This document shows, piece by piece, positions 1 to 64,000 of a stretch of 64,000 nt of DNA. Every line of letters starts with the position of its first letter. Position 1 is the first letter of the stretch. The position numbers were made by a program, and so were the translations under genes. The notes beneath the pieces are model-generated. The model had not been told where the DNA came from. It saw only the letters and a program-made list of their open reading frames with translations, and ran no database searches. The DNA lies in the NCBI RefSeq assembly GCF_002266435.3, contig NZ_CP029426.2, positions 4,370,001 through 4,434,000 of the forward strand. Reading direction: 5' to 3'. This DNA is from Bradyrhizobium amphicarpaeae. GTDB taxonomy: Bacteria; Pseudomonadota; Alphaproteobacteria; Rhizobiales; Xanthobacteraceae.

Positions 1-931
1 GTGCGATCTGGGCGAGCGGGCGGACCGTCCTGCGCACCACGAACAACGCCGCGCCGATACCGATGAGAACGCCGATGGTGCCGAGCACGATGCTCTGCCA
101 CCGCGCTTCCGTCAGGGTCCGGGCGAAGTCGCGCGACAGCACATGGCCGCGCCGATCGCTGACCTCGCGCAGCAATTCGGTGACGCGGCCGATCAGCCGG
201 CCCTCGGTGCCCAGCACCTCGCGGTCGATGTCGGCGATCTGCCGCTCGCGGACGGCCACGGCCATGATGGCCTCGGCGTAATCGTTCACCGCCGACTGCA
301 GCCTGGCATCGCCGATGTTGAATGCCCGCATGCTCTGCGCGGCCTGCTCCGCGGCGGACGGGTTGCGCGCGAGCAGCCCGAGCGCGATGCGGCTCTGCGC
401 CTCCGACAGGCGAGCGGCCAGCTCCCGGTCGGCGGTGCCGGAGACGGCCACGTCGAAGCGGTCGCGCAGCGGCGGCAGGCCGGCAAGCAGCTGGGCGCGG
501 CGGTCGATCAGCGTCGAGATCCGCTCCAGGCCGCTGCGGTAGGTTGCAAGCCGCTCCGTCACCCCGTCGATCATGTCCTGCTGCTCGGGTGCGAGCTCGA
601 TGCGGGTCTTCTTCAGGATGTCGCTGAGCGTCGAGGCCGCCTCGCCGACTTGCTTGAACTGGATGCCGGCGCCGGGATCGGTGACGAAGTCACGCGCGGC
701 GAGCCGCAACTCGTTCATGCGGCGGTCGATGTCTTCGGCGAGATCGCCGACGCTCTGGAGCCGCTGCAGCTCGGCGAAGGTGGTGTCGATGTGCCGGATC
801 GCGATCACGCTCGCGGTCGACGTGACGATGATCACCGCCAGCACCAACAGGAAGCTGCCGAACGTGAGCTGGCCGATGGAGAGCGAGAAGATTCGCTTTT
901 TCTCAGGGATCGGCGTCAATTCGGCGGACAT
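1..931 (-). CDS. Membrane sensor protein, 5' part (chemoreceptor or histidine kinase)
   Basis: The gene runs off the left edge, so about 310 N-terminal residues are visible and the output domain is missing. A first membrane helix lies at about residues 15-37. An extracytoplasmic helical region of roughly 230 residues follows, then a second helix near 280-300. The last visible residues (RRTVRPLAQIA) look like the start of a HAMP linker. This layout is known from methyl-accepting chemotaxis proteins and sensor histidine kinases, and the visible part does not decide between them. The ATG at 931 is the only good start and no in-frame start lies shortly upstream. The ligand is unknown. Confidence 0.75.
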   Translation of the reverse strand, partial: MSAELTPIPEKKRIFSLSIGQLTFGSFLLVLAVIIVTSTASVIAIRHIDTTFAELQRLQSVGDLAEDIDRRMNELRLAARDFVTDPGAGIQFKQVGEAASTLSDILKKTRIELAPEQQDMIDGVTERLATYRSGLERISTLIDRRAQLLAGLPPLRDRFDVAVSGTADRELAARLSEAQSRIALGLLARNPSAAEQAAQSMRAFNIGDARLQSAVNDYAEAIMAVAVRERQIADIDREVLGTEGRLIGRVTELLREVSDRRGHVLSRDFARTLTEARWQSIVLGTIGVLIGIGAALFVVRRTVRPLAQIA

Positions 932-983
932 TGGTGATGAGCGGACCGGGCTGCTGGAAGCCCTATATACGACGTATTGCCGC

Positions 984-1004
984 CCCGGGGAAACATGCCC
1001 CGGG
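984..1004. other. GC-rich hairpin between the sensor and the EamA transporter
   Basis: A perfect 7-bp inverted repeat (CCCGGGG and CCCCGGG) surrounds a 7-base loop in the 118-bp gap. It lies just downstream of the EamA transporter stop and upstream of the sensor start. There is no T tract, so intrinsic termination is uncertain. Confidence 0.35.
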
Positions 1005-1049
1005 CCGCCGATTATCCTTAATATTGGGCCTCGGAGCCCCTTCCCCGAT

Positions 1050-1964
1050 CTATGACGGTTTGACGCTTGCCGGCCGCCGGGCCGGAATCGTCATGGCGGC
1101 GACGCCGAGAACGACGCAGGCAAGCCCGATCCAGGCGGTCCGGCTCAGGCTCTCGCCGAGGAAGGCGACGCCGATGGCGACCCCAATGGGCACCCGCAGA
1201 TAGGCCTGCGCAGTGGTGCCGACCGAGCCCAGGGTCTGGATCAGGCGGAAGTAGATCGCGAATGCCGCGGCCGTCGAGAATACGGCGAGCGCGAGCAATG
1301 CCAGCACTGAACTTTGCGACGGTGACAGCGTCCAGGGCTGCTCGACCATGAGCGAGGCCGGGATCAGGACTGCCGCCCCCGCCAGCAGCGAGCCGGCCGC
1401 GGGCGCCATTGGATCGAGGCCTTTGAAACTGCGGCCGAAGATCGCGGCGCAGGCGTAGCAGATCGTGGCGGCGACGATGGCCGCCTCCGCAAGGAGGCCG
1501 CTGCCGATATCGTGGAAGGCGTCGACGCCGACGATCAGCAGGATGCCGGCCATGCCGGCGACCACGCCGAACAGCTTTCGCGGTGTGGTCGTCTCGTGAC
1601 GTGTCACCACGGCCGTGAGCAGGAAGGTGAAGACCGGGCCGGCCGAGTTGAGGATGGTGGCAAGCGCGGCGTCGACATGGCGCTCGCCCCAGGCGATCAG
1701 CGTCCAGGGGATGACGCTGTTGAGCACGGCCTGGAAGGCGAAGCGCCGCCAGGTCGCTGCGTCCGTGGGCATCCTGACGCCGCGCGCCCACATGATCGCG
1801 AGCAGCAGCAAGCCCGCGATCGTAGTCCGTGCCGCGATCAGCGTGATCGGCGGAATGGTGGCGACGCCGAGCTTGATGAAGGTGTACGAGCCGCCCCAGA
1901 GGGTTGCGAGGGCGACGAGGAGCGCGAGCTCAACTGCGATGCTGGTCTGCTGCCTTGTGTCCAT
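1050..1964 (-). CDS. EamA/DMT-family transporter
   Basis: This 304-residue protein consists almost entirely of about ten hydrophobic segments in two repeated halves, the usual arrangement of drug/metabolite transporter family permeases (EamA, RhaT-like). Visible signatures are the N-terminal LATLWGGSYTFIKLG segment and the matching second-half helices. The family exports amino acids, metabolites or drugs across the inner membrane, but the substrate cannot be read from the sequence. The gene is separated from the upstream Nudix gene by 78 bp on the same strand, so read-through is possible. Length is typical for the family. Confidence 0.9.
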   Translation of the reverse strand: MDTRQQTSIAVELALLVALATLWGGSYTFIKLGVATIPPITLIAARTTIAGLLLLAIMWARGVRMPTDAATWRRFAFQAVLNSVIPWTLIAWGERHVDAALATILNSAGPVFTFLLTAVVTRHETTTPRKLFGVVAGMAGILLIVGVDAFHDIGSGLLAEAAIVAATICYACAAIFGRSFKGLDPMAPAAGSLLAGAAVLIPASLMVEQPWTLSPSQSSVLALLALAVFSTAAAFAIYFRLIQTLGSVGTTAQAYLRVPIGVAIGVAFLGESLSRTAWIGLACVVLGVAAMTIPARRPASVKPS

Positions 1965-2042
1965 GCCCCCACTCCGTCCTTCACACTGGACGGAACCTAG
2001 CGCAAGCTCGAGCCTCGATATTTCGCCCGGCGCCGAAGTGTC

Positions 2043-2858
2043 TCAGCCCAACGCCCCGACCTCGAACACCTCGCCGTCATAGCCGGCCTCGCGGGGGATG
2101 CGGAGCTGGCGGCCGGTTTCGGTCTTGGTCATGACGGGCATCACCGTGACGATCGACATGCCCCTGGCGTGGTCCAGCGCGGCGCCCACGCTAGCCTGCT
2201 TGGCGAGGCGGATCAGATTGCGCGTGGTCGGGAACGGCAATTTGAAGCGGCCGCTCTCGCCGCCCTCCACCGCCTCGCGCGGCGACACCCAGATCGAATC
2301 CGTCGACTCCCGGCCGTCATGGGCGCCGAGCTGATCGGGCGGTGCGGCGGCGAGGAAGAACCAGGTGTCGAAGCGTTTCGGCATGCCCTCCGGCGTGATC
2401 CAGTGCGCGTAGGGCACGAGCGTGTCCAGCGCGAGCTGGAGGCCGTTGTCATCGAGAATTTTCAGGAAGCTGATCTTGTGCTCGTTGAGCGCTATGCGAT
2501 GCGCATCGGCAAGCTCGCCGGCACGCCTGGCATCGACAGGCGTACCCGTCCCCTTCGCGCGCGCCAGCAGGATGCCGCTCTCCTCGAAGGTCTCGCGAAT
2601 CGCGGCGATGCGAAAACCACGATCCGCCTCGCTGAGGCCCTCGCCGCCCGAATAGAGGTCTGAGCGCGCGACGATCTCGTTGTCGCCGGCATCGACGCTG
2701 CCGCCAGGGAACACCAGCGCGCCCGAGTTGAACTCGATCTGATGATGGCGGACCATCATGAAGACCTCGATCTCGCCGCGGCCCTTGCCGTCGGCCTTCT
2801 CGCCGTCGCGCAGCAGCAGGATCGTCGAGGCCGGGCGCGATGCTGATGTCTCGGCCAT
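2043..2858 (-). CDS. Nudix hydrolase, NUDT19-like
   Basis: This 271-residue protein has a Nudix core with PGGSVD and the second half of the Nudix box (RETFEESGI). The stretch between them is longer than usual, and the residue where the first-half Glu is expected appears to be Arg. That arrangement and the C-terminal PTTRNL segment recall NUDT19-type CoA diphosphatases. Hydrolysis of CoA or acyl-CoA is therefore a reasonable inference, supported by the neighbouring acyl-CoA genes. The ATG at 2858 is chosen because the longer frame would run into the DapA-like gene, whose stop is only 4 bp upstream. The two are probably co-transcribed. Confidence 0.82.
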   Translation of the reverse strand: MAETSASRPASTILLLRDGEKADGKGRGEIEVFMMVRHHQIEFNSGALVFPGGSVDAGDNEIVARSDLYSGGEGLSEADRGFRIAAIRETFEESGILLARAKGTGTPVDARRAGELADAHRIALNEHKISFLKILDDNGLQLALDTLVPYAHWITPEGMPKRFDTWFFLAAAPPDQLGAHDGRESTDSIWVSPREAVEGGESGRFKLPFPTTRNLIRLAKQASVGAALDHARGMSIVTVMPVMTKTETGRQLRIPREAGYDGEVFEVGALG

Positions 2859-2862
2859 GCAA

Positions 2863-3816
2863 CTAACCTGCGGCGCTGGATTGCGGGCCGAGATTGGCGC
2901 GCTTGTCGACCCGGGCGACGCGCGACAGCAGGTACTCGACCTCAGCCTTCGCCGTCGCCGTGATGGTCGCACCGGGCTTGCGCTGGGCGCTGGAGGCGAT
3001 GATGCCGCGCTTCTGCAGCACGTATTTGCGGATGGTCAGGCCGACGCCGGGCTGCTGCTCGTAACGGATCAGCGGCAGATGGGCGTCGAACAGATCATGC
3101 GCGGCGTCGCGCTTGCCGGCCTTGGAGAGGTTCACGACGTCGATCAGAAGCTCCGGGAAGGCGTAGCCGGTCATGGCGCCGTCGGCGCCGCGCTCCATCT
3201 CGAAGTCCAGGAACGTGCCGCCATTGCCGCACAGGATCGAGAGCGGACGGAGCGAGCCGTCCTTCTGGAAGCCGCGCAGGGTCGTGATCTTCTCCAGCCC
3301 CGGCCAGTCCTCGTGCTTGAGCATCACGCAGTTCGGATTGTCCATGACGATCTTGCGGATCACGGCGGGCGTGAACACCACCGAGAGGGTCAGCGGATAG
3401 TCTTGCAGCACCCAGGGAATGTCGGGCCCGATGGCCTCGGCCGCCTGCTTGAAATAGCCGGTGATCTGGTCGTCGGTGCGCAAGGATGGCGGCGGCGCGA
3501 TCATCACGCCGGCCGCGCCCGCGTCCATCGAGGCCTTCGCCAGTGATCGCATGGTGGCAAAGCCCGGCGCGGAGACGCCGACGATCACCTGCATGGTCTT
3601 GGCGCGCTTGACGAAGCGCACCGCGACCTGCTCGGCCTCGGTGGCATCGAGCTTCGGCGCCTCGCCGAGGATGCCCAGCACCGTGACGCCGTCGCAGCCG
3701 ACCTCCTCGTAGAAATCGGTCAGGCGGTCGATCGAGCGCTCGTCGATCCGGCCGTCGTCGTGGAACGGCGTCGGCGCGATTGCGAAGGTGCCCTTGGCGT
3801 CGGCGGTGAGTTTCAT
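2863..3816 (-). CDS. Dihydrodipicolinate synthase-family (DapA-like) lyase
   Basis: The 317-residue protein is a class I aldolase-type TIM barrel of the DHDPS/N-acetylneuraminate lyase family. The likely Schiff-base lysine is Lys167 (VMLKHED), and a barrel tyrosine is at about Tyr140 (LQDYP). The family cleaves or forms C-C bonds in 2-oxo acids. The position next to Nudix, SDR, MaoC and thiolase genes suggests a catabolic retro-aldol role rather than lysine biosynthesis, but this is inferred. The ATG at 3816 follows an AAGGA ribosome-binding site 5 bases upstream. The longer frame starting 87 bases earlier overlaps the SDR gene. Confidence 0.85.
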   Translation of the reverse strand: MKLTADAKGTFAIAPTPFHDDGRIDERSIDRLTDFYEEVGCDGVTVLGILGEAPKLDATEAEQVAVRFVKRAKTMQVIVGVSAPGFATMRSLAKASMDAGAAGVMIAPPPSLRTDDQITGYFKQAAEAIGPDIPWVLQDYPLTLSVVFTPAVIRKIVMDNPNCVMLKHEDWPGLEKITTLRGFQKDGSLRPLSILCGNGGTFLDFEMERGADGAMTGYAFPELLIDVVNLSKAGKRDAAHDLFDAHLPLIRYEQQPGVGLTIRKYVLQKRGIIASSAQRKPGATITATAKAEVEYLLSRVARVDKRANLGPQSSAAG

Positions 3817-3844
3817 CGTGGTCCTTGTTTCTCTCTGTCGATGG

Positions 3845-4723
3845 CTAAAACCTTCGCGCGCCCATCTTGATCTGCTCCTCGGAGAAGAAGATCTCCTTGG
3901 CATGATCGGCGATGTCCCGGGCGTTCCAGCCCGTGTGCGGCGGTTTCCAGCCTTCCATTTCCATCATCCGCATCTCGCGCACGCCGCGGGGCCCGGACAC
4001 GCCCAACACCTTGCCAGTCTGGTCGCCCGACAAGTCGCTGACCATGTATAGCACGGCCGGCGCGATGCCGTCCGGCCCCAGCGCGGCACCCGGGTTCTCC
4101 TTATAGCGGGGCAGGTCTGCGGTCATGCGGGTCAGGGCGCCCGGCGCCAGCGTCCAGATCCGGATGTTGTACTTGCGGCCCTCGATCGCCAGCACGTTGG
4201 AGAGGCCCCAGATGCCGCCCTTGGCCGCGCCGTAATTGGTCTGGCCGAAATTGCCGATCAGGCCTGAGGTCGAGGCGGTGTTGACGATGACGCCGCCGCC
4301 ATTTTCCCGCATCCAGCGAAACACCGGCATGGTGCAACAGAAGGTGCCCTTCAGATGCACCTTGATGACCTTGTCCCAATCGGCCTCGCTGGCCTTGTGA
4401 AAGGTCTGGTCGCGCAGGATGCCGGCATTGTTGACGAGGATGTCGGCACGGCCGAAATGCTTGATGGCGTCGTCGAACACCGACTGGCCGCCTTCCATGG
4501 TGGAGATATCGGCACCGTTGGCGACCGCCTTGCCGCCTTCGGCTGTGATCGCGTCCACCACGAGCTGCGCCATCGACTTGTCGGCGCCGGAGCCGTCACG
4601 GGGCCCACCAAGATCGTTGACGACGACCGAGGCCCCTTCCCGCGCGAACAGCTTCGCGTAGGCCTCACCGAGCCCGCCGCCCGCGCCGGTGATCAGCGCG
4701 ACCTTGCCGTCGAGTAGTCCCAT
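3845..4723 (-). CDS. Short-chain dehydrogenase, HSD17B4-like (3-hydroxyacyl-CoA dehydrogenase type)
   Basis: This 292-residue protein has a Rossmann fold with the NAD(P) motif TGAGGGLG at 13-20, NNAG at 98-101, Ser151 and the catalytic pair Tyr164/Lys168. The early NDLGGPRDG loop and long C-terminal segment (MEGWKPPHTG) resemble the dehydrogenase domain of peroxisomal multifunctional enzyme 2. It probably oxidises (3R)-hydroxyacyl-CoA to 3-oxoacyl-CoA. A hydratase-2 gene lies 90 bp upstream and would supply that substrate. The ATG at 4723 is preceded by a GGAGA-type site. The exact acyl chain is unknown. Confidence 0.88.
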   Translation of the reverse strand: MGLLDGKVALITGAGGGLGEAYAKLFAREGASVVVNDLGGPRDGSGADKSMAQLVVDAITAEGGKAVANGADISTMEGGQSVFDDAIKHFGRADILVNNAGILRDQTFHKASEADWDKVIKVHLKGTFCCTMPVFRWMRENGGGVIVNTASTSGLIGNFGQTNYGAAKGGIWGLSNVLAIEGRKYNIRIWTLAPGALTRMTADLPRYKENPGAALGPDGIAPAVLYMVSDLSGDQTGKVLGVSGPRGVREMRMMEMEGWKPPHTGWNARDIADHAKEIFFSEEQIKMGARRF

Positions 4724-4813
4724 GGTGGCTTCTCCCTGCTTGTTCTTGTTCTCTCGTGTCCCGGACGCGATCCAGCGTGCAACGCTGCTTCGCGTCCGGG
4801 GCAAGAGACCGTC

Positions 4814-5674
4814 TTAACCCAGCACCGTCTTGCCGTTCCTGATCACCGTCACCCCGCGCGACTTCACCTTGGCTTCGAAGGAGATGACGTTGCCGTCCTT
4901 CCAGAGGTCCATGGTGACGGTCTCGCCGGGATAGACCGGCGAGGAGAACCGCGCGACGTGCTGGCGGAAGGCGCTCGCGTCGTAATCGGCATAGGTCTGC
5001 AGCACGCCGCGGCAGGTGATGCCATAGGTGCACATGCCGTGCAGGATCGGGCGCGGGAAGCCGGCCTTTTTCGCGAACTCTGGATCGGAGTGCAGCGGAT
5101 TGCGATCGCCGCAGAGGCGATAGACCAGCGCCTGGTCGGGACGCGTGGTGATGTCGATGGTCTTGTCGGGGCTGCGCGCGGGGATCTTGTGCGGATCGGG
5201 CTGGGCCAAGCTCGGCCCGCCGAAGCCGCCGTCGCCGCGGGCGAAGCGCGAGGCGACCAGCGTTGCGAGCTTCTCGCCCTTCTCGTTCTTGAGCACGGTC
5301 TGGTGCGCGATTACGACGCCCTTGTCCTTGCCCTTGTCGTAGACCTCGACGACGGAGGAGTCGGCGGTGATGTGGGCCGCGACCGGCAGCGGCTGGTGGA
5401 AGGTGATGTCGCGCTCGCCGTCGACGACCATGACGCGGTTGAGGTTCATCTCGCCCGGACCCGCACCCCACGCGGCGACGGAGGCAAAGGTCGGCACCAC
5501 CTTCAGCGGCCGCGGCGTCAGCGTGCCCTCGTTGACGAAGGCGAGCTCGTTCTCGTCCATGGGATCGGCGCAGAGGCCGATGCCGTAGGCGTAGAGCATC
5601 ACTTCGCGATCGCCGTAGGCATATTTCTGGCCGAGGTTCTTGAGGGCTTTGAGCTCTTCGTATCTGGCGGACAT
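4814..5674 (-). CDS. MaoC-family enoyl-CoA hydratase 2
   Basis: The 286-residue protein is a double hot-dog protein with the hydratase-2 motif GDRNPLHSDPEFA. Asp190 and His195 are the expected catalytic pair, and PRPILHGMCTYG follows. The length and motif match (R)-specific 2-enoyl-CoA hydratases of the MFE-2 type, which hydrate trans-2-enoyl-CoA to (3R)-hydroxyacyl-CoA. The adjacent SDR would perform the next step, so the two reconstitute the eukaryotic MFE-2 fusion as separate proteins. The ATG at 5674 follows GGAAGG; the longer frame reads into an intergenic repeat. The 202-bp upstream spacer may reduce coupling to the DUF35-thiolase pair. Confidence 0.88.
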   Translation of the reverse strand: MSARYEELKALKNLGQKYAYGDREVMLYAYGIGLCADPMDENELAFVNEGTLTPRPLKVVPTFASVAAWGAGPGEMNLNRVMVVDGERDITFHQPLPVAAHITADSSVVEVYDKGKDKGVVIAHQTVLKNEKGEKLATLVASRFARGDGGFGGPSLAQPDPHKIPARSPDKTIDITTRPDQALVYRLCGDRNPLHSDPEFAKKAGFPRPILHGMCTYGITCRGVLQTYADYDASAFRQHVARFSSPVYPGETVTMDLWKDGNVISFEAKVKSRGVTVIRNGKTVLG

Positions 5675-5725
5675 TTTTTGTTTCCTTCCCGGTTCTTTTC
5701 GCGGGCGGCGGCGCCTGTTGATGCG

Positions 5726-5870
5726 CCCTCTCCCCTTGTGGGAGAGGGCTACGCGGTGCCGGCCACATACTCGTTTGGGTGAGGGGTTGGCTCCGCAGGA
5801 AAAGTCTTTCCGCTGAGCGATACCCCTCATCCGGCGCTTCGCGCCACCTTCTCCCACAAGGGGAGAAGGG
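5726..5870. repeat. Palindromic intergenic repeat, two hairpins
   Basis: Two inverted repeats flank a variable centre: CCCTCTCCC/GGGAGAGGG at 5726-5748 and CCTTCTCCC/GGGAGAAGG at 5847-5869. The two units share the TCCCC-TTGTGGGA core in opposite orientation, so the whole element could fold as one long structure. It fills the spacer between the MaoC and DUF35 genes. This type of element is common between genes of bradyrhizobia. Confidence 0.75.
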
Positions 5871-5876
5871 AAGAAT

Positions 5877-6266
5877 CTACGCCGGCGTGAAGAACGGCAG
5901 CGGGGCGCCGTCGGTCGGCTTGAACACCACTTTGACCTTCTGGCCGATCTTGAGCTTTTCGAAATCGCAATCGACGAAATTGGTCTGCACCGACGGCCCC
6001 TCCTTCAGCGTGACGTAGCCGATCGCATAGGGGCCGGTCGGCGACTTCCGCATCAAGCTGTAAGTGTAGATGGTGCCCTCGCCCGACGCCTCTTCCCACA
6101 CTGTCTTGTCGGAGTAGCAGAACGGGCAGATCGAGCGCGGGAAGTAATGCGCTTCGCCGCACGCGGTGCAGCGCTTGATCATGAACTTGCCCGCTTTCGC
6201 CGCATCCCAGAACGCAGCGGTCTCCGGATTCGTCACCGGTGCCGGATATTTCTTCGCTTCGGTCAT
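5877..6266 (-). CDS. DUF35 zinc-ribbon/OB-fold protein (thiolase partner)
   Basis: This 129-residue protein has an N-terminal rubredoxin-like zinc ribbon with Cys33, Cys36, Cys47 and Cys50 (CTAC and CPFC pairs), then an OB-fold of the DUF35 (OB_aCoA_assoc) type. Such proteins bind acyl-CoA thiolases, as in the archaeal HMG-CoA synthase channelling complex and the Ltp2-ChsH2 retro-aldolase of steroid side-chain breakdown. Its ATG overlaps the stop codon of the upstream thiolase gene (ATGA), so the two are translationally coupled and probably form a complex. The start at 6266 is fixed by this overlap. Confidence 0.9.
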   Translation of the reverse strand: MTEAKKYPAPVTNPETAAFWDAAKAGKFMIKRCTACGEAHYFPRSICPFCYSDKTVWEEASGEGTIYTYSLMRKSPTGPYAIGYVTLKEGPSVQTNFVDCDFEKLKIGQKVKVVFKPTDGAPLPFFTPA

Positions 6267-7423
6267 CACACGCGCTCCAGAATGGCCGTCGAGGCGGCGT
6301 GGCGAACACCCAGAAGGCCGCCGGTGCCGTGGGCGATGGCGAGATCGCAATTCTTGACCTGCACCTTCGGATGCGCCTCGCCGCGCAGCTGCCGCACGGC
6401 CTCGATGATCTTGGTCATGCCGCCGCGGTTGACGGGATGGTTGCTGCAAAGGCCGCCGCCATCGGTGTTGAAGGGCAGCTTGCCGACACCCGAAATGAGG
6501 TTGCCGTCGGCGACGAACTTGCCGCCCTCGCCTTTCTTGCAGAAGCCGAGGTCTTCGAGCTGCATCAGCACCGTGATGGTGAAGCTGTCGTAGATCGAGG
6601 CGTATTTGATGTCCTGCGGCGTGATGCCGGCTTCCTCGAACGCACGCGGGCCGGACCAGATGCCGGCAGAGTAAGTGAGATCGAGATCCTTGCCGCCGCG
6701 GGGGCCCTTCATGGCTTCGCCATGGCCGATCAGCTTGACAAGCGGCTTCTTCAGGCTCCTGGCGATCTCGGGCGTGGTGACGATCAGCGCGCCGCCGCCA
6801 TCGGAGACGACGCAGCAATCCATGCGATGCAGGGGATCGGAGATCATCGGCGAGTTCAGCACGTCCTCGACGGTCACGACGTCCTTGAGCATCGCATGCG
6901 GATTGTACTGCGCATGGTGCGAGGCCGCGACCTTGATCCAGGCGAGCTGTTCGCTCGTGGTACCATAGTCGTGCATATGGCGCATGGCACACATGCCATA
7001 GGCATTGTGCGTGGTCGCGCCGTAAGCCAACTCGAAATCCGCCTCGGCGCCGGATGCGCGTGGCGGCATCGCGCCGGTGCGCGGCTTGCCGGCCAGCGTG
7101 ATCAGCGCGATCGAGCACTTGCCCGCCGCGATGGCTTCAGCGGCATGGCCGAGATGGATGATGTAGGAACAGCCGCCGGTCTCGGTGGAATCGACGTGGC
7201 GGAGCTTCTTGGTGTTGAGACCGAGATAATCGACCATCGGCCAGGCGCCGCCGGGCGCGTCGCCCGCGCAGAAATAGCCGTCGACATCGTCCTTGCTGAT
7301 CCCGGCATCCTCGATCGCGCCCTTGGCGACCTCGGCATGGAGCTGCGCGGTGGATTTGTCCGGCGCATGCCGGGTCGGGTGTTCGTAGATCCCGGCAATG
7401 TAGGCCTTGCCCTTGATGGTCAA
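6266..7423 (-). CDS. Thiolase-family protein, SCP-x/lipid-transfer type
   Basis: This 385-residue thiolase-fold protein belongs to the SCP-x-like branch that pairs with DUF35 proteins. The segment ETGGCSYIIHLGHA occupies the region of the usual nucleophilic cysteine. CSNHPVNRGG and AHGTGG give the later histidine motifs. It lacks the classical C-terminal CxG loop, having HGTGG instead, so it may be a retro-aldolase or 3-oxoacyl-CoA thiolase rather than a biosynthetic acetyltransferase. It is the first gene of the minus-strand acyl-CoA cluster, with the DUF35 gene overlapping its stop. The substrate is not resolved. Confidence 0.87.
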   Translation of the reverse strand: MTIKGKAYIAGIYEHPTRHAPDKSTAQLHAEVAKGAIEDAGISKDDVDGYFCAGDAPGGAWPMVDYLGLNTKKLRHVDSTETGGCSYIIHLGHAAEAIAAGKCSIALITLAGKPRTGAMPPRASGAEADFELAYGATTHNAYGMCAMRHMHDYGTTSEQLAWIKVAASHHAQYNPHAMLKDVVTVEDVLNSPMISDPLHRMDCCVVSDGGGALIVTTPEIARSLKKPLVKLIGHGEAMKGPRGGKDLDLTYSAGIWSGPRAFEEAGITPQDIKYASIYDSFTITVLMQLEDLGFCKKGEGGKFVADGNLISGVGKLPFNTDGGGLCSNHPVNRGGMTKIIEAVRQLRGEAHPKVQVKNCDLAIAHGTGGLLGVRHAASTAILERV

Positions 7424-7687
7424 AACAGAGGTCTCCGCTCGCGTTTCTTATTGCCCCGTTTTTCTGAACCGCGTGGACTGGATTGGCAAGCGCGGAAATA
7501 TTCCGTCGGGCGAGAGGGCAGCGGGTTGGCGCAAGTGCGGCGATGATGATCGAGCTCACAGCGGCCGCGGCGATCCCATTTTTGAAAAACAACCCCATGC
7601 ACAGTAGAATGGGGATTGATTTCACATCAGAATTTCCATGGCCGACAAAGCGACTTGGCCAGCTCATCATGCCTTCGCTGCTTGCAC
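7424..7687. other. Non-coding spacer upstream of the thiolase cluster
   Basis: This 264-bp stretch lies upstream of the thiolase gene and must contain its promoter. It is less GC-rich around 7575-7640 than the flanking genes, and no supported reading frame was found. No clear sigma-70 promoter pair could be assigned. Confidence 0.4.
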
Positions 7688-7882
7688 GGCGGATTAGCCG
7701 AAGGCGTAAATCCGCAACGTCGATCGTTGCACAGGATGGCGGATTACGCTGCGCTAATCCGCCCTACGAAACCGCCCTACTCCCACCATCTGCCTCGGCG
7801 CGGGCGGCACGCTTTGCCCACCCGACTGCTACGAGAAAGCGTCGCCCCGTAGGTACTGCGTTGCGACTTGCCCATCCTACGA
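7688..7882. repeat. Cluster of palindromic repeats (GGCGGATTA and TTGCCCA families)
   Basis: Two copies of a GCGGATTA...TAATCCGC palindrome lie at about 7688-7768. The second one reads GGCGGATTACGC-TGC-GCTAATCCGCCCTAC. Fragments of a second family (TTTGCCCACCC...CTACG and TTGCCCATCCTACG) follow at about 7811-7882. Related copies occur at 8380-8512 and 23031-23120. The elements sit in the gap between convergent or tandem gene ends and do not encode protein. Confidence 0.7.
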
Positions 7883-7887
7883 TCTGG

Positions 7888-8364
7888 TCAATTCAGCTGC
7901 AGAGCAAGGAGCTTTGAAATCTTTGCTTCCGCCGCTCCCGCACCGTACAGGCCATCGCTCTCCAAGAGTTGCATGTCATCATAGCCTGAAAGTGGCTCGG
8001 ACACGCTGCGAAGCGGTTCGTCGTTCAGGTACCGCACCAGCCAGGCTTTTCTTGATATCGGATCTCGCCTGACAAAGTCGGGGATTGGCCAATCTTTCCG
8101 ATGCCAATTGGGCACCTTGCCGATGACCAACCACCGGCCCTCAATCAGCCCAAGGTCTCCAAAGCGGATTTTGGCCACAGCGAGATTGGGATGAAGGTCA
8201 TCAAGCGTTGCCGACGCCGACGTTTCGAGACGCGCGCCGAAAAAATATCCCAGCAGAACCCTGCCCCCGCGGGGCGACCGGGCAACGACTCCACGCGCAA
8301 ATCCACCGTTTCGAAGCGGCATTGCGAATATGGAGCCTTCTTCGTAGGGCAGCTTCATCTGCAT
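7888..8364 (-). CDS. Imm26-like immunity protein, orphan
   Basis: This 158-residue soluble protein opens with YEEGSIFAMPLRNGGFARGVVAR and a following GYFFG segment. Both are features I recognise from the Imm26 family, which neutralises polymorphic toxins. No toxin gene lies on either side, since the neighbours are the thiolase cluster and the indolepyruvate oxidoreductase. It is flanked on both sides by palindromic repeats and its GC content appears slightly lower than its neighbours, which may point to acquisition. The start could also be six bases downstream, as no clear ribosome-binding site separates the two ATGs. The family assignment is from pattern memory only. Confidence 0.62.
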   Translation of the reverse strand: MQMKLPYEEGSIFAMPLRNGGFARGVVARSPRGGRVLLGYFFGARLETSASATLDDLHPNLAVAKIRFGDLGLIEGRWLVIGKVPNWHRKDWPIPDFVRRDPISRKAWLVRYLNDEPLRSVSEPLSGYDDMQLLESDGLYGAGAAEAKISKLLALQLN

Positions 8365-8379
8365 TCATGGAACAGGCGT

Positions 8380-8512
8380 CCCGGATTCCGCTGCGCTCGA
8401 TCCGGGCTACTGGACGTCTTAAGGTGGGCAAAGCGAAGTGTGCCCACGTCTTCTTCGTAATCAATGGCGAGATGGTGGGCACGGCGCAAGTGCGCCTTTG
8501 CCCACCCTACGA
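8380..8512. repeat. Mosaic of three palindromic repeat units
   Basis: A CCCGGAT...ATCCGGG unit (8380-8410) is followed by GGTGGGCAAAGC...TGTGCCCAC (8423-8447). A larger GTGGGCACGGCG...TTTGCCCACCCTACG unit follows (8474-8512). They fill the gap between the Imm26-like gene and the stop of the indolepyruvate oxidoreductase gene. Related units occur at 7688-7882 and 26187-26268. Confidence 0.7.
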
Positions 8513-8518
8513 GTCCGT

Positions 8519-11500
8519 CTACTCCGCCGCGATCTGCCGCGGCGCGGGCGGCGGGTTCGCCAAGTCCGCGGCGAGTTGCGCGTAACGCGCTTTCGCATCT
8601 GCCACCGCCTTTTCCTTCACCGGGCCGTAGCCGCGGATGCGGTCGGGCAGTGACAGAAGTTCGACGGCGGTATCGATCGTGACCGGCGACAGCAGGCCGA
8701 GAACGGTGGCGACGTCCTTCTCGTAGCCGACGATCAGATCGCGTTCGAGCTTGCGGTCGGGGCTGCGGCCGAAGATGTCAAGCGCCGTGCCGCGCAGGAA
8801 TTTGAGTTTCGCAAGTACGCCGAAGACGTTGAGCATCCACGGGCCGAAGGCGCGCTTCTTCGGGCGGCCCAGCGCGTCGAGGCCGCCACCGAGGATCGGC
8901 GGGGCCAGGTTGAAGTTGAACGTGAAGTCGCCCTCGAACTGATCGCGGAGCTGTTTTTGGAAAGCGCCGTCGGTGTAGAGGCGCGCGACTTCGTATTCGT
9001 CCTTGTAGGCCAAGAGCTTGGCGTAGTTCACTGCGACCGCGCGCGGCAGCGCATCGCCATATCCGCCCTTCACCGCGGCATCGCGCACCTGGTCGACCAG
9101 CTTGCGATAACGCTTGGCGAGGCGCCCGTTCTGATAGGCGGTCAGGTGTTTGGCGCGATGCTCGATGACCTCGTCGAGCGTCATCGCGTCCAGCGTCTTC
9201 GGCGCAACCACCTCGTCGGTGCCCTTGAGCATGTCAGCAAGGCGCTGGGGATCGGCGACCGCGAGGCGGCCGAGGCGGAAGGCCTCCTTGTTCATCTTGA
9301 TCGAGACCCCGTTGATCTCGATGGCCTGCTCGATCGCTTCCGCCGACAGCGGGAACAGGCCCTTCTGATAGGCATAGCCCATCATCATCATGTTGGTGGC
9401 GATGGCATCGCCGAGCAACTGCTCGGCCGGCTTGGTGAAATCGAAGAACACCGAGTCCTTGTGCAGCGCCGTCTCCAGCAATCCATTCAGCTTCCGGGTC
9501 TGGAAATTGAAGTCGCGATTGAGGACGAAATCGGCGGTGGGAATGACGTGGCTGTTGATGATGCCGCGGGTGCGGCTGGTGTCGCAGAGCGAGATGGTGT
9601 CCTTGGCGACCGCAACCACCTCGTCGGCGGCAAGCACGAGATCAGCCGTGCCGGTGACGATGCGCGAGCATGTCACCTCCGCCGGATGATCCGACAGCCG
9701 CACGTGGCTGAGCACGGCCCCGCCCTTCTGCGCGAGGCCCGACATGTCGAGGATCATCGAGGCCTTGCCCTCGATATGGGCGGCCATGCCGAGCAGCGCG
9801 CCGATGGTGAGAACGCCGGTGCCGCCGACACCGCCGACCGCGATGTTGTAGGGCTTGTCGAGCGTCGGCCGCGAGGCCGGCTCCGGAATCGCACCGATAT
9901 CAGAGAGATCGGCCGGCGCGCGGTGACGGGGCTTGCCGCCGTCGACGGTGACGAAGGACGGGCAAAAACCCTTCACACAGGAATAGTCCTTGTTGCAGGA
10001 CGACTGGTTGATGGCGCGCTTGCGGCCGAACTCGGTCTCCAGCGGCTCGACCGAGATGCAGTTCGACTGCACCGAGCAATCGCCGCAGCCCTCGCAGACG
10101 GCCGGGTTGATCATGACGCGGCGCGCCGGATCCTCCATCAGGCCGCGCTTGCGGCGGCGGCGCTTCTCGGCGGCGCAGGTCTGGACGAACACGATCGCCG
10201 ATGTGCCTTGGTGCTCCCGGCACATCTTCATGACGTTCTGCAGCTCGTCGCGATGATACAGCTTCACGCCCGGCGCGATGCTGTCCGAGGGATAGGCATC
10301 GGGCGTCTCGGAGACCAGATAGATCTCGCGGATGCCTTCGGCGTGGAGCTGGAAGGTGATCTGCTGCGGCGAGAGATCGCCGTCGTGGCGCTGGCCGCCG
10401 GTCATGGCGACGGCGTCGTTGTAGAGGATCTTGTAGGTGATGTTGGTCTTGGACGCGACCGCCTGGCGGATGGCGAGAAGGCCGGAGTGGAAATAGGTGC
10501 CGTCGCCGAGATTGGCGAAGATGTGGTTCTCGTTGGTGAAGGGTGCGATGCCGACCCACGGCACGCCCTCGCCGCCCATATGGGTGAAGGTCTCGGTCGA
10601 GCGGTCCATCCACAGCGCCATGAAATGGCAGCCGATGCCGGCGAGCGCGCGGCTGCCTTCGGGAACCTTGGTGGAGGTGTTGTGGGGACAGCCGGAACAG
10701 AAATACGGGGTGCGGGAGACAGGCGGGACCGCCTGCATCTGGCTCGCCTGACGGCCGTTGAACCAGTCGGCCTTGGCGCGGAGCATCTCTTTGATCTCGG
10801 GGTTGAGATCGAGCTTGAGAAGTCGCTCGGTCAGCGAGGTCGCAAGCGAGGCGACGCTGAGCTCGGCGGAGAAGGTCAGGAAGCGCTTGTCGTGCTCGTC
10901 CATCTTGCCCACGATGCGCGGGCGGACGTCGTCGCGCCAGTTGAACAGCTCCTGCTTGACCTGGTTCTCGACGATCTCGCGGCGCTCTTCGACGATGAAG
11001 ATCTCTTCGAGCCCGACCGCGAACTGGCGCACGCCTTCCGGTTCCAGCGGCCAGGGCATCCCGATCTTGTAGAGACGAAGGCCGATCCTGGCGGCGACCT
11101 CTTCGGTGATGCCGAGCTCGCGCAGCGCCTGGCGGACATCCTCGTAGCTCTTGCCCGACGCCATGATGCCGAAACGGGCGTTCGGCGAATCCATGGTGAT
11201 GCGGTTGACCTTGTTGGCGCGCGCGAAGGCGATCGCGGCAAAGCCTTTGTAGTCCTGCAGGCGGCGGTCCTGCTCGAAGCGGTCGTCGGGCCAGCGCAAA
11301 TTGAGGCCACCCTGCGGCATCTCGAAATCGGTCGGGATGATGAACGGCTTCATCTCGTCGCTGAGATCGATCTCGGCGGTGGTCTCCACCGTCTCCGTGA
11401 TCACCTTCATGCCGACCCAGCAGCCCGAATAGCGCGACATCGCGATGCCGAGCAGGCCCATCTCGATCATCTCGTGGATGCTCGAGGGATACAGATACGG

Positions 11501-12010
11501 CATCAGCGCCGACATGAAGGCATGGTCGGACTGATGCGGCACGGTGGAGGATTTCGCACCGTGGTCGTCACCGGCAAGGCACAGCACGCCGCCGTTCTTG
11601 GCGGAACCCGCCGCATTGCCGTGGCGGAACACGTCGCCGCAGCGGTCGACGCCGGGGCCCTTGCCGTACCAGATGCCGACCACGCCGTCGTATTTGGCGC
11701 CGGGCGAGAGGTTGAGCTGCTGCGAGCCCCAAACGGCGGTGGCCGCCAGATCCTCGTTCACGCCGGGCTGGAACTTGATGTTGTACTGTTCGAGGTGCTT
11801 TCGCGCGGCGAACAGCTGCTGGTCGTAGCCGCCGAGCGGCGAGCCGCGATAACCGGAGATGAAGCCTGCGGTGTTGAGCCCCGCCGCGCGGTCGCGCCGG
11901 ATCTGGGCCATGGGCAGGCGAACCAGGGCCTGGATGCCCGTGGTGAAGACGTGCCCGGTCTCCTGGGTGTATTTTTGATCAAGACTGATCGGACCCTGGT
12001 TGATGCCCAT
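8519..12010 (-). CDS. Indolepyruvate ferredoxin oxidoreductase, fused alpha-beta type
   Basis: This 1163-residue cytosolic enzyme oxidatively decarboxylates aryl-pyruvates (from Trp, Phe, Tyr transamination) to acyl-CoA. The N-terminal half holds the IorA-like thiamine diphosphate domains, with GVDRCGDVFRHGN, FCSGCPHNTSTKVPEG and GDGTYFHSG. A cysteine-rich segment with CEGCGDC and further Cys residues probably binds iron-sulfur clusters. The IorB-like domain starts near GVGGTGVLTIG, and a DUF6537-like C-terminus follows. Single-chain fusions of this size are usual in proteobacteria. The ATG at 12010 is preferred because AAGAGGA lies 5 bases upstream; an ATG 15 bases earlier lacks such a site. 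Confidence 0.92.
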   Translation of the reverse strand: MGINQGPISLDQKYTQETGHVFTTGIQALVRLPMAQIRRDRAAGLNTAGFISGYRGSPLGGYDQQLFAARKHLEQYNIKFQPGVNEDLAATAVWGSQQLNLSPGAKYDGVVGIWYGKGPGVDRCGDVFRHGNAAGSAKNGGVLCLAGDDHGAKSSTVPHQSDHAFMSALMPYLYPSSIHEMIEMGLLGIAMSRYSGCWVGMKVITETVETTAEIDLSDEMKPFIIPTDFEMPQGGLNLRWPDDRFEQDRRLQDYKGFAAIAFARANKVNRITMDSPNARFGIMASGKSYEDVRQALRELGITEEVAARIGLRLYKIGMPWPLEPEGVRQFAVGLEEIFIVEERREIVENQVKQELFNWRDDVRPRIVGKMDEHDKRFLTFSAELSVASLATSLTERLLKLDLNPEIKEMLRAKADWFNGRQASQMQAVPPVSRTPYFCSGCPHNTSTKVPEGSRALAGIGCHFMALWMDRSTETFTHMGGEGVPWVGIAPFTNENHIFANLGDGTYFHSGLLAIRQAVASKTNITYKILYNDAVAMTGGQRHDGDLSPQQITFQLHAEGIREIYLVSETPDAYPSDSIAPGVKLYHRDELQNVMKMCREHQGTSAIVFVQTCAAEKRRRRKRGLMEDPARRVMINPAVCEGCGDCSVQSNCISVEPLETEFGRKRAINQSSCNKDYSCVKGFCPSFVTVDGGKPRHRAPADLSDIGAIPEPASRPTLDKPYNIAVGGVGGTGVLTIGALLGMAAHIEGKASMILDMSGLAQKGGAVLSHVRLSDHPAEVTCSRIVTGTADLVLAADEVVAVAKDTISLCDTSRTRGIINSHVIPTADFVLNRDFNFQTRKLNGLLETALHKDSVFFDFTKPAEQLLGDAIATNMMMMGYAYQKGLFPLSAEAIEQAIEINGVSIKMNKEAFRLGRLAVADPQRLADMLKGTDEVVAPKTLDAMTLDEVIEHRAKHLTAYQNGRLAKRYRKLVDQVRDAAVKGGYGDALPRAVAVNYAKLLAYKDEYEVARLYTDGAFQKQLRDQFEGDFTFNFNLAPPILGGGLDALGRPKKRAFGPWMLNVFGVLAKLKFLRGTALDIFGRSPDRKLERDLIVGYEKDVATVLGLLSPVTIDTAVELLSLPDRIRGYGPVKEKAVADAKARYAQLAADLANPPPAPRQIAAE

Positions 12011-12025
12011 GCCGTCCTCTTTCAT

Positions 12026-12294
12026 CGCCCTGTTCGGGTCTTGCTGGCTTAAGCCGTTGCCGTCCCGTTATTTTTAGCTAGGGCGCGCCGACCAATCTCG
12101 CCACTCTATGTCGGATATTTCGCGATCCGCATCACAAATCTGGACCAAAGGGGGCGTCGGGTAAAAATCGCAACTTCGTGGCCTGAAACACGCATGCCGT
12201 TTTCAATTTGTGTCACCATACCCCCACTGTTGCGAAATGAACTGATGCCCCTGTCGTGCCGGACGCGGGCGATTGGTCGCAGGAGAGCCTTTCG
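12026..12294. promoter_or_regulatory. Divergent intergenic region
   Basis: This 269-bp gap separates the divergently read indolepyruvate oxidoreductase and cytochrome c genes, so both promoters should lie here. A locally AT-rich stretch (GTTATTTTTAGCTAG, about 12067-12081) is the most promoter-like part. No coding frame was supported and no operator was assigned. Confidence 0.4.
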
Positions 12295-13515
12295 ATGCGG
12301 ACGATTCTGGCTGGCTCCGCTCTTGCCGGTCTGGCGTTGTGCAGTGCGGTTGCAAGCGTGGCCCGCGCCGCCGAACCCTCGCCGGAACTGATCGCCTACG
12401 GCAAGACGCTGGTCGAGGCCGGCGACTGCGCAGGCTGCCACACCGCCGATCCGGCAAAACCGTTCGCGGGCGGCAAGCGCATCGACACGCCGTTCGGCGC
12501 GATCTATTCGCCGAACCTGACCCCGGACCGCGACACCGGGATCGGCGCCTGGCTGGATGCCGATTTCGTGCGCGCGGTGCGCACCGGTATCGCGCCCGAC
12601 GGCTCGAACTATTACCCGGCCTTTCCTTATCCCTACTTCACGAAGATGACGAAGGACGACACGCTGGCGATCCGCGCCTATCTCGGCACGCTTGCGCCCG
12701 TCATCAGCCGCAACAAGCCGCCGGAGCTGCGCTGGCCGTTCGGCTATCGCGGCCTGATGCGGGTCTGGAACGCGATGTATTTCAAGCCCGGCCTGTTCGA
12801 GCCGGATCAGGGCAAGAGCGCGGCCTGGAACAGAGGCGGCTATCTCGTCACCGGGCTCGGTCATTGCGGCGCCTGCCACACGCCGAAGAATTATTTCGGC
12901 GCGGACAAGAGCGCGCAAGCTCTGTCAGGCAATGAGGTCGGCGGCTGGTACGCGCCGCGGCTCGATGGCGCCGCGCGCACGGGGTTGCAGTCGTGGAGAG
13001 AGGCCGACATCACCGAATATCTGCAGAGCGGACGCAATGCGAGGAGCCATGCCGGCGGACCGATGGCGGAGGTCGTCGTCAATTCGACCTCGAAGATGAG
13101 CGATGCCGATGTGCGCGCCATCGCGGTCTACCTGAAAAGCCTGCCGCCGGCGCGGCGCGAGAGCATCGTGACGGCGCCTGACGAGGCCGAAATGAAGGCC
13201 GGCCAGGCGGTCTACGCAAAGCTCTGCATCGCCTGCCATGAAGCCGACGGCTCGGGAGCGCCGCGCATCTATCCGCCGCTGCCCGGCAATGCGCTGCTGC
13301 AATCGGTCAATCCGTCCTCCACCTTGCGCATCATTCTCGACGGCGCCCACACCGTGACCACCCCGCGCGCGCCCAACACCGGCGAGATGCCGCCCTATGC
13401 CAAGCTGTCCAATGAGGAGATCGCGGCGGTGACGAACTACATCCGCAATTCCTGGGGCAACGCCGCGCCGCTGGTGACGGCGGCGCAGGCGGCGAAGGCG
13501 AGGAAAGAGGAGTAA
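12295..13515 (+). CDS. Triheme cytochrome c, dehydrogenase electron-acceptor type
   Basis: This 406-residue exported protein has a signal peptide ending near ARAA (residues 23-26). Three class I heme motifs follow: CAGCH at 45-49, CGACH at 191-195 and CIACH at 311-315. The spacing and length match the cytochrome c subunits of membrane-bound alcohol, aldehyde or gluconate dehydrogenases, which pass electrons to ubiquinone or terminal oxidases. No dehydrogenase catalytic subunit is adjacent, so its partner lies elsewhere or it acts alone. The ATG at 12295 follows AGGAGA 8 bases upstream; a longer frame from 12256 has no such site. Confidence 0.93.
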   Translation: MRTILAGSALAGLALCSAVASVARAAEPSPELIAYGKTLVEAGDCAGCHTADPAKPFAGGKRIDTPFGAIYSPNLTPDRDTGIGAWLDADFVRAVRTGIAPDGSNYYPAFPYPYFTKMTKDDTLAIRAYLGTLAPVISRNKPPELRWPFGYRGLMRVWNAMYFKPGLFEPDQGKSAAWNRGGYLVTGLGHCGACHTPKNYFGADKSAQALSGNEVGGWYAPRLDGAARTGLQSWREADITEYLQSGRNARSHAGGPMAEVVVNSTSKMSDADVRAIAVYLKSLPPARRESIVTAPDEAEMKAGQAVYAKLCIACHEADGSGAPRIYPPLPGNALLQSVNPSSTLRIILDGAHTVTTPRAPNTGEMPPYAKLSNEEIAAVTNYIRNSWGNAAPLVTAAQAAKARKEE

Positions 13516-13521
13516 TTCCAT

Positions 13522-13617
13522 CCACGTCATTGCGAGGCGCCCTTGCGACGAAGCAATCCAGACTGCCTCCGCGGAAAGACCCTGGACTGCTTCGCTGCGC
13601 TCGCAATGACGACGTGG
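13522..13617. repeat. CATTGCGAG/CTCGCAATG palindromic repeat
   Basis: The element starts CCACGTCATTGCGAGG and ends CGCTCGCAATGACGACGTGG, with inner AAGCAATCCAGACTG and CTGGACTGCTTCG arms forming a second stem. It lies between the convergent cytochrome c and TRIC genes. A shorter relative is at 18561-18632. Confidence 0.8.
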
Positions 13618-13639
13618 ATCGAGCGCGGCGACGCAACCA

Positions 13640-14281
13640 CTATATCTCCTCCCCCGTGAACACGAATTTCGGCATCTCCCATTTGTAGCGCACCGCGAGC
13701 AGGCGGAAGCTGAGGCCGAGCACGAACGTCAGGATCGTCCAGAGCTCGGCATTGAGATTGAGGCCGAAGGCGGTGGCGTAAAATAGTCCGGTCACCACCG
13801 AAACGCTGGCGTAGAGTTCGGATCGGAACAGCAGCGGCACGTCGTTGCAGAGCACGTCGCGCAACACGCCGCCGGCGCAGCCCGTCACCATGCCCGACAC
13901 GATCACGATCGTTAGCGAGGCATCCATCTGCCAGGCAACATCACAACCGATCATGGTAAAGACGACCAGGCCGATGGCATCGAGCACGACGAAAGCGACC
14001 TTCAACCGGTGCACCAGGCGCGCGAACAGGATGGTGAGGAAAGCGGCACCGCCGGCGAGCGCGAGGTAGGTCGGGTTTTGCACCCAAGCCAGCGGGTAGT
14101 GTCCGAGCAAGAGATCGCGTAACGTGCCGCCGCCGAGCGCGGTGATGCAGCCGAGGAAGCAGACTCCCAACCAGTCCATGCTGCGGCGTCCGGCAGCGAG
14201 TGCTGCTGTCATGCCTTGCGCGGCGATCGCGACCAGCGAGAGGAAATGCAGCACGCTATCCGTCGGCGGCAGGCTCCACAT
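13640..14281 (-). CDS. TRIC-family cation channel (UPF0126)
   Basis: This 213-residue integral membrane protein has about seven hydrophobic helices. It carries the duplicated family motif, first as GGGTLRDLLLG and again as AGGVLRDVLCNDVP. Bacterial TRIC proteins are homotrimeric potassium-permeable channels of the inner membrane. The ATG at 14281 gives the normal family length, whereas the open frame continues almost 100 codons further upstream without family similarity. The gene is convergent with the cytochrome c gene. Confidence 0.9.
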   Translation of the reverse strand: MWSLPPTDSVLHFLSLVAIAAQGMTAALAAGRRSMDWLGVCFLGCITALGGGTLRDLLLGHYPLAWVQNPTYLALAGGAAFLTILFARLVHRLKVAFVVLDAIGLVVFTMIGCDVAWQMDASLTIVIVSGMVTGCAGGVLRDVLCNDVPLLFRSELYASVSVVTGLFYATAFGLNLNAELWTILTFVLGLSFRLLAVRYKWEMPKFVFTGEEI

Positions 14282-14444
14282 CGGCTTGTTCCTTCGTTGC
14301 GGCCATGGAACCCGCGTTCTGTTCCTGCCAGACAGGTTCCCGATTCCTGCGATGAGGGCAACATGCGACGAAAGCATAAGGAAGCGCGGAACAGAATCTC
14401 GCATCCACGGGTTGTCTGACGTCATAAACGAGGAGACCCAACCG

Positions 14445-14873
14445 ATGGCTGACGACCGTTTTCCCAACGATCCGTACCGCCCGAACCTCGCCGACGATGC
14501 GTATCTCAACGCGGCGCGCCGGGATGCCAACCTGCAGGCCGACCCCGAGCTCGGCGAAGGCCCCGCCTCCAGCGGCAAGGTGGCGTTGTTCGCCGTTGCG
14601 ATCGCACTGGTGCTGGGTGCCGTGTTCTACGGCCTGAACAATACGACCACCGGCAACCAGGCGAGCAACACGCCGGCGACGCAGACCGCGCAGCAGGCGG
14701 CCCCTGCCAATCCGGCCGCACCTCCCGGCATGCGCGACGTGACGCCCCGCAACAACACCGAGCCGGGCGTGACGACGGGTGCGGCGCCGAACAGGCCGGC
14801 TGCGCCTGCTTCGGCTACGCCGGCGGCAAAGCCGGCGCCGGATACGCAGACGCCGTCTGACGGCGCGAAGTAA
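14445..14873 (+). CDS. Single-pass membrane protein with Pro/Ala/Thr-rich tail
   Basis: This 142-residue protein has a charged N-terminal segment of about 45 residues (DDRFPNDPYRPN), one membrane helix near 47-65 (VALFAVAIALVLGAVFYGL) and a low-complexity tail rich in Ala, Pro, Thr and Gln. The tail probably faces the periplasm. No enzymatic motif is visible. The ATG at 14445 follows GAGGAG 10 bases upstream. I recognise this as a type of hypothetical protein found across bradyrhizobia, but its function is unknown. Confidence 0.8.
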   Translation: MADDRFPNDPYRPNLADDAYLNAARRDANLQADPELGEGPASSGKVALFAVAIALVLGAVFYGLNNTTTGNQASNTPATQTAQQAAPANPAAPPGMRDVTPRNNTEPGVTTGAAPNRPAAPASATPAAKPAPDTQTPSDGAK

Positions 14874-14889
14874 GAGCAACACGATAGCT

Positions 14890-14960
14890 GTCGTCGCCCG
14901 GCTTGACCGGGCGACCCAGGGAATTCGCCCTGGATGCCCCGGTCAAGCCGGGAGCATGAC
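14890..14960. repeat. CCCGGCTTGACCGG palindromic repeat
   Basis: The arms CCCGGCTTGACCGGG and CCCCGGTCAAGCCGGG bracket an inner pair, CCAGGGAATTCGCCCTGG. It lies between convergent genes. Related elements are at 19439-19472 and 27011-27100. Confidence 0.75.
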
Positions 14961-15029
14961 ACCGAGAGGACAAGAGAGCGGCGGGACTCATAAAGTCTCG
15001 CCGCTTTTCGTTTTCAGCCGATCGTCTGC

Positions 15030-15839
15030 TCAGCTGAACATCTTGTTGAGATCGCCGCCGGGATAGCCGCTGCCGAGCTCGGTGAACGTGCCCTTCTCCG
15101 CCATCTCCTTGGCCGCGCGCATGAAGCCTCCCCAGGCGGCGCGGGCGAGCGAGCCGCCGACGCTGATGCGGCGCACGCCGAGATCCTCGGCCTCCTGCAA
15201 CGACAGGCCGGATGCGCCGATCAGGAGGTTGAACGGTTTTGGTGCGACGGCCTTCACCACGGCCGTGATGTCCTCGCGGGTCTTCAGGCCCGGCGCATAG
15301 AGGCAATCGGCGCCGGCGTCCGCGTAAGCAGTGAGCCGGTCGATGACCAGCTTGAGGTCGGTCATGCCCCACAGATAGGATTCGCAGCGGCCGACCAGCA
15401 GCGTCCCGCTGTCGCCGATTGCCTTGCGCGAGGCCTTGATGCGCTCGACGGCGAGCGCGCGCTCGTAGATCGGATTGTGTTTGTCGCCGGTGGAATCCTC
15501 GATCGACAGGCCGGCAACGCCGGTGCGCACGCAGCGCTCGACATTGTCCGCGACCCTGTCCGGCTCAACCGCAAAGCCGCCCTCGAAATCGGCGTTGACG
15601 GGGATGTCGACAGCCGAACTCAATGCTGCCAGATGCTGACAGACATCCTCGACGGTGACGTGATTGTCGGCCTTGCCGATGGTCCAGGCAAAGCCCGCGC
15701 TCGATGAGGCGAGCGCCTTGAAACCGAGATGCTGCAACGCCTTGGCGCTGCCGACGTCGACCGGATTGGGCAGAATGAAGCACCCGCTCTCGTGCATCTT
15801 CCTGAAGGTCGCGCGCTTGTCCGCGGTCGTGAGGTGCAT
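15030..15839 (-). CDS. Isocitrate lyase/PEP mutase-superfamily protein
   Basis: This 269-residue TIM-barrel enzyme has the superfamily features NADFEGGF (metal-binding Asp and Glu), GLSIEDSTGD and VGRCESYLWG. The KKCGH motif of true isocitrate lyases is absent. That makes it more like oxaloacetate hydrolase, 2-methylisocitrate-lyase-like or PEP-mutase-like enzymes, all of which break or rearrange bonds in 2-oxo acids. The substrate is unresolved. The ATG at 15839 follows GGGGAGAAGAAAC, a good ribosome-binding site. It is probably its own transcription unit. Confidence 0.85.
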   Translation of the reverse strand: MHLTTADKRATFRKMHESGCFILPNPVDVGSAKALQHLGFKALASSSAGFAWTIGKADNHVTVEDVCQHLAALSSAVDIPVNADFEGGFAVEPDRVADNVERCVRTGVAGLSIEDSTGDKHNPIYERALAVERIKASRKAIGDSGTLLVGRCESYLWGMTDLKLVIDRLTAYADAGADCLYAPGLKTREDITAVVKAVAPKPFNLLIGASGLSLQEAEDLGVRRISVGGSLARAAWGGFMRAAKEMAEKGTFTELGSGYPGGDLNKMFS

Positions 15840-15967
15840 GTTTCTTCTCCCCATGTCGATGGCTTGCGCCGCAGAGATGGGGATGCCCCGCGACGATCGC
15901 CAGTGCGTCGCCGCGGGTGACTCTGTGGTCCGACGAGATGGATCGGTGACGCGCCCAACCGGCCGCA

Positions 15968-16918
15968 TCAAGCCGGCTCGGGGACATCCTCTCGTGCAGC
16001 CATATGCTGTTGCACCGGGGCGAGGAAGCTCGCAAAGACGAAACCGTCGAGCAGTCCATCGCCCTCCAGGTCAACCCGCGCCCACGCCGGATCCTGACCG
16101 CTGATCTCGACGACGTTCAATTCGGTGCCCGCCGGGAGAGTTTTTTCGGAGCCGAAATTCGTCCCGGGCCCACCACGCAGCTTCAGGCCACCGCGAGCCA
16201 TCACGACATAACGCCCTGGCGCCAGCATCGCGGCGCCGTCGACCGTGCGCGACAACGTCAGGAAGTCGAAGATCTGCTCGCCGTAGAACTTCCCACCGTC
16301 GTCCTTGAAGCCCTGCTTCAAGCCCTTCGCCGGGTTGTAGCCACCGGTGTTGTAGGCGATCGCGACCGCGCAGAATTCGAGATCAGTCAGGCTCGTCTTG
16401 GACTGCAAGCCGAGCTTCTTCAGACCGCGCTCCAATTCTCCGAGACATTGCGTCAGCGTATCGGAAAAGTTCTCGTAGCGCCGCTCGAGGAAGTAGCGCG
16501 GATCTTCCTTGAAGAACTGGAGATCACGCTGAAACATACCGAATCCATGGCAAAACTTATCGGGGTTGGCGACGGCGCGCTCGTAGCCTCGGACGAAAGC
16601 CGACATCTGTTCGAGACCATCGCGGGCAATGTCGAACATCTCCCGCCCGTTCGGCTCGGTCAGCAGGTGTGCCTTATTGCGCGGAAAGGCCTGCCGCCCT
16701 TTGCCCGGTCCCTGGAAATCAATGGTGTCGCCGACGCAAAGCGCAAGCACGCGATCGAGCGAAAGGTTCTTCTTGCGGACGACGGACCAGATGTAGCCCG
16801 TTTCCTGGCACGCGATCGCGGCGACCATGTCGATATCGAAGGGCTTGCCCGGCAAGGCCGCCTCGACCTGCGTACGAAATTGCTGCTTGAACCACCTGAT
16901 ATCGTCGACGCTCACCAT
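15968..16918 (-). CDS. Lysozyme-like protein with C-terminal SH3-like domain
   Basis: This 316-residue protein has an N-terminal helical region with AIACQETGYIW, where Glu39 sits like the catalytic acid of lysozyme or transglycosylase folds. HGFGMFQRDLQFF and AIAYNTGGYNPAKG follow, both recalling muramidase active-site loops. From about residue 232 there is an SH3-like module (LKLRGGPGTNF, LPAGTEL, WARVDLEGDGLLDG). The same module ends the gene immediately upstream. No signal peptide is visible. Cell-wall cleavage is likely, but whether the enzyme is active is unproven. Confidence 0.7.
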   Translation of the reverse strand: MVSVDDIRWFKQQFRTQVEAALPGKPFDIDMVAAIACQETGYIWSVVRKKNLSLDRVLALCVGDTIDFQGPGKGRQAFPRNKAHLLTEPNGREMFDIARDGLEQMSAFVRGYERAVANPDKFCHGFGMFQRDLQFFKEDPRYFLERRYENFSDTLTQCLGELERGLKKLGLQSKTSLTDLEFCAVAIAYNTGGYNPAKGLKQGFKDDGGKFYGEQIFDFLTLSRTVDGAAMLAPGRYVVMARGGLKLRGGPGTNFGSEKTLPAGTELNVVEISGQDPAWARVDLEGDGLLDGFVFASFLAPVQQHMAAREDVPEPA

Positions 16919-16966
16919 GATGAACTCCGTCGCTGAAAATGGAAACGCTGGGCTTAGTGCAAGGGG

Positions 16967-17692
16967 TCAAGCCGGGGCAGCTTCGACCTCGGCGAGGAAC
17001 GCTGCAAAGACGTAACCGTCGAGCAGGCCGTCCCCCTCCACGTCGACGCGAACCCAAGCGGGATCGACGTTGGAGACCGCCACCACGCTCAGCTCCGTAC
17101 CGGCGGGCAATGTCCTTTCCGGATCGAAATTCGTGCCTGGCCCGCCACGCAGCTTCAGTCCATCACGCGCGATCACCGCATAACGGCCGGGATGAACAGC
17201 AGCGGCGGCCGGTCCAGGCGGCACGATTCCGCCGCCATCCCAGCCATCCTGCGCCGCATCGCGCAACCATTGCGGGGCCGTCGCTGATCGGCCGCCGGCG
17301 CCCCAGGTCAACCTGGTATGGTCGTCGACCGAGGTGCCGAAGCCGACGTGGATCGTCCGGTTGCCCATGTAGCCGACGCCTGCGCCGATCCCGGTCGCCC
17401 CCGCCGCAGCCGCAGCCGTCACGAAACGCAAGATGCCGGGCGAAGCCGCGGCGTCGGTAAACGTCAACGCCTGACCATTGACGAGGCATTGCACGTCGGC
17501 CGCCCGCCCGAGGTCGTGGCGGGTGGAGCCCGTGCGACGGGTGCCGTGACCGAGCGCGTCCTGCCCGCCCGACGTAATCCGGATCGTGTCGACACCCGCG
17601 GCCGTCGCGGCGGCGTCCAGCACGTTTCTCAGCTCATTGGTGATCGGTTTGTTGCGAATGGCATCGGCCGGCGGCCCAGCAAAACTCGTCAT
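16967..17692 (-). CDS. M15-like peptidase with C-terminal SH3-like domain
   Basis: This 241-residue protein has the M15 metallopeptidase pattern STRHDLGRAAD, giving zinc ligands His59 and Asp66. The third ligand is probably His115 (TIHVGFG). M15 enzymes are D,D- or L,D-carboxypeptidases and endolysins acting on peptidoglycan stem peptides. Residues from about 170 repeat the SH3-like module of the downstream gene almost word for word. The ATG at 17692 has GAGGTG 8 bases upstream. With a 48-bp gap to the lysozyme-like gene, the two probably form one operon. No signal peptide is seen, which is odd for a wall enzyme. Confidence 0.72.
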   Translation of the reverse strand: MTSFAGPPADAIRNKPITNELRNVLDAAATAAGVDTIRITSGGQDALGHGTRRTGSTRHDLGRAADVQCLVNGQALTFTDAAASPGILRFVTAAAAAGATGIGAGVGYMGNRTIHVGFGTSVDDHTRLTWGAGGRSATAPQWLRDAAQDGWDGGGIVPPGPAAAAVHPGRYAVIARDGLKLRGGPGTNFDPERTLPAGTELSVVAVSNVDPAWVRVDVEGDGLLDGYVFAAFLAEVEAAPA

Positions 17693-17858
17693 ATGAAACA
17701 CCTCGCTCTGACGCTCGGCGAATTTTGACCACCCATCGAAGGGGCGATTTGAAATCAATTCAACTGCAACGACATACGCCCCCAAAAACGGAAGCGCAGC
17801 GTAGACATCTCACAACCTCGGCGAGATGTCCACCATGGATTGAATATCTCTCCGGCCG

Positions 17859-18209
17859 CTAACCGGCGTCGTGCATCGCCCGGCTGTCCTTCGGCGCCTG
17901 CTCGCGATCATTCATGCCGTAATCCCGGACTACGCTGGCGATGCGCAAATGATAATCGGCGAAGATCTCCGCCCTGCCCTTGGCCTGCGTGCGGCGGTGC
18001 TCCATCGTGTTGCGCCAGGCCTGCACGGCAGCCTCGTCGCGCCAGAACGACACCGACAGGATCTTGCCCGTGTCGGTCAGGCTCTGGAAACGCTCGACCG
18101 AGATGAAGCCGTCGATGGTTTGCAGGATCGGCTTCAGATCGGCTGCGAGGTCGAAATAGTCCTGCCGGTGTTCCGGCTTCGGCCAGACCTCGAAGATCAC
18201 GGCGATCAT
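17859..18209 (-). CDS. Antibiotic biosynthesis monooxygenase (ABM) domain protein
   Basis: This 116-residue protein is a small dimeric alpha-beta barrel of the ABM family. It shows the typical IAVIFEVWPKPEH start and GFISVERFQSLTDTGKILSVSFWRDE core. Members are cofactor-free monooxygenases or heme-handling proteins; the role here is unknown. The start is decided by the ribosome-binding site. AAGGAG lies 6 bases before the ATG at 18209, whereas an ATG six bases earlier would directly touch the AAGGAG. It follows the NIPSNAP gene by 23 bp. Confidence 0.85.
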   Translation of the reverse strand: MIAVIFEVWPKPEHRQDYFDLAADLKPILQTIDGFISVERFQSLTDTGKILSVSFWRDEAAVQAWRNTMEHRRTQAKGRAEIFADYHLRIASVVRDYGMNDREQAPKDSRAMHDAG

Positions 18210-18232
18210 GGGCATCTCCTTACTTTGGTGGC

Positions 18233-18541
18233 CTACAATACCACCTTGCGCAGGAATGTGCGTTCTTCGGCGAGGATGAACTTGTGTTCCTCGGCGAAAT
18301 GGAAATTCGCCATGCCCTCCGCGTCCTGCCGCAGCCGGGAGCGATAGGCCTCGTACGCGGCCAGACTCTCGAAGCCGATCAGCGCGGAGGCGATGTTGTT
18401 GGTGCCTTCATGCGGCATGAAATAGCCGATCAGGTCACCGCCGCATTTCGGGATGATGGTGAGCCAGCGCTTCGCATAGTCCTCGAACTGCGCACGCTTG
18501 AACGGGTCGATCTGGTAGCGGATGAAGACGGTGACGGACAT
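18233..18541 (-). CDS. NIPSNAP-family protein
   Basis: This 102-residue protein is a small dimeric alpha-beta barrel with the NIPSNAP pattern: [38 protein letters not shown] and [14 protein letters not shown]. The biochemical role of bacterial NIPSNAP proteins is poorly known. It is the first gene of a two-gene operon with the ABM protein and is read divergently from an ArsR-type regulator 150 bp away, which is its likely controller. Confidence 0.88.
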
Positions 18542-18560
18542 GATGGGCTCCTTGATTTTT

Positions 18561-18632
18561 CATTGCGGGAAGGGCGAACGGCTCCGTCGCCGCTGAAGCA
18601 ACTGGATTGCGTCGCTTCGCTCGCAATGACGT
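18561..18632. repeat. CATTGCGGG...CGCAATGACG palindromic repeat
   Basis: This shorter relative of the element at 13522-13617 has outer arms CATTGCG and CGCAATG and an inner GCAACTGGATTGCGTCGC segment. It occupies the NIPSNAP/ArsR divergent promoter region, so any regulator site must lie beside or inside it. Confidence 0.65.
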
Positions 18633-18691
18633 GTTTACGCAAGGCACGCTACGCGCTTGCCCGACCACAATGCTTCGGCTACCATCGAAGC

Positions 18692-19390
18692 ATGAAATCA
18701 GGACCCGACATCGCCCTGGTCGCTTCGCTGGTCGGCGATCCCGCGCGCGCCAACATGCTCACCGCGCTGATGAACGGCCGCGCGCTGACCGCAAGCGAGC
18801 TGGCGCAGGAGGCCGGCATCACGCCGCAGACGGCGAGCTCGCATCTGGCCAAGCTCGAGGCCGGCGGCCTGATCGAGCCGGAGAAGCAGGGCCGCCACCG
18901 CTACTATCGCCTCACCGACGACGACGTCGCCAGCGTGCTCGAAGGCCTTGCAGGCCTTGCCGCGCGCACCGGCCACATGCGGGTGCGCACCGGGCCGAAG
19001 GATCCGGCGCTGCGACGCGCGCGGATCTGCTACGATCACCTCGCCGGCGATCTCGGCGTGCAGATGCTCGATTCCTTACGCGAGCGGCATCTGGTCAGGC
19101 AGAAGAAGCAGGACATCGAGCTGACCGCCGAGGGCGAGCGCTTTCTCGCCAGGCATCTGCAGATCTCGCCCGGCATGCTCACCCATCCGCGGCGGCCCGT
19201 GTGCAAGGCCTGCCTCGACTGGAGCGAGCGGCGCCATCATCTCGCAGGCACGCTGGGCGCCGCCATGATGCAGCGCTTCGCGGAGCTGAAATGGGCGGCG
19301 CGCGACGCCACGCCCGGCAGCCGCGTCGTCAACTTCACCCGCACCGGCGAGAAGCAGTTTGCCGCGCTGTTCGGCGACGCCAAGGACTGA
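18692..19390 (+). CDS. ArsR-family transcriptional regulator
   Basis: This 232-residue protein has an N-terminal winged helix-turn-helix domain with LTASELAQEAGITPQTASSHLAKLEAGGLIEPEKQG split across residues 30-65. An effector or dimerisation region follows with a CKACLDWSERRHHLAG motif near residue 170. Helix-turn-helix proteins of this longer ArsR subtype are usual in rhizobia and do not carry classic metal-binding cysteines in the recognition helix. The divergent NIPSNAP-ABM operon is its most likely target. The ATG at 18692 begins the conserved domain. Confidence 0.88.
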   Translation: MKSGPDIALVASLVGDPARANMLTALMNGRALTASELAQEAGITPQTASSHLAKLEAGGLIEPEKQGRHRYYRLTDDDVASVLEGLAGLAARTGHMRVRTGPKDPALRRARICYDHLAGDLGVQMLDSLRERHLVRQKKQDIELTAEGERFLARHLQISPGMLTHPRRPVCKACLDWSERRHHLAGTLGAAMMQRFAELKWAARDATPGSRVVNFTRTGEKQFAALFGDAKD

Positions 19391-19438
19391 TCACGCCATT
19401 CGCGTGACGTCGCACATTTGCGTGTGAACTCCTGCTCT

Positions 19439-19472
19439 CGTCGTGGCCGGGCTTGACCCGGCCGTCCACGCG
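19439..19472. repeat. GGCCGGGCTTGACCCGGCC palindrome
   Basis: A single short hairpin unit (GGCCGGGCTTGACCCGGCC) belongs to the same family as 14890-14960. It lies just upstream of the alpha/beta hydrolase gene. Confidence 0.65.
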
Positions 19473-19512
19473 CTTATGCGAACGGTCATTCCCTAACCGT
19501 TAGAGACCCAGC

Positions 19513-20523
19513 ATGATCCGCATCCTCCCGGCCGCCCTCGCCGCCGCTCTCCTTGCCTCCCTGCTCGCCACCGCGCACGCCGCAGACACGCCCCCGCGCG
19601 AGCCCTATGGCATCGCGCTCGAGGGTTTTGCCTATCCCTACCCCGTGCACCAATTGCCGCTCGTCAATGACGGCGAGCAGCTCCGCATGGCCTATATGGA
19701 CGTCGCTCCTGCGCAGCCGAACGGCCGCACCGTGGTGCTGCTGCATGGACGTAACTTTCCGTCGAGCTATTGGGCCCCTGTCATCAAGATGCTCAACGAC
19801 GCCGGCTACCGCGTGGTGGTGCCGGACCAGATCGGCTTCGGCAAGTCCTCCAAGCCTGCGGGCGAACTGCATTTCGACACGCTGGCGCGCAACACCATCG
19901 CGCTGCTCGATCACCTGGAGATCAAGAAGGCCGACATCGTCGCCCATTCGCTTGGCGGAATGCTGGGCGTGCGCATCGCCCGCGCCTACCCTGACCGGGT
20001 CGCCCACCTCGTGCTGACTGCGCCGATCGGGCTGGAGGATTACCGCCTCTACGTGCCGCCGACGCCGACCGAGGCGATCATAGCGACCGAGGACAAGCTC
20101 ACCGCCGACGGCTATCGCAAGCAGTTGCAAACCAACTACGCGATCAAGCTGCCCCCCGATGCGATCACGCCGTACATCGACGCCCGCTTCAATATCAAGG
20201 GCAGCCCCGACTACCCGCGCTGGCTGCGCGCCTTTGTCAGCTCGGGGCAGATGATCTATCGCGAGCCGGTCGCGCATGAGATTCCTCTCATCACCGAACC
20301 TACGCTGTTCATCATGGGCGCCGACGACCACAACGCGCCGGGCCGGCCGAACGCGCCGGAAGCCCTACGGCCCAGGATGGGTCAGAACGCCGAACTGGCG
20401 AAGGCGTTCGCGGCGAAGATGGCAAATGCGCGCGCCGAGGTCATTCCGGACACCGGCCACCTGGTCTTCCTGGAGGCTCCGGACAAGTACAAGGAGTTGG
20501 TGCTGGGCTTTCTCGGCCGCTAG
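19513..20523 (+). CDS. Exported alpha/beta hydrolase
   Basis: This 336-residue protein has a signal peptide of about 23 residues ending ATAHA, then an alpha/beta hydrolase fold. Key elements are the oxyanion region LLHGRNF, the nucleophile Ser146 in AHSLGG, an acid in MGADDHNAP and the C-terminal histidine in DTGHLVFLE. It should hydrolyse an ester, epoxide or haloalkane-type substrate in the periplasm; the lid region gives no clear hint which. Similarity in layout is closest to epoxide hydrolase and haloalkane dehalogenase-like esterases. It is a monocistronic gene followed by a strong hairpin. Confidence 0.88.
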   Translation: MIRILPAALAAALLASLLATAHAADTPPREPYGIALEGFAYPYPVHQLPLVNDGEQLRMAYMDVAPAQPNGRTVVLLHGRNFPSSYWAPVIKMLNDAGYRVVVPDQIGFGKSSKPAGELHFDTLARNTIALLDHLEIKKADIVAHSLGGMLGVRIARAYPDRVAHLVLTAPIGLEDYRLYVPPTPTEAIIATEDKLTADGYRKQLQTNYAIKLPPDAITPYIDARFNIKGSPDYPRWLRAFVSSGQMIYREPVAHEIPLITEPTLFIMGADDHNAPGRPNAPEALRPRMGQNAELAKAFAAKMANARAEVIPDTGHLVFLEAPDKYKELVLGFLGR

Positions 20524-20581
20524 AGCCTTGTCGAGCGACGTGGATACCGGTGAGCGTCCAGACAACGCGTCAAACAAGAAC

Positions 20582-20617
20582 CTGGAGCCCGTTCCGATTC
20601 ATCGGGACGGGCTCCAG
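20582..20617. terminator. Strong 16-bp hairpin after the hydrolase gene
   Basis: The arms 20582-20597 and 20602-20617 pair over 16 positions with one G-U wobble and a TTCA loop. The hairpin sits 58 bp after the hydrolase stop. There is no T run on the plus strand, so it may stop transcripts inefficiently, protect the 3' end of the mRNA, or be a repeat unit. Confidence 0.5.
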
Positions 20618-20776
20618 CGCCATCCGCGTCGCATGAAGCCGTGCCCGGAGAATGTTCATGCCGCATTCAGGTCATGATTGGCAGGTTTGGATCGCGCCGG
20701 GTCGGCATGTTGCAAAATTTAACATGTCGAATCGTGTCTTTTGATTCATTGTGCGCCACAAACGCCAAGCCGCCAA

Positions 20777-20844
20777 AGACTTGCTTCAGAGACTGCGACC
20801 AGAGACTTGCCACCAGAGACTTGCCCCCAAAGACTTGCTCCAAG
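20777..20844 (+). repeat. Five tandem AGACTTGC-type units in an mRNA leader
   Basis: Five units of 13-14 bases follow each other directly: AGACTTGCTTCAG, AGACTGCGACCAG, AGACTTGCCACCAG, AGACTTGCCCCCAA and AGACTTGCTCCAAG. The array ends 18 bp before the ATG of the small secreted protein gene and next to its AAGGAAG ribosome-binding site, so it is probably transcribed in the 5' leader. The 20618-20776 stretch upstream contains no supported gene. Confidence 0.8.
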
Positions 20845-20862
20845 GACGAGAAGGAAGATCAC

Positions 20863-21111
20863 ATGAAATACCTGTTCGCCGCCGCCATGCTCGCCAGCGC
20901 GGTCGTCGGTTTCAGCGAGGCCGCCAGCGCCGCGCAAGGTTGCGGCCCGGGCTGGTATCGTGGCCCCTATGGTGGCTGCCGCCCGATGCGCGGCGCGGTC
21001 GTCGTGCGCCCGGCCCCCGTGTATGTAGCCCCGCCCGTCGTCGTGGTGCCGCGCGCGCGCGTGTGCCCCTACGGCTTCCGTTGGTATGCCGGCCGCTGCC
21101 GCCCGTTCTGA
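20863..21111 (+). CDS. Small secreted Gly/Arg/Cys-rich protein
   Basis: This 82-residue protein has a signal peptide cleaved near SAA-QGC (about residue 25). The mature part is short and low-complexity, with two similar Cys-containing ends (GCGPGWYRGPYGGCRP and CPYGFRWYAGRCRP) flanking a Val/Pro-rich middle. The four cysteines could form two disulfides. Small proteins with GYRG/GGCRP motifs are frequent in rhizobia, but their role is unknown. The ATG at 20863 follows AAGGAAG 6 bases upstream. Confidence 0.8.
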   Translation: MKYLFAAAMLASAVVGFSEAASAAQGCGPGWYRGPYGGCRPMRGAVVVRPAPVYVAPPVVVVPRARVCPYGFRWYAGRCRPF

Positions 21112-21270
21112 TCTCTTTGCATCGCAAGATGGCCGCGCAGGTTCAGCCTGCGCGGCCATTTTCGTTTCAGGCTTGCTGCCGCCGATCCAACGACCCTGGA
21201 ATTCGAGCGGCCTGGAATCGAAACGGGGACCGCGGCCGCGATCCCCGTCCAATTCGCGGCTTGCCGCGGC

Positions 21271-21546
21271 TCACCAATGACGGCGATGCCAGCGGCGTCG
21301 GCGCCAGCCCCAATGACGGTGGCGCCAGCCGTGATGGCGGCCACGCCAGTGCACCTGTTCGGGCGTCAGCCTGTCTGCTTCCTCGCTGCTGGTGACGGCA
21401 GGGCGAGCGTCGGGGTTGCCTTGCGGCATGCGGGCGGGATCGCCGACCGGCTGCGGTGACAGCGGCGCGGCCTGCGCGGTCGCTGCAAAAGCGGCGGCGC
21501 CCGCCGTCAGTCCCAATGCAAATTTCAGAAAGTTCCGGCGCTCCAT
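21271..21546 (-). CDS. Small Tat-signal protein with His/Trp/Arg-rich tail
   Basis: This 91-residue protein starts MERRNFLKFALG, a twin-arginine-type signal followed by a hydrophobic stretch ending ATAQAA. The last 25 residues alternate Trp, Arg and His (HWRGRHHGW, HWGWRRRRWH). Such a tail could bind metal, heme or nucleic acid, but no family was recognised. The Tat pattern has RR then N-F-L-K, which is close to consensus. It is read convergently with the preceding small secreted gene and is probably monocistronic. Confidence 0.72.
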   Translation of the reverse strand: MERRNFLKFALGLTAGAAAFAATAQAAPLSPQPVGDPARMPQGNPDARPAVTSSEEADRLTPEQVHWRGRHHGWRHRHWGWRRRRWHRRHW

Positions 21547-21660
21547 GACATGTCCTCTGAGCTATCTGGCAAGTGATGCAGAGGAAGTTTCGCGGTCACG
21601 ACATGAACCAAGGCTGAAGCGCGCGTTCAGATTCGTTACGATGCAGACATTGAATGTGTC

Positions 21661-21975
21661 CTACTTCGCAAACTCCTGCGCCAGCACCAGCGTCTCGCGC
21701 GAGCGCTTGACGTCGGGCCAGTCGCGGTTGAAATCGGCGACGAGCTGCTTGAGCGCTTCGCCCTTGAGCATCGCCGCAAGCTTGGCCTCGTCGTCGAACT
21801 GATACATCGCCTGATGCAGCGCGGGATCATCGAGGCTCCAGAACCGCCACGCCTTGCTCACGCCGAATGCCTTCACCGCGTCGGGCACATGTTCGGTCTC
21901 GTACCATCTGTCGAATGCGGCGCGCTGGGCGGGATCGGCGACGATGGCGCGGACGACGAAGAAAGCTGCCGGCAT
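21661..21975 (-). CDS. Small EthD/DUF4286-like dimeric alpha-beta barrel protein
   Basis: This 104-residue protein has the pattern AFFVVRAIVADPAQRAAFDRWYETEHVPDAVKAFG in its first half, divided by a beta strand, and a later FDDEAKLAAMLKGEALKQLVADF helix. WYxxEHxPD is typical of small ferredoxin-like barrel proteins (EthD/DUF4286 type). No activity can be assigned. The start at 21975 is fixed by an excellent AGGAGG site 7 bases upstream; the longer frame would cross into the promoter of the divergent GST gene. Confidence 0.8.
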   Translation of the reverse strand: MPAAFFVVRAIVADPAQRAAFDRWYETEHVPDAVKAFGVSKAWRFWSLDDPALHQAMYQFDDEAKLAAMLKGEALKQLVADFNRDWPDVKRSRETLVLAQEFAK

Positions 21976-22123
21976 CGGATTTCCTCCTGTTGTTTGCGGC
22001 AAGCTTAGCTGCTCCAGTGACCGGCGGCAAAAAAGAGTTGGCACCGGTGTCGGAACGGGCGCCCTTCGCTCGTCCTTTGTTTCGAACCAGCACATTTTTT
22101 GAATCAGGACATGGAGACAGCAA

Positions 22124-22777
22124 ATGGCCGACCTTACCCTGACCACTTTCAATTGGGTTCCCGAAGCGCCGCGCGGGTTCGTGCGCGATCTCCGCGTGCG
22201 CTGGGCGCTCGAAGAGGCCGCCTTGCCCTATCGCGTCGCCAGCGCCCCGTTCGACGACCGCGGGCCTGCGCATCTCGCGCACCAGCCGTTCGGCCAGGTG
22301 CCGTGGCTGACCGACGGCGACATCTCGATCTTCGAGACCGGCGCTATCCTGCTGCATCTCGGCGGCCTGAGCACGAAGCTGATGCCCACCGATAGGCGCG
22401 GCCGCACTGAAGCCACGGAATGGGTGTTCGCCGCGCTCAATTCGGTGGAGATGGCCAGCCTGCCCTGGGGAATGTCGAAGTTCATGGGACATCCGACCGA
22501 CACGGCGGCGTTCAAATTCGTCGATGACTTCCTCAAGCTGCGCCTTGGGCATCTCGAGCCGGTGCTGTCCAGCCGCGAATGGCTGGCAGGCTCCTTCTCC
22601 GTCGCCGACATCCTGATGGCGGACGTGCTGCGCGTCGTCGATGGTTTCGGCGCGCTTGCGGACAGTCCCGCCTGCCGTACCTACGTCGCACGCGCGACGG
22701 CCCGCCCGGCCTTCGCCAAGGCCCACGCCGACCAGATGGCGCATTTCGCTGCGGCCGATAAGGCGCGCAAAACGTGA
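22124..22777 (+). CDS. Glutathione S-transferase-family protein
   Basis: This 217-residue protein has an N-terminal thioredoxin-like domain with the glutathione-binding cis-proline segment QVPWLTDGD and the following FETGAILLHL (Glu-Thr-Gly in place of the usual Glu-Ser). An all-helical C-terminal domain contains the SVADILMADVLR motif. Cytosolic conjugation or peroxide detoxification is the family role, with the substrate unknown. It is read divergently from the small EthD-like gene 148 bp away. Confidence 0.88.
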   Translation: MADLTLTTFNWVPEAPRGFVRDLRVRWALEEAALPYRVASAPFDDRGPAHLAHQPFGQVPWLTDGDISIFETGAILLHLGGLSTKLMPTDRRGRTEATEWVFAALNSVEMASLPWGMSKFMGHPTDTAAFKFVDDFLKLRLGHLEPVLSSREWLAGSFSVADILMADVLRVVDGFGALADSPACRTYVARATARPAFAKAHADQMAHFAAADKARKT

Positions 22778-22849
22778 TGCGCCTCACACAATCAATCCCG
22801 TGCCCGGCATACAGTCGCCACCGAAAGGAAGCAGTTCAAAAGGTGACCC

Positions 22850-23002
22850 ATGGTCCGCATCGAATATCTCAAGCGACAGATCGCCCGCGCTGAGCGGCTG
22901 GCCAAAGCCATCCTCGACCGGCAGACCGCCGATCGACTTCAAGCCTTCGCCGCCGAATGCCGCACCGAATTGTCGGAGCTGACGCTCAAGCGCGCTGCGT
23001 GA
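22850..23002 (+). CDS. Small basic helical protein, 50 residues
   Basis: A 50-codon frame starts ATG at 22850 and ends TGA at 23002. It is preceded by AAGGTGA at 22840-22846. The product (MVRIEYLKRQIARAERL to LTLKRAA) is predicted to be almost wholly helical, amphipathic and rich in Arg, Lys, Ala and Leu. Small proteins of this type, starting MVRIEYLK and carrying a lone Cys, are common orphan genes in bradyrhizobia. Function is unknown. Codon use matches neighbouring genes, supporting a real gene. Confidence 0.62.
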   Translation: MVRIEYLKRQIARAERLAKAILDRQTADRLQAFAAECRTELSELTLKRAA

Positions 23003-23030
23003 GGCGTGGGGGCGCCGGATGCGTGAAATA

Positions 23031-23120
23031 CGTAGGGCGGATTAGCGCCAGCGTAATCCGCCACTTCTCCATCTGGTGACACACACCTTGGTGGATTACG
23101 CTATCGCTAATCCACCCTAC
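23031..23120. repeat. GGCGGATTA palindromic repeat pair
   Basis: Two hairpin units of the GGCGGATTAGC...GCGTAATCCGCC type lie back to back: GTAGGGCGGATTAGCGCCAGCGTAATCCGCC and GGTGGATTACGC...GCTAATCCACCCTAC. They fill the gap between the 50-residue gene and the stop of a small membrane protein gene. Same family as 7688-7768. Confidence 0.78.
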
Positions 23121-23123
23121 CCG

Positions 23124-23471
23124 TCACACAAGCTTCAGCGGAGCATCGGCGACGATGCGCAGGTCGATGCTGCCGATCAGTGCCGCACGCCGCGCCTCCG
23201 CAGCGCTGATGGCGTCGTCCGTCTGCCGCAGCGTCGAGATGTTCGAACCGAGCGAGACGATCCCGCCCAGCACCAGCGCAATCGATCCGAGGGCTGCGGT
23301 CGTGCCGAACCCGAACACACCGAGGATCGTCACCAGCAGCAGCGCCGCCCCGCCCCCGATCGCGATCTTGGACGCGAGGATGTATTTGCGGCAGCGCTCG
23401 GCGATCTCGGCGAGCCGCTCGATGCGATCCTCGATGTCGGAGATTTCGTCAGTGGGATCGTTTTCGGTCAT
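23124..23471 (-). CDS. Small two-helix membrane protein
   Basis: This 115-residue protein has an acidic, coiled-coil-prone N-terminus (DEISDIEDRIERLAEIAERC), two adjacent hydrophobic helices at about 37-54 and 58-75, and a charged helical C-terminus. The layout suggests a hairpin in the inner membrane with both ends in the cytoplasm. No family or function is recognised. Alanine-rich TTDDAIS-like segments after the helices may form another coiled coil. Confidence 0.72.
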   Translation of the reverse strand: MTENDPTDEISDIEDRIERLAEIAERCRKYILASKIAIGGGAALLLVTILGVFGFGTTAALGSIALVLGGIVSLGSNISTLRQTDDAISAAEARRAALIGSIDLRIVADAPLKLV

Positions 23472-23532
23472 CGGATTTGCGAGCGAGCAGTTCGGAGAAC
23501 AAACGAACTTCGGTTATGGAGCACGCGACGGC

Positions 23533-24075
23533 CTAAGACACCGGCCCAACGCATGCAGGAACAGGCCCGAGCGACATGGCGGGCTCGCGCTCGGAATCAC
23601 TTGGGCCGGCCGCATCGGAATCGTTCCCGAAGCCGGGCAAGACCCTGACCCGAACAGCCACCCTGTCCCGCCTTCGATCGGTGATTGCTTCGTATCGAAG
23701 GCTATCCGGCCCGCTGTAACCAGGTCGCGCCAGATAGAAAATGCTTATGCCGCGGACCCAGCGCCCGATACAAGCTCGGTCGCTTCCAGAGTCGCCCACC
23801 ACCTCGAAATCCTCGATACGATAACAGACGACCCCATGTTCCGGTGACTTCATGAGCAAGAGCCGGGGAAGCTCGACCGGCGCGCATGTATTGTCGGCGT
23901 CGGCGTAGCCTTCGATAACGGTCTCTTCCGCCGTTCGGGCGGTGACGGTCATCTCGCTGTCCTGGGCAAAGCACGATATGTCTATCGCCAGGACCGCGGA
24001 CGACACGCCCAATATCAGGCCGCACGATTCAATGGCGCGCCGCCATGATCTCGATCGACGACGCCAAATTGCCAC
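23533..24075 (-). CDS. Secreted hypothetical protein
   Basis: This 180-residue protein has a basic N-terminus (RRRSRSWRR) and a hydrophobic segment at about 19-36, ending FAQ, consistent with a signal peptide. The mature part includes EEVIEGYADADNTCAPVELPRLLL-like beta-rich sequence with Cys pairs, then a tail rich in Asp, Ser and Pro. It lies 15 bp downstream of the carboxylase beta gene stop on the same strand, so it could be the last gene of that transcript. No function is assigned. Confidence 0.6.
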   Translation of the reverse strand: MAIWRRRSRSWRRAIESCGLILGVSSAVLAIDISCFAQDSEMTVTARTAEETVIEGYADADNTCAPVELPRLLLMKSPEHGVVCYRIEDFEVVGDSGSDRACIGRWVRGISIFYLARPGYSGPDSLRYEAITDRRRDRVAVRVRVLPGFGNDSDAAGPSDSEREPAMSLGPVPACVGPVS

Positions 24076-24090
24076 CGGCGTGCCCTTCCC

Positions 24091-25623
<1,533 letters not shown>

Positions 25624-25762
25624 TTGCTCCCGCCAGTTCTTAGATGATGCGGGGTTCTAACACGGCATTTTGCGGCCCGGAAAGCGCCTTTCCGCGCAGC
25701 AAGGCTGCCTTGTCCGGCCCGAAAGCTTGAGGGATTACAGGGTTTTGCCCGGGGAGACGAGC

Positions 25763-26167
25763 ATGAGCGACGGAACGGCCCAGGCTGGCGCGGCGACGGG
25801 CGGCGTCAACATCCTGCTGCGGCTGGAGGGCCTTACCCTGTTTATCGGGATGGTGATGCTCTACTGGGCCTGGGACGGCTCCTGGCTGGCCTTTGCCGTG
25901 CTCTTCTTCGTCCCGGATCTCAGCTTCCTAGCCTACCTGTCCGACGCCAAATTCGGCGCGCTGGTCTACAACGCTGCCCATAGCTACCTGGCGCCGGTGT
26001 CGCTGCTGACGCTGGGCTTCGGCCTCGGCTCGCCGCTCACCTTGTCGATCGCCTTGATCTGGCTGGCCCATATCGGCATCGACCGGGCCCTCGGCTATGG
26101 CCTGAAATATTCTGCCGGGTTCGGCTTTACCCATCTGGGCCGGATCGGGCGGCAAAAGGACGCCTGA
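25763..26167 (+). CDS. DUF4260 membrane protein
   Basis: This 134-residue protein has about four hydrophobic helices and the DUF4260 features LLRLEGLTLF, FFVPDLSFLAYL, YNAAHSY and HIGIDRALGYGLKY. The family is a small inner-membrane protein of unknown function. The ATG at 25763 follows GGGGAGACGAGC. It is divergent from the carboxylase gene (139 bp gap) and appears monocistronic. Confidence 0.88.
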   Translation: MSDGTAQAGAATGGVNILLRLEGLTLFIGMVMLYWAWDGSWLAFAVLFFVPDLSFLAYLSDAKFGALVYNAAHSYLAPVSLLTLGFGLGSPLTLSIALIWLAHIGIDRALGYGLKYSAGFGFTHLGRIGRQKDA

Positions 26168-26186
26168 CGCCAGCTGCGGCTGACTG

Positions 26187-26268
26187 CGTAGCCCGGGTGA
26201 GCGACGCGATACCCGGGGACGGTTTGCGCCTGGAATCCCGGATGTCGCTTCGCTCATCCGGGCTACGA
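26187..26268. repeat. GTAGCCCGG/CCGGGCTAC palindromic repeat
   Basis: The outer arms GTAGCCCGGGTGAGCGA and TCGCTCATCCGGGCTAC surround an inner pair. A diverged single unit also lies at 8380-8410. The rest of the 237-bp gap holds no gene. Confidence 0.75.
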
Positions 26269-26404
26269 AACCGCATTTGCCGCGCCAGCCAGTTGACCTC
26301 GCCTGCCGATTCAGGCTTGCTTCGCGCTCGCGATCAGGCGCCGAATGTTGCGTGAGGCCAGTCGGTACGGCGGCGGTCACCACGGCTTGGCTTTGGCATC
26401 ACAC

Positions 26405-27001
26405 ATGTCCGCGACGGTCGTCCCCCTGCCGCCGAGTTCGTCGTCCGAAACCATCGACTTCCTGCGGCGGATGGCCAGCATGGTGTCGGGGCGGAACGGC
26501 GAGACGCTGCTGCGCGCCGCAAGCCTGATCGAGTCGCTGACACAACGGGCGATGTCGGCCGAGCGGCTCTATCACGAGCAGCAGGATGCGAGCACGCGCA
26601 ATGCCGAGCTGCGCGAGGCCGCCGAGCACACCTCCGATGCCATGGTCGGCCAGATCGAGGCGTTGCGGGCGCAGCTTGCCGAAATCACCGCGACAGCCGC
26701 GGCCGAGCGCGCCGCCTTCGATGCCGAGCGCGGCAAGCTGATCGGCCTGATGCAGAATGCCGAGAGCCATATCGGCAAGCTCACGACCGAGCTGGACGGC
26801 TTGCGCGCCTCCGTCGACAGCTTCAACGCGACCGCCGTCTCGGTGCCGATCGAGGTGCTGCGGCTGGCGCGGACGCAGTTCGACGTCCTCTCCGCCGGCT
26901 TCGCCCGCAAAGGCGACGTGATCTCGCAGGCGATGAGCGAGATCGGCGGCTTTGCGATCGACCAGGCGCTGACGATGAAGAAGACGGCCGACCAGGGCTG
27001 A
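26405..27001 (+). CDS. Coiled-coil protein of unknown function
   Basis: This 198-residue soluble protein is mostly helical and rich in Ala, Glu and Arg, with heptad-like segments from about 45 to 150 (RNAELREAAEHTSDAM, QIEALRAQLAEITATA, AERGKLIGLMQNAESHIGKL). The last third is IEVLRLARTQFDVL-like. No catalytic motif is visible. Such proteins often form rods or adaptor scaffolds. The ATG at 26405 is preferred over one 60 bases upstream, which would add an unrelated segment. Function is unknown. Confidence 0.75.
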   Translation: MSATVVPLPPSSSSETIDFLRRMASMVSGRNGETLLRAASLIESLTQRAMSAERLYHEQQDASTRNAELREAAEHTSDAMVGQIEALRAQLAEITATAAAERAAFDAERGKLIGLMQNAESHIGKLTTELDGLRASVDSFNATAVSVPIEVLRLARTQFDVLSAGFARKGDVISQAMSEIGGFAIDQALTMKKTADQG

Positions 27002-27010
27002 GGCGTTGGG

Positions 27011-27100
27011 GCTCGTCGTGCCCGGGCTTGTCCCGGGCCTCCACGTCGCGCTGCTAGAGAAGGTCGTGGATGGCCGGGACAAGCCCGGCCATGACGATCC
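27011..27100. repeat. GGCCGGGACAAGCCCGGCC repeat pair
   Basis: Two hairpins, TGCCCGGGCTTGTCCCGGGCC and GGCCGGGACAAGCCCGGCC, face each other with a CCACGTCGCGCTGC... GGTCGTGG centre. It lies between convergent genes and belongs to the same family as 14890-14960. Confidence 0.75.
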
Positions 27101-27116
27101 TTTGCCGTTGATGGGA

Positions 27117-27773
27117 CTAGGGCTCGCCCGGCTTGAACGGCTCTTGCTTGTCCGGCGGCACCGTCTCTTCCGCCATCGCCAGCAGCATTGCGACCATCAC
27201 GTAGTTGCCGGACACGGCGGTGAGATCGACGATCTGCTGATCGTTGAACGCCTTCTTCGCCCGCGCATAGGTCTCATCGCTGACCTTCTTGGTCGTGGTG
27301 AGCTCGGTGACGAAGTCGTAGACCACCGCCTCGTCCTCGGCCATCTTCGACGGTCGCTTGTTGGCCTTCAGCTCCGCGATGATATCAGGCGAGAGGCCCG
27401 CTTTCGCCGCCAGCGGCGCATGCGCGAACCATTCGACCTGCGAGCGCCACTGCCGCCCGATGATCAGGATCGCGAACTCGTTGAGCTTGGTGGGAACCGA
27501 GGTCTCCCAGCGCAGATAGTAGAACAGATCGAACAGGCGCTGGCCGAGCACGGGGCTGCGGATCATCGGATTGTAGGGACCGCCGATGCCGACGCTCGAC
27601 ACCTTCATGATCTGCTCGCCGAGCGGCTTCTGCTTGGCGTCAAGCTGGTCCATCGTAAGCTGCGGAAAGCGCGGCTCCTTACTGGTGGCGGGGCCGGCGA
27701 ACATGGTGGCGGCGAGCCAGCCGCCGGCGGCGGCAAGCGTGAGCGACGACAGCCAGAGCGGCGTTGAGTTCAT
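27117..27773 (-). CDS. Carboxymuconolactone decarboxylase-like exported protein
   Basis: This 218-residue protein has a signal peptide or N-terminal anchor (about 5-26) and then an all-helical AhpD/CMD-like domain. The segment FAILIIGRQWRSQVEWFAHAPLA matches the CMD core, with the usual Glu and His, but the CxxC pair of AhpD peroxidases is absent. A decarboxylase-type or unknown hydrolytic role is therefore more likely than peroxidase activity. Periplasmic placement is unusual for the family. Confidence 0.78.
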   Translation of the reverse strand: MNSTPLWLSSLTLAAAGGWLAATMFAGPATSKEPRFPQLTMDQLDAKQKPLGEQIMKVSSVGIGGPYNPMIRSPVLGQRLFDLFYYLRWETSVPTKLNEFAILIIGRQWRSQVEWFAHAPLAAKAGLSPDIIAELKANKRPSKMAEDEAVVYDFVTELTTTKKVSDETYARAKKAFNDQQIVDLTAVSGNYVMVAMLLAMAEETVPPDKQEPFKPGEP

Positions 27774-27837
27774 TTTATCCTCCCGGTTTTCTTTCTTGGC
27801 GGAAGGATGCTAATCGCGCAGCGCCCGCGCGACAGCG

Positions 27838-28656
27838 CTAGATCGCGCCGATCTCGGCAAGGCAGGCTTGCGTCAGCGGCATGCGCTCGCCGACGAGGCG
27901 CGTCTCCTTGCAATCCATGTTGAGCGCGAACACGGTGTGCGCCCCGCCCTTTTCGGCCCAGCCCACCATCCAGCCGAGTGACGGCTCGCCGCGTTCGGCC
28001 CCGAGCAGGCCGGATTTGGCGCGAATGACGCTGTCGCCGACCTTGGTCACCGGCAGGATGTCAGCGACGAGGTCCTGGCTGCGTTTGCTGACCGGCAACG
28101 TGCGGCGGCGCAGCCGATCGACGAAATCGACCTGCTCGACCGGATCAATGCGCAGGGCTCCGGTGAGCCAGAACTGGTCGATGCCGCCGCCGATGTCGCG
28201 GTTGCCGTAGTCGAACGCGTCGATGTATTTCTGCATGCGCTCCTGCCCGATCCGGCGCGCGATCTCCTGATAGACCGGCACCGCGCTGACCGCGATCGCA
28301 CTGCGCAGCGTGTGATCCTTGTTCCAGGCCTCGATCGGACGCTTCACACCGTCCCAGGGAAACACATCCTTGTCGGGATCCGCGACGACGCCAGTCTCCA
28401 GCGCGATCAGCGAGTTCGGGATCTTGAAGGTCGAGGCCGGCAGCTTGCTCTCGCCGGAGCGCTCCTTGTCGCTGGCGACGACCAGGTAGTCCTCCACCTT
28501 GTAGCCGACGAAGGTTCCTGACGTGCCGAGGTCGGTGAAGCGCTTGGCGAGACTGTCACGGATTTCGGTGCGCGGCGGTGCGACATGGGCGAACGCGCGC
28601 GACGGCAATGTGGCGGCAGCGGCGAAAAGACCGAGCGTGGAGCGGCGGGTGATCAA
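27838..28656 (-). CDS. Class D (OXA-type) beta-lactamase
   Basis: This 272-residue protein hydrolyses beta-lactams in the periplasm. The active-site tetrad STFK is at 75-78, and the SxV motif (SAVPVY), YGN (FDYGNRD) and KSG (RAKSGLLG) follow in order. An N-terminal RRSTLGLF segment with a hydrophobic run to SRAFA looks like a twin-arginine signal. No in-frame ATG is available, so the TTG at 28656 is proposed as the start; its ribosome-binding site is weak. Chromosomal class D enzymes are known in many environmental bacteria and are not necessarily clinically relevant. Confidence 0.87.
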   Translation of the reverse strand: MITRRSTLGLFAAAATLPSRAFAHVAPPRTEIRDSLAKRFTDLGTSGTFVGYKVEDYLVVASDKERSGESKLPASTFKIPNSLIALETGVVADPDKDVFPWDGVKRPIEAWNKDHTLRSAIAVSAVPVYQEIARRIGQERMQKYIDAFDYGNRDIGGGIDQFWLTGALRIDPVEQVDFVDRLRRRTLPVSKRSQDLVADILPVTKVGDSVIRAKSGLLGAERGEPSLGWMVGWAEKGGAHTVFALNMDCKETRLVGERMPLTQACLAEIGAI

Positions 28657-28726
28657 ACGAAATGTCCGTTGTGGGATGAACTTCGGCGACCATGCGACCG
28701 TTATCGTGGTGAAACGATGACGGGCG

Positions 28727-28990
28727 TCAGCGCCCCCGGCCCGACAGCCGCAGCACGAACACCAGCACTTCGGCAACGGCCTTGTAGAGGTCGGGCGGGA
28801 TTTCTTCGCCGAGCTCGACCTTGGACAGCGCGCCGGCCAAAACCTCGTTCTCCTCGATCGGGATGTCGTGAGCTCTGGCGATCTCGACGATCTTTTCGCC
28901 GATCGAGCCCTTGCCCTTGGCGACGACGACGGGCGCGTTGGTACCCTTTTCGTAATGCAGCGCGATCGCAAGCTTGGATGGGTCGCTCAT
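28727..28990 (-). CDS. FlhB C-terminal-like protein (FlhX type)
   Basis: This 87-residue protein corresponds to the soluble C-terminal domain of FlhB/YscU export switch proteins, without the membrane part: PSKLAIALHYEKGTNAPVVVAKG and PIEENEVLAGALSKVELGEEIPPDLYKAVAEVL. The cleavable NPTH is replaced by a PSKL start. Such stand-alone tails (FlhX) are known beside FliK-like genes. It overlaps the FliK-like stop by 4 bp (ATGA), so the two are coupled. Modulation of hook-length switching is the likely role. Confidence 0.88.
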   Translation of the reverse strand: MSDPSKLAIALHYEKGTNAPVVVAKGKGSIGEKIVEIARAHDIPIEENEVLAGALSKVELGEEIPPDLYKAVAEVLVFVLRLSGRGR

Positions 28991-30588
28991 GTTGCCCGAT
29001 CCAGGAAGTGGCCGGCGCGGGCCGGCGCCGGTTGCGGTGGAGTCCCCTCGCGGACCAGGATGTCGCCGGGCTTGAGCTCGGCGCGCGTCAGCGCCTGATT
29101 GAGCTCACCGATGCCGGCGCGGAGCTGCTGCACCGTCGCCGGCCGCTCCGCCCACATCCGCACGAAAGTCTTGTCGCCGTTCAGCGTGATCAGCGCGTGC
29201 ACGGGGCCGGCCGGCTCGACGTTGAGCGTGAAGCGCGCCCGCCAGGCTTGCTTGGCGGGATCGGCGGATTCGCCAGCGCCATCGCGCGAGATCTCGAACT
29301 GCGCCATCGCGGTGCCCTGCGGCGTTGCAAAGGGAATCTCGAAATTCCACTGCGGCACGGCAGGATCGATGCGGTGGCCGCTGGCGTCGGTGCGATCGGG
29401 GAGCGAAGCGACCTGCAGCAATGTCTGCCGCGCGATCGCGGCATCGGTGTCGTCGAGCAGGCGATGCACGGTCGCGGACAGCGGCGTGTCCGGCGCGAGC
29501 GAGGGCGAGGCAATCGCCTGCGGCGAGGGCAATGCACCGCGGAACGGCGGCGGCGTCGCGCGTGCCGCCGCTTCGAAGCTATGGCCGTCGGGCACCGCCT
29601 TGTTGGAGCCGGGAACGTTGCCGGTCAGGCGCGGCAGGTTTTGCATGGCCTCCTGCAGCAGGCTCGCGGCAAGGCCGGCGGACATGGTGCGCGGCATCGC
29701 GGCCTGCTGAGCGTTGCCGGCAATTTCCGCCAGCACCGCGGCCGCGAGATTGGCGTTGCGCGGCGTCTGCGCGATCTCAGGGCCGGAAGCGGCCGCCGAC
29801 TGCGCGGCCTCGCCTGCGGCCTGGGCAGGCGCGGTGGCGACCTGCGGTGTCCCGGTGGTCGCGGCCGGAATTGCGGCCGCCCGTGGCGCGGCGGTCTCGA
29901 GCGTGGTCAGCGTCTGGCGCAGCACCAGCAGTGCCGCCTTCAGGTCGGGCGCCGTGCCGGCGGGCGCCCTCGCGCCCGCGGCCAGCGAGGCCTCGAAGAA
30001 CAAGCCGGATTTCTGGAAGGCGGATTCGACATCGGCGCCATCGAGCCCGGAATTGAGCGGCGTCTGCTGCGCCAGCACATCCAGCACCGCCTGCTTCAAG
30101 CCCGCAGGCAGATCGCTGCCGGTGACGACGGACGCCAGATTGGCGAACAGCGGCGCCTGGCTGCCCTGTTTCGTGGCGGCCTCGGCCGAGGCCGCGGTGA
30201 CGGCGACCTGCTCCAACGGCGTCAGCGTGTTGCGGGGCGCGGTCGTGGACGGCGCCAGCGGCGGGCTTTCCACCAGCGAAGCCGCACGCGGCGTCAGCGT
30301 GACCTGATCGGGCGTCGCCTCGCCTGCCCCGCTCATGACTGCCAGCCGGATGGTGCCGTCGTTCTGCGACACCGCCAGCTGGAGATTCTGCCCGGGCGTC
30401 AGCGCCACCTCAGACATCACGTCCATCGACAGGTTGGAGATCGCGATCCGCACCAGATTGTCGGCCATCACGCTGACGACCCTGGCATCGACGACGCTGC
30501 CGGCCTGTAGCACCAGATCGGGCGTCGTCGCGTCAGCCACGGGGCTGGCTGCACTGACGGGAAGTATGGAAGTGACCGGCGTCGGCAT
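28987..30588 (-). CDS. FliK-like flagellar hook-length control protein
   Basis: This 533-residue protein has an N-terminal beta-rich region, a long low-complexity Ala/Pro/Thr/Gln middle, and a C-terminal FliK (Flg_hook) domain. The last includes WNFEIPF, GTAMAQFEISRDG and a terminal VQQLRAGIGELNQAL helix. FliK measures the hook and switches export specificity by touching FlhB. It is followed by the FlhX-like gene with an ATGA overlap, matching that partnership. No other flagellar genes are nearby. The ATG at 30588 gives the natural N-terminus. Confidence 0.8.
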   Translation of the reverse strand: MPTPVTSILPVSAASPVADATTPDLVLQAGSVVDARVVSVMADNLVRIAISNLSMDVMSEVALTPGQNLQLAVSQNDGTIRLAVMSGAGEATPDQVTLTPRAASLVESPPLAPSTTAPRNTLTPLEQVAVTAASAEAATKQGSQAPLFANLASVVTGSDLPAGLKQAVLDVLAQQTPLNSGLDGADVESAFQKSGLFFEASLAAGARAPAGTAPDLKAALLVLRQTLTTLETAAPRAAAIPAATTGTPQVATAPAQAAGEAAQSAAASGPEIAQTPRNANLAAAVLAEIAGNAQQAAMPRTMSAGLAASLLQEAMQNLPRLTGNVPGSNKAVPDGHSFEAAARATPPPFRGALPSPQAIASPSLAPDTPLSATVHRLLDDTDAAIARQTLLQVASLPDRTDASGHRIDPAVPQWNFEIPFATPQGTAMAQFEISRDGAGESADPAKQAWRARFTLNVEPAGPVHALITLNGDKTFVRMWAERPATVQQLRAGIGELNQALTRAELKPGDILVREGTPPQPAPARAGHFLDRAT

Positions 30589-30645
30589 CTCAGGGGGCCC
30601 ATGGAGCGCTGGCCACACCCTAAGGCCGCCGTCGTAAACCTCTCG

Positions 30646-31440
30646 TTAAGGACCTTCGGCTCCGGGCGCCTTTACCGCCGCCAGAACCGCCACGGCGGCC
30701 TCGAAATCCCGGAGGCGCGTGGCCCGGCGGCTGGCAGCCTCCTCGTCCAAGCCCCATTGCTCGATGTTCCAGTCCTCATCGACGTGGGCGGCGGCCCAGA
30801 CCTGGCCGGCGTCGCGCACGCCATGCGCCAGCGCCAACGCCAGCAGCGCCGAGCCGGTCAGGGTCGTCACCACGTGGAGTGCGGCGACCGACCAGGCATC
30901 GCCAGGCAGCGCGGCGCGCGCGGCCAGAAGCGCCTCGTCGGGCTGCTTCACATGCATGACGCCCTCGGACAGGATGAAATGCGCACCCAGCGCCTCCGCG
31001 GCCCAGAACAGCACGGGATCCCAATGCGCGGCCTCGCGGGTGACCAGCCCTTCGGGGTGGCCGGCGCGATAGAACAGCAAATCGGACTCGAAATATTTCG
31101 CGAGGTCGTCGCTGACCAGATCGACGCGGTCGACCACGCCCTCGACCACGCTGTTGGCGACCCGCGTCAGCGGCATGGACACGGGATCGATCGTCTCGCC
31201 TTGGGCCGCCCATTCCGCGGCCACGGCATCGGCGAGCTCGCGCGACGGGATCACCACCGGGCGGCGGGAGGGCGTGCGGATCGGCTTGCCGTCGAGCGTA
31301 ATGGCGAAGCCGCCCTCGGCTTCGGTCACGCTCGCCTCCTTGTAGAAGCGCTTGCGCTGCGGCGTGCGAGCCGACGCGCGCGCCGATTCCCGCGGATCCG
31401 GCGGAGGCTGGCTTGCTGCTTCTTCGAACAATTCGCGCAT
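30646..31440 (-). CDS. ATP12-family F1 ATPase assembly chaperone
   Basis: This 264-residue protein belongs to the ATP12 family, which binds unassembled F1 alpha subunits. Family hallmarks are RKRFYKEASV, FAITLDGKPIRTP, LADAVAAEWAAQ and a middle WDPVLFWA segment. ATP12-like chaperones are restricted to alphaproteobacteria and mitochondria, supporting the host assignment. It is probably a single-gene unit between the FliK-like gene and a DUF3828-like gene. Confidence 0.92.
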   Translation of the reverse strand: MRELFEEAASQPPPDPRESARASARTPQRKRFYKEASVTEAEGGFAITLDGKPIRTPSRRPVVIPSRELADAVAAEWAAQGETIDPVSMPLTRVANSVVEGVVDRVDLVSDDLAKYFESDLLFYRAGHPEGLVTREAAHWDPVLFWAAEALGAHFILSEGVMHVKQPDEALLAARAALPGDAWSVAALHVVTTLTGSALLALALAHGVRDAGQVWAAAHVDEDWNIEQWGLDEEAASRRATRLRDFEAAVAVLAAVKAPGAEGP

Positions 31441-31514
31441 GTGAGTTTTCGGCCCCGGTCGCTGGATGCTAGGCTTTTAAGATAAGATCGGCGGCCGATA
31501 AAGCGAGCGCAGGC

Positions 31515-31961
31515 ATGAGGGAACTTGCGGGCATTGCGGCCCTGCTCGCCGGGCTATGGCTGGCCGCGGCGGAGGCAGGCTTTCGCACCCCGGAATCACT
31601 GATCCGCAACGTCTACGCCCATTACGGCGACGGCGCGCCGGAGCTCTCCAAAGGCCTGCCGCGGGATGCGGCGACCGCCCGGCAGTTCTTCGATGCGCCC
31701 CTGCGCAAGGCCTGGAGCGCGCCAAGGGTCGAGCCCTACGACTTCCTGGTGCAGAGCCCGAGCTGGCAGCTCGGCCCGGTTACGATCGCGGTCGTGCGCA
31801 GGCAATACGACAAGACCTATGTCGCGGCGAATTTCGACAATCGCGGCCGGAAGGTCGCGCTGAACTTCGTGCTGGTCAACGGCCCCGAGGGCTGGCTGAT
31901 CACGGACATCGAGAGCCCGCATGACAGTCTGCGGATGTTCCTGGAGCAGTTCAGGAAGTGA
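31515..31961 (+). CDS. DUF3828-like secreted protein
   Basis: This 148-residue protein has a signal peptide (about residues 1-21, LAAAEA) and a compact alpha+beta domain. The pattern TPESLIRNVYAHYGDG, FDAPLRKAW and GWLITDIESP matches DUF3828-type NTF2-like proteins. Function is unknown and localisation is probably periplasmic. It is divergent from the ATP12 gene and convergent with the pseudouridine synthase gene. Confidence 0.78.
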   Translation: MRELAGIAALLAGLWLAAAEAGFRTPESLIRNVYAHYGDGAPELSKGLPRDAATARQFFDAPLRKAWSAPRVEPYDFLVQSPSWQLGPVTIAVVRRQYDKTYVAANFDNRGRKVALNFVLVNGPEGWLITDIESPHDSLRMFLEQFRK

Positions 31962-32016
31962 GGGCCGTGCTGTCGGTCGCAACAAGAACACCGCCGTCAC
32001 GCTGCAGCGTTCGCCG

Positions 32017-33231
32017 CTACTCCTCCGGCGCGTTCTCGATCGGGTCGAACCGGGCCGCATCCAGCCCCAGCAGATTCCACGATTGCTGCATGTGCGGCGG
32101 CAACGGCGCGCTGGCGTCGATCACGCCGCCGCGCGGATGCGGAATCACGATGCGGCGCGCCAACAGATGCAGCCGGTTCTGCAGGCCGCCCGGCAGCTTC
32201 CAATTCTCGATGTTGAAATATTTGGGATCGCCGACGATGGGATGGCCGATATGCTCCATGTGGGCGCGCAGCTGGTGGGTGCGCCCGGTCACCGGCTTCA
32301 GCGACACCCAGGTGAGCTTGTTGCCGGCGGTCTCGACCACTGCGTAATAGGTCACCGCGTGGCTGGCGCCCTCGTCGCCGTGCTGGGCGATGCGCATGAT
32401 GGTGTCGTCCTCGTTCTCTTCCTTCGCCAGGAAGGTCGAGATGCGGCCCTGCTTCGGCTTCGGCAGGCCCGGCACCAGCGCCCAATAGGTCTTTCGCGCC
32501 GACCGCGAGCGGAACGCGCCGGTCAGATGCGAGGCAGCGAAACGGGTCTTCGCGATCAGAAGGCAGCCGGACGTGTCCTTGTCGATCCGGTGCACAAGCC
32601 GAGGCTTCTGCCCCTTGGAGTCGCGCATCACCTCCAGCATCTGGTCGATGTGCCGCGTCGTGCCGGAGCCGCCCTGCACCGCAAGCCCAAACGGCTTGTT
32701 GAGCACGAGGACGTCGTCGTCCTCGTACAGCGTCATCTCCTTCAGCGCGGCGAGCGTCTTTTGCGCGGCTTCCGAGAGCGGGCTCGCAGCCTTCGGCGTG
32801 TCGAGCTTCAGCGGCGGAATACGGACGCTCTGGCCCTCCTCCAGGCGGTCCTTGCTGTCGACACGCTTGCCGTCGACACGCAGCTCGCCTTTGCGCACGA
32901 CGCGCTGGATGTGGGAGAACGACAGGCCGGGAAAGCGCGCCTCGAGGAAACGATCGACGCGCATGTTGTTCTCGTCGGCGGTCACCTTGACGGTCTGGAC
33001 CTTGGTCGGCAGCAGCGCCTCGACGGGCTTTGCCGGTGCAGCCTGTTCCAACTCAGCCTTGGGCACACGCCGCTCGGTGCGCTCGTCCGTAAAGCGCGGT
33101 GACCTCTCACCTGACTTGCCGCCGGGACGCGGCCCCGCCTTCTTCGCACTGCCGGCCTTGAACGGACGAGATTCCTTGCGCTCGTCGCGCTCGCGAGGTT
33201 TTGGATTCATTCTCTTGATGCGGCGGCTCAT
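32017..33231 (-). CDS. RluA-family 23S rRNA pseudouridine synthase
   Basis: This 404-residue protein has a long basic, disordered N-terminus of about 85 residues, an S4 RNA-binding domain at about 89-140 and an RluA-type catalytic domain. The catalytic aspartate is Asp217 in HRIDKDTSG. The family converts specific uridines in rRNA or tRNA; the exact site (RluC-like) is inferred only. Its ATG overlaps the higA stop by 4 bp, so it is translated from the same message. The basic extension is long for the family. Confidence 0.88.
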   Translation of the reverse strand: MSRRIKRMNPKPRERDERKESRPFKAGSAKKAGPRPGGKSGERSPRFTDERTERRVPKAELEQAAPAKPVEALLPTKVQTVKVTADENNMRVDRFLEARFPGLSFSHIQRVVRKGELRVDGKRVDSKDRLEEGQSVRIPPLKLDTPKAASPLSEAAQKTLAALKEMTLYEDDDVLVLNKPFGLAVQGGSGTTRHIDQMLEVMRDSKGQKPRLVHRIDKDTSGCLLIAKTRFAASHLTGAFRSRSARKTYWALVPGLPKPKQGRISTFLAKEENEDDTIMRIAQHGDEGASHAVTYYAVVETAGNKLTWVSLKPVTGRTHQLRAHMEHIGHPIVGDPKYFNIENWKLPGGLQNRLHLLARRIVIPHPRGGVIDASAPLPPHMQQSWNLLGLDAARFDPIENAPEE

Positions 33232-33545
33232 GCGGTTTTTCCAAGCTTTCGTGTCGACTGCGCGTTGGGGCGACGGGGCAGCGACGCCACCTGCGCGCCG
33301 ACCTCCTTCTCCGCCAGCCGCAGCTCATATTGCTGTTGCAGGTTCATCCAGAATTGCGGGCTGGTGCCGAACCAGTGACCGAGGCGCAATGCCGTGTCGG
33401 CGGTGATGCCGCGCTGCCCATTGATGATGCCAGTGATGCGATTAACCGGAACGTCGATCTGACGCGACAGCTCCGCAGCCGTGATGCCGAGTTCGCGCAA
33501 CTCTTCGGCGAGATGTTCGCCGGGATGTGTGGGTGTCTGGGGCAT
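33228..33545 (-). CDS. higA: HigA-type antitoxin/transcriptional regulator, orphan
   Basis: This 105-residue protein has the HigA pattern (HPGEHLAEELRELGIT, LSRQIDVPVNRITGIING, LRLGHWFGTSPQFWMNLQ), an XRE-type helix-turn-helix. HigA normally neutralises the HigB mRNA interferase encoded just upstream, but only 76 bp separate this gene from rarA and no higB frame is found there. It is probably an orphan regulator. The ATG at 33545 follows GGGGA 7 bases upstream, giving the usual length. It overlaps the RluA gene by 4 bp. Confidence 0.88.
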   Translation of the reverse strand: MPQTPTHPGEHLAEELRELGITAAELSRQIDVPVNRITGIINGQRGITADTALRLGHWFGTSPQFWMNLQQQYELRLAEKEVGAQVASLPRRPNAQSTRKLGKTA

Positions 33546-33571
33546 CGGAATGTCCCCGCCGAGTAGCAAGA

Positions 33572-33595
33572 TTTACGCGTTACGTAAACCGTAAA
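33572..33595. promoter_or_regulatory. Palindromic HigA operator candidate
   Basis: TTTACG at 33572 and CGTAAA at 33590 frame an inner near-palindrome (GTTACGTAAAC). The site is 27 bp upstream of the higA start codon, the usual place for HigA autorepression. It is AT-rich against the surrounding GC-rich sequence. Confidence 0.55.
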
Positions 33596-33621
33596 TGCGC
33601 TCATGCGGCGGCTTTGAAGGC

Positions 33622-34953
33622 CTATTTCCCGCCCCGCTCCTTGCGCAGCTTGGCCCAGTAATCCAGCCGCTTCCGGATCTCGCGCTCGAAGCCTCGCTCA
33701 GGCGGGTCGTAGAAGGTCTGGCGGCCCAGGGCCTCCGGAAAATAGTCCTGGCCGGAGAAGGCATCGGGGGTGTCGTGGTCGTATTCGTAGGCGGCGCCGT
33801 AGCCTTCGGACTTCATCAGCTTGGTCGGGGAATTGAGGATGTGCTTGGGCGGCAGCAGCGAGCCGGCGTGCTTGGCCGTCTGCATCGCAGCCTTGAAGGC
33901 GGTGTAGACCGCGTTCGATTTCGGCGCGGTAGCAAGATAGACCACGGCCTGCGCGATGGCGAGCTCGCCCTCGGGATGGCCGAGGAAATCGAAGGCGTCC
34001 TTGGCCGCATTGGCGATGACGAGGGCTTGCGGATCGGCAAGGCCGATGTCCTCGACCGCCATGCGCACCACGCGGCGCGCCAGGAACAGCGGATCCTCGC
34101 CGGCATCGAGCATGCGGCAGAGATAATACAGCGCAGCGTCGGGATCGGAGCCGCGCACTGACTTATGCAGCGCCGAGATCAGATTGTAATGACCGTCGGC
34201 GGACTTGTCGTAGATCGGCGCGCGTCGTTGCAGGATATCCTGCAACTGCGCGGCATTGAAAATCTCGTCAGCGCGGGCCGAGCGCCAGACCTCTTCGGCG
34301 AGCGTCAGCGACGCGCGGCCGTCCCCGTCGGCCATACGCACCAGCACCGCGCGTGCTTCCTCGTCGAGCGGCAGCTTGCGGCCCTCGACCTCCTCGGCAT
34401 GCGCGAACAGTTTTTCGATCGCAGCCGCATCGAGCGAGCGAAACACCAACACGCGCGCGCGAGAGAGCAACGCCGCGTTGAGCTCGAAGGACGGGTTCTC
34501 GGTGGTGGCGCCGACCATCACGACGGTGCCGTCTTCCATCACGGGCAGAAACGAATCCTGCTGAGCGCGGTTGAAGCGATGCACCTCGTCGACGAACAGC
34601 AGCGTGCCCTTGCCCATCTCGCGGCGGGCGCGCGCGGCGTCGAACGCCTTCTTCAGATCGGCGACGCCGGAGAACACCGCCGAGATCTGCTCGAAATGCA
34701 GGTCGGTCGCATCCGCCAGCAGCCGCGCCACCGTGGTCTTGCCGGTGCCGGGCGGGCCCCAGAACACCAGCGACCCCAGCGTGCGCGTCTCCAGCATGCG
34801 CGTCAGCGCGCCGTCGGGACCGAGGATGTGGTCCTGGCCGACGACCTCCGACAGCGTGCGCGGGCGCAGCCGGTCCGGCAGCGGATGTGGAGCCTCGTGG
34901 TCGAGCCCCGCCGCCGCAAAGAGAGTTGGCGTTTGTGGTCGCTTCGGACTCAT
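33622..34953 (-). CDS. rarA: Replication-associated recombination protein A (AAA+ ATPase)
   Basis: This 443-residue protein is a RarA/MgsA-WRNIP1 clamp-loader-like ATPase acting at stalled replication forks. It has Walker A GPPGTGKTT at about 66-74, Walker B LLFVDEVHRF, sensor 1 GATTENPSF and the C-terminal tetramerisation region with LPPKHILNSPTKLMK. The ATG at 34953 overlaps the upstream protease stop by 4 bp (ATGA), so it is coupled to it. Length is normal for the family. Confidence 0.94.
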   Translation of the reverse strand: MSPKRPQTPTLFAAAGLDHEAPHPLPDRLRPRTLSEVVGQDHILGPDGALTRMLETRTLGSLVFWGPPGTGKTTVARLLADATDLHFEQISAVFSGVADLKKAFDAARARREMGKGTLLFVDEVHRFNRAQQDSFLPVMEDGTVVMVGATTENPSFELNAALLSRARVLVFRSLDAAAIEKLFAHAEEVEGRKLPLDEEARAVLVRMADGDGRASLTLAEEVWRSARADEIFNAAQLQDILQRRAPIYDKSADGHYNLISALHKSVRGSDPDAALYYLCRMLDAGEDPLFLARRVVRMAVEDIGLADPQALVIANAAKDAFDFLGHPEGELAIAQAVVYLATAPKSNAVYTAFKAAMQTAKHAGSLLPPKHILNSPTKLMKSEGYGAAYEYDHDTPDAFSGQDYFPEALGRQTFYDPPERGFEREIRKRLDYWAKLRKERGGK

Positions 34954-36356
34954 CCGCCCAGCGTGACGTTGATCTGCTGACCGCCGCGCACCAGCGTAAT
35001 ACGCCAGATCCGCGGGCGCTCTCCGGCGGCCTTTTCGAGGTCCCCGGTCTTGCTGATCTTCTGGTTGTTGACGGCCAGGATAATATCGCCCTTCTGGAAG
35101 CCGACATTCGCGGCTGCGCTGTCGCCGCCGAGATCGGTGATCACGACGCCTTCGGTGTCGGCGTCCAGATGCAGCTCGTCGGCGACCGCAGGCGTGATGG
35201 TCGAGACCTTGGCGCCCTGGAACGGCGATCGCGCGGTGACGACCAGTTCGTTGCGGCCCGTATCGGGCGCGGTCTCCAGCGCCACCGTCAGCTTGAGCGG
35301 CTTGCCGCCGCGCTGCACGTCGATCTGCGCGGTGCCGCCGAGCGGACGGGTGGCGAAGCGATAATCGAAGGCGTTGGGATCGTCCACGGTCTGGCCGTCG
35401 ATCCCGGTGATGAGATCGGAGGATTTCAGGCCGGCCTTCGCCGCGGGGCCGCTCGACACCACGCTCGCGACCAGCGCGCCGGTCGGCGAGCGCAGGCCGA
35501 GAGTCTCGGCGATCTCGGGCGTCACCGCCTGCAATCTCGCGCCTAGCCAAGGCCGCTTCACCGCCTTGCCGCCGCTCTTGGCGGAGGCGACGACGACGCG
35601 CACCATGTTGGAGGGAATCGCAAAGCCGATGCCTTGCGAGCCGCCGGAGCGCGAATAGATCGCGGTGTTGATGCCGGCGAGCCGGCCGTTCATGTCGACC
35701 AGCGCGCCGCCGGAATTGCCGGGATTGATCGCAGCGTCGGTCTGGATGAAGAACTGATAATCGGTGATGCCGACCTGCGTGCGCGCCAGCGCCGAGATGA
35801 TGCCGTGGGTCACGGTCTGGCCGACGCCGAAGGGATTGCCGATCGCCATCACGACGTCGCCCACCATCAACTCGTCCGAATTGGTGAAGTCGAGCGCCGG
35901 AAACTTCTCCTTGGTATCCTTCAGCCGCAGCACTGCCAGGTCGCTGCGGGAATCCTTCAGCACGATCTCGGCCTCGAACTCGCGCTTGTCCGACAGCGAC
36001 ACCTTCACCTGGTCGGCGCCCTCGATGACATGGACGTTGGTGACGACGAGGCCGGACGCATCGACGATCACACCCGAGCCGAGCGAACGCTGCACCTGCT
36101 CCTGTTGCTGGCCCGGCACGCCGAAGAAGCGGCGGAAGATCGGGTCATCCAGCAGCGGGTTGCGATTCTGCACCACCTTGGCGGCATAGACGTTGACCAC
36201 GGCCGGCTGCACCCGCTGCACGATCGGCGCATAGGACAGCCGCAGTTCGGCCGACGACGACGGGACCCGACGATCCTGCGCCGCAGCCGGATTGAACTGG
36301 GCGGAAAAGGCTATGCACGAGGCCGTGACGACGGCGGTCCAGATCGATCGAAACAT
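34950..36356 (-). CDS. DegP/DegQ-family periplasmic serine protease
   Basis: This 468-residue exported HtrA-type protease has a signal peptide ending near AAA-Q (about residue 26). A trypsin-like domain carries the triad His109 (TNVHVI), Asp139 (SDLAVL) and Ser215 (GNSGGAL), and two PDZ domains follow to the C-terminus (one at about 265-350, one at 375-465). The family degrades or refolds envelope proteins. It heads the protease-rarA-higA-RluA transcript. The ATG at 36356 is the natural start. DegQ-like rather than DegP-like based on the short LA loop (VPGQQQEQVQRS). Confidence 0.93.
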   Translation of the reverse strand: MFRSIWTAVVTASCIAFSAQFNPAAAQDRRVPSSSAELRLSYAPIVQRVQPAVVNVYAAKVVQNRNPLLDDPIFRRFFGVPGQQQEQVQRSLGSGVIVDASGLVVTNVHVIEGADQVKVSLSDKREFEAEIVLKDSRSDLAVLRLKDTKEKFPALDFTNSDELMVGDVVMAIGNPFGVGQTVTHGIISALARTQVGITDYQFFIQTDAAINPGNSGGALVDMNGRLAGINTAIYSRSGGSQGIGFAIPSNMVRVVVASAKSGGKAVKRPWLGARLQAVTPEIAETLGLRSPTGALVASVVSSGPAAKAGLKSSDLITGIDGQTVDDPNAFDYRFATRPLGGTAQIDVQRGGKPLKLTVALETAPDTGRNELVVTARSPFQGAKVSTITPAVADELHLDADTEGVVITDLGGDSAAANVGFQKGDIILAVNNQKISKTGDLEKAAGERPRIWRITLVRGGQQINVTLGG

Positions 36357-36671
36357 TCCTACCTCTCGGAAAAGACGCCGGAATATAGGCGCGTTCGCCC
36401 CCCAATAGAAGGGCGCCGGACGGCAATTCGGCCCCCTTTCCGGTGTGTCCTGAGTGCAAGCTCGGCGTGCGAATCGGCAAATTGCCTGAGGGCTCGATTG
36501 GCATGACGCGCATCATCCCGCATTGTGGAGCCGAGGGGATTCGGTTGCGGCGAATTTGCATCAGCAGGAACCCGATCAACGGGACGCAGCGTCGCGGGGC
36601 AGTCATCGATCATATCTAGGCTCTCCCGCGTTCGACTTGGGGAAGTTTCGTCAAACGATGGAGGCGTGAAC
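36357..36671. promoter_or_regulatory. Divergent intergenic region, porin and protease
   Basis: This 315-bp gap separates the divergent porin and DegQ-like genes and must hold both promoters. No supported frame, repeat or terminator was found in it. A region around 36600-36625 (ATCGATCATATCTAGGC) is the most AT-rich part. Confidence 0.4.
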
Positions 36672-38285
36672 GTGAGCAGGACATTAATCGCGGCCACGGC
36701 GATGGGCCTCGCCGGCGTGCTGGCGGCCTCGCAGGCCCAGGCCCAATCGGCAAACAGCAGCGAGCAGGAGATCGCGCTGCTCAAGCAGCAGCTGAAGATG
36801 CTGGAGCAGAAGCTCGACAAACTCCAGAGCCAGACCGCGGCGAACACGGCCGCCACGGCGAAGGCAAAGGCCGAAGCGAAGGCCGAGGCGAAGGCTGAAG
36901 CGCGCTCGGAGGCGAAGGCTGTGGTGGCCAACGCGAACGCGGCGATCCCGGTCAAGGGCCCCGCGCCGGCGTCCGGCGTGGTCGTGACCATGCCGAACAA
37001 CCGGCCGACCATCTGCACCGCCGACCAGGCCAATTGCGTCGCCATCACCGGCCGCCTGCATTACGACGTCGGCGGCTATGACTATCGACCCAACACGGCG
37101 GCCACCGTGCCGCAAAAGCTCGACAGCGGACAGAACGTCCGCCGCGCCCGCATCGGCGTCACCGGCAAGTTCTTCAACGACTGGAACTTCGCGCTCATCT
37201 ACGATTTCGGCGGCTCCTCCGACGGCTTTGGCGGTGCGGCGCCGGGCTCACTGCCGGGCGGCGGCGTCTCCGGTGTCGAAAACGCCTATCTCAGCTATAC
37301 CGGCTTGAAACCGTTCGGCGGCAAGATGGCGGTCGAGGCCGGCATCATGGACCTGCCCTACACGCTCGACGAGGCCACGAGCTCCAACGACATCATGTTC
37401 ATGGAGCGCGCCTCGGCCGGCATCATCGCGACCAATATCGCAGCCGGCGACTTCCGTTCCGCGGCCGGTACGCGCTGGTACAACGACCAGCTCTGGATCG
37501 GCGGCTATGTCACGGGGCCAACGACCGGGGCGATCCATTCGGCTTCGAGCGCGGCGCCGGCGGGCACGAGCGAGCAATATGGCGCAGTCGCGCGCGTTGC
37601 CGGCAACCCCATCAGCGGCAAGGACTATTCGGTGCATATCGGCGCCGACGCCCAGTGGCTGATCCAGCCGCCGCGCAATCTCATCGCCAACACGCAAACC
37701 GTCGCGCTCAGCGATCGTCCGGAACTGCGTTTGGATCCGACCACGCTGATCTCGACCGGCGCGATCGCCAATGCCTCGGGCGCGCAGGTCTACAGCGTCG
37801 AAGCCGCGGCGACCTATGGTCCGTTCATCGTTCAGGGCGAGTACTTCTTCTACAATATCGACCGCACCGCCAACACCGGCGTCCCGCTGGTCGGCGCACC
37901 CAGCCTGAAATTCCAGGGCGGTTACGCGCAGGCCGGCTACGTGCTGACGGGCGAAGGCCGCAGCTACAACGCCGCCAACGCGGCCTATGGCGGCGTCAAG
38001 CCAGCGCATCCGTTCTCGCTCGAAGGCGGTGGCTGGGGCGCGTGGGAAATCGCGGGACGGTTCTCGACGGTCGACCTCAACAATCAGTTGGGCACGGCGA
38101 CCGGGATCGCCGGCGGTCGGCAGACCGTCTACACAGCAGCGCTCAACTGGTACGTCAACGGCAACGTCCGCTTCATGCTCGACTATCTGCATGGCACGGT
38201 GTCGAGGCAGGCTTCGCCGGTCTCGACCGCCGATGTCGGCTCGAAGTTCGACGCGGTCGCGATGCGCACGCAGTTCGCGTTCTGA
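36672..38285 (+). CDS. OprO/OprP-type porin
   Basis: This 537-residue outer-membrane protein has a signal peptide (ending QAQAQ), then an N-terminal coiled coil (EQEIALLKQQLKMLEQKLDKLQ, split in two heptad runs) and an Ala/Lys repeat region. A beta-barrel rich in aromatic residues ends in the terminal phenylalanine QFAF. These features match phosphate-selective porins, although the barrel here may carry other anions. The GTG at 36672 is chosen: GGAGG lies 7 bases upstream, while a GTG two codons earlier would overlap it. Confidence 0.88.
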   Translation: MSRTLIAATAMGLAGVLAASQAQAQSANSSEQEIALLKQQLKMLEQKLDKLQSQTAANTAATAKAKAEAKAEAKAEARSEAKAVVANANAAIPVKGPAPASGVVVTMPNNRPTICTADQANCVAITGRLHYDVGGYDYRPNTAATVPQKLDSGQNVRRARIGVTGKFFNDWNFALIYDFGGSSDGFGGAAPGSLPGGGVSGVENAYLSYTGLKPFGGKMAVEAGIMDLPYTLDEATSSNDIMFMERASAGIIATNIAAGDFRSAAGTRWYNDQLWIGGYVTGPTTGAIHSASSAAPAGTSEQYGAVARVAGNPISGKDYSVHIGADAQWLIQPPRNLIANTQTVALSDRPELRLDPTTLISTGAIANASGAQVYSVEAAATYGPFIVQGEYFFYNIDRTANTGVPLVGAPSLKFQGGYAQAGYVLTGEGRSYNAANAAYGGVKPAHPFSLEGGGWGAWEIAGRFSTVDLNNQLGTATGIAGGRQTVYTAALNWYVNGNVRFMLDYLHGTVSRQASPVSTADVGSKFDAVAMRTQFAF

Positions 38286-38299
38286 CATCTCCCGTCATC

Positions 38300-38327
38300 C
38301 CCGGGCGCGCGCAAGCGCGAGCCCGGG
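38300..38327. terminator. Hairpin between convergent porin and HxlR genes
   Basis: CCCGGGC-GCGC...GCGC-GCCCGGG forms a strong stem with an AA loop between the convergent gene ends. It likely acts as a two-way transcription barrier, although no T run is present. Confidence 0.5.
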
Positions 38328-38339
38328 ACAAAGCAGGAA

Positions 38340-38720
38340 TTACGCCGCGCGCTTCGGCTTCCTCACCACCACCACCGGCGGCGGCGCGCAGGACAGCCGC
38401 TGCTGGTGGCTCTCGCCCCAGGCCTTCAGGATGTCGATCACCGGCTTGAGGCTCTCGCCGAGCTCGGAGAGACAATACTCCACGCGCGGCGGCACCTCGG
38501 CATAAACCTTGCGGATGACGAGCTTGTCCTCCTCCAGCGCGCGAAGCTGCTTGGTCAGCATGCGCTGGGTGATGCCGGGCATCCGGCGACGCAATTCGCC
38601 GAAGCGCTGGGTGCCGTCCTGGAGGTGGTAGAGGATCACGCCCTTCCACTTCCCGTCGATCAGATCCAGCGTCGCCTCGACCGAGCAGCCGGGACGCCGG
38701 CTAAAATCCCGCCGTTTCAT
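38340..38720 (-). CDS. HxlR-family transcriptional regulator
   Basis: This 126-residue winged-helix protein has the HxlR signature: CSVEATLDLIDGKWKGVILYHL, RFGELRRRMPGITQRMLTKQL, and LGESLKPVIDILKAWGE. HxlR regulators sense reactive electrophiles or small ligands, often without a conserved cysteine; the single early Cys is at position 15 or so. It is divergent from a quinone oxidoreductase gene, its likely target. The ATG at 38720 is used; a TTG 24 bases upstream is possible. Confidence 0.9.
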   Translation of the reverse strand: MKRRDFSRRPGCSVEATLDLIDGKWKGVILYHLQDGTQRFGELRRRMPGITQRMLTKQLRALEEDKLVIRKVYAEVPPRVEYCLSELGESLKPVIDILKAWGESHQQRLSCAPPPVVVVRKPKRAA

Positions 38721-38733
38721 CCGTGTTTTCCCA

Positions 38734-38755
38734 ATAGTATCCAAACAGGGACTAT
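38734..38755. promoter_or_regulatory. HxlR operator candidate
   Basis: ATAGTATCC and AGGGACTAT form an imperfect inverted repeat around AAAC, 14-35 bp upstream of the HxlR start and within the divergent promoter region. ATAGT...ACTAT is the exact part of the repeat. Confidence 0.45.
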
Positions 38756-38854
38756 ATCCCCGAATTTACAGTACTTGCCAAATCGGAGCTAGCGGGACAG
38801 TTAGCAGGTCAGGCGCCCATGCCAAAGCTTTGCGCCATCTGATGGAGACAAGCC

Positions 38855-39868
38855 ATGAAGGCCGTCGGCTACAAGACATCGCTTCCGATCGAGGACGCGG
38901 ATTCGCTGATCGATTTCGAGACCGCAAAACCCGAGCCCAAGGGACGCGACATCCGCGTCGCCGTGAAGGCGATTTCGGCCAATCCGGTCGATTACAAGGT
39001 GCGCAAGCGCGCAGCGCCGCCCGAGGGCGAGACCAAGATCCTGGGTTATGACGCGGCCGGCGTGGTCGATGCGATCGGGCCCGAGGTCACGCTGTTCAAG
39101 CCTGGCGACGAGGTGTTCTACGCCGGCTCGATCCTGCGCCAGGGCACCAACGCCGAATTCCACTTGGTTGATGAGCGCATCACAGGCCTCAAGCCGAAGA
39201 GCCTGACGTTCGCGCAGGCCGCAGCCCTTCCCCTCACCTCCATCACCGCCTGGGAATTGCTGTTCGATCGGCTCGGCGCAGTGCCCGGCAAGAGCGTCGA
39301 TCCGCGCACGCTGCTGGTCACGGGCGGCGCCGGCGGCGTCGGCTCGATCCTGATCCAGCTCGCCCGCCGCCTCACCGGTCTCACGGTGGTCGCGACCGCG
39401 ACGCGGCCGGAATCGCAGAAATGGTGCCTCGATCTCGGCGCGCATGCGGTGATCGATCATGGCAAGCCGATGAAGGAGCAGATCGAAAAATTGAAGCTGC
39501 CGCCGGTCGCGCTGGTGGCGAGCCTCACCTTCACCGACCAGCACTACAAGGCGATCGCCGAGTTGATGGCGCCGCAGGGCCGGTTCGGCCTGATCGACGA
39601 TCCCCCGGAGTTCACCATGAGCACGTTCAAGGGGAAGGCAATCTCGGTCCACTGGGAATCGATGTTCACGCGGTCCTCGTTCCAGACGGCGGACATGATC
39701 GCGCAGCATCATCTGCTCAACGACGTCGCCGACCTCATCGACAAGGGCGTGCTGCGCACCACGCTCGACCAGACTTTCGGCACGATCAACGCCGCCAACC
39801 TCAAGCGCGCTCACTCGCTGCTCGAGAGCGGCAAGTCGCGCGGCAAGATCGTGCTGGAGGGGTGGTAG
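38855..39868 (+). CDS. Zinc-type alcohol dehydrogenase-like quinone oxidoreductase
   Basis: This 337-residue medium-chain dehydrogenase/reductase has a GroES-like N-terminal domain (KAISANPVDYKVRKRA, GYDAAGVV) and a Rossmann domain with LLVTGGAGGVGSILIQLA. The structural zinc cysteines of true alcohol dehydrogenases are absent, so it is of the quinone oxidoreductase (zeta-crystallin/ZADH) type that reduces quinones or enones with NADPH. The divergent HxlR gene probably controls it in response to electrophile stress. The ATG at 38855 follows GGAGACA. Confidence 0.9.
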   Translation: MKAVGYKTSLPIEDADSLIDFETAKPEPKGRDIRVAVKAISANPVDYKVRKRAAPPEGETKILGYDAAGVVDAIGPEVTLFKPGDEVFYAGSILRQGTNAEFHLVDERITGLKPKSLTFAQAAALPLTSITAWELLFDRLGAVPGKSVDPRTLLVTGGAGGVGSILIQLARRLTGLTVVATATRPESQKWCLDLGAHAVIDHGKPMKEQIEKLKLPPVALVASLTFTDQHYKAIAELMAPQGRFGLIDDPPEFTMSTFKGKAISVHWESMFTRSSFQTADMIAQHHLLNDVADLIDKGVLRTTLDQTFGTINAANLKRAHSLLESGKSRGKIVLEGW

Positions 39869-39871
39869 GCG

Positions 39872-41200
39872 TCAGTTCGAAGCGGGCGGCGCCTTCGTGT
39901 CCGGCGGCCGCGCCGCCCGCTCGACGAAGCCTTTTGCCAAAGCGTGATAGATCCCCTCCTTGCAAATCATTCGAGAGGTCACGTGCGCGATCAGCGCGGC
40001 CGCCATCAACGGCACGACCATGCCGTGATTGTCGGTCATCTCGGTCACGATCACGAAAGCCGTGATCGGCGCCTGCACCACGCCGGCGAAGTACGAGACC
40101 ATGCCGAGCAGCATGATCGCGCCGAGCGGCGCATCGTGGAAGAATGAGGCGATGTTGCTGCCGATGCCGGCTCCGACGGCGAGCGACGGCGCGAAAATTC
40201 CGCCGGGTATGCCGCTGATCGCAGCAAAGGTCGTCGCCAGCAGCTTGAGCACGCCAAAGTCCTGCGGCAGCGGCGCGCCGTGCTCCAGCGCCGTCTTCAC
40301 CTGATTATAGCCGGTGCCGTAGATCGTGTCGCCGGAGACGAGGCCGCAGAGCGCGACTGCAAGGCCGCACGCGAATGCAAACCAGAGTGGATGCCCCTTG
40401 ATCGCGCGTCCGAGCGGATTCTTGAGGCCCCGCGCCATCGCGATGACGATGCGGCTGAATACCCCGCCCGCAAGGCCGCCAGCGACACCGCAGAGCGGAA
40501 CCGCCAGCCAGTCCAGGCCACGCGCCAGCGACATCGCGCTGCTGCCGAAATAGGCGTAATTGCCCGCCAGCGCCAGCGAGGTCAGGCCAGCCGCGATCAC
40601 GGCCGCAATGATGAGGCTTGACGTGCGGGTCTCGAAGGCGCGGCTCATCTCCTCGATGCCGAAGACGATTCCGGCCAGCGGCGTATTGAAGGCCGCAGCG
40701 ACGCCTGCGGCGGCGCCGGCCAGAATCAAACCGGGCTGGCGGCGCGGCGAGACGCGGCCGAGCGCGAACATGATGGACGCGCCCACCTGCACTGTCGGGC
40801 CTTCCCGGCCGACGGAGGCGCCACACAACAGACCGAACAGAGTGAGAATCACTTTTCCGACTGCGATCCGCATCGAGACCAGGCTCTCTCGCGCGCGCTG
40901 ATCGGTCAGATGCCGTGCGGCGATGGCTTGCGGAATTCCGCTCCCCTGCGCGTTCGGAAACAGTCGAATGGTCAAATAGGCCGAGAGTACGAAGCCCAGC
41001 GGCGTCACCGCCAGTACGGCATAGCGGGACTTCGCGAGCAGCAGCGCGAAAGCATGCTGGGCGAGATCGGCGAGTTGCGCCAGCGCCACCGCGATGGCGC
41101 CGACAGCGATCCCGCCGAGCAGGAAGATCGCCTGCCGCTGCCATCGCGCGGAGGTCAGCTTGAAGAGGCGTTTATGGCGGGTCGACAGGGGCCAGAGCAT
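39872..41200 (-). CDS. ClC-family chloride channel or Cl-/H+ antiporter
   Basis: This 442-residue inner-membrane protein has about ten to twelve hydrophobic helices and the three ion-site motifs: GSGIPQ near residue 77, GREGPTVQ near 135 (with the gating Glu) and GIPGGIFAP near 340. Bacterial members usually exchange chloride for protons, needed for acid resistance or ion balance, or carry fluoride. GSGIP with GREGP fits chloride rather than fluoride. Only 3 bp separate its stop from the convergent quinone oxidoreductase stop. The ATG at 41200 gives the natural length. Confidence 0.9.
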   Translation of the reverse strand: MLWPLSTRHKRLFKLTSARWQRQAIFLLGGIAVGAIAVALAQLADLAQHAFALLLAKSRYAVLAVTPLGFVLSAYLTIRLFPNAQGSGIPQAIAARHLTDQRARESLVSMRIAVGKVILTLFGLLCGASVGREGPTVQVGASIMFALGRVSPRRQPGLILAGAAAGVAAAFNTPLAGIVFGIEEMSRAFETRTSSLIIAAVIAAGLTSLALAGNYAYFGSSAMSLARGLDWLAVPLCGVAGGLAGGVFSRIVIAMARGLKNPLGRAIKGHPLWFAFACGLAVALCGLVSGDTIYGTGYNQVKTALEHGAPLPQDFGVLKLLATTFAAISGIPGGIFAPSLAVGAGIGSNIASFFHDAPLGAIMLLGMVSYFAGVVQAPITAFVIVTEMTDNHGMVVPLMAAALIAHVTSRMICKEGIYHALAKGFVERAARPPDTKAPPASN

Positions 41201-41327
41201 GGGAGCTGATCCTAGCCGACTGCGCACCGAATGGAACCCGCGGGCGGGCAAACCAGCCAGACGGGAACCACGCCTTCGACGAACGGCAGCCGCCTCCAGC
41301 ACCGCCTGCCGCCGCTGCAGCGTCTCC

Positions 41328-42116
41328 TCAAGCGATGGTATTGACGATGCCGCCCTCGGCCCGCAGCGCTGCACCGTTGGTCGCGGACGCCTGCTTCGAG
41401 GCGACATAGACCACCATGTTGGCGATCTCGTCGACGCTGGCGAAGCGTTGCAGCAACGAGCTCGGGCGATGCTGCTTGACGAAGTTGGCAGCGGCTTCAT
41501 CGACCGACTGGCCGTTCTGCTTCGCGAGATCCTTCACGAAGGTCTCGACGCCCTCCGACATGGTCGGGCCCGGCAGCACGGAATTGACGGTAACACCCGT
41601 GCCGCGGGTAAGCTGTGCCAAGCCGCGCGCGACCGAGAGCTGGGCCGTCTTGGTCATGCCGTAGTGGATCATCTCGACGGGAATGTTGAGCCCGGACTCC
41701 GATGAGATGAAGACGACGCGGCCCCAATTGCGCTTGAGCATGCCCTTCAGGTAAGCGCGCGACAGCCGCACGCCGCTCATGACGTTGACCTCGAAGAACC
41801 GGCTCCAGTCCTCGTCCGGAATCTCGAAGAAATCCTTCGGCTCGAAGATGCCGGCATTGTTGATGAGAATGTCGACCTCGGGCAGTGCCGCAACCAGCGC
41901 CTTGCAGCCCGCTGCGGTCGAAACGTCGGCAGCGATTCCGCGCACCTTCGCGCCCGTCCCTTCCAGCTTGCTCACGGCGGCATCGACCTTGTCCTGGCCC
42001 CGGCCGTTGATGACGACGCTGGCGCCGGAGGCCGCCAGGCCTTTGGCGATGGCGTGGCCGATGCCGGCGGTCGAGCCGGTCACGAGGGCGGTCTTTCCGG
42101 AAAGGTCGATGTTCAT
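41328..42116 (-). CDS. Short-chain dehydrogenase/reductase
   Basis: This 262-residue Rossmann-fold enzyme has TGSTAGIG at 14-21, NNAG at 86-89, Ser139, and the catalytic pair Tyr152 and Lys156 (YGMTK). The QHRPSSLLQRF and VVYVASKQASATNGAALRAEGG endings match classic SDRs. Substrate and cofactor preference cannot be resolved; an Asn-Gly-Arg (INGRG) after beta 2 suggests NADP. It is a separate unit upstream of the ClC gene. Confidence 0.9.
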   Translation of the reverse strand: MNIDLSGKTALVTGSTAGIGHAIAKGLAASGASVVINGRGQDKVDAAVSKLEGTGAKVRGIAADVSTAAGCKALVAALPEVDILINNAGIFEPKDFFEIPDEDWSRFFEVNVMSGVRLSRAYLKGMLKRNWGRVVFISSESGLNIPVEMIHYGMTKTAQLSVARGLAQLTRGTGVTVNSVLPGPTMSEGVETFVKDLAKQNGQSVDEAAANFVKQHRPSSLLQRFASVDEIANMVVYVASKQASATNGAALRAEGGIVNTIA

Positions 42117-42402
42117 GCGATGGCTCCCTTGATGCTGACGGAGATATCGTGCGCGGCGAAAGCAGCTTCAATCGTCCCTCACCGACGCGTGAGGACCGGC
42201 CGCCACGACGGCAGTGCCGTCCGATTGGCAGAGCGTAACGAGCCCATCATGTTGACGGGGCGACGGCGAGCGGACATGCGCGAAGGCGTCGAAATCTCAC
42301 GCCACCATACTGGCATGAGCTTGTATCCGTCGCATGCGATACCTTGCGTGATCGCACGTTTGATTGGTGATCGCTGGCCAGGAGACGGCGGCCGCGCCAT
42401 AC
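42117..42402. other. Spacer between SDR gene and ribosomal terminator
   Basis: This 286-bp stretch lies upstream of the SDR gene and downstream of the ribosomal operon terminator. It should contain the SDR promoter. No gene, repeat or operator could be supported in it. Confidence 0.4.
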
Positions 42403-42428
42403 AAAAAAGCGGCGCCCAGGGGCGCCGC
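42403..42428 (-). terminator. Rho-independent terminator of the ribosomal protein cluster
   Basis: On the minus strand, a perfect 8-bp GC-only stem (GCGGCGCC and GGCGCCGC, loop CCTG) is followed at once by TTTTTTG. It begins 28 bp after the rplQ stop and is the clearest intrinsic terminator in the window, closing the str-S10-spc-alpha cluster. Confidence 0.9.
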
Positions 42429-42455
42429 TTTCAAAAAACTCAAATACCGTTCGGC

Positions 42456-42872
42456 TTACGCCGCCTCGGCTTCCTTTTCCTGCACCGGACCGGAATCCTG
42501 GCCCTTGGCGTCGACGTCGCGATCGACGAACTCGATCACGGCCATCGCGGCGTTGTCGCCGTAGCGGAAGCCGGCCTTGATGATGCGGGTGTAGCCGCCC
42601 TGACGGTCCTTGTAGCGAGCCGCCAGCACGTCGAACAGCTTCTTGACCTGGTCCTTGTCCCGCATCTCGGAGATCGCCTGGCGGCGCATCGCCAGCCCGC
42701 CCTTCTTGCCGAGGGTGACGAGCTTCTCGACGATCGGACGCAATTCCTTCGCCTTCGGCAGCGTGGTGACGATCTGCTCGTGCTTGATCAGCGCAGCGCA
42801 CATGTTGGCGAACATTGCGCGGCGATGCTCGGCCGTGCGATTGAGCTTCCGATGAACCTTGCCGTGACGCAT
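42456..42872 (-). CDS. rplQ: 50S ribosomal protein L17
   Basis: This 138-residue protein is L17 of the large subunit, showing [40 protein letters not shown] and [15 protein letters not shown]-terminal acidic extension after VEFVDRD is typical of alphaproteobacterial L17. It is the last gene of the alpha part, 143 bp below rpoA, with a repeat element between them. Confidence 0.97.
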
Positions 42873-42950
42873 GTGACTATTCCTTACGTAAAAACTGCCG
42901 CGACGGTTCGTCGGACATGTTGCTCAGGTGGGCTGCCTGCGTTCGCCCGG

Positions 42951-43012
42951 ATAGCGAGTCGTGAATGGCGAGTAGCGAGTTGTGTTCGCTATTCGCCACT
43001 CCCCGTTCGCCG
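42951..43012. repeat. GCGAGT/ATTCGC repeat between rpoA and rplQ
   Basis: ATAGCGAGTCGTGAATGGCGAGTAGCGAG and TTCGCTATTCGCCACTCC... form loosely palindromic arms. The same CGAATAGCGA-type words recur at 57485-57526 near the front of the S10 part. Both sit in gene gaps of one operon. Confidence 0.65.
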
Positions 43013-43015
43013 AAC

Positions 43016-44047
43016 TCAGTAGTGATCCTCGAAGCGCTTGGCGAGCTCGTCGATGTTCTCCGGCGGCCAGCCCGGCACTTCCATGCCGAGATGCAGACCC
43101 ATCTGGGCCAGCACTTCCTTGATCTCGTTGAGCGACTTGCGGCCGAAGTTCGGCGTGCGGAGCATTTCCGCTTCGCTCTTCTGCACGAGGTCGCCGATGT
43201 AGACGATGTTGTCGTTCTTCAGGCAGTTGGCCGAACGCACCGACAGCTCGAGCTCGTCCACCTTCTTGAGGAAGGCCGGGTTGAAGGCGAGGTCCGGGAT
43301 GATCTCCTGGGCGACTTCCTTGCGCGGCTCTTCGAAGTTGACGAACACGTTGAGCTGATCCTGGAGGATGCGAGCGGCATAGGCCACGGAATCATCCGGC
43401 GTCAGCGCGCCGTTGGTCTCGATCGTCATGGTCAGCTTGTCGTAGTCGAGGATCTGGCCCTCACGGGTGTTCTCGACCTTGTAGGAGACCTTGCGGACCG
43501 GCGAGTACAGGCTGTCGACCGGGATCAGGCCGATCGGCGCATCCTCGGGACGGTTGCGCTCGGCGGGCACGTAGCCCTTGCCGGTGGCGACCGTGAACTC
43601 CATGCGGATCTCGGCGCCCTCGTCGAGGGTGCAGATCTGCAGGTCCGGGTTGAGCACGACGACGTCGCCGACGGTCTGGATGTCGCCAGCGGTGACGACG
43701 CCCGGGCCGGACTTCTTCACGACCATGCGCTTGGGGCCTTCGCCCTGCATCTTGATCGAGATGTCCTTGATGTTGAGCACGATGTCGGTGACGTCCTCAC
43801 GGACGCCCGCGATCGAGGAGAACTCGTGCAGCACGCCGTCGATGTGCACCGACTGCACCGCTGCGCCCTGGAGCGAGGAGAGCAGGATGCGGCGCAGCGC
43901 GTTGCCGAGCGTCTGGCCGAAGCCGCGCTCGAGCGGCTCGGCGACGATGGTGGCGAAACGCGAGGGATCGCTGCCGGGCTGCACCTGGAGCTTGTTCGGT
44001 CGAATCAGTTCTTGCCAATTTTTCTGGATCGTCACTGTTTCACCCAT
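43016..44047 (-). CDS. rpoA: DNA-directed RNA polymerase alpha subunit
   Basis: This 343-residue protein has the alpha N-terminal dimerisation domain ([22 protein letters not shown], residues about 33-55) and an alpha C-terminal domain with [13 protein letters not shown] and [13 protein letters not shown], needed for UP-element and activator contact. It assembles the core enzyme with beta and beta prime. Length is typical for alphaproteobacteria. It lies 111 bp below rpsK with a hairpin between. Confidence 0.98.
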
Positions 44048-44117
44048 ACAGGCCAGTCATACTGCGATTGCAGATACTGGCGTTGGAGAAAGGCCGCAGG
44101 TCATTCCCGCGGCTTTG

Positions 44118-44149
44118 CAAAAAACAATCGCGGGCGCCGATGCGCCCGC
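44118..44149 (-). terminator. Hairpin with T run between rpsK and rpoA
   Basis: On the minus strand a perfect 8-bp stem (GCGGGCGC and GCGCCCGC, loop ATCG) is followed four bases later by TGTTTTTTG. It has terminator or attenuator form inside the operon, so it may lower rpoA-rplQ relative to upstream genes. Confidence 0.5.
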
Positions 44150-44158
44150 AATCTCGTA

Positions 44159-44548
44159 TCAAACGCGCCGACGCTTGCGGGGACGGCAACCGTTGTGCGG
44201 GATCGTGGTCACGTCACGGATCGAGGTGACGGTGAAGCCTGCGGCCTGAAGCGCACGGAGCGCCGATTCGCGGCCCGAACCGGGACCTGCGACTTCGACT
44301 TCCAGCGTGCGCATGCCGTGTTCCTGCGCCTTCTTGGACACGTCTTCGGCGGCAACCTGCGCGGCGTACGGGGTCGACTTGCGCGAGCCCTTGAAGCCCA
44401 TCGTGCCGGCGGAAGACCAGGCAATCGTGTTGCCCTGCGCGTCGGTGATGGTGATGGTCGTGTTGTTGAACGACGAGTTCACGTGCGCGACGCCGGAGGC
44501 GATGTTCTTGCGCTCACGACGACGAACGCGGGTGGCTTCCTTGCCCAT
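44159..44548 (-). CDS. rpsK: 30S ribosomal protein S11
   Basis: This 129-residue protein is S11, with [34 protein letters not shown] and [12 protein letters not shown] at the C-terminus. It sits in the platform of the small subunit near the E site. 123 bp separate it from rpsM upstream. Confidence 0.97.
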
Positions 44549-44671
44549 AGAGTACCTTTCCTGAAGATCTCAAACGCCGCCGTAGTGCCAGCGGCTACAC
44601 CTGTGGAACGAAAGGCGTGCGGCGAACGGGTTGCCCCTGTTCGCCACACGCCGCGATTTGGATTCGAAAAT

Positions 44672-45040
44672 TTACTTCTTCTTGCCGGCGATAGCTTTGG
44701 CCGGACCCTTGCGCGTGCGCGCATTGGTGTGGGTGCGCTGGCCGCGCACCGGCAGTCCGCGACGATGACGCAGGCCGCGATAGCAGCCGAGGTCCATCAG
44801 ACGCTTGATATTGATGCCGACCTCACGACGCAGGTCGCCCTCGACGAGATAATCGCGGTCGATCACTTCGCGGATCTGGAGCACTTCGGCATCGCTCAGC
44901 TGATTGACGCGACGATCCTCGGGGATCTTCACCTTTTCGAGAATCTCGCCAGCGATCTTCTGGCCGATGCCATGGATGTACTGGAGCGCGATCAGCACGC
45001 GCTTGTTGGTCGGGATGTTCACGCCGGCAATACGGGCCAC
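44672..45040 (-). CDS. rpsM: 30S ribosomal protein S13
   Basis: This 122-residue protein is S13 of the small-subunit head, with [40 protein letters not shown] and the [11 protein letters not shown] tail. It contacts the large subunit and P-site tRNA. It follows adk by 187 bp. No rpmJ (L36) gene lies between them. Confidence 0.97.
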
Positions 45041-45227
45041 GGCCTTCTCTCCTGTTGCCGATCCCTCGTCAGGAACCGGTCTTTAAGTGCTTGGTTTCTC
45101 GGGCAGGTGTTCACAAACGCGAACACGACGCCCTCCCCCGGTCTTCCTGGGGCCCGGCATCGTTTGAAACTATCCGACTTGGATGCGGGGCTTATTAGGG
45201 GATTCCAGGGGCTTTCGTCAACCGCTG

Positions 45228-46130
45228 CTAGCGCTTGGCTCGCCTTTTCGTGACCTTTTTTACGGCCTTCTTGGCACCCTTTTTGACAGCCTTCCTGGCG
45301 GTCTTTGGGGACGCCTTTTTCGCGGCTTTCTTGACAGTCTTTCCGGCGGCCTTCTTGCCGGCTTTCTTGACCGTCTTCTTGGGGCCCCTCACCGCCGCCT
45401 TGGCAGCTGGCTTGGCGGCCTTTTTAGCCGATTTGGCAGGTTTCTTGGCCGTTTTGGCTGTTTTCTTAGCCTTCTTGCTAGCCTTGGCCTTCTTGGCCGG
45501 GCCAGCCTTGGCTGCGCTTTTGGCGGTGGTCTTGGCCTCCACTGCCCCCAGCGCCAGGAGCTGGCGATGGATGGCGCGGGTGACCTCGTCGATGGCCATC
45601 ATACCGTCGATGGTCGAGAGCTTGCGCCGCTCGGAATAGTAGTGAATCAGCGGTTCCGTCTGGTTGCGGTAGTTGGCCAACCGCTTGGTCAGGACCTCCG
45701 GGGTGTCGTCGAGTCGGACCTCCTCCCCGCGCTCACGCATCTGGGCGACGCGGGTCTCGACACGGTGCAGAAGCGCGCTTTCGTTGACGCGGAGTTCGAT
45801 CACGGCGTCGAGCTTGAGGTGCTTGTGCTTGAGCAGATCGTCCAGCGCCTCGGCCTGCGGCACGGTGCGCGGGAAACCGTCGAGGATGAAGCCGTTGCGG
45901 GCGTCCGGCTGGTCGATCCGATCGGAGATGATTCCGACCACGACCTCGTCGGGCACGAGAGCACCGCTGGCCATGATCTCCTTGGCTTTCAGCCCGACCG
46001 GCGTTCCGGCCGCCACGGCCGCACGCAGCATCTCACCGGTCGAGAGCTGGACGATGCCATAGCGCTCCACCAGCAGCTGCGCCTGGGTCCCCTTGCCCGA
46101 CCCCGGCGGTCCAAGAAGTATAATTCTCAT
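45228..46130 (-). CDS. adk: Adenylate kinase with histone-H1-like C-terminal extension
   Basis: This 300-residue protein starts with a complete adenylate kinase: P-loop [10 protein letters not shown] at 7-16, [10 protein letters not shown], the DGFPRT lid hinge at 84-89 and [13 protein letters not shown]. The short LID (about 127-140) marks the short bacterial type, usually about 190 residues. The last 100 residues are almost only Lys and Ala with some Gly, Pro and Thr ([17 protein letters not shown] repeats), resembling histone H1 or bacterial H1-like tails. Codons are continuous and the stop is clear. It converts AMP and ATP to two ADP, while the tail may bind nucleic acid. Confidence 0.93.
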
Positions 46131-46342
46131 CGGCGTATGCCCCCCGGATTGGTGAGCGATACGTCGCGCACCTGTGTTTGAAGTCCAAGAACAGTGCAAA
46201 CCATAATCGGCGCCGCACCGCTACCCATATCATAGGGGAGCAGACGGACAGACGCCAAGAAGGGCTTTGAAATCAGTGATTGCGTCGCAGTGCGGGGTGC
46301 TCTGCCAATGCGATCGAAAGGTCCGTGCTGCGCTTGGCGCAA

Positions 46343-46365
46343 GCCGCGCGCCGTCGGCGCGCGGC
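46343..46365. other. Perfect 11-bp palindrome in the adk-secY spacer
   Basis: GCCGCGCGCCG and CGGCGCGCGGC are exact reverse complements with one base between. The spacer is 271 bp, much longer than most in this cluster, so the hairpin may mark an mRNA processing or regulation site. No T run follows. Confidence 0.5.
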
Positions 46366-46401
46366 GAATCGGCGACGCAGACGCGCCGCCTCGAGAGGCC
46401 T

Positions 46402-47733
46402 CTAGCGGCGGCGGCCGCGCAGTTTCGACTTGCGGATCAGGCCTTCATACTGATGCGCCAGCAGATAGCCCTGCACCTGTGCCACCGTATCCATGGTGAC
46501 GCTGACGACGATCAGCAGCGAGGTGCCGCCGAAGTAGAACGGCACCGAGGCGTAGGAGATCAGGATTTCCGGGATCAAGCAGACGATCGCCAGATAGATC
46601 GCACCGAGCACGGTGATGCGCGACAGCACGTAGTCGATATATTCCGCGGTGCGTTCGCCGGGACGGATGCCCGGGATGAAGCCGCCATGCTTCTTCAGAT
46701 TGTCCGCCGTCTCGGTCGGGTTGAACACGATCGCGGTGTAGAAGAAGGCGAAGAACACGATCAGCGCCAGATACATGATCAGGAACAGCGGACGGCCGTG
46801 GCCGAGCTGGGTGGTGATCCACTGGAACCACTCCGGCCCCCTGCCCGCGTTGAAGTTCGCCACCGTGGTCGGCAGCAAGAGCAGGGAGGACGCGAAGATC
46901 GGCGGGATCACGCCGGAGGTGTTGAGCTTGAGCGGCAGATGCGAGGACTGGCCCTCGAACATCTTGTTGCCGACCTGGCGCTTCGGATACTGGATCAGGA
47001 GGCGGCGCTGCGCGCGCTCCACGAACACGATGAAGGCGATCACGGCGACCGCCATGATGATGACGACCAGGATCAGGCCGGTCGACATCGCGCCCTGACG
47101 GCCGAGCTCGAGCATGTTGGCGAGCGCGGCGGGCAACTCGGCGACGATGCCGGACAGAATGATCAGCGAGATGCCGTTGCCGATGCCACGCGAGGTGATC
47201 TGCTCGCCCAGCCACATCAGGAACATGGTGCCGCCGGTCAGCGTGATCGCAGTGGACAGACGGAAGAACAGTCCGGGGTCGCTGACGACGTTGCCGGCGC
47301 CCTCGAGGCCCACCGCGATGCCATAGGATTGGAACGCGGCCAGGATCACGGTGAGATAGCGGGTGTACTGGTTCAGCAGCTTGCGGCCGGACTCGCCTTC
47401 CTTCTTCAGCGCCTCGAGTTGCGGCGAGACGGTGGTGAGGAGCTGGATGATGATCGAGGCCGAGATATACGGCATGATGTTCAGCGCGAAGATCGCCATG
47501 CGGTGGATGCCGCCGCCGGCGAACATGTTGAACATGCCGAGGATGCCGCCCGCCTGGGAGCGGAACACCTGCTCCCAGATATTGGGGTCGATGCCGGGTA
47601 ACGGGATGTAGGTCCCGAGCCGATAAACGAGCAGCGCACCCAGGGTGAACCAGATGCGCTTCTTCAGTTCGTCAGCCTTGGCGAACGCACCGAAATTGAG
47701 ATTGGCTGCCAGTTGTTCCGCTGCAGAGGCCAT
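46402..47733 (-). CDS. secY: Preprotein translocase subunit SecY
   Basis: This 443-residue membrane protein has ten hydrophobic helices and SecY features: RLGTYIPLPGIDPN, FALNIMPYISASIIIQL, and GYLLAHQYEGLIRKS. It forms the inner-membrane protein-conducting channel with SecE and SecG. Overlap with no other gene; 150 bp and a hairpin separate it from rplO. Confidence 0.97.
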   Translation of the reverse strand: MASAAEQLAANLNFGAFAKADELKKRIWFTLGALLVYRLGTYIPLPGIDPNIWEQVFRSQAGGILGMFNMFAGGGIHRMAIFALNIMPYISASIIIQLLTTVSPQLEALKKEGESGRKLLNQYTRYLTVILAAFQSYGIAVGLEGAGNVVSDPGLFFRLSTAITLTGGTMFLMWLGEQITSRGIGNGISLIILSGIVAELPAALANMLELGRQGAMSTGLILVVIIMAVAVIAFIVFVERAQRRLLIQYPKRQVGNKMFEGQSSHLPLKLNTSGVIPPIFASSLLLLPTTVANFNAGRGPEWFQWITTQLGHGRPLFLIMYLALIVFFAFFYTAIVFNPTETADNLKKHGGFIPGIRPGERTAEYIDYVLSRITVLGAIYLAIVCLIPEILISYASVPFYFGGTSLLIVVSVTMDTVAQVQGYLLAHQYEGLIRKSKLRGRRR

Positions 47734-47851
47734 CTTGGACTTTCTCCCGCCGCCTATTGCGCCGTCATGCCCGCGGCCGGGCTACATTATACCGGACACC
47801 GGACATTATCTGGGGCTCGGCTTCGATAAGTCCACGTCCTTCATGCGTAAA

Positions 47852-47870
47852 GGCCCGCGAGCCGCGGGCC
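47852..47870. other. Hairpin between rplO and secY
   Basis: GGCCCGCG and CGCGGGCC form an exact 8-bp stem with a 3-base loop, 13 bp below the rplO stop. On the minus strand it is followed by TTTACG, a weak T run. It may tune secY expression. Confidence 0.5.
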
Positions 47871-47883
47871 AATGACGCAGTTG

Positions 47884-48369
47884 TTACGCCGCCTCGCCTT
47901 CTTCCTTGGCAGGGGCGAGGATCTTGACCGAGCCGCCGGCCTTCTCGACCGCGGCGATCGCGGTCTTGGTGGCGCCGTGGACTTCGAGGTTGAGCTTGGA
48001 CTTGAGCTCGCCGCGGCCGAGCAGCCGCAGGCCACCCTTGGGACGACGCAACACGCCGCCCTTCACCAGGGCCTCGATGGTCACGACGCTGCCGGCGTCG
48101 ATCTTCTTGGCATCAACGGCTTCCTGGAGCCGGTCGAGATTGATCTCGGCGAACTCGATGCGGAAGATGTTGTTGAAGCCGCGCTTGGGCAGACGGCGAT
48201 GCATCGGCATCTGGCCGCCTTCGAAACCCTTGATGCGCACGCCCGAACGCGCGGTCTGGCCCTTGCCACCGCGGCCGGCCTGCTTGCCCTTGCCCGAACC
48301 AATGCCACGGCCGACGCGCATACGCTTTTTGCGCGAGCCGGCGTTGTCGGCGATATCGCTGAGCTTCAT
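47884..48369 (-). CDS. rplO: 50S ribosomal protein L15
   Basis: This 161-residue protein is L15, with the Gly-rich loop [24 protein letters not shown] and [18 protein letters not shown]. An Ala/Glu-rich end (EEGEAA) is typical of this group. It stabilises 23S rRNA and is a late assembly protein. It follows rpmD by 15 bp. Confidence 0.97.
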
Positions 48370-48384
48370 CGCCCTTCTCCTTGT

Positions 48385-48591
48385 TTACTTCTCGTCGACG
48401 ATGCGAACGAGATGATGAACCTTCTCGATCATGCCACGGACTGCCGGAGTGTCCTGCAGTTCGCTGGTGCGACCGATCTTGTTGAGCTTGAGCCCGATCA
48501 GCGTCGAACGCTGCGAGTGATGGCGGCGGATCGCGCTGCCGGTCTGCTCGAGCTTGATCGTCTTGCTGGACTTAGCGGCGTCCTTGGCCAT
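48385..48591 (-). CDS. rpmD: 50S ribosomal protein L30
   Basis: This 68-residue protein is L30 with [30 protein letters not shown] split across its core. It is a small rRNA-binding protein at the base of the large subunit. It follows rpsE by 23 bp. Confidence 0.96.
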
Positions 48592-48614
48592 GAGAATCTA
48601 CTCCAGAGCTTCCG

Positions 48615-49211
48615 TTAGTCGGCAGCCGCCTCGGCATCGCCACCGATACGGCGCGACTGCAGAGTGGACACCTTGATGTTGCGGCGGGCTGCGACCGAAC
48701 GCGGCGAATCCTGATGCTTCAGCGCGTCGAAGGTCGCGCGAACCATGTTGTAGGGGTTCGACGAGCCGATCGACTTGGCGACCACGTCCTGGACGCCGAG
48801 CGTCTCGAACACGGCGCGCATCGGGCCGCCGGCGATGATGCCGGTACCGGCCGGAGCCGCGCGCAGGTAGACACGGCCCGCACCATGACGGCCGGCGATG
48901 TCGTGATGCAGCGTACGGCCCTCGCGCAGCGAGACGCGGGTCAGGTTGCGCTTGGCGGACTCGGTGGCCTTGCGGATCGCTTCCGGCACTTCGCGCGCCT
49001 TGCCGTGACCGAAGCCGGCGCGGCCCTTCTGGTCGCCGATCACGACCAGCGCTGCGAAACCGAAGCGCTTGCCGCCCTTGACGACCTTGGCAACGCGGTT
49101 GATGTGGACGAGCTTGTCGACGAACTCGCTGTCGCGCTCCTCGCGCTCCCTGCGTTCACGTCCGCCGCCGCCGCGTTGATCGCGTCCACCACGTTGTTCG
49201 CGTTCTGCCAT
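48615..49211 (-). CDS. rpsE: 30S ribosomal protein S5
   Basis: This 198-residue protein is S5 with [43 protein letters not shown] and a long Gly/Arg-rich N-terminal extension ([15 protein letters not shown]). The extension of about 25 residues is longer than in E. coli. S5 affects decoding fidelity. It follows rplR by 44 bp. Confidence 0.97.
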
Positions 49212-49255
49212 TTTTCCAATCCTTCAGAGGCTTGCGCCTCAATCCTCAAATTCTG

Positions 49256-49618
49256 TTAGAAGCTCAGCCCGCTCTCACGCGCCGCATCGGCCAAAGCCTT
49301 GACGCGCCCGTGATAGAGGTAGCTGCCGCGATCGAACACGACTTCCTTGACGCCCTTCTCGGCGGCGCGCTCGGCCAGCAGCTTGCCGACCGCCTTCGCC
49401 GCATCGATGTCGGCGCCGGTCTTGCCGCCGTCGCGCATCGACTTCTCGAGCGACGAGGCAGAGGCCAGCGTCTCGCCCTTCAGGTCGTCGATGACCTGGG
49501 CGTAGATGTGCTTGGACGAGCGGAACACCGACAGGCGCGGACGGCCGCCACCGGAGCGGCGCAGCTTCAGCCGTACACTGCGCTTGCGCCGGGCATTCGT
49601 AACCTTGGCTTTCGACAT
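49256..49618 (-). CDS. rplR: 50S ribosomal protein L18
   Basis: This 120-residue protein is L18 with [23 protein letters not shown] and [28 protein letters not shown]. It binds 5S rRNA with L5. It follows rplF by 11 bp. Confidence 0.97.
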
Positions 49619-49629
49619 GACCGGCTCCG

Positions 49630-50163
49630 TTACTTCTTCTTGCCTTCCTTGCGGAAGATGAATTCGCCAACATACTTCACGCCCTTGCCCTTGTAGGGCT
49701 CCGGCGGACGATAGGAGCGAATCTCGGCGGCGACCTGGCCGACGCGCTGGATGTCGCTGCCGGTCACCGTGATCTCGGTCGGCTTCGGCACCGTGATCGT
49801 GATCCCTTCCGGGATCGCATAGACCACATCGTGGCTGTAGCCGAGCGCGAGTTGCAGGTTCTTGCCCTGCATCGCGGCGCGGTAGCCGACGCCGGTGATC
49901 TCGAGCTTCTTCTCGAAGCCCTTGGTGACGCCTTCGACCAGATTCGCGACCTGGGCGCGAGCGGTGCCGTACAGCGCCCGCGCGCGATTGGTCTCGACCC
50001 GCGGGTTCACCTTCACCTGGCCGTTCTCAAGCTTCACCTCGACGTCGTCATGAACGACGAACTGAAGCTGGCCCTTCGGGCCCTTCATCTTGACGGTCTG
50101 CCCATCGACGGTCGCGGTAACACCCGACGGAACCGGCACAGGCCTTTTGCCAACACGTGACAT
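49630..50163 (-). CDS. rplF: 50S ribosomal protein L6
   Basis: This 177-residue protein is L6 with two repeated domains and the C-terminal signature [13 protein letters not shown] and [10 protein letters not shown]. It sits near the factor-binding site of the large subunit. It follows rpsH by 16 bp. Confidence 0.97.
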
Positions 50164-50179
50164 GGATCAAAAATCCTTC

Positions 50180-50578
50180 TCAGAACACCGTGAAGAGGAC
50201 TTCACCGCCCACATTCGCTTCGCGCGCGCTGTGGTCGGCCATGATCCCCTTCGGCGTCGACAACACCGAAATGCCGAGCCCATTGTTGACCCGCGGCAGG
50301 TTCTTCACCGAGGCGTAAACGCGACGCCCGGGCTTGGAAACACGTTCGATCTCGCGGATGACGGGCTCGCCGTCGAAATACTTCAGCTCGATCTCGATCT
50401 CGCTGCGGCCCGAGGAGTGCTCGAGCGTGGCGTAACCGCGGATGTAGCCCTCGCTCTTGAGGACCTCGAGCACGTTCTCGCGCATCCTCGAGCCAGGCGT
50501 CGAAACCTTGGACTTCGAGCGCATCTGCGCGTTGCGGATACGGGTGATCAGATCGCTGATTGGATCGTGCGTAGACAT
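50180..50578 (-). CDS. rpsH: 30S ribosomal protein S8
   Basis: This 132-residue protein is S8 with [19 protein letters not shown] and the end pattern [20 protein letters not shown]. In E. coli S8 represses the spc operon; whether it does so here cannot be read directly. It follows rpsN by 14 bp. Confidence 0.97.
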
Positions 50579-50592
50579 CTAAACGACCCTCC

Positions 50593-50898
50593 TTACCAGC
50601 TGGACTTCACGAGGCCCGGGACCATGCCCTTGGAGCCAAGTTCGCGCATCGCGATGCGGGACAGTTTGGTCTTGCGGTAGTTCGAACGCGAACGGCCCGA
50701 CAGCTCGCAACGCAGACGGATGCGGGTCGCCGACGAGTTGCGCGGCATTTCCGCAAGCTTCAGGGTCGCGGCGAACCGCTCCTCCATCGGCAGCGTCTTG
50801 TCGGCGATGATCGCCTTCAACCGCTCGCGCTTCGGGGCGGCGTTCTTCGTCATCCGCTTGCGCCGGTTGTTCTTCTCGATTGAACTCTTCTTTGCCAT
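50593..50898 (-). CDS. rpsN: 30S ribosomal protein S14, zinc-independent type
   Basis: This 101-residue protein is S14 of the long, zinc-free type, lacking the CxxC pairs of the short form, with [31 protein letters not shown] and [18 protein letters not shown]. It follows rplE by 46 bp. Confidence 0.97.
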
Positions 50899-50944
50899 GC
50901 TTGGCTCCTGGGTATCCGCGTTTGAGAGGCTTTAGGTCAGCGTC

Positions 50945-51502
50945 TCACTGCCGGAACGGGAAATTGAAAGCGGTCAACAAGGCCCTCGCCTCGTCGTCGG
51001 TTTTGGCCGTGGTGCAGACGGTGATGTCCATACCGCGGGCTTCCGTGACCTTGTCGAAGTCGATCTCGGGGAAAATGATGTGCTCCTTGATGCCGAGCGA
51101 ATAATTGCCGCGGCCGTCGAAGCTCTTCGGGTTCAGGCCGCGGAAGTCGCGGACGCGCGGCAGCGCGACCGTCACCAGGCGATCGATGAACTCGTACATG
51201 CGGGCCTTGCGCAGCGTGACCTTGCAGCCGATCGGCTGGTTTTCACGCAGCTTGAAGGTCGCGATCGCGATACGCGAGTAGGTCACGATGGCCTTCTGGC
51301 CTGCGATCTGGGTCAGCTCGCTGGCGGCGGTCTCGGCCTTCTTGCGGTCGTTGACGGAATCGCCAACGCCCATGTTCAGCACGACCTTGTCCAGGCGCGG
51401 AACCTGCATCACGTTCTCATAACCGAACTTCTCGGTCATTTCCGTGCGGATCTTCGCGTCGTATTCCGCGCGCAGGCGCGGGGTGTAAGCGGCCTCAGCC
51501 AT
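50945..51502 (-). CDS. rplE: 50S ribosomal protein L5
   Basis: This 185-residue protein is L5 with [21 protein letters not shown] split from the start, [16 protein letters not shown] and [16 protein letters not shown]. It binds 5S rRNA and P-site tRNA. The ATG at 51502 overlaps the rplX stop by 8 bp; the longer frame is spurious. Confidence 0.97.
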
Positions 51503-51809
51503 CGATCTCAGCTCCCGAGCTCTTGGCGATGCGGACCTTCTTGCCGTCCGCCAGAATCTTGAATCCGACGCGGGTCGGCTTCCCGTCCTTGCCGACATAC
51601 GCGATGTTGGACAGTTGGATCGGCGACTCCTTCGAGATGATGCCGCCTTCCTGGGCCTGCGTCTGCTTCTGGTGACGCTTGACCATGTTGATGCCGCGCA
51701 CCAGCGCCGTGCCGGCGTCGGGGCGAACCTCGAACACCTCGCCGGTGCGGCCCTTGTCGCGACCGGTCAGCACGACGACCTTGTCGCCCTTGCGGATCTT
51801 CGCAGCCAT
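51495..51809 (-). CDS. rplX: 50S ribosomal protein L24
   Basis: This 104-residue protein is L24 with [20 protein letters not shown] and [18 protein letters not shown]. It starts large-subunit assembly by binding the 5' part of 23S rRNA. Its ATG overlaps the rplN stop by one base, so translation is coupled. Confidence 0.97.
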
Positions 51810-52177
51810 CACAGCACCTCCGGCGCGAGCGAGATGATCTTCATGTGGTTCTTCGCACGCAGCTCGCGCGGCACGGGCCCGAAGATACGGGTGCCGACCG
51901 GCTCGGACTGGTTGTTGATCAGGACGGCGGCGTTGCGGTCGAAACGGATGACCGAACCGTCGGCGCGGCGGATGTCCTTGCGGACGCGCACCACGACGGC
52001 CTTCATCACGTCGCCCTTCTTCACCTTGCCACGCGGAATCGCTTCCTTGATCGAGACGACAATGATGTCGCCGATCGTGGCGTAGCGGCGCTTGGAGCCT
52101 CCGAGCACCTTGATACACATGACACGGCGTGCGCCAGAATTGTCGGCCACGTCGAGGTTGGTCTGCATCTGAATCAT
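51809..52177 (-). CDS. rplN: 50S ribosomal protein L14
   Basis: This 122-residue protein is L14 with [20 protein letters not shown] and the end pattern [24 protein letters not shown]. It lies at the subunit interface. 84 bp separate it from rpsQ upstream. Confidence 0.98.
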
Positions 52178-52261
52178 TGATGCACCTCGTCCTCTTCTCT
52201 CTTGCGCCAGCCCAGCCGGCGCTCAACATTTCCCTGAAGTCAGTCGGCTAAAGCCAACAGA

Positions 52262-52510
52262 TCAGGCGCTTTTCTTGTGTTCGCCCCGGATCACGACCCA
52301 GCGCTTCAACTTCGAAATCGGCTTCGATTCCTCGATCCACACCATGTCGCCCGGCTTGAACTGGTTGTCCTCGTCGTGCGCGTGGTAGTTCTTCGAACGG
52401 CGGATCGTCTTCTTGTAGATCGGATGCGTGAAGCGGCGATCGACGCGCACCACGACGGTCTTGGCTGTCTTGTCGCTGACGACCACGCCTTGCAAAGTAC
52501 GTTTCGGCAT
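52262..52510 (-). CDS. rpsQ: 30S ribosomal protein S17
   Basis: This 82-residue protein is S17 with [20 protein letters not shown] and [22 protein letters not shown]. The ATG at 52510 is used because the open frame upstream only overlaps rpmC. It binds 16S rRNA early in assembly. Confidence 0.97.
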
Positions 52511-52523
52511 CTTCGTAAGCCCC

Positions 52524-52730
52524 TTACTTCTCTTTCGCGCGCTTCTGCGCGGCGACGGTCTTGATACGGGCGATGTCACGGCGAGCCTCGCGCAGGCGCG
52601 AGGTGTTCTCGAGCTGCCCGGTGGCGCGCTGGAAGCGCAGGTTGAAGCGTTCCTTCTTCAGGTTCAGGACGGCGTCATCCTGCTGGTCGGGGCTCATCGC
52701 GCGGATGTCTTCGATCTTCATCTGGGCCAT
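52524..52730 (-). CDS. rpmC: 50S ribosomal protein L29
   Basis: This 68-residue protein is L29 with [20 protein letters not shown]. The ATG at 52730 is preferred because GGAG lies 8 bases before it, inside the end of rplP. An ATG six bases upstream would be only two bases from that site. The rplP stop lies directly upstream, so translation is coupled. Confidence 0.95.
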
Positions 52731-52735
52731 GGCCA

Positions 52736-53149
52736 TTACTCCGCAATGCGCTCGACGAAGCGCGTCTTGATCGGCAGCTTGGCGGCCGCCAGGGTCAAAG
52801 CTTCGCGCGCCGTCTGGGTGTTGACGCCGTCGATCTCGAACAGCACCCGGCCCGGCTTGACGCGTGCAACCCACAATTCCGGCGAACCCTTGCCGGAGCC
52901 CATGCGGACTTCGGCCGGCTTCTTCGACACCGGAACGTCCGGGAATACGCGGATCCAGACGCGGCCGGCACGCTTCATGTGACGGGTCAGCGCGCGGCGG
53001 GCGGCTTCGATCTGGCGCGCGGTGACGCGCTCAGGCTCGGTCGCCTTCAGGCCGAACTGGCCGAAGGCCAACGTCGCACCCGAAGACGCAACGCCGTGGA
53101 TACGGCCCTTATGCGCTTTCCGGAACTTCGTCTTCTTAGGTTGCATCAT
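52736..53149 (-). CDS. rplP: 50S ribosomal protein L16
   Basis: This 137-residue protein is L16 with [40 protein letters not shown] and [19 protein letters not shown]. It contacts the A-site tRNA elbow. 32 bp separate it from rpsC. Confidence 0.97.
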
Positions 53150-53181
53150 GGCTTTGAGCCCTCAAATTCTCTGTGCTGGCG

Positions 53182-53907
<726 letters not shown>

Positions 53908-53924
53908 CGTGTTCTCCTGCGCCC

Positions 53925-54311
53925 TTAAGCGGCTGCTTCGGCTTCGACCTGACGAACGATGATCGTCAGCTGCGAAAATGGTTTGTAGACACGGCCCGAG
54001 CGGCCGCGGCCGCGGGCGGCAAAGCGCTTCATGACGAGGCCGTTGCCGACGAAGGCCTGCGCCACGACGAGATCGTCGACGTCGAGATCGTGGTTGTTCT
54101 CGGCATTGGCGATAGCCGATTCCAGGCACTTCTTCACGTCGACCGCGATCCGCTTGCGCGAAAACTGCAGATCGGCGAGCGCAGCAGCAGCCTTCCGGCC
54201 GCGAATGAGCTGGGCGACCAGGTTGAGCTTCTGCGGGCTCACCCGCAGCATCCGGGCGACCGCCTTGGCCTCGTTCTCGGCGAGGCTCCGTTCGCGCTTA
54301 GGTTTGCTCAT
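53925..54311 (-). CDS. rplV: 50S ribosomal protein L22
   Basis: This 128-residue protein is L22 with [22 protein letters not shown] and [21 protein letters not shown]. Its beta hairpin lines the peptide exit tunnel, where macrolide-resistance changes occur. 10 bp separate it from rpsS. Confidence 0.97.
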
Positions 54312-54321
54312 CGTTTAATCC

Positions 54322-54600
54322 TCAAGCCTTCTTGGCTTTCTTGTCGCCGGAGTGGCCATGGAAGGTCCGGGTCGGCGAGAACTCGCCGAACTTGTGCCCG
54401 ACCATTTCCTCGTTGACCGCCACCGGAACGTGCTTCTGACCGTTGTAGACGCCGAAGGTCAGGCCGACGAACTGCGGCAGGATCGTCGAGCGACGGCTCC
54501 AGATCTTGATGACGTCGTGACGGCCGGACGCGCGCGCGGCATCTGCCTTCTTGAGCAGAGAACCCTCGACGAACGGGCCTTTCCAGACTGAACGAACCAT
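54322..54600 (-). CDS. rpsS: 30S ribosomal protein S19
   Basis: This 92-residue protein is S19 with [20 protein letters not shown] and [23 protein letters not shown]. It pairs with S13 in the head of the small subunit. 12 bp separate it from rplB. Confidence 0.98.
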
Positions 54601-54612
54601 GTCCGGCGTTCC

Positions 54613-55446
54613 TTACTTCTTCCGCTTGTGGCGGCTTAGGAGAATGAATTTGTTGGTCGACTTGTTGGAGCGGGTCTTCTTGCCCTTGGTCGGCTTGCCC
54701 CACGGGGTGACCGGATGACGGCCGCCCGAGGTACGACCTTCACCACCGCCGTGCGGATGGTCGATCGGGTTCATCGAAACACCGCGGTTATGCGGCTTGC
54801 GGCCCAGCCAACGGTTGCGGCCGGCCTTGCCGATCGAGGTGTTCATGTGATCCGGGTTCGACACCGCGCCGATCGTGCCGCGGCAACGGCCGTGCACCAG
54901 GCGCTGCTCGCCCGAATTCAGACGGATGATCACGTAGTCCTGGTCGCGACCGACGAGCTGGGCATAGGTCCCCGCGGAACGAGCGAGCTGGCCGCCCTTC
55001 CCGATCTTGAGCTCGATGTTGTGGATGATCGTGCCGACCGGCATGTTGCCGAGCGGCATGACGTTGCCCGGCTTCACGTCGACATAGTTGCCGGCGATGA
55101 TGGTGTCACCCACGGCCAGGCGCTGCGGCGCCAGGATGTAGGCCTGCTCGCCGTCCTGATACTTGATCAGCGCGATGAAGCCGCTGCGGTTCGGATCGTA
55201 TTCCAGCCGCTCGACGGTCGCGGGAACGTCGACCTTCTCACGCTTGAAATCGACGGTACGCAGCGTCCGCTTGTGACCGCCGCCGCGGAAGCGCACGGTG
55301 ATGCGACCGGTGCTGTTGCGGCCGCCCGAGGAGTGCTTGCCTTCGGTGAGCGCCTTGAGCGGCTTGCCCTTGTAGAGGGCCGAACGATCGACCATGACCA
55401 GCTGGCGCTGGCCCGGCGTCGTGGGATTGAATGTCTTCAGTGCCAT
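54613..55446 (-). CDS. rplB: 50S ribosomal protein L2
   Basis: This 277-residue protein is L2 with [39 protein letters not shown] and the conserved [26 protein letters not shown] region split around the essential histidine. It is close to the peptidyl transferase centre. 12 bp separate it from rplW. Confidence 0.98.
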
Positions 55447-55458
55447 CGTCGTGCGACC

Positions 55459-55761
55459 TTACAGACCGGTGGTCACGTCGATCCGGTGACCCTCTTCGAG
55501 AGTCACGATCGCGCGCTTGGAATTCGACTGCGAGCCGAGATGGCCGCGGAAGATCTTGGTCTTGCCCTTGCGGACCAGCGTGTTGACGCTCTTGACCTTG
55601 ACGTCGAACAGCTTCTCGATCGCTTCCTTGATCTGCGGCTTGGTTGCCTTGGCCGCGACCTTGAACAGCACCTTGTTGTGCTCAGAGGCGATCGTCGCCT
55701 TTTCGGTCACGACCGGCGACAGGATCACGTCGTAGTGGCGAGCCTCGATGTTCTTCGTCAT
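55459..55761 (-). CDS. rplW: 50S ribosomal protein L23
   Basis: This 100-residue protein is L23 with [37 protein letters not shown] and an end rich in basic residues. It is the docking site for trigger factor and SRP at the tunnel exit. Its ATG overlaps the rplD stop by 4 bp. Confidence 0.97.
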
Positions 55762-56378
55762 TTGAAGCGCGCCTCCAGCGCATCGATGGCGGCCTTGGTC
55801 AGAACGAGCTTCTGACGGCGCAGGATGTCGTAGACGTTGATGCCCTGGATCGGCAGCACGTCCATGTTCGGGATGTTGCGGGCCGCAGCGGCGAAGCCGT
55901 TGTTGAGCTCGGCGCCGTCGATGATCAGCGCGTTGGTCAGACCCAGACCCGAGAAGTGACCGAGCAGCGCCTTGGTCTTGGCGGCTTCCAGCGCGGCCTT
56001 CTCGATCACGACGAGATCGCCGTCCTTGGCCTTGGCCGAGAGCGCATGCTTCAGCGCCAGCGCGCGGACCTTCTTCGGGAGGTCGGTGGCGTGCGAACGC
56101 ACCACCGGACCGAAGGCACGTCCGCCGCCGCGGAACTGCGGCACGCGAGCCGAGCCGTGACGAGCACCGCCGGTGCCCTTCTGCTTGTACATTTTCTTGC
56201 CGGTGCGCCAGATCTCGGCGCGCCCCTTGGCCTTGTGGGTACCGGCCTGGCGCTTGTTGAGCTGCCACTGCACGCAACGTGCAATGATGTCCTGGCGCGG
56301 CTCGAGACCGAAAATGGTGTCGGAGAGCTGGACCGAGCCGGCTTCCTTACCTTCGAGGGTGGTGACCTTCAATTCCAT
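55758..56378 (-). CDS. rplD: 50S ribosomal protein L4
   Basis: This 206-residue protein is L4 with [22 protein letters not shown] and [23 protein letters not shown], the internal loop reaching into the exit tunnel. In enterobacteria L4 represses the S10 operon; no matching leader hairpin was recognised here. The ATG at 56378 is used. It starts one base from the rplC stop region. Confidence 0.97.
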
Positions 56379-56379
56379 C

Positions 56380-57096
56380 TCACGCACCCTCTTGCTGGGC
56401 CGCAGCTTCGGCTTCGCCGCCCGCAACCTTGAACTTGCCGGGCTTCGGAGCTTCCTTCGGCAGCGGCTTCTTGACGGCATCGCGCACGCGAATCCAGCCG
56501 CCCTTGGAGCCGGGAACGGCGCCTTCGACGAGGATCAGGCCGCGCTCGACATCGAGCTGAACGACGCGAAGGTTGAGCGTGGTGATGCGGTCGACACCCA
56601 TGTGGCCGGGCATCTTCTTGTTCTTCCAGGTCTTGCCGGGGTCCTGACGGCCACCGGTCGAACCGATCGAGCGGTGCGAGACCGACACGCCGTGGGTGGC
56701 GCGCAGGCCGCCGAAGTTCCAGCGCTTCATGCCGCCGGCGAAGCCCTTACCGACCGAGGTGCCGGTGACGTCGACGAACTGGCCGACGACGAAGTGGTCG
56801 GCAAGGATCTCGGCACCGACCGGGATCATGGCATCCGCGGTGACGCGGAACTCCTCGACCCGGCGCTTCGGCTCGACCTTGGCGACCGCGAACTGGCCGC
56901 GCTCAGCCTTGGGCATGTAAACGGTCTTGCGGGCGCCAGAACCAAGCTGGAGCGCGACGTAACCGTTCTTCTCTTCAGTGCGGTGGCCTACGACCTGGCA
57001 ATTGCCGAGCTTCAGCACGGTCACGGGGATATGTTCGCCGGCCTCTGTAAAGACCCGCGTCATCCCGACCTTTTGTGCGATCACTCCGGAGCGCAT
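56380..57096 (-). CDS. rplC: 50S ribosomal protein L3
   Basis: This 238-residue protein is L3 with [46 protein letters not shown] near the peptidyl transferase loop and KMPGHMG. An Ala/Glu-rich tail is typical of this group. Its gene follows rpsJ by 55 bp. Confidence 0.97.
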
Positions 57097-57151
57097 CGGC
57101 GTGCTTCCTGTTCTTTCTGTCCGCTATAGTCGCGAACGTGATCCAAAAATC

Positions 57152-57460
57152 TTAGAGCTTGATCTCGACGTCGACACCGGCGGCCAGGTCGAGCTTCATC
57201 AAAGCATCGACGGTCTGCGGGGTCGGATCGACGATGTCGAGCAGGCGCTTGTGAGTGCGCATCTCGAACTGCTCGCGGCTCTTCTTGTCGACGTGCGGCG
57301 AACGGTTGACGGTGAACTTCTCGATGCGGGTGGGCAGCGGAATGGGTCCGCGGACCTGCGCGCCGGTGCGCTTCGCCGTGTTCACGATCTCGCGGGTCGA
57401 CGTATCGAGGATACGATGGTCGAACGCCTTGAGACGGATACGAATGTTTTGGCCGTTCAT
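57152..57460 (-). CDS. rpsJ: 30S ribosomal protein S10
   Basis: This 102-residue protein is S10 with [18 protein letters not shown] and [29 protein letters not shown]. It also forms the NusB-S10 antitermination complex. It follows tuf by 82 bp, a spacer that holds a repeat element. Confidence 0.98.
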
Positions 57461-57484
57461 TGCCGTGGTCTTTCTTCAGTGGGG

Positions 57485-57526
57485 TGGCGAATAGCGAATA
57501 GCGAATGTCACCATTCGCTACTCGCC
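57485..57526. repeat. ATAGCGAAT/ATTCGCTA palindrome between tuf and rpsJ
   Basis: TGGCGAATAGCGAATAGCGAATG and CCATTCGCTACTCGCC form paired arms around TCA. It shares CGAATAGCGA words with 42951-43012 in the same operon. Confidence 0.7.
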
Positions 57527-57542
57527 GATCCCTGTGCTCGTA

Positions 57543-58733
<1,191 letters not shown>

Positions 58734-58773
58734 TTGACTCTCCGTTCAATCGTCAGTTCGTGACCGACGACAA

Positions 58774-60846
<2,073 letters not shown>

Positions 60847-60876
60847 TGAGTGTTCCTTAGATTCCGTGTTTCGCCG

Positions 60877-61362
<486 letters not shown>

Positions 61363-61734
61363 TTACTTCGGACGCTTCGCGCCGTACTTCGAACGACGCT
61401 GCTTACGGTTCTTGACGCCCTGGGTATCCAGAACGCCGCGGAGGATGTGGTAGCGCACGCCGGGCAAGTCCTTGACGCGACCGCCGCGGATCATGACCAC
61501 CGAGTGCTCCTGAAGGTTATGGCCCTCACCCGGGATGTAGCCGATCACCTCGAAGCCATTGGTCAGGCGCACCTTGGCGACCTTACGAAGCGCCGAGTTC
61601 GGCTTCTTCGGGGTCGTGGTGTAGACGCGGGTGCAAACACCACGCTTCTGCGGCGACTGCTGCAGCGCCGGCACCTTCTTGCGCGACTTCTGCACTTCAC
61701 GCGGTTGAGCGATCAGCTGGTTGATCGTCGGCAT
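61363..61734 (-). CDS. rpsL: 30S ribosomal protein S12
   Basis: This 123-residue protein is S12 with [76 protein letters not shown] broken by conserved fidelity residues. The lysines in TPKKPNSA and RVKDLPG are the streptomycin-sensitive types. It is the first gene of the translation cluster. The ATG at 61734 is used; the longer frame has no S12 similarity. Confidence 0.98.
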
Positions 61735-62407
61735 CCTGGCCTTACCCTTTGTTATCGCGGCCCCTCGCGGATCCGCTGTCTTGCCGCGGCCCATTGAAAG
61801 GGCCGCAAATTCTTTCGAGCACCCCGCCCGACCGGGTCACCTCGCGCGGAACAATCCGCACAAAGCGAAATCGCGCCAACCGCCCCATCAACGGGCGGAA
61901 AGCGCTTCGACGCCACAGAGGACCGCAGTATCAGGGCCGGTCAGCATAATGCCGCGGCCCGCGCACTGAGGTCATGCATCCGAATTCGATCTCAAGAGGA
62001 CGTGCTCAAGAGACCTAAAGTCGCACTGGCATTGCCTAGCTATGATCGACAGCGTTTGAGCGGCATTCGTCGAGGTTGGTGCCCGTCTTGATCGATCCCT
62101 TACGGCTCTAGTCCTTGGGGATCTAACGGGTGGCCCGTTCCGACGCTGGCGATGCTCACCGCCTGTCGTTAAGTGAGGCGCTTTCTATAAGTGAGAGTCG
62201 ATCAAGTCAAGGCGAAACGACAGTCAGAAGCGCTTCAGGAGCCTGTCAAAATCGCTGTTTGCCGCGTTGGCCGCCTCGCTCCGATATAAGAACGTCGTCA
62301 CCGCTTCGCCAGCCTGAGAATAATTATATCCGGGTAAAAAGTACTTTTATAACCACAGCTAAGGCTTTTTTTCCTGTTGAGGCGTCAATCTGCGGCCTTC
62401 GGCAGGG
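61735..62407. promoter_or_regulatory. Long leader and promoter region of the translation cluster
   Basis: This 673-bp gap is the longest without a gene in the window. It separates rpsL from a divergent oxidoreductase gene and should hold the main promoter of the cluster. CTCTTGAG occurs twice close together near 61992-62012, and a promoter candidate is at 62181-62209. No frame of useful length is supported. Confidence 0.6.
62181..62209 (-). promoter_or_regulatory. Sigma-70-like promoter candidate for rpsL
   Basis: On the minus strand TTGACT (62209-62204) lies 17 bases before TAGAAA (62186-62181), with TATAGA overlapping at 62188-62183. It is about 450 bp upstream of the rpsL ATG, so a long 5' leader would result. 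The spacing is correct but the -10 match is moderate. Confidence 0.42.
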
Positions 62408-62416
62408 ATGAGCGCC

Positions 62417-63661
62417 ATGCGGTACACCGACATTGCCATTATCGGCGGGGGATTGGCCGGCTCGACCGCCGCCGCGATGCTCGGCCGGGCCGACATTTCG
62501 ACCGTCCTGATCGATCCGCATGAGAGCTATCCGGCAGACTTTCGCGTCGAGAAATTGAGTGGCCAGGCGCAGCTTGGGCGATTCTCGAGGACCGGAATCG
62601 CAGAATCAGTACTGCGCCGGGCGACCTTTGCCGGCGAGAACTGGATCGCCCGCTTCGGCCGCCTGCTCGACAAGGCGCCGAGCCGGCAGTTCAACATCCT
62701 CTACGATTCGCTCGTCAACGCCATCCGCGACGAAATCCCCGCTTCCGTCGACCGCATCTGCGCCAAGGCCGTAGCCGTCGAGACGAGCGAAGAGCGACAG
62801 AGGATCGCGCTCTCCAATGACGAGACGATCTCAGCCCGCCTGGTGGTGCTCGCCAATGGCTTGAATGTCGGCCTGCGCCACCAGCTCGGCATCGCCCCAA
62901 AAGTCATCAGCGCCTGCCATTCCATCTCCATCGGGTTCGACATCGTCCCGGTCGGCCGCCCGACATTCGCCTTCCCGGCGCTGACCTATTTCTCGGAGCG
63001 GCCGAGCGATCGCATTCCCTACATCTCGCTGTTTCCGATCGGCACGCGGATGCGCGCCAATCTGTTCGTATACCGTGGCTTCAACGATCCCTGGCTGCGC
63101 GAATTGCGCCGCGCGCCCGCCGAGACGCTGGACGCCGCCCTGCCCCGGCTGAAACGCACCACCGGCCCCTTCGAGATCGCCGGCGAATTGAAGATCCGTC
63201 CGGTCGATCTCTATGTGAATGACGCCGGCCATCGGCCCGGCGTGGTGCTGGTCGGCGACGCCTTCGCGACCTCCTGCCCGGTCGCTGGTACCGGCTGCGA
63301 CAAGGTGTTCACCGACGTCGAACGGCTCTGCAATGTCCACATCCCGCAATGGCTGGCTTCTGACGGGATGGATGCGGACAAGGTCGCCGCCTTCTACGCC
63401 GATCCGGTGAAGCGGGATTGCGATCAATGGGCGGCAGCGAAAGCCTTTGACTTCCGCTCGGTCTCGATCGCGACGAGCCCGTACTGGACGGCACAGCGCT
63501 GGGCACGCTTCTTGGCGTGGTCGAGCCAGGGTTTATTGCGGCGGCTGGGAGGAGCGTTCCATTGGGAGCCGAACTTCCTCGGTCACTCCTCCTCCTCGTC
63601 CTCGTCTTCGTCATCCTCGTCGAGGTCGTCCTCATCGCCTTCATCAGCGTCGCTTCCGTAG
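62417..63661 (+). CDS. FAD-dependent oxidoreductase with poly-serine tail
   Basis: This 414-residue flavoprotein opens with a dinucleotide-binding fold (IIGGGLAGSTAAAML) and has the later FAD contact VLVGDAFATSCPVAGTG. It resembles flavin-dependent halogenases and geranylgeranyl-reductase-type monooxygenases, but no halogenase tryptophan motif is seen. The last 30 residues are almost all Ser. They arise from the strand opposite the Asp/Glu tail of the ABC exporter, which it overlaps by 79 bp. The ATG at 62417 is preferred because AGGG lies 9 bases upstream; an ATG three codons earlier is possible. Confidence 0.8.
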   Translation: MRYTDIAIIGGGLAGSTAAAMLGRADISTVLIDPHESYPADFRVEKLSGQAQLGRFSRTGIAESVLRRATFAGENWIARFGRLLDKAPSRQFNILYDSLVNAIRDEIPASVDRICAKAVAVETSEERQRIALSNDETISARLVVLANGLNVGLRHQLGIAPKVISACHSISIGFDIVPVGRPTFAFPALTYFSERPSDRIPYISLFPIGTRMRANLFVYRGFNDPWLRELRRAPAETLDAALPRLKRTTGPFEIAGELKIRPVDLYVNDAGHRPGVVLVGDAFATSCPVAGTGCDKVFTDVERLCNVHIPQWLASDGMDADKVAAFYADPVKRDCDQWAAAKAFDFRSVSIATSPYWTAQRWARFLAWSSQGLLRRLGGAFHWEPNFLGHSSSSSSSSSSSSRSSSSPSSASLP

Positions 63662-64000
63662 GCGTGGGCCGCCGCGCCATGCGGCTGGTGGATCTGGTCG
63701 TTCCACAGCTTGCGATAGGTCCCGTTCTTGGCGAGCAGTTGGGCATGCGAGCCGCGCTCGATCGCCCTGCCCCCTGAGATCACGATGATCTCGTCCATCT
63801 CCACCACCGAGGTCAGGCGGTGGGTCGACCAGATCATGGTGCGGCCCTTGGCGACCTTGAGCAGCGTGCGGTTGATCGCGGCTTCCGTGGTCTGGTCCAG
63901 CGCCGAGGTGGCTTCGTCCAGCAGCAGCACAGAGGGATTGCGGATGATCGCACGCGCGATCGCGATGCGCTGGCGCTGGCCGCCCGACAGCGTATCGCCG
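63583..64000 (-). CDS. ABC exporter, C-terminal ATPase part
   Basis: The gene enters from the right edge, so only the last 138 or so residues are visible. The ABC signature LSGGQRQRIAIARA, Walker B VLLLDEATSALD, the H-loop STHRLTSV and the D-loop are all present. The protein ends in a very acidic tail (DEDDLDEDDEDEDEEEE). The layout suits a fused membrane-ATPase exporter (MsbA or lipid/drug type), but the membrane part is out of view. The tail overlaps the oppositely read oxidoreductase end. Confidence 0.88.
   Translation of the reverse strand, partial: GDTLSGGQRQRIAIARAIIRNPSVLLLDEATSALDQTTEAAINRTLLKVAKGRTMIWSTHRLTSVVEMDEIIVISGGRAIERGSHAQLLAKNGTYRKLWNDQIHQPHGAAAHAYGSDADEGDEDDLDEDDEDEDEEEE

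Follow-up and report, generated by a model that had tools for sequence, protein, structure and literature searches.

Among the closest described counterparts of the protein considered here are the H1-like tails of AlgP, PhaF and Chlamydia Hc2, with which it shares a long Lys/Ala-rich, low-complexity basic segment of variable length. In P. aeruginosa, AlgP carries a KPAA-rich C-terminus of the H1-like type, associates with polyphosphate (polyP) granules and requires this C-terminus for granule spacing (accessible part of PMC9239181). On the side of the enzyme, solved short-type adenylate kinases (Adk) such as 8pvw and 1p4s match the core of our protein in sequence over approximately 184-190 residues, and among the 60 PDB matches shown the best stretches end by residue 190, which leaves the tail as an extra part. 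A tailed Adk has already been curated as a family, since our protein scores 482.9 bits with the NCBIfam model NF010381 (PRK13808.1, 'adenylate kinase'; cut-off 426), in a match that spans residues 2-298 and so includes the tail. This model is an equivalog of 335 positions, of which positions 1-300 are aligned; its listed description reads 'adenylate kinase' only and is silent on the function of the tail and on the DNA element described below. Searches of the open-licence literature for tailed Adk and for H1-like tails showed no study of a tailed Adk among the papers listed.

The window, by which we mean the whole stretch of 64,000 nucleotides that was analysed, belongs to a genome of 7.03 Mb in a single contig, and the nearest named protein relatives are from Bradyrhizobium (B. 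symbiodeficiens and B. sp. MOS003). The original prediction of a complete short-type Adk with a basic C-terminal tail of about 100 residues, read in a clean frame up to a defined stop and placed inside the ribosomal operon, held in each of these parts. The minus-strand ORF runs from an ATG at 46130 to a TAG at 45230-45228 and encodes 300 aa with the tail in frame and open; secY lies upstream, and rpsM, rpsK and rpoA, recognised by sequence, lie downstream (Table 1). Pfam ADK matches residues 6-169 with 188.3 bits (cut-off 26.8), and since ADK_lid is not among the nine Pfam families listed for the protein, this Adk is of the short type. Second Adk copies in two Bradyrhizobium genomes (L203 and L205) are untailed and 47 and 51% identical; a third such copy, L204, was not recognised by the pattern used.

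Table 1. Positions of the features at the adk-rpsM locus, numbered along the window.
Feature	Position	Strand	Basis
secY, gene upstream of adk	46402..47733	-	named from sequence
adk CDS, ATG to TAG, 300 aa	45228..46130	-	ORF, translation, family profile matches
Catalytic short-type Adk core, residues 1-192	45555..46130	-	Pfam ADK; untailed relatives stop about here
Polycationic H1-like tail, residues 197-300, net +43	45231..45542	-	composition; charge-preserving substitutions
Cis element AAGGTCACGAAAARGCGAGC, conserved as DNA and translated as KVTK(K/R)RA	45238..45257	-	nearly frozen synonymous sites; constant 36-nt spacing to TTGAC; noncoding copy in tail-lost Nitrobacter
TTGACG, -35-like box of the likely promoter of rpsM-rpsK-rpoA, 6 nt beyond the adk stop codon	45216..45221	-	conservation across loci
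-10-like box CTAATA, 17-nt spacer from TTGACG	45193..45198	-	commonest spacer to YTAW
GC-rich hairpin in the adk-rpsM intergenic leader	45125..45163	-	alignment of 24 chosen loci; fold
Weak Rfam Alpha_RBS (alpha operon ribosome binding site) match at the rpsM start	45008..45083	-	29.9 bits, E 6.5e-5
rpsM (ribosomal protein S13), first gene downstream of adk	44672..45040	-	named from sequence

The 104 residues of the tail comprise 39 K, 30 A, 8 T, 7 V, 5 R, 5 P, 5 G, 4 S and a single E. Repeats of the KKA type, as had been predicted, are present in KKA- and KKxx-like form, and Tandem Repeats Finder gave periods of 21, 24, 36 and 60 nt in this region. The tail is Lys/Ala-rich, although its description as almost only Lys and Ala was somewhat overstated, with K and A together making up 66%. 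Similarly, the term histone-H1-like is justified by a Lys/Ala-rich, basic and low-complexity composition, but no Pfam H1-like model matched the window Adk up to an E-value of 1. From the composition we infer that the tail is disordered. A variable length, foreseen between strains, was found between species: among 94 unique Bradyrhizobium sequences the tail measures 73-107 aa (mean 94.8, sd 6.4), carries 0.405 net charges per residue (sd 0.027) and has on average 1.36 acidic residues.

Relatives do carry the tail, a point on which the original prediction depended: it is present in all 36 genomes of the genus, our own included (match beyond residue 270; in G016 split over two contigs), and since the same kind of tail was matched in all of them, its composition is not due to chance. 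In a sample of the whole family, which we take to be Xanthobacteraceae from its named members Bradyrhizobium, Afipia, Nitrobacter and Rhodopseudomonas, Adk was matched in 291 of 296 genomes. At one locus per genus, a basic tail was found in 27 of the 46 other genera of the family and not in the remaining 19. The rule applied (a minimum of 40 residues and of 0.15 net charges per residue) gave 26 tailed and 18 untailed genera; L102 (tailed) and L078 (untailed), skipped by the rule with S13 not found, were added by reading the sequence. One locus does not represent a whole genus, as Nitrobacter (g44) and g58 show both states; the two g58 genomes, L201 and L206, comprise one untailed Adk and one with a long K/A-rich tail. 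One Bradyrhizobium Adk (L198 in G342) matches only up to residue 183 in the family-wide sample owing to a frameshift in the core, which is either a sequencing error or a real lesion. We rejected it as a tail loss, the tail being intact in another frame, and counted it neither as a loss nor as noncoding evidence, though it is among the eight noncoding rows of the element script.

Outside the family, none of 14 loci, one from each of 14 other families of the order, had a tail. These 14 were looked at for tails out of 24 other-family genomes; the ones left out (G037, G043, G044, G046, G049, G051, G053, G055, G057 and G058) gave mostly split, long-type Adk matches, and G043 gave none. A class-wide PRK13808 search placed at least two of 385 genomes above the cut-off, both from this genus, among the matches listed, and the tails of other Adks could score below this cut-off. 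On a tree of SecY, S13 and S11 the tail states need 10 changes, at least 6 of them forced by starred branches, against a mean of 21 after shuffling. Because this tree contains long-branch artefacts (L055, L091 and L079) and 24 open forks among 60 inner branches, exact numbers of gains and losses are not drawn from it. Part of Nitrobacter has lost the tail, apparently by frameshift: the Adk stops after about 206 aa with the sequence FG(V/I)RRW, and what is left of the former tail persists as noncoding DNA. Of 120 listed relatives of such a tail-lost Adk, 63 have at most 214 aa and 54 have at least 260 aa. Since the tail was lost in part of Nitrobacter and is absent in Rhodopseudomonas sp. B29 (L179), it is not essential and is dispensable on an evolutionary scale.

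H1-like tails also occur on Adks of distant lineages. A Bacteroidetes MAG (L186) encodes a 392-aa Adk with a K/A/V-rich tail, and its adk lies between hpt-like and obg-like genes, outside the ribosomal operon. In a gammaproteobacterial MAG (L185) a long-LID Adk, with ADK_lid present, ends in a K-rich H1-like tail. The best 120 of 2453 relatives of L186 (E <=1e-30) are 371-452 aa long, and their last 80 residues bear 0.44 or more net charges per residue. The search admits 0.55 to 1.75 times the query length and hence could not return untailed Adks, with their length of about 190 aa; it shows tailed Adks of this kind to be numerous but gives no measure of their proportion. Of these 120 tailed proteins of the Bacteroidota type, 15 match PF07382, presumably the HC2 model of the Chlamydia Hc2 type, and L186 does not. 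An acidic segment, LENDIEHLD(L/M)TINDFEVATEIS, lies between core and basic tail in L186, P0242, P0263, P0303 and P0358. The cores of L185 and L186 share 44% identity with the window core, whereas 17 untailed cores from Alphaproteobacteria reach 49-64%. Because the tailed MAG cores are thus more distant than untailed ones, separate gains of the tails are likely and the simplest reading. The two MAGs came up in a search with peptide patterns, two of which derive from the tail, so that they show recurrence and not frequency.

The genome that harbours the window encodes other K/A-rich sequences as well. A search with the tail protein returned adk only and is uninformative owing to low complexity; a KKAxKKA pattern at the DNA level gave four further matches in three other ORFs besides adk. 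A small K/A-rich H1-like ORF, 127 aa as taken, lies near 1144847 (L207, G000:C1), and a K/A-rich ORF of 97 aa with an acidic N-terminus and a KKA C-terminus lies near C1 4360140, about 10 kb to the left of the window (L210); neither has a Pfam match up to an E-value of 0.01. Lastly, a methionyl-tRNA synthetase (MetRS) ORF (L209, G000:C1 ~3682754-3684355, minus strand) has a K/A/P-rich H1-like N-terminal extension of about 150 residues, for which a GTG at 1556 is a plausible start. MetRS was matched in 33 of 34 chosen genomes. The alignment starts at residues 1-16 in eight of nine genus genomes, our own included (in G001 and G015 across one stop), and only at residue 87 in the genus genome G005; at residues 13-35 in the three Nitrobacter genomes G193, G078 and G119, in g49 and in g41; and at residues 43-51 in G064, G096 and G045, each with internal stops. 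In the remaining 16 genomes MetRS aligned from residue 122 or later, with most of the extension missing.

We consider it probable, with real room for doubt, that the job of the tail is to anchor Adk to a polyanion. As a disordered polycation of about 100 residues it would act as a non-specific electrostatic anchor that holds part of the Adk pool on the chromosome, on ribosomes or other RNA, or on polyP, while the core would continue to interconvert ATP, ADP and AMP. Both the anchoring and the choice of polyanion are what we infer from sequence. By analogy, a DNA partner is suggested by the behaviour of other H1-like tails (accessible part of PMC9239181). A special case in which the tailed enzyme is bound to ribosomes or RNA, as part of the translation machinery, and there recycles the AMP made by aminoacyl-tRNA synthetases seems somewhat unlikely. 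The position of adk in a ribosomal protein operon and the K/A-rich extension of MetRS in the same genome speak for it; however, the secY-adk-S13 neighbourhood is common to untailed Adks, the tailed adk of Bacteroidota L186 is found elsewhere, and the Nitrobacter genomes G078 and G119 lost the Adk tail and retained the MetRS extension.

Equally a special case of anchoring, and an unlikely one, is polyP as the polyanion: the tail would fix Adk to polyP granules, in the vicinity of polyP kinases, where ATP, ADP and AMP would be interconverted during starvation. A link between Adk and polyP kinase would fit this view. The association of the H1-like C-terminus of AlgP with polyP granules fits it too, but KPAA repeats are not evident in the tail of the window Adk, and DNA binding is also described for such tails (accessible part of PMC9239181). 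A wider scenario, which we regard as decidedly unlikely, is that Adk has repeatedly been made polyanion-anchored, that Adk and MetRS of the Bradyrhizobium clade, each with its H1-like extension, share a charged scaffold (nucleoid-ribosome or polyP) as a local AMP-recycling zone, and that the 3' codons of the adk tail are of dual use, with a cis-element that couples the promoter of rpsM-rpsK-rpoA downstream to adk.

Anchoring of any kind supposes that the tail functions as a protein. The opposite view, that it is slippage-prone, near-neutral repeat DNA without protein function, draws on the fast turnover of its length and sequence, on its loss in part of Nitrobacter and on the occurrence of a tailed and an untailed genome in g58. 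It is nevertheless very unlikely, given the few acidic residues, the narrow spread of length and charge, the H1-like Adk tails in other phyla and the pattern of substitution. For the latter, 42 disjoint nearest pairs with a core DNA identity of at least 0.90 and non-identical tails were formed from the 94 unique Bradyrhizobium CDSs. K-R (AAR/AGR) and K-E (AAR/GAR) exchanges are single A/G changes in the same codons and would be about equally frequent without selection at the protein level. All 42 pairs together show 60 K-R against 7 K-E changes, and the 27 pairs with a tail identity of at least 0.75 show 32 against 4 (binomial p 1.9e-6 against equal rates); the stricter set of 16 pairs (at least 0.85) gives only 11 against 4, and four pairs at 0.9 or higher give 4 against 0. 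A bias of mutational context could lie behind part of this excess and is unlikely to produce an eight-fold effect.

Over the same 27 pairs, 15 having been dropped because their tails were poorly alignable, dN/dS is 0.224 in the tail, with its last 13 codons excluded, and 0.056 in the core. The tail also has the higher dS (0.355 vs 0.187), which suggests misregistration of repeats or their fast turnover, and misregistered repeats probably add noise to the tail rates. We have high confidence in the translation of the tail and in selection on its charge; its sequence turns over and yet stays basic. This selection for positive charge, together with the recurrence on distant Adks, lends new support to the original reading of the tail.

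The last codons of the tail behave differently from the rest. Its best-conserved end is the peptide KKVTKKRAK, and 89 of the 94 Bradyrhizobium tails end in K(K/R)RAK(R/A). In these 89 sequences codons -10 to -4 are AAA (88), AAG (89), GTC (83), ACG (87), AAA (88), AAG (81) and CGA (88); CGA, present in 88/89 sequences at codon -4, accounts for 4.7% of the 258 Arg codons elsewhere in the tail. The 20-nt element AAGGTCACGAAAAAGCGAGC contained in this end starts 36 nt and ends 16 nt before the TTGAC box. Six Nitrobacter loci without the tail (L067, L192, L193, L194, L196 and L197) have kept it with one or two mismatches at the same 36-nt spacing. Compared pairwise, these loci differ on average by 0.329 per site in the 16-nt spacer next to the element and by 0.296 at third core positions, but by only 0.05 within the noncoding element itself. 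Since it is kept at such low divergence after loss of the tail, the element is constrained as DNA whether it is translated or not. The untailed Rhodopseudomonas sp. B29 has a weaker copy with five mismatches, also at 36 nt.

It is very likely that the end motif is conserved at the DNA level. As the last ten or so adk codons would double as cis-regulatory DNA, KKVTKKRAK would be mainly translated conserved DNA and not a protein motif. The converse, a protein docking peptide with secondary conservation of the DNA, was our first idea from the alignment and fits the fact that KKVTKKRAK is the most conserved tail peptide in many genera, but it was rejected as the main cause and is highly improbable, since synonymous sites are nearly frozen and the motif is kept as noncoding DNA at unchanged spacing after tail loss.

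In a wider comparison, 190 loci passed the patterns for the Adk start and the rpsM start; 167 were unique, and as 94 of these are from Bradyrhizobium the counts are weighted towards this genus. The element lies exactly 36 nt upstream of TTGAC with at most three mismatches in 114 of the 167 loci, with four to six in 4 and with more than six in 49. Of the 34 other genera of the family shown, nine have it with at most three mismatches at this position (g30, g32, g41, g44, g49, g52, g64, g69 and g70). In the remaining family genera and the out-of-family loci shown, it is missing at the 36-nt spacing and the TTGAC box is present; the element looks younger than the promoter. Several tailed genera, e.g. 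g50, g36 and g33, lack the element, and tail-lost Nitrobacter keep it, so that tail and element are separable. Elsewhere in the genome a scan with at most three mismatches gave 14 sites, one of them adk, and the 102 nt displayed downstream of the next-best site (C1:340096, one mismatch) do not contain TTGAC. Since a control with the reversed pattern gave 7 sites, there is no evidence for a regulon of the element.

The TTGACG of the window begins 9 nt past the first base of the adk stop codon; in the Afipia-like g49 and in tailed Nitrobacter the TTGAC box is located within the CDS, where it encodes part of RLTKRR. TTGAC was found in the searched stretch of all 167 unique loci, which is weak proof by itself for so short a word. 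A spacer of 17 nt between TTGAC[GT] and YTAW occurs in 125 of 145 counted sites, and TTGAC-N-(15..18)-CTA occurs in 71 of the 167 loci, whereas simple base shuffles yielded 0.8 on average and never more than 4. The promoter consensus described for B. japonicum is TTG-N(16-18)-TATA (accessible part of PMC4842269), and the predicted rpsM promoter has the features of a sigma-70 type, with TTG, a spacing within 16-18 nt and a TA-rich -10 region conserved across relatives. The TTGACG/CTAATA pair was absent from the output of a simple, stricter sigma-70 scan, because CTAATA fails the rule of that scan for the -10 box. The main text of the B. japonicum transcription start site paper, in its accessible part, does not mention rpsM or adk (PMC4842269).

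Downstream of the -10-like box, the leader hairpin is conserved in 24 hand-picked loci, and the stretch 45110-45165 folds with -27.2 kcal/mol (z -2.96). The Alpha_RBS match resembles the Alpha operon leader (RF00140) in its location at the rpsM start, but with 29.9 bits it remains below the gathering score of 38, and it excludes the upstream element inside adk. Alpha_RBS leaders serve S4-type autoregulation, which by analogy is possible at the rpsM leader. The adk-rpsM region looks like the regulated start of the rpsM-rpsK-rpoA unit: the TTGAC(G) promoter beside the element would drive these three genes, and some factor would bind the element, both the working promoter and the binding factor being predicted from conservation.

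On balance we favour a joint reading, which we rate as reasonably probable, in which the polycationic tail anchors Adk and the 3' end of adk that encodes it also contains cis-regulatory DNA. What goes beyond the original prediction is that the best-conserved part of the tail is conserved as DNA, with a candidate cis-element and a -35 box at or beside the last codons. The anchoring side matters because bacterial lineages far apart share one type of polycationic tail on an essential, normally soluble enzyme; with the Adk tail of one lineage under selection for charge, spatial anchoring of energy-charge chemistry becomes testable; Nitrobacter with and without the tail offer a natural comparison. 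The embedded element provides a clean case in which what looks like a conserved peptide motif is really conserved at the level of DNA; it also hints at an internal promoter of the operon for S13, S11 and the alpha subunit of RNA polymerase. Deletion or recoding of the tail that is unaware of the element could disturb rpsM transcription, and the phenotype would then be misread.

Compared with AlgP, PhaF and Chlamydia Hc2, the tail of the window Adk is different in that it is fused to a metabolic kinase, has no evident KPAA repeats and has no match to a Pfam H1-like model. The Lys-rich tail of actinobacterial topoisomerase I is likewise a basic C-terminal part on a conserved enzyme (accessible part of PMC7398561). 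Topoisomerase I, however, acts on DNA itself, which Adk does not.
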